DNA of 64,000 nt from positions 8,542,084 to 8,606,083 of the forward strand of contig NC_087072.1 of the NCBI RefSeq assembly GCF_026151205.1. Direction: 5' to 3'. Of the stretch, positions 1 to 64,000 are shown piece by piece. Source of the stretch: Bolinopsis microptera (Eukaryota; Ctenophora; Tentaculata; Lobata; Bolinopsidae). A model generated the notes under the pieces. It ran no database searches. It was not told the DNA's origin and was given only the letters and a program-made list of their open reading frames with translations. The translations under genes were made by a program, and so were the position numbers. Every line of letters begins with the position of its first letter. Positions within the stretch are counted from its first letter, which is position 1.

Positions 1-433
1 ATCAATTGTTGAGACAATCTATATTGGACAACAGCTCATTAGGGTAAAGGAAAATATTTCTACGAACATAGTGATAGTGAAAAACTTATACAAAGGATAC
101 CACAATGCTGGGAACATACCTCAACCTCTAAGTCGTCCACAAAACGCCACTGAGCTGCAAAATTATGCCACTACTCGATAGATCTGAAGATGTAAAGTGA
201 TTTAAACCTCATTCAGTCCGATAACCATAATATGCCAGAACCACGTGCCTAAGAACAACTTGTTCACTTGAAGAACCGTGGAAATTTCTGGATACTACGA
301 AAAAATACCCATTGTAATTCAGGAGTGTCTGCTTTATACTCGGACGATGAGCCCTCGCTCCTCAGTCCCCACAAAAGATAATCTTTAGAATTATAAAACA
401 CGTGAAAAGCAGTCTTTATGTCGGTCGTGTTAC
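1..433. other. intergenic, no gene seen
   Basis: AT-rich sequence. I see no open frame with recognisable protein similarity and no clear repeat structure before the tRNA-like sequence that follows. Confidence 0.4.
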
Positions 434-770
434 GGCCAGGTAGCGCAGTTGGTTAGCCAGCTTTGCAATCGTGAGGTTGCGGGTTCAAATCCCACTGCCT
501 GCCTGGTCGTGGGGTGAGTGTCGTTGACATTCAGCTAAGGATCGTGAGTGGTCTATGCAGCCCCCCGGTCTACTCAGCCGAATACTCGAGAAATCGGGTG
601 TGAGGGTTAAATGAGGAGCTGCACATTGCAGCAAAGTCTCGGGCGAAGAAAGTATGGTACACACTACCTTAACCGTCACTGGCTAAAAACAAATCCTTCG
701 GCTTCCTGTAATTGGCTGGTTGCACTTGTGTAACAATATGGCTGTTGGAATACTCCGAAGTAAAATAAGT
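434..770 (+). repeat. tRNA-derived SINE
   Basis: The left end has RNA polymerase III internal promoter boxes: an A-box-like TAGCGCAGTTGGTTAG at 441-456 and a B-box GGTTCAAATCC at 482-492. A short T-arm-like stem brackets the B box, and sequence resembling tRNA acceptor ends (GGCCAGG near 434, CCTGGTC near 502) flanks the unit. The anticodon region does not fold into a proper five-base stem, so a tRNA-related SINE head is more likely than a functional tRNA. The downstream non-tRNA body runs to roughly 720-790; its 3' end is not defined by a visible target duplication. Confidence 0.6.
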
Positions 771-803
771 GTCTAGATAAAAAAGTGTGCTCCTTACCCC
801 TTA

Positions 804-968
804 GGCATCGTTCACACATTACGTAATCATTTTTGGAACATTTTTACCCCCCCCCCCCCCCTCCGTAATTAGTTTTACACATGGCTTTTGTGTCAAAATT
901 ACACTATCGTAATCATTCGGAACCCCCCCCCCCCCCCTCAGCTGATTACATAATATGTGAACGACCCC
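804..968. mobile_element. PIF/Harbinger-like MITE with poly-C tracts
   Basis: A 165-bp non-coding unit has about 26-bp imperfect terminal inverted repeats: GGCATCGTTCACACATTACG... at the left and the complement of GGGGTCGTTCACATATTATG... at the right (943-968). It is flanked by the trinucleotide TTA at 801-803 and 969-971, the target duplication expected for PIF/Harbinger or ISL2EU-type elements. It contains two C homopolymers (about 846-861 and 923-937). A related degraded stretch may lie at 29200-29380. Confidence 0.6.
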
Positions 969-1194
969 TTAGTCTCTAGCTTTGTTATCAAAACACGTGT
1001 TAGGACTATCTCCCAAGTTATTCAAGTAAGGGAGGGATTGGCAACTTGGATATATTGGAACACATTGTAAGGTACAATGTTATTTTGGAGATACATCCGT
1101 ATTCCGATGGCACTCTCCCTAAAAATCACTATGAATACTAGAAATAACGTTTATAGATTAAATATAGAAGTCCTGATACAACCCTAGTTCTAAC

Positions 1195-1315
1195 TTGGAT
1201 TGTATCGAATTGTATCGAATTGTATCGAAGTGTATCGATTTGTATCGATTTGTATCGATTTGTATCGATTTGTATCAATTTGTATTGGATTGTATCGAAT
1301 TGTATCAACCCTGTG
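1195..1315. repeat. 10-bp tandem repeat (TGTATCGATT)n
   Basis: About twelve tandem copies of a 10-bp unit TGTATCGA(A/T)T with single-base variants. Overlapping small open frames across it are a by-product of the repeat. Confidence 0.9.
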
Positions 1316-1399
1316 GTTATTATCAAAGTGTATATTATGATCTCTGGCAAGGACAATATAATAATTAAATAGCATCAAAAACATTATCAAGAAGAGCAA

Positions 1400-2205
1400 A
1401 CTAGCACTGAGGGGTTGATCATCAAGAAGGTATGGTCTATGGAAGACTATTGTTCTTAAAGTTAGCGTTAGGGTATTTCAGGAATTTGTCATATCATTGT
1501 ATGATATCATTGTTTATCTTTTAGCTGATATGAAGTACGATTTGAGCACGTACGTCTGTGTAAGACTGCTGTCCTCAAGTCTCCTCTGATCTGCAACTAT
1601 TTAACAAGTGCCAGTTGAAACAATAGAAGGTGTTGCCACAAAATCTACAGAGTATCGATTGAGATTCACAAACAAAGGGGAACAACAAAACTGTAAAACT
1701 TTGCAGCTTTGCCATCAAAGTTATAGTGCAGATCCGAAGGGTGCAGCTCTGTGGATCGAGCGAGGGACTGCTAAATAATCTAAGAGGACCTCTGAATTAT
1801 CATCTGAACTCTACCCTGGCTCTTTAAAACCATTTCTAATAACATTGATGACATTCAATTGTACTTTAAAGCAATTCGCCTTTGTGTACGATAATTATTG
1901 AGCTGCACAACAAAACTGATTTACAGTTTCAGCAGTGACTGAGAACATCAGGCATCCTGCAGCTCACGTATGACAATGATCACGTGCCACCATTCACCAA
2001 TTCACCACAATTTATTTTCAAATCTCACAACTGAGAATAATGATCAGATATTGAGGCTTAAAAATCTAAAAAGTTTTAGAAGTATAACAATTTACAATAG
2101 TCATTGGTAATCACTATTCACAATCAAGTCAAAGCAATAAAAATTAGAATGCCGTAAAACATAAAAGATAGCAAGTTTCTTTGAAATTATGCAAAAATCT
2201 GTCAT
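1400..2205. other. non-coding flank 3' of the Kv gene
   Basis: No recognisable coding sequence. The Kv gene is read leftward and stops at 2210, so the right-hand part of this stretch should hold its 3' UTR and polyadenylation signal. No signal can be assigned with confidence. Confidence 0.35.
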
Positions 2206-2209
2206 CAAA

Positions 2210-4597
2210 TCAAGTTCTCTTTGGATTAATGAATGTTTGCTGAAATTGTTCTTTTTTACCCCCATGTTCCATACCAGTCCACATCAAAATACCTTTACTC
2301 TTCATGAACTTAACAAACTCGTGTAAAATGATGGACAACGGAAGTGCCAAGAAGATCATCCCACACATGATTGACACAGCAGCAACTAGTTTTCCAAGAC
2401 CGGATATCGGGACAATGTCCCCGTATCCAATGCCCGATAGGGTGACAACCGACCACCAAACTGCAGAAGGGATGGAGATTATATCAAGATTTCCAGCCAA
2501 ATGCTCAACATAATAAATCGCCGAACTGAAGACAAGTACCATCATTAGAAAAAGCTCAGAGAGGATCAAGATATCGGTAACATTGTTGCGAAGCAGGAAC
2601 TCAAAAATGAATTGCATCCGGGAAGAATGTCTCACCATTCTGAATATTCTGGTGATTCTTAGAGTTCGGATTATCCGCAGAACAACCAAGCTTTTCACGT
2701 CCCTGTTATCCAGAAGGGAGATAATCTGGGGGAGATAAAAGGGCATCAAAGATATAAGATCACATATATTGTTACCATTTGTTAGAAATGTCTTCACTCC
2801 TCGCATCGTGTTAGGACTGGGCCAGGCAATGAGTCGGAGACAAAAGTCAATGGAGAAAAATACTTGCGTGATTACTTTTACTGTTGCAATTATTTTGGAG
2901 TAAATTGTATTTTTGTTGGAAAGAGAATCTTCGAATCTTTCCTCAGATTCTAAGAATAAGACCACTACGGAGAAAATAACCAAGAAATAATCTAAAATCA
3001 TCCAAGCAGCAGAACAGTTTGAACTTTGAGGATTCGTTAAAAAGAGGTAGAGATTTAGTTTCCTCGATATCCAACGGCTTAGTTCAGGATCAAGCCCCTC
3101 TAACATTTTCTTTCCTTCTTCTTTTTGGGCCTCAACAGAGTCTTCAATGACATCTTCCTCCTCCTCTTTATTACTTTCTTCTACGTATTCTATCTTGAAG
3201 AAGTCTAACTCGAGTCGCAGCAGATCATCTATCTTGCGAAAATTATACGAACTTTGTCTTGAGATATCTTTGTTGGTCATGGTATGAACAAAATCAGCTG
3301 GGATATTGAGCAACCCCGTCTGATAGTATTGTAGGATATATTCAAACAAAAAACGGTTCCTGTCAAAGAAAAAGCACTGCAGATCCATAACATAGTAGTC
3401 AAACAGTTGATCCGAACCCAGAAGAGTGTCGGGATATTGCCTCAAAACTCCGTACTTCACGTAATAGTTCTCCCCTCCGACGTTAATGTTGATTATCTTA
3501 TCTAAATCTTGATTACTTGGTGACAACTGTATGATGTCTAATGGAAGTGGGAATTCCTCCAGTTTGGGGAGATCTTTTGAATCTGTTCCAGAGTTGCCTT
3601 TATGATTGTGGGAAGATATGTAGGGAGGGTTAGAGACGTGATCAATTTCTTCAAGGAACTGTTTTATAGTTTCCGAAACACTACCACTGTAAGTTCCTAG
3701 GAAGCTATCAAATTGATGGTTGGGACGAGCCGGAGATCCAATTTCCACCGGAAACGGTGTTCCAGTTTCCCGTCCTGATGACAATTTTAGCTGGAGGGTC
3801 TTGGGCCGAATTGGGCGCTCACCAAACTCACCAGATCGCACCAAAATTTTGTGGAGATTTGTATCAAACATTGGCGTATCAGAAGAACTATAATCTACCA
3901 ATCTGGAATATTTTAATGTTTCAATAGCAGAGTTGAATGAAAGTAAGTTGTATGAAGTTTCAGCAAAGATATTTTGGTGTTTTTTAGTCTTCTCACGAGC
4001 ATTATAATTCTTTTCCTTCCTCGAACTTGAAGGAATATTTTTAAGATCTTCAACTGGAGCAGCAACTCGTGATTCTGCACTGTGAAACACAGATTGAACC
4101 GACCCGGAAGAATTCGAGGACGTTTCGAGCGAATAATCTGTGGCAGTAAATCCAGTGGAGGGGGGACATGTTGTGGTCGCTGAGGACGGTATTTCTAAAT
4201 CTAACGAATATACCCGGCCGTTATCGCATTCCACTGCATTTCCAAACATAGTCTTTGAGGGGTTGACCAGGCTGACAGAAGATGATTCACATAAGAACAT
4301 CCCATTGTCTGTGATGAGTCCTCCCTCTGCAGTGGTGGCAGTGTTGGAGACACCATGTCTTACCGCAGGCCTTTTACGTGGTGTTTGCTCCAGTGGTTGT
4401 TGCTTTGGTGGTTGTTGCTCCGGTGGTGTATGCTTTGGTGGTGTTTGCTTCGGTGGTGTATGCTTCGGCGTAAGCTTTAAGCTTGTATTTCTGGTATTTG
4501 CGGTGGACCGGAAATGCATGATCAAACTATAATTCCCGAGTACCGAAACGGATAAAACTTCCAGGGAGATAAAAGAAGAAAATCTGTACGGGAACAA
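2210..4597 (-). CDS. Shaker-type voltage-gated potassium channel, intronless
   Basis: This is a 795-codon open frame on one exon. Residues 1-365 are a low-complexity leader with a Pro/Thr/Lys/Gln-rich run (about 43-76). Residues 369-470 match a Kv T1/BTB tetramerisation domain (INVGGENYYVKYGVL). Six membrane segments follow: S1 about 531-550, S2 560-592, S3 608-630, S4 638-657, pore 710-727, S6 736-760. S4 carries six arginines at every third position (641, 644, 647, 650, 653, 656). The filter reads S-G-I-G-Y-G-D (721-727) where most Kv channels have T-T-V-G-Y-G-D. The S6 hinge is A-L-P-L-S rather than P-V-P. By family it should be a plasma-membrane K+ channel acting as a tetramer. The start is uncertain; an in-frame Met at residue 27 is also possible. 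The long leader is unusual for the family. Confidence 0.9.
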   Translation of the reverse strand: MFPYRFSSFISLEVLSVSVLGNYSLIMHFRSTANTRNTSLKLTPKHTPPKQTPPKHTPPEQQPPKQQPLEQTPRKRPAVRHGVSNTATTAEGGLITDNGMFLCESSSVSLVNPSKTMFGNAVECDNGRVYSLDLEIPSSATTTCPPSTGFTATDYSLETSSNSSGSVQSVFHSAESRVAAPVEDLKNIPSSSRKEKNYNAREKTKKHQNIFAETSYNLLSFNSAIETLKYSRLVDYSSSDTPMFDTNLHKILVRSGEFGERPIRPKTLQLKLSSGRETGTPFPVEIGSPARPNHQFDSFLGTYSGSVSETIKQFLEEIDHVSNPPYISSHNHKGNSGTDSKDLPKLEEFPLPLDIIQLSPSNQDLDKIININVGGENYYVKYGVLRQYPDTLLGSDQLFDYYVMDLQCFFFDRNRFLFEYILQYYQTGLLNIPADFVHTMTNKDISRQSSYNFRKIDDLLRLELDFFKIEYVEESNKEEEEDVIEDSVEAQKEEGKKMLEGLDPELSRWISRKLNLYLFLTNPQSSNCSAAWMILDYFLVIFSVVVLFLESEERFEDSLSNKNTIYSKIIATVKVITQVFFSIDFCLRLIAWPSPNTMRGVKTFLTNGNNICDLISLMPFYLPQIISLLDNRDVKSLVVLRIIRTLRITRIFRMVRHSSRMQFIFEFLLRNNVTDILILSELFLMMVLVFSSAIYYVEHLAGNLDIISIPSAVWWSVVTLSGIGYGDIVPISGLGKLVAAVSIMCGMIFLALPLSIILHEFVKFMKSKGILMWTGMEHGGKKEQFQQTFINPKRT

Positions 4598-4940
4598 TTA
4601 TTGTTGTGAAAGTGCTATTAGATTGTGCAGCTGGGTTTCAGTCTTTTTCAGGCTGATTTGATTAACATGAAGCCGTATGCTGAGTCAGGGTGTACAAAAA
4701 TGTTTTAGACGAAAATACCTGGTCTTCTGAGTTCAGCTCATGACGTGTAGCTTTAGACAATAGTAGATTTGCGAAAATTGGAAAATTACATTGAAAGAAG
4801 TACGAACATCAGACATCAGCTAAAACATCATCTCTTATCTACTGCATATTTGATACTGATCGATCACCCAACCAATGAAGGATTTATTTTTGGGTTGTTG
4901 GGCTTGATTGCACGAGTATTCCAATTGATTTTTAAGATCT

Positions 4941-5174
4941 AGTTTCCACCGGAAACGGTGTTCCAGTTTCCCGTCCTGATGACAATTTTAGCTGGAAGGT
5001 CTTGGCCCGAATTGGGCGCTCACCTAACTCACCAGATCGCACCAAAATTTTGTAGAGATTTGTATCAAACATTGGTGTATCAGAAGAACTATCATCTACC
5101 AATCTGGAATATTTCAATGTTTTAATAGCAGAGTTGTATGAAGTTTCAGTAAAAATATTTTGGTGTTTTTTAGT
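4941..5174 (-). pseudogene. partial duplicate of Kv N-terminal coding region
   Basis: About 230 bp repeat the Kv coding segment at roughly 3741-3988 in the same orientation with a few percent divergence, and with a 15-bp deletion relative to the Kv copy between short direct repeats. The peptide corresponds to Kv residues about 205-285. It lacks the T1 domain and all membrane segments, so it is a duplicated fragment upstream of the gene. It is too short to be a gene by itself. Confidence 0.85.
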
Positions 5175-5179
5175 CGAAG

Positions 5180-5800
5180 CCTAAGACTAAGAGTGTTATA
5201 GGAACCGGGCCGACCGGTCTGGGAGTATGGCTTCCGGACCGGAAACGGCCGCGGCCGGATATCGATCAATTTTCCGGATATCAATATATTTTTCCGGACC
5301 GGTACCAGGTGTTAAGAAGAGGAAATTGCCGGAAAATTTGAATTAATCCTTATTTTACGGTTTTTATCAATCATAACATTAACATTAAAAGCAATGTGGA
5401 CTTATACAATAAGACAGTGTTTACAGCTGCAGAGGTCACTGGTCGTTTTGCTGTCCGGGCAGCAGTCACTGTCTGATATATTGTGCGAGCAGAACTAAAA
5501 ACGAGTTGTAATAAAATCAAAACGTATAGTTCAAACACTTACTACGCTTTGCGTAGCACAAATGTAGAGATTGTTCTAGAAATAAAATTAACACCAAAAC
5601 CCCCTAGCTCTCACAATTTCGTGGTGTCGATATAACCGAGGATAATGTCTATAATATTTTTAATGGCGTATGAATATAATGGCCTTTTATTTTAATCCTC
5701 GGTATAAGGGGAGTTAGCAACGGGTTTGCTTGCCACAATAAAGTAAGAACCCTCTGCTTGCAATGCTTATGAAAATTAGCATTGTTTTGTCATTGGTCTG
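5180..5800. other. repeat-like non-coding DNA
   Basis: It contains GC-rich palindromic CCGGACCGG / CCGGATATC motifs (5190-5330) and a small imperfect inverted repeat TATAACCGAGGATA (5631-5644) against ATCCTCGGTATA (5694-5705), MITE-like in spacing. No gene is seen. Confidence 0.4.
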
Positions 5801-5813
5801 GGTAGCTGCTTTG

Positions 5814-5891
5814 ACTCCTTTCTTTGTGTTAGTAACACAAAGACACAAAGAAAGGAGTTTAAAAGACCCGAAAAAATCTCAACGGGTCTTT
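5814..5891. repeat. two adjacent perfect hairpins
   Basis: The first hairpin has 15-bp arms (ACTCCTTTCTTTGTG at 5814-5828, complement at 5844-5858). The second has at least 9-bp arms (AAAGACCCG at 5862-5870, CGGGTCTTT at 5883-5891). They are separated by three bases. In an animal genome these are most likely MITE remnants or palindromes of unknown use. Confidence 0.7.
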
Positions 5892-5997
5892 AAAATTCGC
5901 TGACAGATTGCAAGCTACCATGAGTTCACTGTTCACTGAGAGCACTTTCTGGATGCCCCTTAGCAAGATGCTTCATATCTGGGGGATGGGGTACACT

Positions 5998-6145
5998 TCA
6001 CTTTTTTACACTATTTTACACTACACTTTTGCCTTTTTCGGTGTATGGTGTAGTAAAACGTGTAGTAAAAAAAGTACACTTTTTACACCATTTTACACAA
6101 TTTTACACTATTTTAAGCTATTTTACACTATTTTACACTTTTAAT
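5998..6145 (+). repeat. TTTTACACTA-type short tandem repeats, left block
   Basis: Irregular copies of TTTTACACTA / TTTTACACCA run up to the start of the LINE fragment. Similar copies resume after it at 7925-7990. Confidence 0.7.
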
Positions 6146-6159
6146 TAGTATTACAACTT

Positions 6160-7815
6160 CTCCTCTGTCCCATAACACCTGAAGAAGTTGGCCGTGCTGT
6201 TATGAAGCTGAAATCCGGTAGAGCGTGTGGCCCTGACGGTATACCTAATGAGCTAATGAAAGCTGCTGGATATCCCCTCCACTGTGAGTTGGCTAGGATC
6301 TATAATCTCTCCTTTGAGACCAACACATACATCCCAGCTATTGGAGAAGGTATCCTGACACCCCTTCAGAAGCCAGGAAAACCCCGAGGTCCGATAAAGT
6401 CTATCCGGCCCCTCACATTGCTAAATGGAACTAGAAAAGTCCTATCCCTCGTAGCGTTGAACAGAATCAATTACCACGTTGATATGTACACTGGACCTTG
6501 GCAGGCGGCATACAAGCAGGGTCGCAGTTGTGCTGACCTGGTATGGTCTCAGAGAATGTTGACATCAGTGGTTACCAGGCGCGAGTTTGAGTATAGTAAA
6601 ATCAACATTGACATGACCGCTGCGTTAAATACTATCCGCAGACAGACCATCATCAACCTCCTCATTGATGCAGGATGCTCTAGAGACGACATTCGCCTAG
6701 TTCAGTACCTCCTCTCTAATACAAAGCTCAAGGTGACGGTCAACAGATCTGAGTCTGGTGAATTTGTGATAAATATTGGCGCTTACCAGGGAGACAGTCT
6801 GGCAGGTAAAGTGTTTACATTGACCCTTGCCGGTGCCCTGAATCACATCAGAGCCGTGATCAGTGTCACGATTCCTAGACCGAACCCCCCAGTCTCTGAT
6901 AGAGGCCTCCCGTTAGAGTCCGCCTATGCTGACGATGCTGAGCTTCTGAGTGAAGATGGTCAGAGCCTGGTGAAGATACTAGAGATTGCCAGTGATATAC
7001 TAAAGGATTGGAGTCTCTTTGTTAACGAATCAAAGACGGTGTTTACAAGAGTGTATTTGGCAGATACAGATGCTTTAGATGCCCATGGCAATAAAATTAG
7101 AGGAGATGAAGAGTGGCGAGAGTCAGTGCTATTAGGATCAAAGCTCTGCTCAGAAAGAGATATTGTCAACAGACGCAACAAAGCCAATGTTGCCTTCTAC
7201 ACCTACAAGAAAGTCTGGTTGAATAGTTCTGTTCAGATCAGTGAGAGTAGAAAGCTGAAGCTGTACGAAGCTCTTGTCACTTCAGTGTTGTTGTATAACT
7301 GTAGCAGCTGGGCTGCTCCTGAAACCGTAATGGCATCTGTCGACGTTCTTCAAAGGAAGCATCTGAGACAGATAATCAACACCTATTGGCCTACGGTTAT
7401 CAGTAACGAGAATTTATATAAGAGATGTAATGTCAGACCCCTTACTGAAAGGATCAAGAAAGCAAGATGGAAGATGCTTGGGCACGTTCTCAGAAGCGGT
7501 GATGACACTCCCGCCTTCTTATCTTTCAGATTTGCATGTTTAGGATGTTTTGACTACAAAGGAAGGAGGGGCAGACCTCGTTCAAATTTATTTGATTTAT
7601 TATTAAAAGACATTATGACAAAACAAATTATTGTGATTGTAAATAAAAGATTTAGTTTAAGTAATTTCAACGATTTAGTGTACAAAGCTCATGATAGACG
7701 TCTTTGGAGAAGTTATGGGTGAGTCGAGACTACTCGGCCACTCGATTTTATGATTTAATTTCTATTATCTTGTGTTTGCTGTAAATAGTTGATTAATAAT
7801 AATAATAATTACACT
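6160..7815 (+). mobile_element. 5'-truncated non-LTR retrotransposon (LINE)
   Basis: The unit consists of a reverse transcriptase open frame, a short 3' untranslated part and an (AAT)n tail at 7795-7811, typical of target-primed insertion. No endonuclease domain is present, so the copy is 5' truncated. Its RT differs clearly from those of the two CR1/L2-like LINEs elsewhere in the window; I cannot name its clade. Confidence 0.8.
6202..7722 (+). CDS. LINE reverse transcriptase, C-terminal ORF
   Basis: The 506-codon frame starts inside the RT (GPDGIPNELMKAAG, RT region 2a/3). It keeps the motif A aspartate (NIDMTAALNTI), though the usual aromatic and second Asp of AFD are replaced. It keeps a region B-like AYQGDSLAGKVF and the motif C SAYADDAELL with both catalytic Asp. 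The C-terminal third (LYEALVTSVLLYNCSSWA and KARWKMLGHVLRSGDD) is the thumb/connection of this LINE type. The ORF is open to its stop, but the N-terminus and endonuclease are missing, so it cannot be autonomous. The annotated ATG is simply the first in frame. Confidence 0.8.
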   Translation: MKLKSGRACGPDGIPNELMKAAGYPLHCELARIYNLSFETNTYIPAIGEGILTPLQKPGKPRGPIKSIRPLTLLNGTRKVLSLVALNRINYHVDMYTGPWQAAYKQGRSCADLVWSQRMLTSVVTRREFEYSKINIDMTAALNTIRRQTIINLLIDAGCSRDDIRLVQYLLSNTKLKVTVNRSESGEFVINIGAYQGDSLAGKVFTLTLAGALNHIRAVISVTIPRPNPPVSDRGLPLESAYADDAELLSEDGQSLVKILEIASDILKDWSLFVNESKTVFTRVYLADTDALDAHGNKIRGDEEWRESVLLGSKLCSERDIVNRRNKANVAFYTYKKVWLNSSVQISESRKLKLYEALVTSVLLYNCSSWAAPETVMASVDVLQRKHLRQIINTYWPTVISNENLYKRCNVRPLTERIKKARWKMLGHVLRSGDDTPAFLSFRFACLGCFDYKGRRGRPRSNLFDLLLKDIMTKQIIVIVNKRFSLSNFNDLVYKAHDRRLWRSYG

Positions 7816-7921
7816 TAACAAAATTATCTTCTAACAATCTTCTTTTTTCCTATTATTTTCCTATCAGTCTTCACAGTTCACATAGTACATTTCCAAAGGT
7901 AAAACATACCTTTGGTGAGAA

Positions 7922-7995
7922 AAAATGTCACTTTTTTACACTTTTTAAGGCTATTTAGGCTATTTAAGGCTATTTTACACTACACTTTTTTTTGC
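7922..7995 (+). repeat. TTTTACAC-type short repeats, right block
   Basis: This stretch continues the repeat type that precedes the LINE, mixed with GGCTATTTA units. The two blocks suggest that the LINE inserted into, or carries with it, a simple-repeat region. Confidence 0.6.
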
Positions 7996-7999
7996 TGGA

Positions 8000-9190
8000 A
8001 CAGGACTGGAACTGGATTCAGCCGGATATCCGGTTATCATCATCATCATATGTTTTTTTATTCATATCTTTTTGATAATAAGCTATTGAATTTGAACAGT
8101 AGAATTAATAAAATTCGAAGTTAAACTCACCAGCTCATGCCCAATTCTCCGCACTCAACACTGCAGCACATAACAATAGGGGTCGTGGCTCTTTCCCAAA
8201 TCACCCTCGTAGCTTCATGGCCGTTACTCCTCTTCTTCTAGCGACATCATGGTCGCTGACTGGAGCCCTCTCCAAGGAACATGCCTTTTACTGCCATCCT
8301 CTGATTCATCCCAATATCAGCATGGAATTGATTTACATACTCCTGCACTGGTTACAATTTAACTTTGGTATTTAAAATATGCTTAAATTTTCTCAGATCT
8401 ATTTTGATAACTGTCAGACATGCAGTGAACCAGGCGACTTTTTAATATTGTACGAAATTTAGCAATCATCATGTTATTTCAGTAGGCTGTAAGTCAAAAT
8501 TAAAACAATTTTGTTAGTAGAAAATGAACTCACATAATCGGAAATTAACTACAAAACGTGCAAAACTCAAAAATTATTTATAAATTACAGAACGTGCAAT
8601 TTCATAGTTCACACTTCACAGTAGTATTAATAAAAGAGTTGGGATATTGTCACTGAAGTTTACGGAAATACATTATGTCGTTCGTGCATAAAATTTGAAT
8701 TATATTGTAAGCATAACGAGAGAAATCACTAAAGTAAATCAAGTATTAACTCTTATCTGCAATTCTACAATAACATTAAATAACAATATAACATATTAAT
8801 GCTAACTTTAGTTAGAACAATGGAATACAAAGGAGTAAGATCTTCAAAATTAATGAATAGCGTCAGTCATGTCAGTCTAATGTACCTAAAGTAAGTATAA
8901 GTATACCTAAATTCTCAAGACAATAAAAACTATTAAAGTTTATTTTAACTGGTTCCGGACTCTGCAGACTTATCTAATCTTCTTACAGTCCACCCGGGGC
9001 CACACAACGCCTGCTAGAAAATCTAGAACATTCTAGAACAATCTAGACGTTACATTCGATCAATACCACTACAATATCTAACATGATCAATGATATCCTT
9101 CATCGATATCTCGTGTTTCACATCTTAATTTCCAACTGAATAAATAGTCCCAACTAGCACTCTAAGGGAACAGCAGACCTGGTTGTCTCT
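8000..9190. other. non-coding; possible old copia remnant
   Basis: At 8160-8340 the plus strand can be read, with frameshifts, as a gag-to-protease-like stretch (RGRG then ADWSPLQG...). The minus strand near 9050 begins TGTAACGTCTAG, a plausible LTR start. Both readings are weak. Otherwise no gene is seen. The left part lies 3' of the kinesin gene. Confidence 0.2.
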
Positions 9191-9196
9191 TCCCCC

Positions 9197-9298
9197 TCAC
9201 ATCATGACGCAGGCCTTGCTACCAGCTGCTTTGCTGACTATAGGAGCTTCCCCGTCAACCCCCGTCATAGCGCCTACCAACTTCTGGGCTTTTATCAC
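9197..9298 (-). CDS. last kinesin exon encoding the CaaX-like tail
   Basis: The exon begins after acceptor AATACAG in phase 0, encodes 33 residues and stops at TGA (9197-9199). The last four codons, TGC GTC ATG ATG (9200-9211), give C-V-M-M. In known prenylated proteins a Cys four residues from the end, two aliphatic-like residues and terminal Met direct protein farnesyltransferase. Two lysines lie within nine residues upstream. The motif is seen directly; lipidation is inferred. Confidence 0.7.
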   Translation of the reverse strand: MIKAQKLVGAMTGVDGEAPIVSKAAGSKACVMM

Positions 9299-12200
9299 CT
9301 GTATTTTGGTTAGAGGTAAACTTCACAACAGATATAATTGACGTATAATCATCTATTATTAATAGCTTCAAATGATGAATTTGCTGTCACAGTTAAGTTG
9401 AAGGTATAATGAATTTAACCTGTGTAATAACAGTAGCTGCACTTCTCAGCATAGTTCCAGTGTTAAACGCAGCGGCAGATATAGCCCGGTGGTACGGTTC
9501 AAATTGTTGCTCCTCTGGCGGCTGAATCAACAAGTTATAAATTATCAGGCTGTATGGTCCATATGAACGGAGAACCTTCAATGATGAGAAATAATTTGGT
9601 TTCTGGAGTTGGTGTGTTCACAAAGTAATTTTATTACCTTTTTGCCCCAGGCTGTCACGATGCCTTGAATACGTTTTTCTTTCTTCGCCAGTATGTCGTT
9701 TCTTCGTTTCAAAACCAAGATTTCGGTTTTCAGTGCTGCTGATTCGTCAACAGTATCTGATAATAAAACGACTCTTATACACTATAAAATCCAAAGCTGC
9801 TTTTTGAGTGTTAAAATAAATATCCAGGAATCCTATTAACGAAGTCAGTGTACAGAGATTGGTCAACATTTATTCATGTCAGGCAGAAACCTAATATCAG
9901 ATTTAATGACAAATTATTTAAAACCGCCTAAAAAACTAACTTTTAGTGAGTTGACGGGTCAGAGCATTGGTTTTCATGTTCCCTGTCGTTTCTTCTCTTT
10001 GTCTCAGTTCTTTGGTTGTCAACTTTATGAGTTTAACATCGCTTTCTCTGTCCTCTTGACAACCGTACAGCAGGAATGTTATGCAAGAGTTCTCAAAGAA
10101 CTCCAGCGTTTCTTGGGTTACCTGATGAAAGAATTCCCACACATTACTATCAAAGGCGCAGACAAATAATTAAGAAAACAATTATGATTTTATTTCTTTC
10201 AGCAGCAGGGCGGTTATGAGCATGCACAAATATCCCTCTTTAACGCGGTTAGGCAATTAAATGAGGTGAATATGCAATTTCCAAATCAGTTCGTAGGGAG
10301 TCTTCAATTATTATTACCAGACAAATTGGTTATACTTTGAGGGATCCTCGATCGGTATAAATTGAGTTGCAAAAGATGGCCGGATCTTGCATTAACCTGT
10401 AACCACTCCACTCCACTCAGAAATGCAAAAATTAATGAAGTTTGCAGAAATTATAGCAACTATATAATATTACCTTGTCAATTTTAACAACTCGACTGTG
10501 ATTGAACTCCGGTGCAAGAGATTGGTTGACGGTTGGGGTGACGGTATACTCTTCATCACCGTCTATCTTGTACTTGATGAAGCTACCAACGTTAAATCTG
10601 CTGTCACGTATCTCACACGACTTCATCGTAACCTATGAAGGATGTGAATTGGTATTTTTACGTGTGCATGCATAGCAGGAAGTGTAAAACGACAAAAATG
10701 TATAGATTGACCACCGACTAAACAACAAATAAGAACAAATTATCTGTATATACTATATAATAAGTTCAAAAAGAGGTACTTCTAACTTTGTAATGATAAG
10801 GTTTGCCAAGGAGCTCATTTGAATCCTCCACAAAATACTCCTCTCCCATGCACTTCCCCTCTTCGTCACACGGTGAGATGTTTACAAACATTTGACCCTG
10901 ATCCTCTCCCTGATGAATGCTTTAATCACATACACAATCACTAATGAACAATGGCTGATTTTAAGGTATGGATGCTCAACTAAGTTAACTTTTTAAAAAT
11001 ATTAAAATATACAATATGTCTAAAATCGCTTGGATAAAAAGCATAAATATGGACAGGGAATACCTTGTAATCTGTAATCAAGATAGGATCGTCCATGTCA
11101 ATACCGTAACCGAGCGCCTGAAGAAACGCACTGGATGTCCCGATAAGGACTTCGCAAGGCGGGTCCCAGAATGGATCTTGGTCTTCGGGCATATCTTTCA
11201 AAGTTTCATCCCCATCAAGATTTCTCTGGTACATATCTTGCATGAGATATCTCCTGTTCATAAATTTGCCCCGTTCCCAAAGCCAGGTATTTCCGTTTAG
11301 GAGATTCTTCATCTTTACCATCACTCTGTAAGATTGATATCTATTTCCAAGTTAACGACCAGCTTTAAAATAAAAAACATGTATTTGTTACGATTTCTTT
11401 GGTTCAAGTGCATCATTTAAAAAATAGATATGAAATAATTTGTGCACAGTCAAAACGCTCACTTTGTTCCTTTGGATCCTTCTGTGGGGTTAGCTGCACC
11501 AGAAATGAGTATCACTTCAAACGATCTGAGAAGTTTTTCGTTAGAACAAGAAGCCTTTAATGCGTAAAGTTCTAATGACGAAGTTGCATTCATGATTAGT
11601 GATGCATCTTGATTAATCTGCACGATGTTTAGCCAGCTAAACTGTAACACGAGACAAGGTGGCCGCGCCGCGCACTATATTTTCGTTCAAAATATGCACT
11701 AGCTGCTGAAAATCGTGCTTTAAATAGTACCTTGGCAATAAAGCGTACGTTAATTTCACTCTGTACAGCTTATATTTGTGCCTTAAGGCTAATAAAATCC
11801 ACAAGCATGAAGGGTCTATGAATATTGCATGATAATAACAATTTGACACAAATAAAGGTATTGTAGCAGACTGACTTGTGTTTATTGAGCTCTTCTGATA
11901 TAGCGTTACTCTCACTGACCATCGGAAGTAATTCCAACACTTGCTCTTGTGCCAGCTGTTGTTCTGAAAAAAAGCGGGGTATTTATCATTATCTTCTTAT
12001 CTTTCCTTCATTTATCATTGAATCTATATATGGAAGACGATACAAGAAGTTTAAATTCCAGCACTTTCAAAAGATTGCAGGAAAAGAATGGAATGTTAAC
12101 AGTTAAGGAGGTTAAGGAACACAGCGAAAATTACCCTTAGATAGTTCGCCGTCAGCACCCGTCTGAAACCCTTTTGCTTGAGCGATTTCCTTCTGAGCAA

Positions 12201-15200
12201 ACTCCCAGTCGATTGAGTCGGGCGTTCCCTCGGCTGTTTCCTTGTTGACGGGGTCGTAGTACACATACATGTGATTAGAACCGAACAAGATGCGGTCCTG
12301 ATGCATTAGCGTTTTGTCTCCATTCAGGGTCTGTCCATTCACCTGCAACCACGTTTTATGAAATAAATGATACTGATTACTGGCGACTTGTTTGATTGCT
12401 GTGCTCAAATAGTTTGCTGAGTGTTGAGTGTTGACCTATAATTATCTGGTAGTGTGTTTATAGTAACTGCTAACCTTTGTTTTGGCGCCCACTACACCAG
12501 GTCTCAGGATTACTGTCCCTGTATCTCCGTCTCGAGCGAATATAGCGTGAGATTTCTGGATGCTAAGTCCACTAAGACATATCCCTGGAATGTTCTCACC
12601 GTCCTTACGCCCCACTATGTTTTCACCTTAGAGAGTAATAATATTATTAGTGCAAATCAGAAACTAATTTTCTAATCAAGATACTGTAGGAGATACTGTA
12701 GGAGGACCGTAATATTTTGTGTTAAGTGTTGTCAGACTTGGATCCCTCCCTGTTCACAAGTAAATAAATATTATAATAGAATGAAACATGAAGTGTAAGT
12801 CACCTGGTTGTATGAGATGATGAATAACTCCAGATAACGCGTTATCTTCGTTAAGATTAGTTATGTGAGGGGTGTTATCTTTCTCTTTCTCTTTCTCTAA
12901 CACTTTCAGTTGGTCCTCGTTAAACTGCTGCTGTGCTATCGCTGTCTAAATATGTACTGTTAGTTAGTTAGTTAGTTAGTAACTTAATTAGTTAGTTAGT
13001 TAGTTAGTCACTACCAGTTAGTTAGTTAGTATTGTATTATCTGGGATTCCTTACATTATCCGTTCAGTCTAAAAGTAAATTAATGAAATAAACCCAATAA
13101 ATGGATATCTAATATCTCATGGGGACTGTAATCAGAATACACGAAACTTTTCAAATTTTAAGATTATCAATGTACAGAAATTTGCAATGTTATTAAGTTA
13201 TTATTAAGTTTTGTCATACCCTATCTTCACCAGACATCTCAGCCATAGCTGACGCGTTAGCCTCAAGTTGAGCTCTTATTTCCTCCTCCATTTGTTTGCG
13301 CATCGCAGCTGCCTCTTCAGGTGTCATAACTGCAGCTCCTACGAAAATCCAATTTACTAGTACTATGATTAAATAACCAATCTCGTCTACCAGTCGAATC
13401 AAGCATCAAAATCATTTAAATGGAAATAAATACATAAAATTCAAGATTTATGTTCATTGGGCAACCCCAACCATTACAAGATAATAGAAGAAGTATAGGA
13501 GATCAATTCTCACCAGGTGCGGCTGCAGGAATTTCACCACCCAGTGCCTTCTTTAACTTATCATTCTCTTCCTTAAGTTCCCTGATCAACTTATCCATCG
13601 GGTTCTCATTAACAACAGCCTTGTTCTTAATTTGCTTGGCTCTGTCGGCATAACGAAGAGTACCGAGAGTTTCGTCGTAGTTGATGTCAGCGGGAGATAA
13701 CGCGGCTATCATGATAGTTTTACTGTTTCCTCCGAGCGCGTTTTGAAGAAGCTTTGTTAGCACTGAGTCTCGATATGGAACCATTATCTTCTTTTTACCA
13801 GACGAAGCATCAGCCAGAGCCTGGAAATGGTGTTCTCAGTTTTAGATTTAATTAATCTTTTAATAAATTTTCGTAATCACTTTTCTTTAGAAATGATACA
13901 TGATTTGTAAAATATATGGATCTATTCCCAATCCCAAACCGAAAAAAAAAACATGTATACATTTTATAGTACTAAAACGAACCGATATAACGTTGCCGAG
14001 AGCGGATAGAGATTTGTTGATGTTGGCTCCCTCCTTGAGCCGGTCTCCAGTTGCCCCCGTACTTCCCGCTCTTTCTGATCCCGCTAAATCTACCAGGTTT
14101 ATTATACTTGTCCTTTTAGTCTCCTCCCCTACCTCGTTCTTTTTTATCTGATGGCAGGCAATTAACATGTGCTATTTTCATACATTTGATAATTGGGAAT
14201 TAATCAGTCTGTAATTATAAGTAAAGTTCTTATGTCTTAGAAACAAATACAAATGAGTAGGTTCTACTATTTAAACTCAGATCAAGTGCAACAATAATTG
14301 CCCTGTACTAAAGGTTTTAAGCATGTAAGAGAAAAAGAGGAAATACCTGGTCAAACTGTATGGTGACAAGAGTATGAGCTCTGGAGCTAGTAGCGTTCAT
14401 AGCAGTAGCAGCCACCGTTCTGTTAGAAGTACCCTCATCCATCTTAGCCTCTATAGCTTTATAGCTGCCCACTACCTGCTTAGTTAGTCCTTGTACGTAG
14501 AATGCTCCGATTGAGGGGTTTTGTCGAACCTGAACAAGTTAAATGCTAAACAAATGATCTAGAACTGAAGCCTGGTGAGTAGAAGATTTGAATCTGGTAA
14601 AATGAAAGCAGTTCACGTGTTTACTTTTACACTGTAAATATCAACTCAGAATATCTACCCAGTAAACTTACAGGAAGACCACCCTTAGGATTGTTCTTGA
14701 TAAGAAGATCTCTGACACACTCATTGTAGATCTCCAGCATGGAGAAAGAGACACAGTGCTTCACGTTGGGATCCGTGTTACTCTCTGTTGTCTTGAACAA
14801 CTCGTCACATGTTATAGGTACGATACCCCTGTGAGTTGAAATTGTTTTGTAGGAATGTGATATTTAATGGAGTACTGAAAAATGGTAGGCGAATAAGACA
14901 TGTTGATTTTAGAACCTTTTTAATTTAAGATATAACTTGGATATGAAAATGAAAGGTTTACTACGATCTAGAATATGCTTACTTGTTGGGTCCATAACCA
15001 ACCATAGAGTAAGATTTTCCCGCTCCAGTCTGACCGTAAGCAAAAAGAGAGGTGTTGAAACCTGCCGAGAGTTTATTTTACTGCGAGCTTAAGTTAAAGT
15101 ATTATTAGTACTCTAGTAAATTTGTTTTACTGAGACAAAAGAAACAATATGAGAGCATAAACATTAAGTTGTATGTTGTAACATGTCGATTGGTTTCTTC

Positions 15201-17197
15201 CTGACTCTTTGCGGCTATTAGATCGTCTTTATTAATTAATGTGATCAGAAAAAATAACAAAATTTATTCAAAAGTCGAAAGTTTCATCGCTACGTCATTA
15301 AATAGCCACATCGGGGAGCCATGCATGACACCACCTCAACTAATTTCTCGAACAAAACCTCATCCCCTGTTATTTACGACAGATGACGCAATTAATTAAT
15401 TAATTAGGTCACTTAAAATAGGGTTTAATCAAGGCTTTGAATGATATTCAATGATAAAGTTTAAACGTTTAATCTATTTCTGGGATACAGTGAGATGTAG
15501 CGTATGTGACATATTAGGTATGTCCCCCAAGAAGAGCCACGGTACAACGATATTTCTCTTAACAGGGGCTCCCCCAAAAATTCCCTAACGTCTGAAGTAA
15601 TGAAGAGGTTTAGTTACAACAATTCCAATGACGTGGTTTAATCCGATCGGTCACCACGTGTCATGTGACCGAATTAACGGCAGCTGAGTGGTCAACGGGG
15701 CAGTGTTTACTAAACACATTCTAATACGTTAAGGTGAGTATTATGGTATTAGATGCCGTTGCCATGGTAACGTAACGCCATGTAATATAGTTAGGATATA
15801 ACAAATGGGAGACTGCTGGTTTTTAGCCTTTCTTTGGTGTCTGCCAAAATACATCTAGTTTACATTAACTTATTACCTCTGGCATAATTTCAAGGGCTGA
15901 TTACATTATATCTCGATCAAATGAAGTAATCTAGGTTCGCACAACATCATAACTCCCATACATTTTGCTATAAAATGAGCATATGATTCGAGAAGTAATG
16001 AATATAATCAGTTCATTATCATTATCACACATAACGTCATAATACATCATATCTAACAAAAGCTCGTAAAAAGGGGCAACACCCCACATTCAGTATTTTG
16101 GCACATTACAGACTGAAAGCTCTAATAATCTATGAAGCTTTTATCCAGATCAATTTTCATTGTTATGTGTCTCCATGGTAACGGTAATTGCTACATTATA
16201 CAGCTAATGGTTGGTAAGGTAGGATAAACACGTGTTTACAAATGTACATGACTAATGGCCATATCCGAAGTAGACTATAATTGGACAGTGGGTGAATAAT
16301 TAGTGAAGATAAAAATAGGAAACCAGATCCTAGTTATGCGTGTCGTTTATGACTAGAAAAATGGGGCATGTAAATTATATTACGATGGACAATAACAATG
16401 ATCTACCCTGTCCTCTGCCTATTAGCGTCAGTTTAAACAGTGCGCTGCAGCCTGCAATACTGCTGTCGTACCACAATGAACAATATCATGTATTGATTAA
16501 ATGCAGTATCCTACCTTCAAAGGCATTGTTCAGAACACCCTGCCCCAAATCGTTGAACACCATACGCTGTGAAGCGTAGTTGCTACCAGCAGCTGGTATG
16601 CTTATTCCTTCATCATCCATCTCAAACCCATCGTGAGATTGGTATGAGTAGTCAAACGTGAACACCTTTGGTTCAACACCTGTAAAATAATATTTAGATA
16701 TTTTGTGTAAGAGGCCACAAGAAATCAGGACTACGGGCTCTACTAGAATGAGATAATAAGTAAGTTAATTGAGTTGTTAATTTAATCAGAAGTGTTTAAC
16801 ACGAACTTTTGTCTTCCAAGTTGGTGATGGTTGTCTGCTTGCCTTGCATCTTTATACAACATTTTGAGCCTCTATCGATCTCCCTGGATGAGACAATTTC
16901 AAAAATTAGTTGCTATTTCTTATTATTATGTAATGATGGAAGTACAGCAAGGATTAAATGTGATTTTTCTTTTGTTAATTAAAAATTAGTAAGGAAAATG
17001 TATGTAAAAACAAATTACCTCCCATTGAAGGGACGAACCCTAACAGCAACTTTGACCCTGAAATGTGAAATGTGAAAATACTGACTTGATCTTATTATGT
17101 TCAATTATGATATTGACAATTTTGAATATGTGATAACAAGTAAATTATATTGCTCGAATGGATTTTTAGTGAAAAAATGTACTTACGATTCAGCCAT
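9197..17197 (-). CDS. kinesin-3 family motor, KIF28/KLP-6-like, with C-terminal CaaX motif (22 coding exons)
   Basis: Exons in reading order (minus): 17197-17187, 17057-17019, 16883-16807, 16679-16515, 15061-14983, 14828-14672, 14529-14347, 14147-13983, 13820-13514, 13335-13220, 12945-12804, 12626-12475, 12342-12135, 11963-11876, 11525-11463, 11325-11064, 10909-10787, 10632-10474, 10121-9941, 9756-9638, 9521-9420, 9298-9197. Every intron is GT-AG, phases join throughout, and the sum is 3000 nt (999 aa plus stop). The motor starts [16 protein letters not shown]-loop GQTGAGKS 107-114; switch I NATSSRAH 221-228; switch II DLAGSE 257-262. A neck and coiled coil (about 370-433), an FHA domain (459-560) and a KIF1-type domain (from about 630) follow. 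It should walk on microtubules using ATP. The tail ends [24 protein letters not shown] and [15 protein letters not shown] favour KIF28/KLP-6 over KIF1A. Least certain: the 10121 acceptor and the last two exons. Confidence 0.88.
12960..13033. repeat. (TTAG)n microsatellite in a kinesin intron
   Basis: Irregular runs of GTTA/TTAG lie in the intron between the exons ending at 13220 and starting at 12945. The unit is a tetranucleotide, so it is not a telomeric repeat. Confidence 0.9.
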
Positions 17198-18535
17198 TCT
17201 GCGAGTAAAGGCTCAGTTTCTTTTGAGCAACGGTAATGAATAACTAAAACCTAAGTGATGATATCAATTTAGGTATGGGAAAACACCATTTTAATCCTGT
17301 CTTTCCTTTCGATCCTTATTATATATAATATAACAGCTGATTTTAAACAATGTTTACAGTCCTCTTTTCTCTAAATAAATGCAAGCCTTTCCCTCATATC
17401 ATCAGTCTGAGTAGAAGTACAACAGATTAATCAGACGTATTCAAAACTTTTCCAGCTTTGCGCCTCACAATTTCCTGTGTTACAGTATTGATTCTAACCA
17501 AAGTAATTGCAGGTTTACCCAACAAGACTATTTTTTCAGCTACAATTCGGCTTGCTTGTGACATTAAGACCCTATTTAAAGAGTTATACTGTAGGGCCAG
17601 GTACAATATAGCTGAGCTGTGCACTTTGCCAACCAGATGCAGTGTTGAAATAGGGTACAACCCCTAATATGCATAGGAGGGGCCGCAGACTCAGGGCGTC
17701 ATGTACACAGACACTAGACAGTGGGCTACCACTACGAGTTGATAGAAAGTCGAAGACACTTTCATATAAGAAGAAGTGTGGTACTTACCACAAGCAATGC
17801 AATCAGTGGAACTTAGCCTTAAACAGCGTTCGACAAAATTCAAAAACTTTAAAATTGACCTTGCCTAGATTACTTAAGCTTGAAAAAGCGGTAATATCTT
17901 AGCAGCAGCCCCATACCTTGTCATGAACATTTTTTTATTAAATACTTTTCAAATTTTACAGAGTACAGCAATAGATGAATATAAAATAGAATCGTTCATA
18001 ATATCGAAACTACCACATCTTTCTCTGGGTGCAAAATGAATATATATATAGGTTTATTAGTTTTATAGAAATTTAAAAGTTCTATAGAAATTTATTATAT
18101 AAGGATTATAAACATTTTGTTTGTGTGTTTTGTGTTATGCATTTTTATACCTATTTTAGAAGAGATTTTTATAGAATGTTAGAAGTGATGTAGGGTCAGT
18201 TTCAGACGAATTAAGCATAAATGACATCATTGCCATGTCTGAAGTGGTTTGTAAATGGGCCATTGTTAGCCCCAAGCGTTTTGGTCCGTCATTCCTGCCA
18301 CTCAGCATTGCCTACTGTAAAGTAGACATTTTTCTGAGACAATAGAGAAACTGACCTTGTCTCACTAAATTCAACCACTTTCCATAATAAAAATACTAAC
18401 AAAGAAAGTTTTTAAAATAATTATATACAACCACTAAAGAACATTTCCTCAAGTTTACTTCTAGTTAACTAATTCGTGGTTTAAGCTCTTATTTTATTTA
18501 TGATTAAAGGAATGTAAAATAAAACTTATTGTTTT
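17198..18535. other. region upstream of the kinesin start, no gene seen
   Basis: It should contain the kinesin 5' UTR and promoter. No TATA box or initiator is convincing. Small open frames at 17427-17902 show no recognisable domain. The right end runs into a 5'-truncated LINE. Confidence 0.35.
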
Positions 18536-18544
18536 AACTTCGAT

Positions 18545-18902
18545 TGTCTTAACGTTGAACTCAAACGAATTGAACTAAATTTCTCTGTAATTGGTATCGC
18601 TGAAACAAACACAGATGAACCTCTTAAAGAACTATACAGAATACCGCAATACAACAGTTTTTATCAGGTCACTCAGGAAAACAAGCTGAAAGGGACTGGT
18701 GTTGCCCTCTATGTAGCAAATCACCTTAATGCAGAAGTCATAGAAAATCTTGGCTACTGCACGCCTGATATTGAATCAATCTTTGTTAAGATCACTCAAT
18801 CATCCAGCAAGCTCACACTCATCTCAGGGGTCATCTATCGCCCTCCAAATGGTGACATTCATAATTTCCTTAAGTCATTTGATCACATATATAAATATCT
18901 CC
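18545..18902 (+). pseudogene. LINE endonuclease, N-terminal fragment
   Basis: The frame reads NVELKRIELNFSVIGIAETN through a CR1/L2-type EN core to FLKSFDHIYKYL, where an insertion breaks it. The catalytic Glu of the ETN motif is present. The first strand of the fold is missing at the 5' truncation. Confidence 0.75.
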
Positions 18903-19657
18903 GGGATTTCGACGCGGGATCATATTATCACTCAGCCCGGCCCGCTGTTAGATAAACATCTCAAGGTGATATCATCCCGCCCCGGAAATTTGTATAAACC
19001 CGGCCCGCTTTTTAGTCGTAACTGATGTTTATCATTCAATTCTCCGACTTACAATAATCAATGATACTGCTGATTAGAACTCGATAATAGTAGAACAGTT
19101 AGACGCGCGATCACGTGGGCGCGTCACGTGCGTACCACGTGCCACCAATAGCATACGCCGAGTCTATACCACGTGACACGAAAGCGCACCACGTGATATG
19201 AAACATCGTAACCGTCCACTTCTTTTACACGCAAATTCCTGGGAACGTTGCCAAAGCAGCTAATTCTTGGAATTTCTCCAACGCGTGGCGTGAGAAGTTG
19301 GCGACTAGCCAGCTACCCTTGTCCGTGCCCTAAAAATAGTATTGTTTTGCTTGCTCTCCTTCCAGCTCTTGTTCCTGCTAACGTTCAAGCTATTGCTCCA
19401 CTATGACAGATCGGTCATACCTTCTTTACCTTCTAAAGTATAAATCCCTTGTCGAAATCGCCGGAGATAATTATAATCCATAAACACTTCACGCTCAGGG
19501 CTAAATAAATGTAATCCCTCAGCTGGCGCTTCGGGATTACATATTAACACAAAACTCGTGCGCTGCGCGCACTCGTATGTGTTTATCAGATCATCCTGCT
19601 AGCGCGGGATGATCTGTTATATAAACCCTTTGCGTGGCGGGTTTATGTTATTGTAAA
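18903..19657. mobile_element. 755-bp GC-rich insertion in the LINE endonuclease, with E-box cluster
   Basis: The LINE frame before and after this block joins exactly when it is removed together with one copy of CTCC (18899-18902 and 19658-19661), a candidate 4-bp target duplication. The block has no long ORF and no clear terminal inverted repeat. It holds GCGGGAT(G)AT / ATCATCCCGC motifs near both ends, a hairpin GTAATCCC...GGGATTAC (about 19511-19540) and CGTGCGCTGCGCGCAC. The superfamily is unknown. Confidence 0.65.
19112..19195. promoter_or_regulatory. cluster of five CACGTG E-boxes
   Basis: Palindromic CACGTG hexamers start at 19112, 19125, 19136, 19170 and 19190, five in 84 bp. CACGTG is the canonical site for bHLH-ZIP and bHLH-PAS factors (Myc/Max, USF, CLOCK families). 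The cluster lies inside the insertion, so it may belong to the mobile element's own control region. Confidence 0.6.
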
Positions 19658-19661
19658 CTCC

Positions 19662-21292
19662 TCCCTAAATCTGGTGTACGTATAATGGGGGACTTTAATG
19701 TTGACCTTCTTAAAGTGAATGGTGACGCTGGTCATGGCAACTATACTCTTTTTGAAGAATGCTTATTTAGAAATGGTTTCGCTCCTGTTATTTCGATACC
19801 TACACATGAGAGACCAAATTGCAAACCATCTTGTATTGACAACATCCTCACAAATGACCCTGGTAACTGTGTTCTCTCAGGTTGTATAACAGATAGAATT
19901 GGTGACCATGCTCCAACATTTGAATTCACTGACATCGAATTCGAGGTTGGTCCAAAAAGTGAAAAACATGTCCAGTACTACGACTTCAGCAATGCCAACC
20001 TTAATAAATTCCTAACCCTACTGAACACTGACCTCTCAAAGCTTCACACTTCTCATGAATTCTCGGATTTTACTAAATTATTTGATCATGTACTTGATTC
20101 AACATGCAAACTTGTAAAGCCAAAAACTACTAAACGGAATCCTATCAATAACCCCTGGATAACAGATAGTATTTCATCAGCCGTTGAAAAAAAACATGAA
20201 TTAAAAGATGCCTGGATTACATCTAAAACTAAGGCAAACCCTGATGGAAACCAGGATCTCGAGCAAACCTTCAAGGTATACCGAAGGATCCTCAAATCTG
20301 TAATTAACACTGCAAAAAATACTTACTCTTGCAACCAAATCATAGAAAATAAGCACGACCGTAAGAAGACATGGCAAATCATTAATGAACTCAGAGGGAA
20401 GTGTAAAAAGGGTATCAAACCCTCATTTATAATCGACAACAGAAAAATAACAGATAGAAGGGTTATTGCAAACGAGTTCAACAAATACTTTAACTCCATT
20501 GCCTCCACTCTAAATGAATCAATAGCTGACCTGCCTATACAGGCTTCTGAATTTTCAACATTTGAAGACTACCTCCTGCCATCCAACAACAACTCTATAT
20601 TCCTAACTGACTGTTCACATACTGAGCTCATGGAAATAATTTCCAAGCTGGAAAATGGCAAATCTAGTGATATCCCAATCCGTGTGATCAAAAAGTCAGC
20701 TCATCTAATCTGCCCTGTTTTAGCCCAACATTTCAATAAACTGATGATGAGCGGGGTATTTCCCGATGTATTGAAAGTTGGGAAAGTTACTCCTATATTT
20801 AAGAAAGGAAAAGAAGAGGATGTAGGAAACTACAGACCTGTCTCTACTCTGCCCATATTTGGTAAGATATTTGAAAAAGTGATATACAGCCGTATCTATA
20901 GTTTCGCTTTGTCACAAAATATCCTTGATGAAAACCAATTTGGATTCCGCAAGTCCCATTCTACTAGCCATGCTGTTAACTACTCTGTTAGGATTATTGA
21001 AGAGAGCATAAAAAAACGAAACCATGTTCTAGGAATATTTATAGATTTGAGTAAAGCATTTGATACAATCGACCATAGTACACTCCTTACAAAACTAGAT
21101 AGGTATGGAATAAGAGGCAATGCAAACTGTCTCATTAAAAGCTACTTATCAAATAGAACACAGTACACAGAAGTCCTTAATGAAAAATCCGAAAACCTCA
21201 TCATTAAATATGGAGTTCCACAAGGCTCTGTTTTGGGATCGCTCCTTTTTCTTCTATACATAAATTTGATATTTCCAATTCCTCAGATTTAG
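19662..21292 (+). pseudogene. LINE endonuclease C-part and reverse transcriptase (frame 1)
   Basis: The frame continues the endonuclease (SGVRIMGDFNVDLLKVN, then GDHAPTFEF), followed by RT motifs: YRPVSTLPIFGKIFEKVI, motif A FIDLSKAFDTIDH with catalytic Asp, and motif B GVPQGSVLGSLLFLLYIN. The upstream end is created by the insertion. About two extra bases near 21263-21268 shift the frame, so it stops at 21292 just before motif C. Confidence 0.85.
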
Positions 21293-22278
21293 GAACTTTC
21301 ATACTATTTGCCGACGACACCAACATTTTTATTAATGGCAAAACTGTAGAAGAAGCTTATGAGAAAGGCAACAAATTGCTAAGCTGTATAAAAAAGTATA
21401 TGATCCTTAACAAACTACACATCAACATGTCAAAGTGCTGTTATATGCATTTTAAACCAAAGGCTAGTAAACCAGTAGAATTTCCAGATTCGCTTCAACT
21501 CCATATTGATGGCTTTCCAATTAAAAAAACCAAAGCAACAAAGTTTCTTGGAGTTGTTATTGATGAACAGCTTTCCTGGGGGCCTCATATAACAGCACTT
21601 AAACGAAAGTTAAACTATGCCTCTGCCACCTTAAATAGAATTAGGGACTCTGTACCGAAGGAACTCCATAAAGACCTATACCACACACTATTTGAATCCC
21701 ACCTTACATATTGTATCTCAGTTTGGGGTGATGCAGCACTCTTTAGGACAGCAAGTATCTGGTTGTCTCAGAAGCACTGCGTACGGGTCCTCTTTGGTGA
21801 TAAAGAGGCATACCTAAACAAGTTCTTAACATGTGCAAGAACAAGAGAGTTTGACAGCCAGGCACTTGACCATACATTCTTCCAACTAGAGCACTGTAAA
21901 CCACTTTTCAAGCAACAAAACATCCTGGCTTTCAAAAATTTATATACATATCACACTTTTATGGAAGTTTTTAAAATACTGAAATTAAGGTGCCCAGCAT
22001 CACTGCAACAGCATTATCAGCCATCTTCTAGAAAGGAAACCACTCTCATTTCACAACTCCCATCTAATGACTTCATATCAAGATCCACAAAAATCTGGAG
22101 CACAATTGCACCTAAACTTAAGCTTTTTGACTACTCCTACAAGATTAGCCTTGCTAAAAGTCGCCTGAAAAAGGCACTTCTAAAGCTGCAACATGCTTAT
22201 AATGATTCAGCATGGACTTCAAGCGATTATGACATAATGCAGCTGTCATTTGAAAACAATCCCCTTCAACAAATGTAA
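21265..22278 (+). pseudogene. LINE reverse transcriptase C-terminal half (shifted frame)
   Basis: This frame carries on after the frameshift with motif C (LFADDTNIF, both Asp present near 21307-21320), then LNKLHINMSKC, KFLGVVIDEQLSW, SHLTYCISVWGDA and the CR1/L2-type C-terminal part (FKNLYTYHTF, STKIWSTIAPKLK). The first Met in this frame is at 21376, but coding similarity begins before it. With the upstream frame it makes one broken ORF2. Confidence 0.85.
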
Positions 22279-22564
22279 TCCAGTGTTCTCACTTCTCGGC
22301 CCACAGGTTCCTCCTATTAAAAAATTTTTGATTTTGGTAAATGTGTGCTGACTCCACCACCTATGTATTTAACCTAATATTTAGTGTATTACAGGTAGAC
22401 ATTGACTTAGGTAGGTATTTTTCTCTTAAGGTAGATATTAAGAATTTGGTAAATTTCTTAATTGTATGACTATTTCCATTATTGAGACGTTTTAAATATT
22501 TGATTTAAGAGGTTTTTTTTATAGGACTGGTTCACAGTGTGAACAGATTCCAGATTTATATATT

Positions 22565-23206
22565 TTTTAAGTGATATTTAATAAATGATTAAAAGAACCA
22601 ATTTTAAAGTTGCCATAGTAAAGCCTTTAGGTCCAAAAATATACCCATTATGCTCACGTAAAAACAACTCTAAATCAGTAGGCTGTCACTCTATTAATGC
22701 ACCACACCGCTTCCTCCACTGCACTAAAAGTTATACAATAAATTCTTCAATCCTAATTTTGTATCGTGATGGAGACCGGTGTCCATACAAAAATTTTACT
22801 AGGTTGCCGTTTGGTGTGAGCAATAGCGAACAGCACGAACACTCCTTTGCCCCGTCAACCTATATCTAATCTATTTAAAGAGTGACAACCATACTACACA
22901 TTGAATTAGGATTCCTTTAAATATCAAATTGATTTATTGTAAACTTGTTTACTCTGTAATAAATGGCATAAAATTGAATTTTTGTTTAACTGAATTTTTG
23001 TTTAACTGATTGAGTGCAGGGCATGGAGAGCACATAATGACCGTAATATTTCTTTGATGGGACAATACATAGGTCTTGGTATCTTTGTCAACATACATTC
23101 GTAGACACACATGAATTGAATATAGCTGACCTATGCGTTTATTTTTCAACAAAGTGCTCTACTATGATAACTTGGGACTTTAAACAAAAAGCTACAAGAA
23201 ATAACA
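22565..23206. other. non-coding flank between LINE and copia element
   Basis: AT-rich, with short open frames lacking recognisable domains. The stretch ends in GTCAC (23207-23211), the target duplication of the copia element. Confidence 0.35.
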
Positions 23207-23211
23207 GTCAC

Positions 23212-23376
23212 TGTGAATTGCTATATATTTGGTTTATATATTTATGATAGTCGATATAATATATACTAATTGTGTTCTATTTCAGAATGTACCACAAACA
23301 TGTTGTCTGTGGGGTTTGATAATTACTTGTAACAACTGGTGTGTTTCATTGCATAGTGATCCATTTAAAGTTAACA
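23212..23376 (+). repeat. copia 5' LTR
   Basis: 165 bp, TGTGAATTGC ... AAAGTTAACA. It has an AT-rich U3-like region and is directly followed by the primer binding site. Confidence 0.95.
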
Positions 23377-23378
23377 AG

Positions 23379-23389
23379 TGGTAGCAGAG
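23379..23389 (+). other. copia primer binding site
   Basis: TGGTAGCAGAG starts two bases after the LTR. It resembles the initiator-Met-tRNA-type primer sites common in Ty1/copia elements. Confidence 0.7.
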
Positions 23390-23398
23390 AAGGACGCA

Positions 23399-26300
23399 AT
23401 GGCACCCCCAGAGACAGTTAGAGTAACTAGTAATTACAAAGCCCCACCGGCATACAGTGAGGATCAGGACTACTGCAATTGGAAGTTAGACCTGCAGCTG
23501 TGGCAAGAGTTCACGGGTTTAGAGAAAAAGAGACAAGGAACTGCGTTGCTCTTAGAATTGAAACAAGGGAAGATAAAGGATACAGTACGATCATTGGGGA
23601 AAGATGTCCTAATTGCAGAGGATGCAATAGCGAAGATTTTAAGTCATCTTGACAAAATCTATTTAGAGGACTCAGCTCAAACCTGTTACCGAGTTTACGG
23701 TAAGTTTGAAAAATATGTGAGACCAGAAGGGTTGTCTCTACAGAGTTACATATCTGAGTTTGAGAAGTTGCTAGCGGATCTCAGGAGACACAAAATCACT
23801 CTTCCTGAAGCAGTCCTAGCCTACAGATTCCTTAACAGTGCTAACCTTCCGTCAGAAAAATATGATCTCGCTTTGGCAACTGTAAAGGATCTTACTTATA
23901 AAGATATGTGTGAAACGATCGGGAAAATCTTCTCCGTCCAATCGAACCTTTCCACACCGCCTGCGTCAATATCAGTGAAGGTGGAACATGAGGAATGTAA
24001 CTATACATACAACTCAACCCCAAGAGGTGGACGAGGAAACTACAGAAGGATGTCAAGAGGACGTGGGAATCATCATCATCCGTATAATCGACAAAAGAGT
24101 GCGTATACTGGATGCTATGCTTGTGGCGATAAAAACCATATTGCAAGATGGTGCACAAGCAAGAACAGAGCTTCTTCAAGTTCAACAGATAATGCACAGT
24201 ATTTCGCACAAGATGGTGCTGAGAATGTTACGGCCATGGAAGCAGAGGGTGCATTCTTAACATTTATGGTGGTGTCTGAATCTGAAGATGTTGTTGAAAT
24301 TCCTGAAGAGTGCCTGATGAGTGATACGAACCTTGGTTCTCTTGTATATGAGTCATTAGCATGTGCAGTTATTGATTCCGGATGTACAAAGACAGTCGTT
24401 GGTAGGAACTGGGTGAATCACTACAGAGAAACTCTGGAAGAAAAACAACTGAAAATGATGGTTAGTGAACCTTGCTCGACGCCTTTTAGATTTGGGGATG
24501 GACTCGAAGTCATTTCCACAGAAAAGACTATCATCCCTGGGCGAATAGGAAAGACAGATGTTCGGATAGAAGCAAACATTGTTGAGAAAGAACTGCCGTT
24601 GCTTCTCAGTAAAGCATCGTTAAAGAGAGCTGGTGCTGTGTTGGATTTCACAAATGATACAATGAGATTCAGTGGAGATTGTGTTGATTTGTTTGAAACT
24701 AAATCAAAGCACTATTGCGTTCCTCTTTGTAATAAAAGACGCATGACCATTGGGCCGCCAGATCGAAAGACCCCACATCTGGTGATGACAATCAGCGAAG
24801 AAGGTTTGTTTGGTACTGACGAAAAGGAGATTAGGAGGAAAGTGGAAAAAATCCACAAACAATTCTCACACCCTCCTAGTGATAAACTGAAAACATTGCT
24901 GAAAACTGCAGGATTTAAGAGACCAGAATACATGAAAGCAATTGATGAGGTATCCAGCAGTTGTAAAATATGTCTGATGTACAAGAAACCCAAGTCAAGA
25001 CCAGTGGTGGGTCTCCCAAGAGGAAAGGTGTTCAACGAATGTGTTGCAATGGACCTTAAGAATGTTCCTGGCACTCCTAATGTGTATATCTTGCATATGA
25101 TTGATTCGGTGACAAGATATTCAGCAGCTAGAATAATCTACAATAAGAAGAAAGAGACAATCATCCAAGGAATTTGCTCTGGATGGATATCCATCTTTGG
25201 AAATCCAAAGAAATTCATGGCTGATAATGGTGGAGAGTTCGCCAATGAGGAGTTTACTGAGATGTGTCAAAGATTCAATGTGGATGTGCAAAATTCAGCT
25301 GCCGAGAGCCCTTGGAGCAATGGGATTGTAGAACGTCATCATAAGATGCTGACAGAGATGATGGTAAAAACGAAGGAAGATTCAAAATGCAACTGGGAAG
25401 TTGCATTGTGTTGGGCACTAAGTGCGAAAAACTCCATGCAGATGTTTGGTGGGTTTTCTGCAAATCAGTTGACAATGGGCCGTAACCCTTCACTTCCGAA
25501 TGTCATCGATGATAGACTGCCAGCTTTAGAAGAAACAACGGTGAGTAAAACCGTGGCTGATAATGTTAATGCAATGCACAGTGCAAGGCAAGCATTTGCA
25601 AAGTGTGAAAGTAGCAACAAGATACGTAGAGCTCTGCAAAGCCAAGTTCGGACAAGCAATGACGAGTATTATAGCAACGGTGAAAAGGTGATGTACAAGA
25701 GAAAAGGATCTGCAAAATGGAGTGGGCCAGGTGTTATACTGGGGAGAGACATTACTCATTTATATATTTTAAAGCATGGAAATCAGTATTATAAGTGCAG
25801 TGCATGTCATCTAACCAGGGATACAACAACAGGATATCCCATTACCTCAGAGTCAGTTGTTGGGCAACCTAACCCGAGTATTGTATCAAGTTCACCAAAA
25901 TCCCCATTAGAGACGCAGAGAAATTTCCTAGAGGATCAACCATCTTGCTCTATGGAAACAGCAGTTTCTGTACCGGAAACAGAAACACTGCCTCAAAGTG
26001 AGACAACAGCAACAATCAGACCTCAGCACAAATCAGGACTTCCTAAAGCAAGAAGTCACGTGGAGTTTCTTCCAAAGTATCCAGAGGAGGATGGTGAGAT
26101 CTGGCATAAAGCTTATATCCATAGCCGTGCGGGGAAATCAACTGGCAGTTACAAAAACTGTGTAAATATTCAACTTGATGGTGAGGAGAGCATCCAATGT
26201 GTGGATTGGTATGAGCTTGCTGTGAATTGGAGAGATGACCTGTCACCAGAAACAGAAGAAGAGGTGTTGCTGTCCAGTGTGAGTATGTATGACCAAGCAG

Positions 26301-27763
26301 TTGTAGATGCCAAGCTAGCAGAGCTTGAGAAGTTCAAAGTAAACAAGGTTTACGTGGAAGTTGATGCAAACGAACAGTCCAATGTTGGTGTTCGCTGGGT
26401 TATTACAAAGAAAGCAGAAGGTTCTGTTAAAGCTCGTTTAGTGGCACTTGGTTATCAAGAAAATAGAAGCAACATACGAAAGGACTCCCCAACATGTAAC
26501 AGGGACTCTATAAGACTGCTCCTTACAATAGTTGCAACAGAAAGTTGGAAGTTACAACACATCGATGTTCAGGCTGCCTTCTTGCAAGGCAAGAAGATTT
26601 CAAGAGATGTCTTCATTATTCCTCCGAAGGAAGCTGAAACGAGGAAAATCTGGAAACTGAACAAATGTATTTACGGGTTAGTAGACGGACCTAGAATGTG
26701 GTATGTTGAGCTTCGTGATACTCTAGTGAAGTTAAATGTTGTGGTATCGTCATATGATGAGTCATTCATGTTCTGGTATGATGAAGGAAAACTCGAGGGT
26801 ATCATTGCTGTGCATGTTGACGATCTGATGTTCAGTGGAAGCAAGAAGTTTGAAAGGGAAGTTATTGGGGAACTGAAGAAGAAGTTTCGTCTAAGTACGG
26901 AGGTCGAAGTTGAATTTGCTTATACTGGTCTTGATGTAAAGCAAACACAATCTGGAATTCTGGTATCACAACTGGGGTATGCAGACCAGATTTCAAGAAT
27001 AGAGATCGACCCCACCCGAGTGAATCGAAATACGCTCCCAATCAACGAGAAAGAAAAGCAACAACTGAGAACTGTGTGCGGACAGTTGTTGTGGGTATCA
27101 ACACAGACACGGCCAGATGTAGCTTATGCTACATGTTTTGCTAGTAATTCTGTGACTGAAGGGACCATCACAGATTTGAAAATGGTAAACAAAACAGTAA
27201 AGTTCTTAGAAAAGAATCCTCTAACACTCAGGTTTAAGAAACTACTGTTGCCTGAGTCAGTCTTAGTGGTTTTCTGTGATGCATCGTATGGAAACTTGAA
27301 GGATGGAAGCTCTCAGGGAGGCTTCATAATTTTCCTTGTTTCGCTTACAGGAAAATCTTGCCCCATTACATGGCAGAGTAGAAAAATCCGGAGAGTATGT
27401 AAAAGTACTTTAGCAGCGGAGAGTTGGGCAATGATCGAAGCAGTGGAAACATGTGAGTTGATCCAAGCTCAGCTGAGTGAGATCATGTTATCTGGAAAAC
27501 TTGATGTCATTGTAATGACTGATTGCAAGTCTCTACATGATGCTATCCAAACCTCGAAAAATGTTGATGACAAGGGATTGAGGATACCAATAGCTTGCCT
27601 GAGACAGCGAGTGAACAATAGTGAAATGACAGTTTGTTGGATTTCAACAAAGAAACAGCTTGCAGATTGTTTGACTAAAGCTGGAGCTCCAACTTCACTG
27701 CTACGGGAGGTATTGTCGTCAGGAGAATTTGACAATGAACTGTTTAGAATTGTATTCCAATAA
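23399..27763 (+). CDS. copia gag-pol polyprotein
   Basis: One frame of 1,454 codons from the ATG at 23399. Upstream codons from 23378 are open but lack ATG. In order: gag region; CCHC zinc knuckle CYACGDKNHIARWC (about 24112-24153); aspartic protease AVIDSGCTKTV (about 24364); HHCC integrase zinc-binding region (from about 24850); integrase catalytic core with DLKNV, DNGGEF and the E of ESPWSNGIVERHH (about 25050-25335); reverse transcriptase with QAAFLQGK, CIYGLVDGPRMWY and the catalytic HVDDLMFSG (about 26812); RNase H (FCDASYG, LAAESWAM, MTDCKSL, ADCLTKA). The order PR-IN-RT-RH is diagnostic of copia. HVDD replaces the usual YVDD. No stops or frameshifts occur, and all catalytic residues I looked for are present. 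Confidence 0.95.
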   Translation: MAPPETVRVTSNYKAPPAYSEDQDYCNWKLDLQLWQEFTGLEKKRQGTALLLELKQGKIKDTVRSLGKDVLIAEDAIAKILSHLDKIYLEDSAQTCYRVYGKFEKYVRPEGLSLQSYISEFEKLLADLRRHKITLPEAVLAYRFLNSANLPSEKYDLALATVKDLTYKDMCETIGKIFSVQSNLSTPPASISVKVEHEECNYTYNSTPRGGRGNYRRMSRGRGNHHHPYNRQKSAYTGCYACGDKNHIARWCTSKNRASSSSTDNAQYFAQDGAENVTAMEAEGAFLTFMVVSESEDVVEIPEECLMSDTNLGSLVYESLACAVIDSGCTKTVVGRNWVNHYRETLEEKQLKMMVSEPCSTPFRFGDGLEVISTEKTIIPGRIGKTDVRIEANIVEKELPLLLSKASLKRAGAVLDFTNDTMRFSGDCVDLFETKSKHYCVPLCNKRRMTIGPPDRKTPHLVMTISEEGLFGTDEKEIRRKVEKIHKQFSHPPSDKLKTLLKTAGFKRPEYMKAIDEVSSSCKICLMYKKPKSRPVVGLPRGKVFNECVAMDLKNVPGTPNVYILHMIDSVTRYSAARIIYNKKKETIIQGICSGWISIFGNPKKFMADNGGEFANEEFTEMCQRFNVDVQNSAAESPWSNGIVERHHKMLTEMMVKTKEDSKCNWEVALCWALSAKNSMQMFGGFSANQLTMGRNPSLPNVIDDRLPALEETTVSKTVADNVNAMHSARQAFAKCESSNKIRRALQSQVRTSNDEYYSNGEKVMYKRKGSAKWSGPGVILGRDITHLYILKHGNQYYKCSACHLTRDTTTGYPITSESVVGQPNPSIVSSSPKSPLETQRNFLEDQPSCSMETAVSVPETETLPQSETTATIRPQHKSGLPKARSHVEFLPKYPEEDGEIWHKAYIHSRAGKSTGSYKNCVNIQLDGEESIQCVDWYELAVNWRDDLSPETEEEVLLSSVSMYDQAVVDAKLAELEKFKVNKVYVEVDANEQSNVGVRWVITKKAEGSVKARLVALGYQENRSNIRKDSPTCNRDSIRLLLTIVATESWKLQHIDVQAAFLQGKKISRDVFIIPPKEAETRKIWKLNKCIYGLVDGPRMWYVELRDTLVKLNVVVSSYDESFMFWYDEGKLEGIIAVHVDDLMFSGSKKFEREVIGELKKKFRLSTEVEVEFAYTGLDVKQTQSGILVSQLGYADQISRIEIDPTRVNRNTLPINEKEKQQLRTVCGQLLWVSTQTRPDVAYATCFASNSVTEGTITDLKMVNKTVKFLEKNPLTLRFKKLLLPESVLVVFCDASYGNLKDGSSQGGFIIFLVSLTGKSCPITWQSRKIRRVCKSTLAAESWAMIEAVETCELIQAQLSEIMLSGKLDVIVMTDCKSLHDAIQTSKNVDDKGLRIPIACLRQRVNNSEMTVCWISTKKQLADCLTKAGAPTSLLREVLSSGEFDNELFRIVFQ

Positions 27764-27841
27764 TAAACATTGTATTCAAAGTTTTTAATATTGTGTGTGA
27801 AGGATTTTAATAATCTTAATAATTTGAAACTTAAAGAAGTT

Positions 27842-27937
27842 AAAAGAGTGAATATATTGGTATTTGTGATTTATATAATGTGCTCGTTTAAAAGAGTGAA
27901 TATATTGGTATTTGTGATTTATATAATGTGCTCGTTT
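27842..27937 (+). repeat. 48-bp tandem duplication in the copia 3' non-coding region
   Basis: Two adjacent copies of a unit beginning AAAAGAGTGAATATATTGG lie between the gag-pol stop and the 3' LTR. No function is apparent. Confidence 0.85.
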
Positions 27938-28065
27938 AAAACGATTTTCTATTACATGTTGTGCATGTATCCACAAAGAGGGAAGTTATATTTAGAAAGA
28001 TTATAGTCTTTCTTGTGACACCTTTATTTTATATTTAATATTTTAAATCTTTCAAAGCCTTTTTA

Positions 28066-28081
28066 AGAAAGAACGGGAGAT
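28066..28081 (+). other. copia polypurine tract
   Basis: The purine-rich GAAAGAACGGGAGA directly precedes the 3' LTR at the expected place for plus-strand priming. Confidence 0.7.
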
Positions 28082-28246
28082 TGTGAATTGCTATATATTT
28101 GGTTTATATATTTATGATAGTCGATATAATATATACTAATTGTGTTCTATTTCAGAATGTACCACAAACATGTTGTCTGTGGGGTTTGATAATTACTTGT
28201 AACAACTGGTGTGTTTCATTGCATAGTGATCCATTTAAAGTTAACA
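28082..28246 (+). repeat. copia 3' LTR
   Basis: 165 bp, read as identical to the 5' LTR, followed by target duplication GTCAC. Confidence 0.95.
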
Positions 28247-28309
28247 GTCACTCTGTCCAACTATAAATTAAATGTTTCATATTAAATTCATCAGGCACTG
28301 CTAGTCAGG

Positions 28310-28620
28310 CTTAAGTTGGTTGGTCCGAAAGTCACATTTCATACTGTGTCTCTGTGTGGGGAGATGCTGGACATCGAGAAAAATCTTCACTGCTTAAAAA
28401 CACAGTTTCATGATAATCTTCAGTGATAATCAGGCACATCTTGAAAAATTCATGGCATGGTACAATGCCTGTCCGCAAGCAGGCCCATGGGGATAAATTC
28501 TTTCAAAAAGAGCACAGCAACCCCCTGTTTAAAGACACAACATCTTTTTTATTCTTATTAGCCATCAAAACCTATACACATTATATGCTGTATTAGCAAT
28601 AAAATCACATTACCTCGTCC
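28310..28620 (+). pseudogene. CR1/L2-like LINE fragment
   Basis: With frameshifts, this stretch reads CVSVWGDAGHREKS, then DNQAHLEKF and FFQKEHSNPLFKD. It parallels the C-terminal part of the LINE at 21700-21960 (CISVWGDAALFRT, DKEAYLNKF, FFQLEHCKPLFKQ). It is a decayed relative lying beside the copia insertion. Confidence 0.65.
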
Positions 28621-28748
28621 TCAGTAGTGTGTAAAAAGATGAGCCAAAATGAATTTAAGCCCTTTGAGTAATCAGTTCTCAAATAATACGTTTAAGTCGT
28701 AGTACATACATATTACATTACACACAGGAGGAGCAAAGTGCAAAGAAA

Positions 28749-29022
28749 CTGTCACTAACTGCTACAAACTGCCACTAACTGCCACAAACTGCCACTAACT
28801 GCCACAAACTGCCACTAACTGTTACAAACTGCCACTAACTGCTACAAACTGCCACTAACTGCCACTAACTGCCACTAACTGCTACAATCGCGCCCACGCA
28901 CCGCGCGCGCAGTTTGCAGCAGTTAGTGGCAGTTTGTAGCAGTTAGTGGCAGTTTGTAGCAGTTAGTGGCAGTTTGTAGCAGTTAGTGGCAGTTTGTGGC
29001 AGTTAGTGGCAGTTTTCTGCAG
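28749..29022. repeat. left terminal hairpin array of 20-bp units
   Basis: Tandem copies of GCCACTAACTGCYACAAACT run forward (28749-28886). A GC-rich spacer CGCGCCCACGCACCGCGCGC follows, and then the same unit runs in reverse (28911-29022). The whole end can fold on itself. Confidence 0.9.
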
Positions 29023-29029
29023 TTGCGCC

Positions 29030-29527
29030 GAGCCTTTTAGCAATTTGTCTTTGGCGCCTTACATGCCACATAACTTATTGACATTGTATAATTGGTCTAA
29101 AAACAATTTTGTATTATTAGAAAATATATGAATTTGGGACAAAATAATTTACTATCGAAGGAAACAAATATTAACTTTTTGACAAAAAAAGCGATTACCA
29201 ACTAGTACTACAGTTACACAAACACTGCATGGCAATACGATTACAAATTGTTTAAATGTTAAATCCGGGTATCGCTATTAGTATTGTGCTATTGTGCCAA
29301 AATTACAATATTATATGGTCAATCGTAATCATTTGCAATTTGGAAGACCCCTCTGCTGATATGTAAACGACTCCTTATACTAACTTGATTGTAGCAAACC
29401 GCGTGATGTTTATTGATCATCAGTTCGATAGGACGATATTTATGAGAAAAACTACAAAACTACAATTTCCATTACCAAAGTTTTAGAACTAAACGCTTGA
29501 TTGAGGGTTCAGAACTTTATTTGAATA
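29030..29527. other. left-only spacer of the foldback
   Basis: No counterpart is seen in the right arm. It includes sequence resembling the Harbinger-like MITE at 804-968 (near 29330-29380, GTAATCA... and TATGTAAACGACTCCTTA). No gene. Confidence 0.4.
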
Positions 29528-32340
29528 ACAGGGCCTCCCACGGATTGAACAGTTTTGTGCGGAGAAAGAAGTGAAGAGAGTACGAAGCCAAAGAGTTCTC
29601 CGACAATTATTCCAGCCAGCCTCGCCGCAGCAACGCCAACAGCAAGCAGGGACTTATCCATGCAACATATATAAGTATATACAACGCTGACCCAGAATGG
29701 ACATGCCACGGTACCACTATAATATTTGCTTCGATTCTCCGTGATACTGATAGCACTAGCAGTAGCAGAATTTGCTGCTTGTAATTCATGGGCGTTGCTG
29801 AACCTGTCATTCCGCCCTATCTGCTATAGGCATATTTTTAATCGCCATAATATGTTCAATGTTAAATCAATGTGTTTAACTTAATAAATACAAAAGCCTG
29901 AGCGAGGTACCGTACCCAGGTAAATTAATCTTTGCAAGTTGAATTTGCGTTTCTGAAACCACTCTCTGCACTGGTAAATGTATTTAAAAGGGAACACAAA
30001 ATGATGTACGTGACCAAAATTATTCCCCGCGCGACGCGATAACTGATAAGATTCTCTTTCAGCATTCAGTTTCAGTTAATTCTGGGTAATTTGCGCGTAA
30101 AATCATATTGGCACGTGTGCGTTCCATGTTCTCAGAATTAGGCAACGGTAAGTTTATAATCTTTAACTTTAACTGTTTGGAAACAGGTGTTGTTATTTTA
30201 TGCTGGGAATCCCAAAAAGTGCTTGATCGGCCAGTTCATCATTGTGTCTCGCTAAATACTTGGCTAGTTTCATTATGCTTCGACTAATCATCACTGTTGG
30301 CTTGGGGATGGTATTCAACTGTTGAGGGCCTACTGTAACAGCCATTAATACGCTTATAGTTTTCAGACAGCAACTAACCGATATCCAATGGGTCTCAGCC
30401 ATAGAACAATACAGGCTCAACGGTGGCTCGGAAAAGTATAATCTATAATATTGAAAGGTTCATGCGCAAATTTACCTAGTTTAGCCGTCATTGATTAGGT
30501 ACAGACCGACGGAATTGCTCATCAGCAGATCTTGCGCTTCCGCTGCTGTATCGGACGTCTGTGATCAAAGCAGTAAAGTCGACCTCCAATAAATTGACAA
30601 CAGGATGTCCCCTGATTCTCCTAGGTTTCTGGATAGAATTCGACTATTTATGCTCAATTCTCGAGCCGATAATAGTCTTGCTTAGATTTTCAGACAATAG
30701 TCTTAAGATTCCTGTTGGTTTCATCGGTGTAATTTATTACAAATATTATCTGTTCACCTTAAAGTTAGCAAATTTTGCTTTTCGCAATTGAAACTATAAA
30801 AGCGATATGTTTAGTCTTGCCAACAAAAGGTGGCTCGAGCTCCATTCCCCCCTACATTCAGTAGGGTTTTGTGTTCACCCGGCTTATATATCAGGGATAT
30901 GATCAACACACGAATCAGGATGTCTGGAAGGAGTTTCTAGATGTCATGGACACGTGGTGTGACGGCGCAACAAAGAAGAAGATACTTTAAATTCGCAGTA
31001 CACGTTCTACCGAGAGAAAAGAGGCTTATTCTCTACTGACGCTGCCTCAAGTTTTAGCCAAGATTCTGACGGTCCAGTCTCTTGGTGGAGCAACTTCGGT
31101 TGAGAGGTACCCGAACTACAGAGTTTTCCAATGAAAGCGCTGTCGCAATCGACATCAGCCTCACCCTGTGAGACGAATTGGAGCTTGTACGACTGGGTGA
31201 TAAACAAAAAAAGAAACCGCCTCACAGTTAACAAGCAGCGAGACCTTACTATTATTTATGTTATTATATTTATGTTATTATATTTATGTTAACACAAGTT
31301 TGCGTCTTATGAAAAATTCACGAATTAAGGAGCAATAATTTTATTATTATTTGCTTATTGCTATACTAGTGACTTATTTTTATTCATTGTTGTTTATTTA
31401 CTGTCTAATTCCGACAACATAGTTTTATCTCATTGTATCCATTTAAAGTTAAAAACGGACATTAAAATGAACGCTCGGAGCCCGGAGGCATTCAAACGTT
31501 TACGTACGGGCGTTGACTTGAACGTAAATGGGCAGACTATTTAACTTTAAGGTTAAACGGATATTAATATATGTACGCTATGCCCTAGCTGGGGCCTCTT
31601 CTCAGACTCTCGAGCGTTCAATTTGAATTGGTGTCGATTCAAAATTAAAGTTAATTAAAGTTCAATAAGATAAACTTATCATTGCTGGTTTGATTTTGGA
31701 ACCTTCTCTAGACCTAGTAATTTTGGATTCGTAAGTTATGTGCGAGAATAGCTTCCCAGTCCCAAGTGATTTATAGATTATCTTTATTTTTAAGGGAATC
31801 GTTAGGTATTCGTATACTTATAGTATAGTTTTATTATTACACGTACGTGACCAATATTATTCCCCGCGCGATGTTATTACAAATTAGATTCTCTTTCACT
31901 TTGATCAGTTTCTTTCAAAAACAGATTCGCGCGTCAAATATATTTAGTTTGCGCGCTTTTGGTACTCCCAAAAGTACGTCAAAATGCAATTCTGTGAATT
32001 GCATTATTATAAATTTATAGTCATAGGTAATAGGCTCCATGTCATTGTCCACAGGACTGGTCACCGTTAACCTTATTTAACTTAAACTGGTTGGAAAACG
32101 CGGATGTATAATTAGATCAGAAAACCACGCGGATACCGATAAGACGATAAAACAGTTATCGAATTTTATACCTTTACCTAAGGCTAATGGTAATGCAACG
32201 CTAATGGAATACCTTGATCAGAAAGAAGTAAGAACTTTTGCTATTGGCAAATCTAAAAACCACGGAAATTTTCAGCGACGTCAACGCTAAAAGTAAAATC
32301 GGAAACGATTTTCACTTCAAGATCTATACTTAGAGAAAGG
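29528..32340. repeat. left arm of the long inverted repeat
   Basis: This arm pairs with 33978-38398 in reverse orientation. The 31007-32330 part matches 34010-35347 nearly base for base. The arm holds two diverged copies of a roughly 100-bp motif (ATTATTCCCCGCGCGA at 30023 and 31857). Open frames here (29509-29709, 30193-30420, 31007-31234, all minus) show no known domain. Confidence 0.85.
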
Positions 32341-32347
32341 GTAATCT

Positions 32348-33713
32348 TACTGTAGTGCGACACGTACTGTAATGCGACACGTACTCTAGTGCGAAGTCCG
32401 ACAAAAACACCCTCTGTCGCACTAGGGTACGTGTCGCACTACCATCCAGGTAGCGTACTCTACTGCGACAAAATATCCTGACTTATTTCCAAGCTCAGGT
32501 CACATCCTATCCTTCTTATGGACCATTAAGTGATTCGTTGGGTCGGTTCACGTCACTTATTTCGAATTGATCTTGCGAATACGATTCGTCGGTTCACATC
32601 ACGTGTTTCGAAGTGATCCACTGATCACAATTCCTTCGGGTCAGTTCAAGCCACGTATGCAGTGTGTGATCCACCGGGTAACTCTTAAGCAGCATATGAT
32701 CCTCATTCCTATCACACGTATCGTATGAAGGTATATCTCCGATTTGGATAACAAGTTCATATTCTTGGGCCATATATAAAGTCACGATGATTCTACCAAA
32801 GCATCGAACAACATCAACATGTATTCTTCAATCACCTCCATTTCTGGACGCACTACTGGTTCAAGAAATGTTATCCACGACGGATACCGCTACTGCCTGG
32901 ATAATTAGAAGCGCGACGACAGGACTTACTGGCGATCCACTGGGAAGATCTGCTCCGGACGTCTCAGTCTGATGAACGACACTACTGTGACCAGTACGAA
33001 GACTTATTCCCACCCTCCTACTCCTGCAGCAAACTCTGTCCACACAGCAAAGCAGCATATGAAACGGAAAGCTTCCGATACTGACCTCCCTACGAAACAC
33101 CTAATTGCTGATGCTGTTGGACATTATGAAGCCCTCTTGGATGAGCTCCTTGCTTTTGGAGTCGACCCTCAATCTGTCATGAGTGACTACGAGAGCCCTG
33201 ATAAACGCTGTGGAGACAACCTGGCCCACTACTACCAAGAGAGGATGCTTCTTCCACCACAAGCAAGCACTTTGGAGGAAGATGCAGCAACATGACCTAG
33301 TCCCGGAATACAACGCAGAGAACTCAGCAGTACGGAAGTACTTTAAGATGATCGGTGCTATTGCCTTCGTGGACCTAATCTTCGTGGACCTAATCTTCGT
33401 GGATTGTAATCTTTGATTTTATATTTAACCCCATATTTACTCATACACGACTACACTCTTGTCATTAAAACTTAAAAATGGAAAGTCAAATTTTTATTGC
33501 GTAAAGTGTTTTGTCGCACTTTAGTTCGTGTCGCACTACAGTCCAGGTAGCGCACTGTAGTGCGACAGTGTCGGCCTTGAAATTTCTCTGTCGCACTAGG
33601 GTACGTGTCGCACTACGATCCAGGTAGCGTAGGTACTCTACTGCGACAGTGTCGATCTTGGAGGTTTCGCACTAGGGTACATGTCGCACTAGAGTACGTG
33701 TCGCACTACAGTA
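32348..33713. mobile_element. central 1.37-kb MULE-derived element with 21-bp TIRs
   Basis: Perfect 21-bp terminal inverted repeats start TACTGTAGTGCGACACGTAC (32348) and end with the complement (33693-33713). Both subterminal regions carry many copies of GTGCGACA / TGTCGCAC in both orientations (32348-32475 and 33510-33713), arranged like transposase-binding arrays. The core is a broken FLYWCH-MULE gene. No 9-bp target duplication is visible. Confidence 0.65.
32888..33416 (+). pseudogene. FLYWCH zinc finger / MULE transposase remnant
   Basis: The first frame (from 32888) reads a FLYWCH-like finger: DRTYWRSTGKICSGRL, then a His-Pro-Pro near KTYSHPPT. It contains an in-frame TAG near 32906. 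It continues through HYEALLDELLAFGVDPQSV to the MULE motif MSDYES (about 33176-33193). A frameshift near 33195 moves the rest into another frame: ALINAVETTWP, RGCFFHHKQALWRKM and a truncated end in 15-bp repeats (33370-33410). MULE transposases use a DDE-type core. Only the middle Asp region and the CxxH-like FFHHKQ block remain, so the gene is dead. Confidence 0.75.
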
Positions 33714-33718
33714 CGTGA

Positions 33719-33921
33719 ACCGAACTGCTGAAGGTAATTCGTTAGAAGGCTTACATCTCGATCCCGGGGTGCGGATAGAAGAAAAACATTATTTATAGTC
33801 TTGGACACTTATATCTAGCTGATAGCACAGACTATGTTTTTGTTAGGAAGAATTAGGGTCCGCAAAAGATGGCAGTCAGGATAAGTTCTATGTCTAATTA
33901 CCTTCAGCAGTTCCATAACTT
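33719..33921. repeat. small inverted repeat next to the MULE unit
   Basis: GAACTGCTGAAGGTAATT near 33723 is repeated inverted as AATTACCTTCAGCAGTTC near 33899. It encloses about 160 bp of non-coding DNA and has no left-arm match. Confidence 0.6.
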
Positions 33922-35424
33922 AAGGTAGATACCATACTATACTACTTGTATCACGTCGCGATCCCCACCGACATGTCATTACTTTCTCTAAGTAGATCTT
34001 GAAGTGAAAATCGTTTCCGATTTTAGCGTTGATGTCGCTGAAAATTTCCGTGGTTGTTAGATTTGCCAAAAGCAAAAGTTCTTACTTCTTTCTGATCAAG
34101 GTATTCCATTAGCGTTGCATCACCATTAGCCTTGGGTAAAGGTATAAAATTCGATAACTGTTTTATCGTCTTATCGGTATCCGCGTGGTTTTCTGATCTA
34201 ATTCTACCGGCCGAATGGCAAAGCGATAAACATTATTTTTCATAACACATTCGCTTTTTCCAACCAGTTTAAGTTAAATAAGGTTAACGGTGACCAGTCC
34301 TGTGGACAATGACATGGAGCCTATTACCTATGACTATAAATTTATAATAATGCAATTCACAGAATTGCATTTTGACGTACTTTTGGGAGTACCAAAAGCG
34401 CGCAAACTAAATATATTTGACGCGCGAATCTGTTTTTGAAAGAAACTGATCAAAGTGAAAGAGAATCTAATTTGTAATAACATCGCGCGGGGAATAATAT
34501 TGGTCACGTACGTGTAATAATAAAACTATACTATAAGTATACGAATACCTAACGATTCCCTTAAAAATAAGGATAATCTATAAATCACTTGGGACTGGGA
34601 AGCTATTCTCGCACATAACTTACGAATCCAAAATTACTAGGTCTAGAGAAGGTTCCAAAATCAAACCAGCAATGATAAGTTTATCTTATTGAACTTTAAT
34701 TAACTTTAATTTTGAATCGACACCAATTCAAATTGAACGCTCGAGAGTCTGAGAAGAGGCCCCAGCTAGGGCATAGCGTACATATATTAATATCCGTTTA
34801 ACCTTAAAGTTAAATAGTCTGCCCATTTACGTTCAAGTCAACGCCCGTACGTAAACGTTTGAATGCCTCCGGGCTCCGAGCGTTCATTTTAATGTCCGTT
34901 TTTAACTTTAAATGGATACAATGAGATAAAACTATGTTGTCGGAATTAGACAGTAAATAAACAACAATGAATAAAAATAAGTCACTAGTATAGCAATAAG
35001 CAAATAATAATAAAATTATTGCTCCTTAATTCGTGAATTTTTCATAAGACGCAAACTTGTGTTAACATAAATATAATAACATAAATATAATAACATAAAT
35101 AATAGTAAGGTCTCGCTGCTTGTTAACTGTGAGGCGGTTTCTTTTTTTGTTTATCACCCAGTCGTACAAGCTCCAATTCGTCTCACAGGGTGAGGCTGAT
35201 GTCGATTGCGACAGCGCTTTCATTGGAAAACTCTGTAGTTCGGGTACCTCTCAACCGAAGTTGCTCCACCAAGAGACTGGACCGTCAGAATCTTGGCTAA
35301 AACTTGAGGCAGCGTCAGTAGAGAATAAGCCTCTTTTCTCTCGGTAGAACGTGTACTGCGAATTTAAAGTATCTTCTTCTTTGTTGCGCCGTCACACCAC
35401 GTGTCCATGACATCTAGAAACTCC

Positions 35425-36133
35425 GGCAGTATCGAGATAGCCCGACCACTGTCCGCGGACAACTGTCCGCGGACAACTGTCCACGGACAATTGTCCGCGG
35501 ACACCTGTCTACCAGATCATATTACTGCATAATAACAATATCCCCTGAATCAAGCAACAGGTGTTTGTGAATAGTTGATTGGTTACCAGATCATATGAAT
35601 GGTATGTATGGTATCTTGGATGCAATTAGTTACGACTAGCATAATTAATTGTAGCGTAGTCGTAGTAGAATAATATTGATTGCTCAATGAAATAAATGAT
35701 TACGATTAAAATGTGGTATATAAGTCGTTCGTTTTTGGTGAAGTATTATCAGTTGCCATCATCAACAACAACAACAACAACTATTCCAATTCCTGACATG
35801 GTACTCTTCTGTCTAATGGACGAAATTAATGGACCCACCGCCTCCCGTAAGGTTGCTTAATCGTTTAATAAGCCTTGACACCACCGCTGATTGAAATTCG
35901 CGTGCGATGATGTGAACCCTGCTTGATTCAGGGGATGATGTGAACCCTGCTTGATTCAGGGGATGATGTGAACCCTGCTTGATTCAGGGGATGATGTGAA
36001 CCCTGCTTGATTCAGGGGATGATGTGAACCCTGCTTGATTCAGGGGATACTGTCATTATGCAGTAATGATCTGGTAGACAGGTGTTCGTGGACAGTTGTC
36101 CGCGGACAGTGGTCGGGCTATCTCGATACTGCC
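35425..36133. mobile_element. 709-bp hAT-like MITE with 8-bp TSD
   Basis: The terminal inverted repeats start GGCAGTATCGAGATAGCCCG and extend about 100 bp with an internal length difference. They contain repeats of GTCCGCGGACAACT. The 8-bp target duplication GAAACTCC is at 35417-35424 and 36134-36141. The left arm near 30938 keeps the uninterrupted site. There is no coding capacity. TSD length suggests hAT, but the termini are not a typical CAG..CTG, so the superfamily is uncertain. Confidence 0.85.
35905..36050. repeat. 28-bp minisatellite inside the MITE
   Basis: About five tandem copies of a unit beginning GATGATGTGAACCCTGCTTG. Confidence 0.95.
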
Positions 36134-36580
36134 GAAACTCCTTCTAGACATCCTGATTCGTGTGTTGATCAAATCCCTGATATATAAGCCGGGTGAACAC
36201 AAAACCCTACTGAATGTAGGGGGGAATGGAGCTCGAGCCACCTTTTCTTGGCAAGACTAATCATATCGCTTTTATAGTTTCAATTGCGAAAAGCAAAATT
36301 TGCTAACTTTAAGGCGAACAGATAATATTTGTAATAAATTACACCGATGAAACCAACTGGAATCTTAAGACTATTGTCTGAAAATCTAAGCAAGACTATT
36401 GTCGGCTCGAGAATTGAGCATAAATATAAGTCGACTTCTATCCAGAAACACTATAGCGGAGTTTTAGGGCCTGAAAAGTGAAACGTGCATGCATGCGCGC
36501 TAAAACTCTCCTAACTCATCTAGAACATGTAAAATTGCGGGAAACGATGGCGTGTCGACGTGTTGATATTTTAAATCTGA

Positions 36581-36652
36581 TTAACGTTCCTTTACCATTA
36601 TGTTCCGAACGTTAAAATCTTTTAGCGAACGCGTTCACAAACTATTTTTAGT
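36581..36652. repeat. 72-bp direct repeat, copy 1
   Basis: GTTAAAATCTTTTAGCGAAC followed by GCGTTCACAAACTATTTTTA; it recurs at 38400-38465. It lies inside a segment added to the right arm. Confidence 0.85.
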
Positions 36653-38399
36653 GGTCTGTACCTAATTAATGACGGCTAAACTAGGTAAATTTGCGCATGA
36701 ACCTATCAATATAGGGACTGATGAAATCAAGGCAGTTAGTGGCACAGAAATCGAAAGGATTAGTGATTTCATAAATCAGTAGTCAATGACTAGACAGGGT
36801 TATTGAAAATTACAAAGAATAAAATGGCGTCTGGACTTGGGACCAGCTCACAGCACAGTTCATTAATGCAATCTGAAAACCATTCTGCTAGCTAAAAGTA
36901 AAAAATGATTTTGTTAGGTAAAACGTACTGAAAATTAAAATTAAGATTAAAAATTGAAAACGAACTGAACTAAAAAAAAGAATGACACGTCATGCTAAAA
37001 TACATATTCCGAAGTAAAATTAATCCCAAATTTTCCCCAAATGTTAAAATACTTGTCGACAAAGATTTCAAACCGTTTGCGCAAGGTGCAGCAATATTAA
37101 AACTTTGTCGTGCAAGTTTAGAACTAAATTTGTACAATCCAAAATAAAACTGTTATAAGAACTATTAATACGAGCTAAATCAACTAACTGACTAATAAAT
37201 TTACCATAATACTGGCCTTTGGGATTATTCCCATCTAATAGGGATAATTAATGACATCAAAATTATAATCTTTCCTCTTGTCGTAAAGTTTTTAAAAAAA
37301 TTTTCCCTTGTAAATATTGATAGTGATAGTAAGACTAATATCTAAAAAGTCAGTTTCACGAACTGAAGTATTATTTTTATTCATAATCATCTCTGGAGGA
37401 TATATTTCACTTAAAACTCGTTCTAATAGACCAAAATCATATATAAGACCATACCATGAAGATTATACTTTTCCGAGCCACCGTTGAGCCTATATTGTTC
37501 TAAATCTATGGCTGAGACCCATTGGATATCGGTTAGTTGCTGTTTGATAACTATAAGCGTATCAATGGTTGTTACAGTAAGCCCTCAACAGTTGAATACC
37601 ATCCCCAAGCCAACAGTGATGATTAGTCGAAGCATAATGAAACTAGCCAAGTATTTAGCGAGACACAATGATGAACTGGCCGATCAAGCACTTTTTGGGA
37701 TTCCCAGCATAAAATAACAACACCTGTTTCCAAACAGTTAAAGTTAAAGATTATAAACTTACCGTTGCCTAATTCTGAGAACATGGAACGCACACGTGCC
37801 AATATGTTTTTACCCGCGAATTACCCAGAATTAACTGAAACTGAATGCTGAAAGAGAATCTTATCAGTTATCGCGTCGCGCGGGGAATAATTTTGGTCAC
37901 GTACATCATTTTGTGTTCCCTTTTAAATACAATTACCAGTGCAGAGAGTGGTTTCAGAAACGCAAATTCAACTTGCAAAGATTAATTTACCTGGGTACGG
38001 TACCTCGCTCAGGCTTTTGCATTTATTAAGTTAAACACATTGATTTAACATTGAAGTTTGAACATATTATGGCGATTAAAAATATGTCTATAAGTATAGC
38101 AGATAGGGCGGAATGACAGGTTTAGCAACGCCCAGGAATTACAAGCAGCAAATTCTGCTACTGCTAGTGCTATCAGTATCACGGAGAATCAAATCAAATA
38201 TTATAGTGGTACCGTGGCATGTCCTGTGTCCATTCTTGGTCAGCGTTGTATAGGTTGCATGGATTAGGATAAGTCCCTGCTTGCTGTTGGCTTTGCTGCG
38301 GTGAGGCTGGCTGGAACAATTGTCGGAGAACTCTTTGGCTTCGTTCTCTCTTCACTTCTTTCTCCGCACAAAACTGTTTAATCCGTGGGAGGCCCTGTT

Positions 38400-38465
38400 T
38401 TAACGTTCCTTATGTTCCAAACGTTAAAATCTTTTAGCGAACGCGTTCACAAACTATTTTTAGTG
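38400..38465. repeat. 72-bp direct repeat, copy 2
   Basis: This copy starts right where the long inverted repeat ends. Both copies may mark the end of a mobile unit. Confidence 0.85.
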
Positions 38466-39616
38466 AACGTTCCGTGCGAATTCACTACAAGTACAACTAA
38501 GCTATAAGGGCAAAATCATCGATTAGAGGCTTTTATCTTAAAGAGTGAACCGGAACGTGAAACAGATCCTATTCACTATTGCACGGTGGAGAACCAAACT
38601 AGCAACTTTTCTATTATGAAATCGTTCAGTAGGTGAAATTTATTGTTATTAATTTTTACCTGTCAGATACGTAAAATAACAAAGTAATCTCTACGTTAGG
38701 CGTTCGGGTAGGAGAAATAAGCAAGCTGATAAGAGACAATAAAATTACAGACGTATGCAATTAGTGTGTGGCGTGAGGTATATTTACTTTAATTTTTAGT
38801 GCCGACTTTAGCTTCAATGATATCACCGCGCACCGTTAACATACTCATAGTCTGGACAGCACCCTTCTAAATCCGAAAAGTGTCATACTTGTAGTGAAAA
38901 TATTTGGTAGAATTCGGTCCAGGACAAGCTATTAAATTTTTTGCTGCGCTCCGGTCTATCACAGCAGTTTTCCTAATACCGTAGAGAAGTTTTTTTTATT
39001 AACAAATAAAACTCGATTACTAGACTCCTAGCCTGATACGAACTAAATTAAAAATTGCTCATAATGAACTTATCATCTTATCATAAATAAAAATAAATGC
39101 TGTTAGCTGTGAGCTTTTGCTGGTCCCATGAATATAATTCAATGGATATGATATAATATAAATATTCATATACTTGCACATTTACGAGTCTTCTGAATCT
39201 ATTATATTACATAATACACGACTTCTCATTTCATAATTCATATCAAACATTTATATACTCATGCAGCGAGAATATGTATGTATATGTGTCGAAACTAACA
39301 CAAGCAGTCATATTACCGTGTTGTAAAACGGCCGACCGTTTACTACAAGTTAAGTCAAGTCAAATCAAATCAAAACATAGTTTTAAAAAACGTATACGCT
39401 ATCTGCAACATTTGACATCTAGCACAACGTGCACAGTCTGGTTTAGTCAACAATGTTACCTGGGAACCTCAGGCTATCATGTTCATTAATGAATAGAGAT
39501 TCGGCGGAATGACAGGCTGAGCGCTGCCCAGTAATTAACAATGCAGCTCTAAACGCTGCGGACTTGCTATTATAAAAATTGATGAGCGCTCGATTTGAAA
39601 TCCCGACGCGCATAAA
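38466..39616. other. right-only spacer of the foldback
   Basis: AT-rich, no gene seen. It includes one copy of the GGCGGAATGACAGG motif (39499-39536). Confidence 0.4.
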
Positions 39617-39842
39617 AACTGCCACTAACTGCTACTAACTGCCACTAACTGCCACTAACTGCTACTAACTGCTACTGTCGCGCGCAAATGCGTGGGCGCG
39701 ATTGTAGCAGTTAGTGGCAGTTAGTGGCAGTTAGTGGCAGTTTGTAGCAGTTAGTGGCAGTTTGTGGCAGTTAGTGGCAGTTTGTGGCAGTTAGTGGCAG
39801 TTTGTGGCAGTTAGTGGCAGTTTGTAGCAGTTAGTGACAGTT
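39617..39842. repeat. right terminal hairpin array of 20-bp units
   Basis: A mirror of the left array: a short forward block (39617-39675), a GC-rich spacer related to the left one (TCGCGCGCAAATGCGTGGGC), then a longer reverse block of AGTTTGTRGCAGTTAGTGGC units to the outer end. Confidence 0.9.
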
Positions 39843-40226
39843 TCTTTGCACTTAGCTCCTCCTGTGTACAATATAATAGAAACATATTACATATACAATA
39901 GAAACTACATTGCGATGAAAACTGCAATAAAAAGCCGCGCCGTAACAGCCGTGAGCACGTGTTACATTGCAATGTAATATGTAGGTACTACGGCTTTACA
40001 ATTTAATTGTAGGTTTTACAATAATATTTTATTACATCGAGCAAATTATACTTATACTTATTTATATTATTCAGTAACAGCCTTTCATTTGTTAATAATG
40101 TAAAATTCTAAAATATATTCATATTTGTTTTTTTTGTTGATTTAACTGAGATTTGAATAATGTTATTGTAATTTCTAAATTGAATTTAAAATTATGTTGA
40201 AAATTTAGACCGATTGCAGCTTGATT

Positions 40227-40340
40227 CTTGGAGGACTTCGCCGCTTCGACGCGCCGCGCGAACTAGCATTCTTGCTTCGCAACCTCGATCGTTGCTCTGC
40301 TTCGCAGAGCAACGATCTTAATGGGTTGACATCGTCAACC
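40227..40340. repeat. GC-rich direct repeat with perfect hairpin, copy 1
   Basis: It begins CTTGGAGGACTTCGCCGCTT. It contains a 31-nt hairpin with 14-bp arms GATCGTTGCTCTGC and a TTC loop at 40287-40317, and a palindrome TTGACATCGTCAA. Confidence 0.85.
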
Positions 40341-40671
40341 AACTTCAAACTTGATTCACGATGTCAATCTTTCGCATTTCGCCGATCTGCATAAGAGAAA
40401 AATCTGGTTGCGAGAAAATGCGCGGCGCGACCTAGTAGTGTATCGCGCTACAAGATTGCAGCTTGATCCAATGATCCATGGCTTGCCGGTCTAGAGCTTG
40501 CCTATATTCCAAATTATCTTTGACATGTTACAGGTTACTGGGCGGCGCTCAGCCTGTTATTCCGCCGAATCTTTATTCGGGCTGAGTGAATTACGATTTC
40601 AATCGCCCTGAAAAAAGTGCGAATGATCATTAGATGTTAGAGTGCACGTGAATTGCATTTGCTTGGAGGAC

Positions 40672-40779
40672 TTCGCCGCTTCGACGCGCCGCGCAAACTA
40701 GCATTCTTGCTAGCTTCGCATCGACGATCGTTGCTCTGCTTCGCAGAGCAACGATCTCGACGGATTGACATCGTCAATC
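40672..40779. repeat. GC-rich direct repeat with perfect hairpin, copy 2
   Basis: Same order as copy 1, with the identical 31-nt hairpin at 40726-40756. The spacer between the copies holds another copy of the GGCGGAAT motif in reverse (40534-40570). Confidence 0.85.
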
Positions 40780-40826
40780 AATGCATTTGCATTCACTTGT
40801 ATCACGTGGTGACCCCCACTGTCGCC

Positions 40827-40856
40827 TTACCCCTGTAGAGTTTCTACGATACAGGG
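40827..40856. repeat. hairpin CCCCTGTA...TACAGGGG
   Basis: 8-bp perfect arms around a 12-base loop, in a GC-rich stretch that continues to about 40970. Nothing coding is seen. Confidence 0.6.
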
Positions 40857-41107
40857 GAGCCGCACACTCGTGCGCGGCGGGTCATACAACGTATGACAAG
40901 CATTCATGTGATCGTTCAGAACCAATTACAGCCGCGCAAAAGATCACGTGCACGGCAACTATCAATAATATAAGAAAAAAATGACGTATGCACTATATGC
41001 GCTACAAGAGCCGCGCGATGAGTTTAGTTAGATTGTAAAATTTGATTATTTTGCCTATTTGCGCGTTTTAGAGGGTTCAATTTTACGCCAGGCTATGTTT
41101 ATGAACA

Positions 41108-41132
41108 TAATAATAATAATAATAATAATAAA
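41108..41132. repeat. (AAT)n microsatellite
   Basis: About eight AAT units. On the minus strand it is a TTA run, which could be the 3' tail of the LINE to its right if that element's 3' UTR is about 700 bp. Confidence 0.9.
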
Positions 41133-41853
41133 TTAATGTTATTTTGATACAGCACCAAAAGGTTAAATAATTTAAATTTAACCCTTATGCTCAGCTGTAA
41201 ATGATACCTAAATGACAGTAGAGATCGTGCATCTCGCCTTGGACTGGAATTAAAAACGGAAGTTTATAGCTACAAGTTAAATCCTGACTAAATAAGGCAG
41301 AAACACCTTTAACAAGAAGATATCCAAGAAAGGTTAGCAGGTTTTCTAACAAAACATATGAAAAATAGATGATGACCACAAGAAATCTATGTATGAGACT
41401 CCAAATATATATAACTCCAAATATACAAACAATCTGAATACTTCAATATACAATACAAAATTATTAAAAAAGCTTACTGCAGAACAGTAACTGATGTTAC
41501 AGAAAATCCAATACAGTCATGTCAAATTATCTGGGCAACATACAAGTCTAGAGACGGTGAAATAAACAGAGTGGAAGAAGATGCTAAAATACTTGAGACA
41601 AAATACAAAGAATAAGGCAGCTTTCTCCTGGGTGCCAACCCAAAAAATGTTGGTGTCCCGGGATAGAGCCTCCTTTTCTGACCTACACTAAAATTTTGTT
41701 GGCAGACACAGTGAAACACGGAAAAGAATAATATCTCGAATGTTGCCCGAAAATCCTGAAAAATTAGTAGCCTAAAATAATTTAATTTAAAGCGTAAAAT
41801 TGACCTGCTATAGGATGAAGATTTTAAAAATCTTCTGATAATGTATTATTTAC
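41133..41853 (-). other. probable LINE 3' untranslated region
   Basis: It lies directly 3' of the LINE ORF2 stop on the minus strand and has no recognisable domain. A GC-rich inverted repeat GGGTGCCAACCC / GTTGGTGTCCC is at about 41629-41662. Confidence 0.35.
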
Positions 41854-42429
41854 TCAGTACATATCAAAGGACTTTCTAAACAGATGAGCTTTTAGTTTTC
41901 CCTTAAAGTCATTGATGTTTACACATTTCCTGATTTCTTGAGGAAGGTTGTTCCATAATCTTGGAGCAGATGAAGAGAAGGCTCTTGGTGGACTGTTTAT
42001 AGGGCAATGAAGAGACACATCTCTGCCACCACTGGGATTGTACTTGACAAGGTTTGACAGGTATGAAGGTGCTAGTCCATGGAGCAGTTTGAAAGTTAGC
42101 AGGAGTATTTTAAATTCAATACGTTCTTGTACCTTGAGCCAATGAAGTTCTTTTATGTAGGGCTCAACTTCTTCTCTCCTCTTTAGACCTTTAACTAAGC
42201 GACATGCTCTGTTTTGCAGAGATTGTAGCTGTTTCAAAACAGAATGATTAGTACCATAGTAAAGTGCATTGCAGTAGTCAAGCGAACTAATAACAAGAGA
42301 TTGTACGATGATTTGCATTTGATCTTCAGAGAGGAATGGTTTCATCTTTGCAATATTCCGCATCTTGTGGCAGTTTGCAGCTTTAAGCTTCTTTATCTGA
42401 GGATTTAGAGTCAGAGAGGAATCCAATTT
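41854..42429 (-). pseudogene. LINE ORF2 C-terminal part
   Basis: The region starts LDSSLTLNPQIKKLK and runs through SLVISSLDYCNALYYG, LQSLQNRACRLV and LHWLKVQERIEFK to FSSSAPRLWNNLPQEIR. This is the thumb and C-terminal tail shared by CR1/L2/Jockey-type RTs. It is separated from the RT core by an insertion, so the apparent ATG at 42426 is not a true start. Confidence 0.85.
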
Positions 42430-42946
42430 TTAAATCTAATCTGAGAATGAAGTATAAAGAAATTTTTAATTAGCACTGTATAGTTTAAGATATTTATAGC
42501 TTATTATAACCATTGATACAAAGGCCATAATCTTTCGCAAGCTCTTTAATATACACCTTGAAGCCACATTTTATATCCTTGAACCACACAATATAAACTA
42601 AAGCATGTTTTAGTGTAGACTTTTTGTCACAACAAGACTGCAACCTATAGTAACAACTATAAACAGAACCCCTAATGTCTACTAACAAATTTCTTCTAGT
42701 CTTAAAATGAGCCCTGTCTCTAAAAACCTAACTGAACTAGCGTTTCGGTGTGTGCAAAAGCTTTCAGGCACGCGCATTCCTTGCCCCGTTAGTTCCTGTC
42801 CTTCCAAAGCCAAACTAGCAGTCAAGGACAAAAAGTCATACACCAAATGGGCATTATATTTTATGAATTGTTTTACATCTTTTTATTCTGTAAAATGTGC
42901 TAAAATTAAATTTCTTGTTTCATTGAAATTTCTTGTTTCATTGAAT
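42430..42946. mobile_element. about 515-bp insertion in LINE ORF2
   Basis: The LINE frame breaks after VTKNRGFT and resumes at LDSSL when this block is skipped. The block is AT-rich and contains an adjacent duplication of ATTTCTTGTTTCATTGAA (42907-42945). No terminal inverted repeats or clear target duplication are seen; its class is unknown. Confidence 0.65.
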
Positions 42947-44388
42947 GTAAAGCCACGGTTTTTGGTAACGTTAACAAGTCTTATACAGACAGAAGATTTT
43001 AGGAAGACACCACCAATTTCTAATTCTGACAATAAACGTTTTGAACCAAAAACTATAATTTCAGTTTTAGTTGGATTCAGAAGAAGGAAGTGATTCGTCA
43101 TCCAGGTCTCGATTTCTCTAAAACAGGAGGGCAGGTCTTCGCTGAGGACTTGATATTCTGTAGCGGATGAAAATGACTTGTAGATCTGGTGATCATCAGC
43201 ATAGCCATGGATCAGAAATTGCTTTGATTTTACAGAAGAGTAAATTGAGCGGATGTAGATATTGAACAACACAGGGCCAAGGACAGAGCCCTGTGGGACA
43301 CCAAACTTTATTACAATTTCTTCAGATTCTAGGTCACCTATCTTGACTTTTTGACAACGACCACGGATGAAGCTGGTGAACCATTTCAAGGCTGTTCCCG
43401 CAATCCCAATCTCACACTTCAATATATTGATCAGTTTGATATGGTCAACTGTGTCGAATGCAGCACTCAGGTCTAAAAGCATTACAACTGTTGCTGTGTT
43501 TTCATTAGTGGCTATGAGGAGGTCATTGACTATGGTAATGAGGAGTGTTTCTGTGCTGTGATGCTTTTTGTAACCAGACTGGTGGTCGATGTTGAGATTA
43601 TTCTTGGCTAGATGTTCATTGAGGCATTTTAATACAAAGCGCTCAATGAGTTTACCGATGAATGTAAGATTAGAGATGGGTCTATAATTCTTTAAGTTCT
43701 CAGTGTCTAGGGAATCTCCTTTGATTAGGGGAGTGAGATGTGCTAGTTTGATTCCCTCCATACTTCCAGTTGAAAGAGAAACGTTGATAATATCACAAAG
43801 GGTAGGGAGGATTAGCTCAAGGTGCTCTGACAAGAGTTCTTTAGGTAGTGGATCAATCGATGAGGTTTTGATGCCAGATTCTTTGTTCAATTCTCTTACT
43901 TCAAAAATAGTAGCTTTTTTAAATTCAGATAATGCCTGGCCATTGAAGTTTGGAGAACTATTAGTCACAGTAGTGTTGGGAAATGATGTTCGGATTTTCT
44001 CAATTTTATCAGTAAAATACTGGTTAAAGGCATTTACAGTTTCCTGAAGATTTTCTGAAGATGGTAAAGTGAGGTTTTTTTCTTTATCCAGGAAAGTGTC
44101 TACAAATTTGTAAAGGCTCTTTTGTGAGTGTTTGTATTTTTGGAAAGTATTAGAGAAAAACAGTTTTTTCTTTTTGAGAGTCAGCTCTGAACAGTGCTCT
44201 CGCAAATGAACAAAGATATCATGATCAATGTCAAGACTTGACTTTTTCCAGGCTTTCTCAGCCTTTCTTCTGTCGGCTCTTGCAACTTTGTATTCGCCAT
44301 CAAACCAGGGAGCAGTGGGAATGTCTTTGATGGTTTTGGAATATTCTGGAGCATGTACATTTAGTATATGTTGACACCCATTGTTAAA
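42947..44388 (-). pseudogene. LINE ORF2 reverse transcriptase core
   Basis: The RT motifs are in order: LKNYRPISNLTFIGKLIER, motif A MLLDLSAAFDTVDH, motif B GVPQGSVLGPVLFNIYI, motif C HGYADDHQIY with both catalytic Asp, and LNPTKTEIIVFG. The frame is continuous with the endonuclease upstream except for one TAA near 44391. It breaks at 42946. Confidence 0.88.
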
Positions 44389-45192
44389 TTAAGTCACAAC
44401 ATCAGAGAAGCTCTTTTCTTCAAAAACCAACTCAGATAGAGCAACAGATAAATCACCTTTAAATTGTTCCTGATCTATGTCTCTGATCTTTCTAAAGCGT
44501 ATGACTTTCTCACATTTGTCGATGTCAGGAGGCTTATGAAGCTGAAATATAATCGGATAGTGGTCACAGGATGGGAAGCTTTTGGCCATGTTTTGCATTA
44601 CCTCAACAGAAGTTTGATCTACTACTTTGTGCGAAGAAATAACAGGATCAAGGATGTGACCTTTTTTATGTGTTGGTGAGTAGACAAGTTGATGAAGCCC
44701 AAAAGATGATAGTATGGTGCTCCACTCGCTCACATGGGCAGAGATTCTGTCTAGGTGCATATTAACATCTCCGCATAGCAAGAAATGCTTGTATTTTGAG
44801 AATGCATCCGCCAGGAAATCTTCAAAATCAGAGAGGAAATTTCCCAAGGACCCAGGTGGACGGTAGACACAGGAGCAGAAGACGACAGACCCATCAACGA
44901 GTTTCAGTTTTGCGTTAATTGCCTCAAATGATCCGTCATTGTTGGCAAAAACTTTGATTAGACGAACACATGATTTGTAGATTATGGCAACACCTCCACC
45001 TGATTTGTCTTTGCGATACACTTGGTAAAGTTTATAGCCATAGTTTTTTATTATTGCAGTGGTGTTGTTGTTCTCATCAGTTAGCCATGTTTCTGTAACA
45101 AAGAAAATAGATATGTTGTTATCTTCTAAAAAGTTCATAACATGGTCAACTTTGTTGTTTAGAGAGCGAACATTCCAGCTTGCACATTTCAT
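44389..45192 (-). pseudogene. LINE ORF2 AP-endonuclease domain
   Basis: The domain starts MKCASWNVRSLNNK with the first catalytic Asn, then VTETWL with the catalytic Glu, SCVYRPPGS, LLCGDVNMHL (GDxN motif) and SCDHYPIIF with the terminal SDH-like motif. The frame is also open upstream to 45225 through a non-ATG codon. It ends at the TAA that cuts ORF2. Confidence 0.88.
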
Positions 45193-45221
45193 ACTAAGGC
45201 TCTTAACTCCAGTCTTGTTCT

Positions 45222-46637
45222 TCACCAGTTTTTTTGGGTGTAATATGAGATTGAATGCTTAAGCTTGTGCTGTTCAGAGATATAGGCTGGGCATGATCTA
45301 TCTGTGGCTGAGTGTGTGTGCTGTTCATCAGTTCTATTAGAATTTTTACAGTTAGCACAGGAGGGTTGAAAGGAATGTGTGTCTTTATTTGTACATGAGT
45401 TAGTTTCATGATCTTCAGTGCAATGAGCACAGACATGGTTAGATGCTTGGCACTGGGCTGAGTAATGACCAAACTTTTGGCATTTATTACATCGTTTGAT
45501 GTAAAAGTGATCATACACCTTGCAGCGGTACAAACCTATCGATAGGAAATTGTCACGATTTTCGATTAGCTTCCTTATGGCATTGCTCACTCTAACAGAA
45601 GCTTGAAAAAGTGGTTTTTCTGTTTGATAATTTCGTTGTTTGCGGACTGAGAGTACAGAGAATGTTTCACCAGAATCAATGAGGGACTTGATGTCAGGGT
45701 AAAGTTTCATAATGGTTTCAAAGAGATCATCGGTTGTGATTTCATCTCTAATCCCGGAAATGGATATCGTAGGCAATTTGGTTATAGGTTGCTTGAGATC
45801 AGATTTGGGAAATTTTTTGGAGATAGATTGAACTAGCTTTGTTCGATCAGCTTGACTAGATGTGGTGATAACTGTCTCACCTTTCTTGTTTTCGAAGGTA
45901 TTATCTACAAAAATGTTATTTTCTGTGATAATAGTTTTAAGGTCAGATAATGGAACTTTTTCTCCCCCTTCAGAGACTATTACTGAAGCTGGATGCCTCA
46001 GTTTTTCTACTCTGCTGCTGTCACGCCAGGGATTTTCGACAACACCATTAGAGCCACCAGTTTCATGGTTACTATTAACTGGTGAAAGGGTTAGTGATAT
46101 GGAACAGTTTCCTGCGGTCAAACTTAATCCATGAAGAGTGGCAGGATTTAACAAGAGATTTTTAATGGTGTCTATGTCAGCATCTAGTTTTGACATTTTT
46201 GTTTCAAGGGTGTGTACATGGGTTTTTAAATCAGCAGCGTTTCTCAGGTTTGCTAATGTAACACAAGAGTCACAATGGAAGAGGAAACTTCCAAAACGTT
46301 TACCTTTCTGTTTTGATTCAGTGTTAGCATTGAAAGATTTCAGTAAGGACGGGGAGCATACATTATCAGGAAAGTTAACACGTTTACCGTCCTTTAGTTC
46401 ATAACAAGTAGCGTGAAAATTGCTCTTACATTCATAACAACATACCACTTCTCCTTTAGAATCAAACGAGCAGTTTCTGCAGATTCCATCAGCAGCTAAC
46501 ATACGTGGATCGTTCACAACAAAACAAGGGGGGCTGGCACTATCATCATTGTCATTATCATTACCATTGTCATGTTGCCCCTGTAAGACATGATTTGAGG
46601 AGTCCAGCCCCTCTGAGTTTTGATCGGGATCTACCAT
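45222..46637 (-). CDS. LINE ORF1 protein with PHD finger and zinc knuckles
   Basis: 471 residues. The N-terminal half holds a PHD-like finger (CRNCSFDSKGEVVCCYEC, then a His and further Cys pairs ending FHCDSC). A short coiled coil follows (LKTHVHTLETKMSKLDADID). A folded middle part is probably RNA-binding. A C-terminal CCHC/CCHC block comes last (CNKCQKFGHYSAQC, CAHCTEDHETNSC). ORF1 proteins of this type bind the LINE RNA. The frame is fully open and ends where ORF2 begins. Confidence 0.85.
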   Translation of the reverse strand: MVDPDQNSEGLDSSNHVLQGQHDNGNDNDNDDSASPPCFVVNDPRMLAADGICRNCSFDSKGEVVCCYECKSNFHATCYELKDGKRVNFPDNVCSPSLLKSFNANTESKQKGKRFGSFLFHCDSCVTLANLRNAADLKTHVHTLETKMSKLDADIDTIKNLLLNPATLHGLSLTAGNCSISLTLSPVNSNHETGGSNGVVENPWRDSSRVEKLRHPASVIVSEGGEKVPLSDLKTIITENNIFVDNTFENKKGETVITTSSQADRTKLVQSISKKFPKSDLKQPITKLPTISISGIRDEITTDDLFETIMKLYPDIKSLIDSGETFSVLSVRKQRNYQTEKPLFQASVRVSNAIRKLIENRDNFLSIGLYRCKVYDHFYIKRCNKCQKFGHYSAQCQASNHVCAHCTEDHETNSCTNKDTHSFQPSCANCKNSNRTDEQHTHSATDRSCPAYISEQHKLKHSISYYTQKNW

Positions 46638-47400
46638 TCTTTTGGGAGGATGGAGACAGATATAAAATCTTTTATGATGTATAACTCAGAAGTTTCGGGG
46701 TCCTCAAATTATTTGTTATATAGTAGTGTTGAAAGTATTAAAACTGGGGTCTCCATGTAACTCTGATGTCGATAACGTATATGAGTAAGTACAGAAGTGA
46801 AAAGAATGCATGCAGCAAGAGGGTACAGTGTGTCAGGGATGAGGGAGAACTGGGTTAGCTCCGCGTCCGGTTCAGTTCTCACATCATTACAGGTTTTTTT
46901 ATTCATGTGTTTGGTATGATTGATGATATTGCGACGGTAAATCTTATCTTACAGTGCAGTTCTGCAAATTAAGGAGTGTAGATTGTTTAAATGTTATTCA
47001 CAGTCTAAGATTCACAGTCAAGAAGCTTATTCATGATTGTCCAGTCGAATTTCATATGAAGAGTCCCCCTTAAATTTTCTTTGTTGAGTAGTTACTCGAA
47101 AGTCTGAAGTGGAAGATCGGTCATCATATAGACAGACTCCAGCACCTTTTCCCTCTATCCGAGACTGGCTGGAATGATTGTGCTGTAAAATATCCCTTTC
47201 TGGAGGTATATCGATAGAGTGTAAGCAATTTGTCAACAGATTAGCGGACCTCATAGCCAGAAAGAGGAAGGAGAGGAGAAAAGACAATTTTTTTGAGGTA
47301 TTGTGATGTACGTGGTAAGGCATGTAAGAACGAGGATAAGATTTGCAATGCTAAGAACAACACTTATTGCTCAACGTCACGTGGGTACAGATGAGAGAAG
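46638..47400 (-). other. probable LINE 5' UTR and flank
   Basis: No recognisable protein. It lies immediately upstream of ORF1 on the minus strand, so at least part should be the LINE promoter region. The 5' end of the element is not marked by a visible duplication. Confidence 0.35.
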
Positions 47401-47739
47401 ATGGACAGCAAACATGAGACCCCTCTATCAGAAGTCTCATACAACCTCATTCCTGCCCCTATAAAAAATTTTGTGTATATATTTGATTGTTTAAAGTTCA
47501 AAAATATTGGTAACAATGGACCATTTCCGTTACCTATGTATTGTGCTCTGCAAATTGCAACACTTGATTTGATTGTGCTCTGCCAATTGCATCCCTTGAT
47601 TTAATTGAATGTATATATTGTTGTCAAATATCCCTTTAAAATTGTTCTTGAAATCTGTCTATCTTCAAGATAGTATCTTGCATCTTTCACAAATTTTTGT
47701 TGACGATCATTGATCTGTTCTGGTTAAAATTCTATTAAA

Positions 47740-48240
47740 TGGATTTTATCTTAAGAGGGTCGCAGTTATCAAAAAGTGCAAGCCTGTCTGCATTCCCCCT
47801 TTATCTCAAAAGTTTGACTCAAATGATCTTATTTTTTCCACAAAGTTTTAAACAATTTAATTCCTGTGTCACTGCCTCACTATCTCTCTTTATATCAGGG
47901 CACTTCTCGAATAAGACGTTGCCACCTCGACAGTCTGTCTATTGTGTCATCAATTTTACCTAAGTTAAGTCAGAATTTACACACCACCTGTACCTCAAAT
48001 AGTCCACTGGCAAAACAATTTTTCTACAGAACCCATATACTTACTTTGGAATGGAATCCCTTTACAGGTAAGACAGATTGTGTCTACCAGTGTTTTTAAA
48101 TCTGACGTCACTAAGCATCTATGGAAATTTTTATTGGATAGTGAAGAGAACAGTCTAGCCTATCTCTTTACTCCCCATATTTTCTTCTATGATCTACCTT
48201 TTCCTTTTTAATACCTCCAACATCATATTACACTTCCCAC
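47740..48240 (+). pseudogene. decayed LINE C-terminal fragment
   Basis: With several frameshifts the plus strand reads RTHILxxWNxIP, then VRQIVSTSVFKSDVTKHLWKF, the pattern found at the extreme C-terminus of CR1/Jockey-type RTs. There are no intact motifs. Confidence 0.5.
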
Positions 48241-50050
48241 ACAAACCTTCTCACTTCATTTACATTAATGACCATATCATATTTGCATCTAATGTATCTG
48301 AAATTTGACGTATTCAAATACCAATTTTATCTTTATATCCACAGTTATTCACCATTGATTTGATTGTTCTTGGATAGTTTTTCATGAAGTTTTGGATTTA
48401 GATTAATTTTATATATTGGGTCCAAGTAATTGCGGACATAGTTCACTACGCAATCAAGTCCTCTTTCTCGTACATTCCTGTACTCAGACACCTGTTCACC
48501 AAAGCGACTAACATAGCATCATAACAATACACAACCTCCTTGACCTCGCACCATATATTGTGTACCTCTTCCGAACCTCCTCACCACACCAGCGATCTGC
48601 CCAGCATCACCTTTGACAAACTAAGGAGCATGCCAATGGGGCGAGATCGGTCTCATTTCATAGTCACACGGGATCCATGGTAGTCAATCTTCGGAGGGGC
48701 GCCCCCACTCAACTGCCATTGCTCTGCAATGGTACCAGATGTATCTCTGCATTACCGGGATAGTGGCGCAAACATCTGGGCCTCAGTAGGACTCTTTGGT
48801 ATTATTGAGTCGCTTGCTCTTTCGAGTCAAGTCAGTAGGTGCTGCACCCAAAAAAAAAAAATTTATTGCTCAGTAAAATTTGAAAAGTATTTAGATTTAA
48901 AAACTAGTACTAGCAAAATTACGTGCGTTGCTCTAGAAACACATTTATTTTTGAGATTTTACCAGCATATCCTCTAAAATTACCTAATTTGTCCAATTTG
49001 ACATTTTTACTTTAAGTTTAAGAGGGGAGGGTGCCAAAAGGGGAGCACTTTGGGCACAGGGGGCCCAACATGCAACGTTGCGCCACTGGCTTAGAGAAAA
49101 TTTTTGAAACTTGGGAATATTAGTAAAACAAACATTGTATTTTGTACGCACAATCAATACATAGTAAATAATCACATCCATATTAAGTTCAAATATACAC
49201 ATACAATACTCAATATTCAGTTCAAATTTAAAGGGTACATTAGTCAAATGTTTATTTAATTTAAGTTACTTTAGAGTGTACAGTAAAATCTATTGAATTA
49301 TGAAAAAAATTGAATTATGAATAGGTAAATGTCAGTGCAGTGTACAGTAAGGCCATACCAAAAATTGTGAATATAAGTATCTTAAATCATAGATTATTTA
49401 ACACTCAAACATTTACAAATAAGAAAACACAATTTTGCTCTGTAGCGCAGCCGCTGTTACAATAATAAAATTATTAGTTTAAAAAATGTAAAGGTTTAGT
49501 TTTAAATTACAGCAATGATAGGTAAATTACTAATTTGGCAGTAGAGTCCAAGTGATTTGTTCAACTCTTGCTGATTATCATGTGGCTTATCATATGGCCT
49601 CTTGGATGGTCATGGTGGTGGTGATCATACATTCCCTTTCAGACATGTAAAATCTGATCTGTAGAAAGGCTATGATACAGGATACTCAGAGACACATGTG
49701 GCCAGTGGTAGTACCATTTATCTTCGTTTAGATAACTCTTATAATATGTCAGGCATGAGGGATAAATCGCCTGTTACACTTATTTTTTACATCTGCATCG
49801 CTTCTGCTTCAGTTGTGTGGTTTTGTGTAACAGACTAAACTGTTTGTCCATTGTCCATGGCACATATCTATTGCTTATATCATTCTGTGGATAGAACTTC
49901 ACTCTGAGAATTTTACTTAAATTTGTTAGAGTACTACGTGGACCATCAGCTGACCGTGTACTCTGTATATTAGCAAATTATAATAATCTAGATACATACA
50001 TAAAACATATGATATTGAGATAAATTATTAATTGTGGTACTATTCAAAAC
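48241..50050. other. non-coding, repeat-derived
   Basis: No gene is seen. 48650-48830 and 49015-49085 are GC-richer islands that look like fragments of dispersed repeats. A poly-A run is at 48849-48860. Confidence 0.35.
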
Positions 50051-50051
50051 T

Positions 50052-51165
50052 TCTTTTTTTTCTTTTTTTTTTTAATTTTTAAAAGAGAGGCTGGGCCTGG
50101 GTGGCCGACGAATGGATAGCATGTGGATGCTTTACCTACCTCTGGGGTATGGCAGTCCTATGGGAGGATGCCAGGGGAATCAGAAAGTGTAATGTAGGAT
50201 GATGGTAAGTGTTGTAAGATGTGTTGTGTATGAACGCTTAAGTGGCAACTGGGTGTGGAAGAGAAAGGTGAACTGAGACGATGTGTGAGTAGTCGCTCTG
50301 TCACACCAGTCTGGTCCAGCTCCTCTGGCACAATTAAGCGTTTCGTGAGGTTTGCGAAGTTGACAATAGTTGGTTGTCGAATATGTCATCATGACAGAGA
50401 GGTAATAGTCCTGGAAATATTGACCTCTTATTTGGGCAATAGTCGGACACTGTCCTAGAAAGTGTGAGACAGTTTCCTCTCCGTCGCCACACATAGGACA
50501 AGCATTGGTGCTTGATTTGGGAGTGGTATGGAGGTGTTTGTTTAAGCCACAATGTCCCGTGATAAGGTGCACTGCAGTTTTTCTGTTGTTGCTGAGTGTA
50601 GTGTTAAGATTTTTGATGATGTTGATGTGTTTGTGACCGAGTGTCAGTTTGGTGTGTCTGGGTCCATCAGTTAACCAGGTTTCCTGATTTAGTCTGGTGA
50701 CTTTGTCGTCGATCAGGCGTTTGATGTAAGATTGTGGAATTGGGCACTTCAAAGTGGGTTCACTGGTTGTGCCAATCTTGGCCAGCTCATCTGCTTTTTC
50801 ATACCCCACAATCCGATGTGTGCAGCTATCCATCGGATCTCTAGAGTGTTGGTGGATCAGAGTGCATTGTGGGTGTCATAACAGTATCTAGTAGTTCTAC
50901 TCCTCGTTAAGATCGAGGATATAGCTTGTATAGAGGAGAGACTGTCAGACCATATGATGATGTGTGTGTGTTGGTATAAGTTGAGAGATATTTGCAAGCT
51001 TCGATGATGGCGGTGAGCTCTGTTTGATAAACATTGCAATAATCAGGAAGCTTGAATGATCTTTCCTCTAGGGTAGTGTTGTTATTGTCAGCGGTGATGA
51101 TATAGCCAGCCCCGCTACCTGAGTCTGTGCGTGACCCGTCTGTGTAGAATGTGTTAAAACTTAGA
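50052..51165 (-). mobile_element. 5'-truncated LINE fragment with RNase H domain
   Basis: On the minus strand: RNase H (51160-50800), a zinc-binding C-terminal domain, a short 3' UTR and a poly(A) tail (the T-rich run at 50055-50082 on the plus strand). RNase H in a LINE suggests the I/R1/LOA group, distinct from the CR1/L2-like elements elsewhere here. RT and endonuclease are absent. Confidence 0.75.
50180..51165 (-). pseudogene. LINE RNase H and C-terminal zinc-binding domain
   Basis: The RNase H triad is visible: Asp in NTFYTDGSRTDSGSG (about 51150), Glu in YQTELTAIIEA (about 51030) and Asp in SDSLSSIQAI (about 50945). The last conserved part is GYEKADELAK (about 50795). A CPMCGDGEETVSHFLGQC zinc-binding motif follows (about 50490-50440). 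At least two frameshifts separate these parts (near 50960 and 50840), so the 217-codon frame at 50833-50180 is only the C-terminal piece. Confidence 0.75.
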
Positions 51166-51169
51166 TAAT

Positions 51170-53407
51170 ATGTGTGTATGATAAAATCCTTATAACTGTA
51201 CTAAAATCACCTTAACACAAATTAGGTTGGCAAAATAATTAGTCTTAGGAAATTTTGGCCTGATTATAAGATCTGTTTCCAAATGAAATATTTGAGTTTT
51301 AGATTACTCTATGCGAGTTACAAGTCTCAATTCTGGAATCAATCGAAGGTCTCTAATTACATCATGCATACCGGGAATGTACATGATTATGTAACTATAA
51401 ATACCGTTTGCACACTAAAAGCAACTTATGGTTCCTATATAAACACCTTATTTGTCAACAGCAGTGTGCAACTGTGCGTGTGCATCATATTAGAAGAGCA
51501 CCAATTTAAATAGAAGTTAAAGTGAAGATCAAGCACTTGCACCTCATGCACATCGCTCAAATATGTAACATGATTCTTAATCCTACTTGAATTATGCAGA
51601 CTATACAGATCTATTCAAAGTGTATCAGTTTCTCTGGCAGGATACTGACATAGTTCAAGTTGGGTTGATCATTGAGTGTCATTCAATTACAAAAGATATC
51701 TATTCTGGTTGATCCTAAAAGGTGCAGAGTGATTCTGCTAAATTTTCTCCCTGTTAGTCCCTACAAGGTATGATTTCTGGTTCAACTTAATCATTTCAGA
51801 ACGAGCAAGTGAGTGCAGATGTTGTTTCACTATAATTATAGCTCTATACTTTGTGCTTGCTTTATCACGTTTGATGTTTACAGACCTTCTTGATAAAACT
51901 TAATAAACAATTTCAGTTGATTTCAAATATAACATAAATGAAGATAACAATTTTACCCGATAAGCTCATTAGCCAAAATATTATCTCTTTACATAATATT
52001 ATGTAGCAAGGCAATTTAGGTATCATTTAACATAATACGTGGTCCGTACAATAATTGGACTCTGCTCTTTTGAATCAAAAAATTAACCAAATTATGGCCC
52101 CGAAAATGAGGATTAAACTATTGGTGTTAATAATCTGATGATAAATAGATAGTGCTGAATGAGATAAGGATAGATGTAGACTGTAGAGGGAGAAGAGTCT
52201 AGGGATCCTGTAAGTCTGAGATGCTCTTGGTTTAACTAGAATACCTTCTTCTGGTGGGATTTTCTATTTATTAACTATTACGATGATACAACATAGTGCT
52301 GCACCTCAACCTCCGCCAAATGAAATCAGTGCTGCGTTTTACTGTAGTTTAGGAGTTAGAATTGTGCCATTGATTGAGAGAGGTTGAGCAACAAGACAGA
52401 TCCACTATTAATTATAACCAATATGGTTTAGTGAACACGGTTTGGTTCACCTCCTTGTGCAGCTCCCAGTACCTCCCTAGATTTAGATATCATATTTGAA
52501 TAATATGTACACGATGGTGGCCATCTTTTCTTTGTCGTTGTTGTACAATGGCTCTTATAAATAGATGCTGATGAGCCAATAGGAGGGCACACTCCGGTCA
52601 CGTGATCAGGTGCTGGGACACGGTACCACCTGCCAGCACCTCACTGGCCAGGTATTTATAGCCCTCTTAGTTGAGTCAAAGATCTCTACCCTCTGTGATC
52701 AATGATCATTGACTAATGAGAATTGGTGTTTCAAACCGTCCGGTACGGTACGTGGTATGGCTTTTTGTTTTTGCAGGAACTGGCATATTTCGTCAACTGG
52801 GCTGTCGTCGATAGAGGGGATATACCGGATACTCCTACTGCATCTAGCAAATATCATTCATCTCTCTGATAGTTACGGGAATTTAAAATTTAAGGATAAT
52901 TATGGACTCGACACCTAATTCACTCGTATTATATACTTTCAAAATTATGTGAAAAGTATTTTTACTGAACCATAAAATATGATTTACTTATTTCATAATA
53001 TTGGTGCACGGTAGGGTGCTTCATTATAAAATTTAGCATTTTCCATATCAGTTTATCTTTCACGATTTTACTTAGTTTCATATGTTTAGACCTTCGAAAA
53101 ATCGAATCGTTGTTCTTAATTTCTGATTTAAATTGATAATTAATCGTACATGTTATTTGATTTTATTTGTGTTTTGAACCCTAATACTACAACACTACAG
53201 CTACATGTCTGCCATGCAATGGACTACTTAAAAGCATCAGCAATGCGTAAGTACATTAATTGTAATTTCAGATTTTTTTTCCTGAAGATGCTATAGCGGA
53301 TTCAGGACTGAATATATTGTTAAAAACTAAATGTGAATTATTTTGTCAACTCAGCGATTATGTTCACTTAGCTTTGTGAGTAATCACTAATCGTAGACCA
53401 ACAAATC
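51170..53407. other. non-coding with one promoter-like block
   Basis: No gene is seen. At 52590-52680 a CACGTG (52598) precedes a TATA-like GGTATTTATAGC (52651-52662), which might be a core promoter, but no ORF with a domain follows. Confidence 0.3.
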
Positions 53408-53410
53408 CAT

Positions 53411-55475
53411 ATGGGCAATTCCACGATAACAGTAACCAGTAACAAAATAATAAAGTTTGGAGGAGGTTTGGGAGAGATAGAAAATCTTTAAGATATTTGA
53501 CCATATTTTCAGGGGAAAAAAACCGTTTGTTGATATCTAGCCTAGTTTAAAAACTGTAGCGCGTCAAAGTTGGCTTAAATTTAGTGCATCTTTAGTGTGA
53601 ATATCCAGTTATTTTCAGAAAGATTTTAGGGAGCTTTATTAATCGTAGAATTCAATATTTTATCCTGTATATCAACCTAGTGGGCTTCAGATAGAAGGCC
53701 AGCCTAATTTTGAGGGCCAAATTTCTTTACTTTTTGAGTGTCTTATGATCAAATTTTTCCTCTTCGCGTGTGAATAACGCTACCAAATAGTGAAAAATGT
53801 TTTACTGTGGCTACACTATAAATCTGTTTGATTCGTAACTCTCTCTCTAACAGCAACTTTAGTCATCTATAAAGGTCAGAAAATTTCATTCGTTTTGTCA
53901 CACTGGAAGTGCAAAAAGTAGGGGTAGTGTGATTCACAGGTAGCGTAATTCACAGCTTGGTAGTGTAATTTACACAGCGGAAAATTAATAAAACAAGTGG
54001 TTAAAATGCTTTGTTGTGAAATAAATTGTACTTTCAATGCTTCCAGGGCAATTCCAGGGACCTATTTTCAACAACTGCCTGAAAGTGTTGGTAATTTAAT
54101 CGAAATTAGGGTTCCGCCAGGGCAAAATGTGCCACTTTTAGACCTTAAATCGCAAAAATAATGATTTTTAAATGGATTAGGACATCAAAATTGATTTGAA
54201 AGTGTTTTATAGTCATTGTTAGGTCTAAGAACACTTATTTGAGTAATTTAAAGGCTTATTTTCAGAAAATATCAGCAATTTGGGGCTAAAATTACCTTAT
54301 TTTCTTGTCACGTAACTAAATTTTGCTCAAAAGAGCAGTGTTTTTGCCCCAAAAAATTCTAATTTTTATCAAAAACCATGTATAGAGGTATCAAATTAAA
54401 GCTCTTGATGACCTCTTCACATTCAAAACACAAAGAAGTAGTTTAGAATTGATATAAGTGATAAAATGGTCTAAAAATGGATTCAAAAAGTTATAAATTT
54501 CGCCCAATTTCTGTCTAATCATGAACCTTTGAGAGCTCATAAAAAAATCATGCCACAATATTACACTGTACATTTTTCTAGGATTACTCTAAATGTCCTA
54601 TACTTACAGATAGATCAACTTATAGATGCTTACCAAAGTTAATTTGCAACTTATTTTTGTAGTTTGTCCTAAAAAATGGCAAAAAATTGCCAAAAAATGC
54701 AATTTTTGACAAAAAATGAGGTAAAATTAATATTTGAGGTCAAATATCCATTTAATCACTCTAAAAACCTTTTTAAACGTTATTTTGGGGCAAGATACCC
54801 CTAGAATACATGTTTTGTGGTATATCATACCCCTTAGTCATGCCTATATCTTATGTCTACCTCGCATGGGCGCCCCGACCACTGTGGTATGGCAGTAGGG
54901 TGTAATCTACGCCATTACCAGTATCTAATTGGACCGATTAGTAGTCAATTTAATTTAAAATCAGTAATAGTCAGTCTACTTCACCATTTTACAATAGCAG
55001 CAACCAAATCAAGAACAAGCAAACATCAATACAACGCACAAACAGAGCAACTGGGCAGAGTGTGAGTTACACTACGTCCAAATGTGAATAACGTTTACTT
55101 CCTATATTGTCCCTGTACTACACACATTCCACAAATTTATGTTAGGAAGGACATAGGAAGTTAAAAAAATGTGTACTTTATTGTGATCAAGCCTTATTGT
55201 AACTTCTGCTATTACACTGGGGCACGAATTGCAATTTTAAGGCAAGATTTCTAAAACACCAAATTATGCCTGTGAATAACGTCTACTTTTTAAAATGCTG
55301 CTCACATAAAAAGTATAAGAGATAGACATTAAACTTTTGTTGCCACATCATCACAAACGTTTAAACTTCATTCTGACTTTATATTATCATGCTGCTAATG
55401 TTAGCCTACAATTAGCATGCAATTAAAAGCTAAATTTTGTGCAAAGCGTGAATTACACTACGTGGAATTGCCCAT
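53411..55475. mobile_element. 2.06-kb non-coding element with GGGCAATTCCACG TIRs
   Basis: GGGCAATTCCACG at 53413-53425 is matched by its exact complement at 55461-55473. The adjacent bases (TAT/ATA) are palindromic, so the target duplication could be TA or AT. Within it, TGTGAAT(A/T)ACG-type and GTGTAATTCACA-type motifs recur (53770, 53930-53985, 55060-55090, 55270, 55447). It has no coding capacity. It looks like a non-autonomous DNA transposon of unknown superfamily. Confidence 0.6.
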
Positions 55476-55859
55476 ATATGAAATAATCATTAAAAACCGA
55501 TAAAATTACTGGTGATCATTTCACTGTTAAACTGTTTTTCCGGACAAAATTGTTCACACTTCCAAGTTTGTTCTGCACGTAACGCTAGCTTAACTAATGG
55601 TAATTCGCTCATCCATTGAAACAATTCTTCAAAATTCTAGAATCGGATGCAATAATCCGTTAATCAACTAAAATCTTAAAATATAATAGTTACTTGCTAT
55701 AAAAATCTATATTAGACATTTTAATTGTAAACACCGTCCGCGTGGGATGACTTAACGCTGAATGATATAAACATTTGAATACTGCAAATGATAGGGAGGT
55801 CACACACATTTGTTTGGACATGTGGTTGGTCGAGCACTCTCACGTGTCAGAGAAACACA

Positions 55860-56395
55860 GAAAACACAGTTCACCTCCCCACCACAAGAATACAGTTCCA
55901 TCCCAACCAAAAAAATACAGTTCACCTCCCAACCAGAAAAATACAGTTCACCTCCCAACCAGAAAAATACAGTTCAACTCTCTACCAGAAAAATACAGTT
56001 CACCTCCCCACCACAAGAATATAGTTCACCTCCCCACCACAAGAATACAGTTCCCTCCCAACCAGAAAAATACAGTTCACCTCCCCACCAGAAAAATACA
56101 GTTCCCTCCCAACCAGAAAAATACAGTTCACCTCCCAACCAGAAAAATACAGTTCAACTCTCTACCAGAAAAATACAGTTCACCTCCCCTCCACAAGAAT
56201 ATAGTTCACCTCCCCACCACAAGAATACAGTTCCCTCCCAACCAGAAAAATACAGTTCACCTCCCCACCAGAAAAATACAGTTCCCTCCCAACCAGAAAA
56301 ATACAGTTCCCTCCCCACCAGAAAAATACAGTTCACCTCCCAACCAGAAAACCACAGTTCACCTCCCCACCACAAGAATACAGTTCAAGCTCCCC
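55860..56395 (+). repeat. 26-bp minisatellite (CAGAAAAATACAGTTCACCTCCCAAC)-type
   Basis: About twenty copies of a 25-26-bp unit that starts CAGAAAAATACAGTTCACCT, with CCACAAGAATA and CCCTCCC variants. The unit has no stop in any forward frame, so three overlapping long open frames (up to 293 codons) arise. They encode the same kind of peptide repeat in shifted order and end soon after the array, so I do not regard them as genes. Confidence 0.92.
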
Positions 56396-59300
56396 ACCAT
56401 GACCAGTATACAGATCTACAGTACTATAATAAAGTCCAGGTGTAAGGCCTGGTACACACAGCTAGAAGGCAAAGGACCGTGTCTCGAGTGCAGGTGGCTG
56501 GTGGGGCCGCCAAACCAGCTGAGAGCGTATATAGCTGGAGTATTTAAGCGTGTCAGCTCCGCAAGCACGAGTCATTATACCATGTATATAATATCTCCCC
56601 TCCTCAATGATATCAAGTGTAGTCGAGTATTACAACGTGTTATCAGTCGTGTGTGAGGACAGAATACCACTATAAGGAGGGGGGGGGTTTAAAGTTGGGG
56701 CAGGACCCCATTTTGGGCTGTGAGCTGATTTTTAGACGCCCACTCAAATTCACCTTCAACAACAAATCCACCTTTAACAACACAGCTGTTGCGATCTTTC
56801 ATTTTAATATTACATGTGCTAAATTTATATCGCTTTTTAACAGGTTATCATGCTTTGGCTTCAAGTCAGCAATCAAAGTTTAAAAATGTTGAAATGCATC
56901 AGCAAGCATGTTGTTAAATTGAAAGAGTTGTATTTGATTATTCCTGATGCCTGATTTAGCTGCATTATATAACTTAACTTCTGCGGAATTAATTTGCCTA
57001 TCGAGAAAGGTGCTGTGGTTGATTAGCTGTTTACAGCATGATATAATTCCCAAGAATGGTTTTACTTTTACCATGTTTGGTCGCGTAAATAAATGTTGCG
57101 CAAATGTTGGTAGAAGTGATGAAATTTCTTTGTCGATTATTCTTACTTAAAGGGGGCACTTTAATTTTGCTGACGCAATCTATGCTATCAAAGTCGACAG
57201 GACATTATAACTTAACTGAAAAGTTTTTATGGTTTAACCCCCGGATTGATATAATACACTGTAGAAGCAGCAAGCACAGGAGAGCGTAAACTACTCGCAG
57301 TGCCAGACGTATTAAGGTATCAAAATGAGATGAGCTCGGAAACTGAGTTTCTGGGTTTATTACATTGACACTGTTACTTATTACAGTGACACTGTTAATG
57401 ACTTAGTGAGCACTTCAATATAAATTGGGAGTTTTCAGTCGTCTGGGAATCAGTAAAACCATTTCTAATTCTTGACCACGCCAAATTAATGATTCTAAGA
57501 TTATTATTATAAGTGGAACATCTCAATTAAGAACGCCCACACAAGATAAATGCACCTTTTAATTAAGGATACCTTGCATAATCAGACACGTCTCAGCTCA
57601 TATTTACTCCGCTATATAATCTTTGCTCGTGTAAAATCAGAAAATTAGATCGAGTTCTAGAAGAATCGTTTATCGTGAGTAGCCGAGAATGTAAGAAGAA
57701 GTGAAATGTGGCCATATTTGGCAAGCAGCAGGCAAATCATCTCCCTCTTTCGTGTAAATATGTGTGTTTTTACTCCCGACACCCAATGTTATGTTCCTAG
57801 TTGGTCTGCCTCCCCTTCCTTGGTGGTCCGGCTCTTTATATGTGAGCGGTAATCAGATCAGGAACTTGTTTTAAGAGCAGTATAATACTCCTTCATAAAT
57901 ACATTTCCTCAGACACGTCTAACTTCCACGTTTAGGCGAACAAACTACTCTCCTGGCTGTCGTATTAATTTAATGGTTTGACCATAGAGCCAAGGCCGTA
58001 GAAATTTAGAAAGCAAAAAAAGTGCTATCGCCACAACCACTGAAGGATTAAATAATTAATGTTCATGCCCTCTGGCCCTGCTTATTACGAGATGTTGTCG
58101 CGTGTTATCTTAGGAATGTTTTTAAAAGTTGACAAGTGGATGATTCGTCACGCCCTGAACTCATTCCTAACGCATTAACATATCTTTAATGGGCGCTCGA
58201 CCTTGCAAAATATTCCTAAGTTTTGACATTTGCTGACATTAAAATTACCTTGAATTCCGTGATATTCTTGTGCCTTGATGTTTTAAAAATAAGAAAGGTT
58301 AAAACTTAGAGGGTGGCCCTTGCTAAGAGTAGCACCTTTTGTCCCTGACCAGAGAACATGAACAGTTTAATGGAACGCTGAACAGTCTCCTCAAACTAGA
58401 GATTAAGTGTGATCTTCCTCTCATGAAGGGTAATAATAATTCCCAAAAGAGTGGTGGACACTTTGACAGATGTTCATGACATCTTTGCTGTTGCGTCATG
58501 GAACAACCTAAAAAGATTATAGAGCAGTATCAGTGAAAACTAAAGATCCCGTGGATGGGCGGAGTAACGGCCGTTTAATGATCTGACATTAAGTACTCAA
58601 AACTGGTTTAATCTTTTTAATACCGTCACACTTATTTTTACTCACTTAATCACGTGATCATGGGTCTGAGATAAGGTTCAACCTTCAAAACCTCAGCTGT
58701 CTCCTTACCACACGGAACTACAATCTCTTCCAATATCATTTTTGTCGTATATCTGTCGTCTGAATAGTTCGACGTTTCGTCTCCGAACTATTTTGAATAC
58801 TAATTATCCTGCTGCTCAAGTTTTGCTGTAATTGACCTCCTCAGTCCTTCACTTACACTTCCCACGTCTATATTGAGACGTGACATAGACAGCTTATTAC
58901 TTGTTATTATAGGCTATATTACTGTCCTCAATAAGTTTGTCGTTCGCAGATTCATCTAAAAATGTTAGTCGTGATCTTTTAATTAATTCAAAGCATAATC
59001 AATTTCTAATTACTTTACTTCTAGAAAAAAGCAAATTAAGGTTTTATAAATAAATTACAAATAAATTATTATATTCTGACCGGTTAACATCAAACGTTGT
59101 CAGATAAACATAATCATCCTGCATCCTTCCTGAGGAATTTAAAGAAATCGTATTACTCCGTAGTCCGTAGGGGGCTGTAATAACTTCCAGATTACAGGTT
59201 ACATGCCTAGTGCCTAGTCCACTATCTCAAAATGATAACTTTTTAAATACAATACAATAATTTGTGCATTACATTTGCGGTTTGCGGATATATATTATGT

Positions 59301-60280
59301 TATATTTGCTAAGTTTGTCATGCCAGTAAGATTGGGAAGCATGTTTCAGTAAAGAGTAAGTTCAGTATGACTATGTTGATCATCAGTTTCGTAAAAAAAC
59401 AGGACACTTGAATTCAAATCAATTCGTTAATCATCAGAACCTGGAACCACAAACACTGTGTTCATATCATACATTTTTGGGATTTCCATTGGCTGTTTAA
59501 ATCAAATTATGATATCGCGATGAATTTTCGCACGCATGCACTCCTTTTAGATGCACCCCAGTTCTCATGGTATCAAATTTGCGGCAAAATTTCTGTACAT
59601 ACTCTGCTATGGGCCGTTCTCCTGGCTCAAGCAGGTCTAGTTCATCCATATATATTTCTGTACAGATTTCACTTATGTTACAGAGCTTACTGAAGAAGCA
59701 AATATTGGTTTCCTGGAATTCGCTGGAGTAGAACTAACTGCTCCACCAAGTAACTTGACAGACCATTTAACAAGAAGTCGAGACAGAAATAGTTGGAGTC
59801 AACGATCCTATTTAATTAATTCTGAAATCTGTCATTATTATAAGACATGGGTACTTTCACAGTTCTTAATTTTACAAAGTGCGTCGTTAATGCTATAAAT
59901 AGCGGGTAAGTATGATTTATGAGCTCAAAGGAGCACTTAAAGTATGATCTTCAAGGCAATAATAGAGTTTGTAACCCCTATTTGTCTCTCGATTGACGTG
60001 GAATCTTCGTTACCGTTGGGAGCAGTTGACTGAGCGATTTCAACCAAATTTATTGTTTCCGAGAATTATTTTAGCATTTAAGAATCGGGTTACCATCCGG
60101 TCAGTTCCGCCATTTGTGGCAGCTGAAAGACGTGCAGATATGAGAGGATTGTGATTGAACACTCAACAGGGTACTACTACAAGAGTACACAATAATATCA
60201 TGATGTTGTGGTTACACACTGAGGTAGCAACACATCTGTTACCCTGCAGCAACTGTACCTAACATCCGGCCCTCACGTCA
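56396..60280. other. non-coding
   Basis: No recognisable coding sequence. There is a G-run at 56680-56690 and TATA-like GCGTATATAGC (56526) and GTATTTAAGC (56540). Confidence 0.3.
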
Positions 60281-60291
60281 CCACTATATAT

Positions 60292-60308
60292 CTATTTATA
60301 GCTCCCCC
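60292..60308 (+). promoter_or_regulatory. TATA-like box CTATTTATAGCTCCCCC
   Basis: It shares the pattern CTATWWATAGCTCCCCC with 63226-63242. No ORF with a domain follows. Possible core promoter. Confidence 0.25.
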
Positions 60309-60309
60309 T

Positions 60310-61825
60310 CAGCTCCCTTACATCTTCCTTACAGCTCCCCTCCAAGTCACCGCACCACCTCACCCCATGTGTCGCCAGGTGTCAAATTTGAATCTCAGCC
60401 CGTCTCATTGTCATACACCTTCCGGAATATTCTGATCAATCATTCTACATTAGCCAAACCAGAGAGCTAACCGCTACAATTATAAGAATCGTAGCTCCTA
60501 AATTACCCAATTCCAGATTCGTCTCCGCTGTTTGAGCAGCTGTTTAAGATCTGGAACGTTCTCTGATGGCCCCACGTGGCGTCATACCCGACTACGAGCT
60601 ATTTATAGCATGTTTGGTGACCCACAGGTCTATTTATATTACCATTGGTAGACTCTGTCTGCTAGAATCCCGCAATATACAGACCGGTAGATGTGCAAGC
60701 AAGCAAACAACGTGCTATAACCACTTTATAGACCATGATACTACTTCACAGGTCAGATCTGCTGACTTTTCACGCACTTTCACAGTATTCAATCTACTAT
60801 TATTGGACCTCTGAATCATCTTATGATATTGATCACTGTATTGTAAAAGTTAATTGTACTGAAATGTAACGGTTGGTTGGTTCGTTAAATGCCCCTCCAA
60901 TAACTCCATGATTCCAATCTTCTGCTCATCTTATCAAATTGAATCCCCTAATCGTATAGGGATGTTGAATATGAAGTCTATTTCCGAATATTCCGGTCAT
61001 GTCCCACACAGTCTTCAAGTTTCACGTTCACACCTGCTCCCCCCCCCCTCTGTTGTAGACACACAGTTACCCAACAACACGGGGCCCAGCTTTTCCTGAG
61101 AGATGAGAGAGCTAATTTGGGTAGCCGGGGGCCGATGTTCTAATGTAATAAAGCCGGGCCAGTGTGGGAGATCAACCTGATACCTCACTGTACGTGACAC
61201 GTGTTACAGTCCTCAGCTCAGAACTCTCACTTCCCTCTCCCCGGTTCATGATATGAACACTGAAGCTCCATTTAACACTGAAGCTCCATTTAACAGCACC
61301 ATTATTGTTGTGATTCAGCTATTATTATTTATAGCACATGTACTATGTAGAGATATGATCTAGGAATTAGGATTGTTGGTCCAGCCATTTCATGAATCAC
61401 ATTGTCTGTCGAATGTAGTGGAGGAGGAAATTAATAGTTTTCTTATCAATAGAAAACATAAGGAAACATTAGGAATACTGGTCCACCACGCTCGCCTTTG
61501 TTGAGCGGCGAGCGCGTCACTAACAGTTGAACAGGTGCCAGAACTTAAAATTGATTTACTGTGTACAGCTGTAGACCGTCAGACCTTTGTAGTCAGTGTA
61601 TAACGTTTAACACATGAAATAGCAATGATGTAATAGCTCTACTAAAGACAAGTCCCCATGTTAATTATCACCGTGCACACCAACTTCGAAAGTTCCTTGA
61701 CGATAGTGACCTCATATCATTGCTCTATATTATGACTAATATGACTTTTTGCCGCGCTACTCAGCTAATTGGAGATGTCATCCTGTACTGGCACATTGCT
61801 CTGTCAAGACAGCAGTAGCGTGTCA
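60310..61825. other. non-coding
   Basis: No gene seen. It includes CTATTTATAGC (60599) and a short poly-C (61040-61048). Confidence 0.3.
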
Positions 61826-61829
61826 GTGC

Positions 61830-61837
61830 TATAAAAG
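61830..61837 (+). promoter_or_regulatory. TATA box TATAAAAG
   Basis: A consensus TATA box, with a candidate transcription start about 30 bp downstream near 61860. A good splice donor lies about 400 bp later (62260). Confidence 0.4.
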
Positions 61838-61859
61838 GGACAAAATGTTCAACAGTATT

Positions 61860-62259
61860 TATGAACTGTTCAGTATTTATTGTACATCTGGTAAATAGAC
61901 GAGCTCTCTCTCTCCCTCTCGCCTGCCTCATACACTCTCTCATATTGCTCAGGTTCTCTCTCTCTCATGAAGTCATCTCTATTTTGAGGAGAGTTCCACT
62001 CTACTGAACACGGCATCGTGTACTATTTCCTTATTTTCGTGTGTGACTGTGGTTCGAGGCCATCATCACTTTCGTGAGGTGGTGGTGGTCTCTTTGAAAA
62101 CTAGAACCACTTACAAAGAAGAAATAGATCTTCAAAGAAATGTCAAATGTGTGCTGAATGTGTTCTCCAGAACAGAGTGGTTGTGAACATCTTTAAGTTT
62201 AAGGTGTGTTTAAGGTGTAGTCCGTTTTATCGAAATCTGCTGTCACTTTGATTTGCTAA
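61860..62259 (+). other. possible 5' non-coding exon
   Basis: It lies between the TATA box and a strong donor GCTAA|GTAAGTATTTTC at 62260. No long open frame is present, so it would be untranslated, and the gene would lie to the right of the window. This is a prediction from signals only. Confidence 0.25.
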
Positions 62260-62267
62260 GTAAGTAT

Positions 62268-63956
62268 TTTCTTGGCTGTGGGCTGTGGTCCGTGGAGAAA
62301 AGGGAGATAAGAATTGATTTCTTCATGCTTATTTTTGGATTGTTCTCCGTTATATTTAAATGCAATATAAGGATAATAATTACGGTCGTTAATTTCATTT
62401 TCTCGATGGCAACTTAATCACCTTTATTTTAATCTTGAAAGTCGCGAATTTATCTCCCTCCGCTAATATATCAACTTATAAATTCTAACATTATGAATAT
62501 CTTGCAACGCCTTTGATAAAGCCTTAGAGTTTCCCCATAATATATATTCAAACGGAAGTTGCTTTCGAACTATATTATTTGTTCCTCTTAGCAATAACAT
62601 ATTAGTCGATCCAATTATCTGTCATTTTCTTAACTCGTTTACATCATCACATCATATGCATAAAAATCAGGCCCTAATTATTTGAATCGAAAATAATTCT
62701 GTTGAATAATGAATTTGAAAAGGACATCGAAAGTTAGGGGTTGAGGTTCTTGTGCGTGGGGTATAACGTAGTGTATCACGTTAGGCATCTATTTACAAAA
62801 CTTTAAACACAAACTTTGTATTGTGACGCCAGTGCTAATTAAAGGCTCGAATTATCTTATACGGCCCTTACTTTCTTACGTGTAATTAGTTATCGTGCGA
62901 TATTTACATTACCACACACACATGCTACATCTTGTTCGGAGTATTGAGCGAGAACTTTTGAATAATTTCGTAGAATTATTCCATTTATTATCTAGATATA
63001 ATATGTTTGCAGAGGTCAGTAGTTTTCTGGTTCTAAACCTCTTGCTGGTTACACATGATGTTAGTTGAAGCTTTAAAGGTAATGCCCTGCTTTGCAAGTA
63101 TAGCTAGTGCAACGTGTTTCTGTGGTAAGGAGATCATTAAAAAGATGATGTGTTATAATGTGCTCTCTCACATGACACGTGACAAGTACCACAGTGCTCT
63201 TCTTCCGGCGGCTATGTTATTGTTACTATAAATAGCTCCCCCACGAACTAGCTCCAGTCTGCAGCACACCCCTGCACCTGACCAGGAATTAACTAACACT
63301 GCTTCCTTTCTTGAGCTGTGCTTCCCGCCAATCTCGCGTCGCCGCCAGCCCAACCAAAATAGAAATATTCTGTGGAAAGCAAGGAAGTTCTAACTTGGTA
63401 TTTCTTATGCCGTGGGTTCAAGACTGGCATTGGTCTACTGACTTACTTGCTCCAGAACAACTGCTTGCAGCACCGTTTTCTTGTGTCTAGCACAGCGCTG
63501 TAAATCGCTGGCTCGACTCTCACCCGGATGGGACACAGCCAATCAGCACTTAGTCAGCTCTCTGTCGACCAATCAGAGGAGGTGAGCCCACTCACGTGAA
63601 CTGACGATGTGTCTAAGAGAGGTGCTAGTGCAGACTACTTGCTTCTCCCACCACGTCTCTCTGGCTTGTAGTGAGAGAGAGTAAGTCAGGGAGAGAGAGA
63701 GAGAGAGAGCTGGGCTCTTTCTCCCATTTAATTGAGGAAGCGGGCTGGTATTAATAGCCGCTGTTCTCATTGCGTACGAATATCTCTCTGCTTCCTGCTG
63801 CTGCCCAGCAGTTTAACCAACGACTGTACTAGGAGAGTGCGACCAATGCCTGCCTGCCGTTCCAGCCACATTGTGTGGCACAACAACTACTTGCCTCTCT
63901 CGCTCTATACTACCAACCTACCGTGTTTATTTGTTTTATTTACCGGCCCTCTCATA

Positions 63957-63958
<2 letters not shown>
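62268..63958. other. non-coding, with TATA-like signal
   Basis: No gene seen. ACTATAAATAGCTCCCCC at 63225-63242 is a second promoter-like signal, and a (GA)n run is at 63690-63709. Confidence 0.3.

Positions 63959-64000
<42 letters not shown>
63957..64000. repeat. (CT)n microsatellite at window end
   Basis: An uninterrupted CT dinucleotide run that continues beyond the window. Confidence 0.97.

Follow-up and report, generated by a model that had tools for sequence, protein, structure and literature searches.

Does a KIF28/KLP-6-like kinesin-3 of the ctenophore Bolinopsis carry a functional lipid attachment signal at its C-terminus? The question is raised by the last exon of a gene predicted in the window, that is, the whole 64-kb stretch of DNA analyzed here, whose translation closes with the CaaX box C-V-M-M. 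This end is a sound observation; a prenylated KIF28 motor is a testable hypothesis built upon it. We assign a probability of about 0.5 to the reading that the gene encodes a ctenophore KIF28/KLP-6 kinesin-3 with a C-terminal extension ending in a functional farnesylation signal.

Gene model of the kinesin

The gene lies on the minus strand, and its relevant features are listed with their positions in the window.

9197..17197, minus strand: KIF28/KLP-6-like kinesin-3 gene, predicted from genomic sequence; 22 exons, 1000 aa
11463..11525, minus strand: exon 15, 63 nt, revealed by a gap in the KLP-6 alignment
9638..9756, minus strand: exon 20, encoding a basic, amphipathic helix-like stretch; the KLP-6 match ends inside it
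9420..9521, minus strand: exon 21, 102 nt, phase 0-0; its skipping leaves the CaaX frame intact
9197..9298, minus strand: exon 22 (last), 33 codons plus stop; end K-A-C-V-M-M, with Cys as residue 997
9197..9211, minus strand: CaaX box C-V-M-M plus stop codon (TGA)
8939..8944, minus strand: AATAAA poly(A) signal, 252 nt beyond the kinesin stop codon

The introns of the rebuilt gene are GT..AG throughout, and its 22 exons join in a single frame with a single stop, giving 1000 codons plus stop. The original prediction had counted 999 codons and was off by one, which leaves the C-terminal end K-A-C-V-M-M unaffected; the in-frame close of the exon chain at these residues, which it had also described, was reproduced by the exon at 9298-9197 (minus strand) and by the rebuilt gene. 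A model of 979 aa without the exon at 11525-11463 was dropped, since it was about 20 residues short in comparison with C. elegans KLP-6 and the 63-nt exon fills this gap.

Relationship to KLP-6 and KIF1A

The best relative among solved structures is C. elegans KLP-6 (PDB 7wrg; E 7.3e-206, 690 bits), which matches residues 3-916 of the Bolinopsis kinesin. Within this range the motor, FHA, MBS and MATH regions all align, and the order of kinesin-3 motor, FHA, MBS (KIF1B) and MATH is colinear between the two proteins. Kinesin, Microtub_bd, KIF1B and FHA were detected by Pfam over the cut-offs in the 979-aa model, with Kinesin_assoc under its cut-off; the MATH region gave no Pfam MATH match in the kinesin and is assigned from the KLP-6 alignment alone. 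The KIF28/KLP-6-like identity originally proposed is supported by the pairwise KLP-6 match together with the Pfam Kinesin, FHA and KIF1B domains, and the orthology is to be understood as pairwise, because it was derived from comparison with solved structures and not from a tree. The motor-domain stretch SHDGF... also aligns with KLP-6, and KIF1A is gapped there.

The kinesin-3 motor and neck align with KIF1A/UNC-104 as well (399 bits), the KIF1A chains compared being motor-neck constructs that cover the motor and neck only. KIF1A/UNC-104 reaches lipid via a C-terminal PH domain, whereas no PH domain was found in the Bolinopsis kinesin. Its absence, noted in the original prediction, holds for Pfam searches of the 979-aa model (E up to 0.01) and of eight downstream frames.

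The KLP-6 structure comprises motor, FHA, MBS and MATH domains in a monomeric state, with residues 842-928 unmodelled (PMC9314371). KLP-6 ends at residue 928 and has no match to the 84-residue CVMM tail, the last 29 residues of KLP-6 lying outside the comparison. The 84 residues after 916 may be either an extension or a region too diverged for alignment.

The CaaX end and its chance rate

A CaaX box with terminal Met is present as predicted: C-a-a-X stands at the extreme C-terminus, and X is within M/S/Q/A/C. Its residues at a2 and X are canonical ones. The motif is preceded by a small-residue linker that is probably flexible, and is the sole CaaX-like tetrapeptide of a protein that has 13 Cys. 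No second signal was found beside it, the last 20 aa having a net charge of 0 and the last 25 aa no other Cys. Farnesylated membrane proteins usually need such a signal, in the form of a polybasic run or a palmitoylated Cys. With a neutral tail end and no second Cys, the lipid by itself would give only a weak hold on the membrane. A basic amphipathic stretch sits about 70-90 residues upstream of the CaaX end, in exon 20, where 18-residue windows from 908-918 carry a net charge of +2 to +5.

Searches with the tail yielded no relatives among solved structures, even at an E cut-off of 10, and no further copy in the Bolinopsis genome, where the three matches were the kinesin's own exons. No KIF28 relative was found in viral contigs. 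A membrane-spanning tail was also considered and rejected, the highest 19-residue hydropathy being 0.98.

The chance rate of such an end was estimated from 2000 stop-terminated frames of at least 20 codons in the six frames of the 64-kb window. Cys occupies position -4 in 71 of these 2000 frames. The loose pattern C-[not P]-[VILMT]-[MSQACT] was found in 7/2000 frames and the strict pattern C-[VILMAST]-[VILM]-[MSQAC] in 3/2000, the CVMM frame being among them in both cases, so that CaaX-like ends make up 0.15-0.35% of the frames in the window. An accidental CaaX-like end is unlikely for one given gene and is not rare proteome-wide: at one gene per few hundred, an ordinary-sized proteome would contain tens of accidental ends. 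True prenylated proteins are similar in number, which leaves roughly even odds for the farnesylation reading.

A coincidence in an unconstrained tail, either not prenylated in the cell or functionless, is the alternative that survives best, and we regard it as a serious competitor though not a probable one. It agrees with the low but finite rate per frame, with a tail unmatched in KLP-6 and in solved structures, and with the neutral tail end, but it leaves to accident the canonical residues at a2 and X, the probably flexible linker, and the lack of any other CaaX-like tetrapeptide among 13 Cys. Moreover, an exposed C-terminal CVMM would be expected to be a substrate of farnesyltransferase.

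Prenylation machinery in the genome

The genome (265 Mb, 232 contigs) was searched by profiles, reading exon by exon. A total of six PF00432 matches were found at three places, interpreted here as three prenyltransferase genes of the beta type. Farnesyltransferase beta is among these: it aligns with the human enzyme at E 3.5e-135 and shares with it 204 of the 387 residues aligned. Of 20 positions checked in the zinc, lipid and peptide sites, 19 have the same residue as in human; D297, C299, H362, S99, W102, W106, H149, A151 and Y361 are among those kept, in what we take to be the numbering of these sites, and position 152 is Thr instead of Pro. An exon of the farnesyltransferase alpha subunit, which is also part of geranylgeranyltransferase I, was found with alpha entries as its best matches. 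Among the enzymes acting later, Ste24 (E 8e-136) and an ICMT exon are present. RCE1 was not found by the PF02517 genome search, and this miss is no evidence of loss, since the search reads exon by exon.

GMP_PDE_delta family matches were located at two places. In addition, 12 matches were obtained for PF08016, the profile of polycystin-type channels, the class to which the worm cargo of KLP-6 belongs (PMC12646758). Farnesylation of the predicted kinesin tail is plausible on the sequence evidence. The gene model, the CaaX end and the presence of farnesyltransferase, Ste24 and an ICMT exon in the genome count for a farnesylation signal; the failure of PF02517 to find RCE1, the Thr at farnesyltransferase position 152, the neutral tail and the chance rate count against it.

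Comparison with known farnesylated kinesins

CENP-E, named in the original prediction as the precedent for a farnesylated kinesin, stands as such but not alone, as Kinesin-CaaX of T. brucei is farnesylated too (PMC3206815). The CaaX box of CENP-E occurs in two distant eukaryotic groups, which has been inferred to reflect likely independent gains (PMC10630089). The Bolinopsis protein resembles CENP-E in being a kinesin with a C-terminal CaaX box, which in CENP-E is farnesylated. However, CENP-E is mitotic and its lipid serves the kinetochore corona, whereas the Bolinopsis protein resembles kinesin-3 and has FHA and KIF1B domains. Kinesin-CaaX, which was found to be farnesylated by radiolabelling and becomes more diffuse without its CaaX box, shares with the Bolinopsis kinesin an N-terminal motor and a CaaX-type end (CVIM there, CVMM here), but it is restricted to kinetoplastids and lies outside the known kinesin families according to its authors (PMC3206815).

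The original prediction also held prenylation to be undescribed for KIF28/KLP-6, and in agreement with this no prenylated kinesin-3 or KIF28 turned up in searches of open-licence PMC papers; in the one paper found there that has CaaX alongside KIF28 or KLP-6, the term refers to INF2. A prenylated kinesin-3, if true, would add another independent origin of CaaX kinesins to those of CENP-E and the kinetoplastid protein, and a lipidated KIF28 tail would show that kinesins can gain lipid attachment repeatedly.

Possible function of a farnesylated tail

If the signal is functional, farnesyltransferase would modify Cys997 in the flexible tail, after which VMM would be removed and the Cys methylated. 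As the tail end is neutral and has no other Cys, the lipid is expected to need another contact, such as the cargo domains, the basic stretch or a lipid-binding partner. The farnesyl group may act jointly with the basic stretch (about 905-925) and the MBS/MATH-like region, and through these joint contacts a motor that is monomeric on its own would be held and concentrated on cargo membrane or on a partner that binds the lipid. The lipid might in this way provide the clustering for which other kinesin-3s have a PH domain and coiled coils.

KLP-6 is described as monomeric even if unlocked and as needing further factors, of which post-translational modification is one suggestion; artificially dimerised KLP-6 moves processively, and the natural dimerising factor is still sought (PMC10945585). 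If the tail is lipidated in this early-branching animal, it would offer a directly testable solution to the dimerisation puzzle of KLP-6/KIF28 for its lineage. A stronger version can be offered tentatively, namely that in ctenophore KIF28 a farnesylated tail extension replaces both the PH domain and the dimerising coil, and that lipid clustering on cargo, possibly a ciliary polycystin-bearing membrane, makes the monomer processive. We consider this version rather doubtful. A review cites a later preprint in which full-length KLP-6 is processive as a monomer (PMC12646758), and this speaks against the need for clustering.

The farnesyl group could instead serve protein-protein binding or ciliary shuttling of the PDE6-delta type, and not a membrane anchor. 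This explanation, which overlaps with the preferred one in taking the tail to be farnesylated, seems somewhat unlikely to us. In CENP-E, farnesylation favours the interaction with proteins of the fibrous corona (PMC10630089), and both the GMP_PDE_delta family matches at two genome places and the lack of a polybasic or second Cys signal beside the CaaX box fit such a role; the basic stretch further upstream in the kinesin argues against it.

Support for the 3' end of the gene

The preferred reading of a functional farnesylation signal presupposes that the last exon is correctly placed. Splice acceptors were scored with a matrix built from the other acceptors of the same kinesin gene. The acceptor at 9298 scored 5.96, the top of 17 AGs scored in 9400-9190 (runner-up 3.28), and a score as high is reached by 4.7% of minus-strand AGs in the window. 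The donor preceding exon 22 is ordinary (4.63; gene range 0.85-9.88). The exon is open in one frame only, and retention of the last intron would give predicted C-terminal residues other than those of the CVMM exon. Among 11 minus-strand frames of at least 50 aa in 4598-9196, eight were scanned with Pfam; these showed neither a kinesin tail nor a PH domain and gave weak sub-cut-off hits only. The last exon of the predicted kinesin model thus looks real. A wrong 3' end, with the real kinesin ending otherwise, is very improbable: the model was built from genomic sequence and exon 21 has the lowest acceptor score in the gene (0.52), but the acceptor of exon 22 tops its intron, the phase fits, a poly(A) signal is present, and no kinesin-tail or PH domain was detected in the eight scanned downstream frames.

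Neighbouring genes and other genome features

Downstream of the kinesin and on the same strand, an apparently intronless voltage-gated K+ channel with BTB_2 and Ion_trans domains is encoded by a single frame of 795 codons (window 2210-4597, minus strand). The N-terminal half of this frame recurs in part at 4932-5311 (minus strand) as a diverged copy, with the common stretch SSSDTPMFDTNL.KILVRSGE.GERPIR, which suggests a partial tandem duplication. Between the kinesin and the channel, a retroelement reverse-transcriptase frame of 525 codons (RVT_1) is located at 6145-7722 (plus strand).

Elsewhere in the genome, kinesin motor exons were found in pairs with identical scores (C11:11303567 and C11:11341653; C13:4982550 and C13:5070304), one pair being inverted, which points to recent kinesin gene duplications. 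The glutamate-receptor ligand-binding domain PF10613 gave 32 genome matches, ten of which lie in open frames longer than 900 codons that are possibly intronless genes. One of the glutamate receptors is identical at 188 of 260 residues (72%; 408 bits, next unrelated row 244) to the ligand-binding domain of ML032222a, whose prefix presumably denotes Mnemiopsis leidyi.
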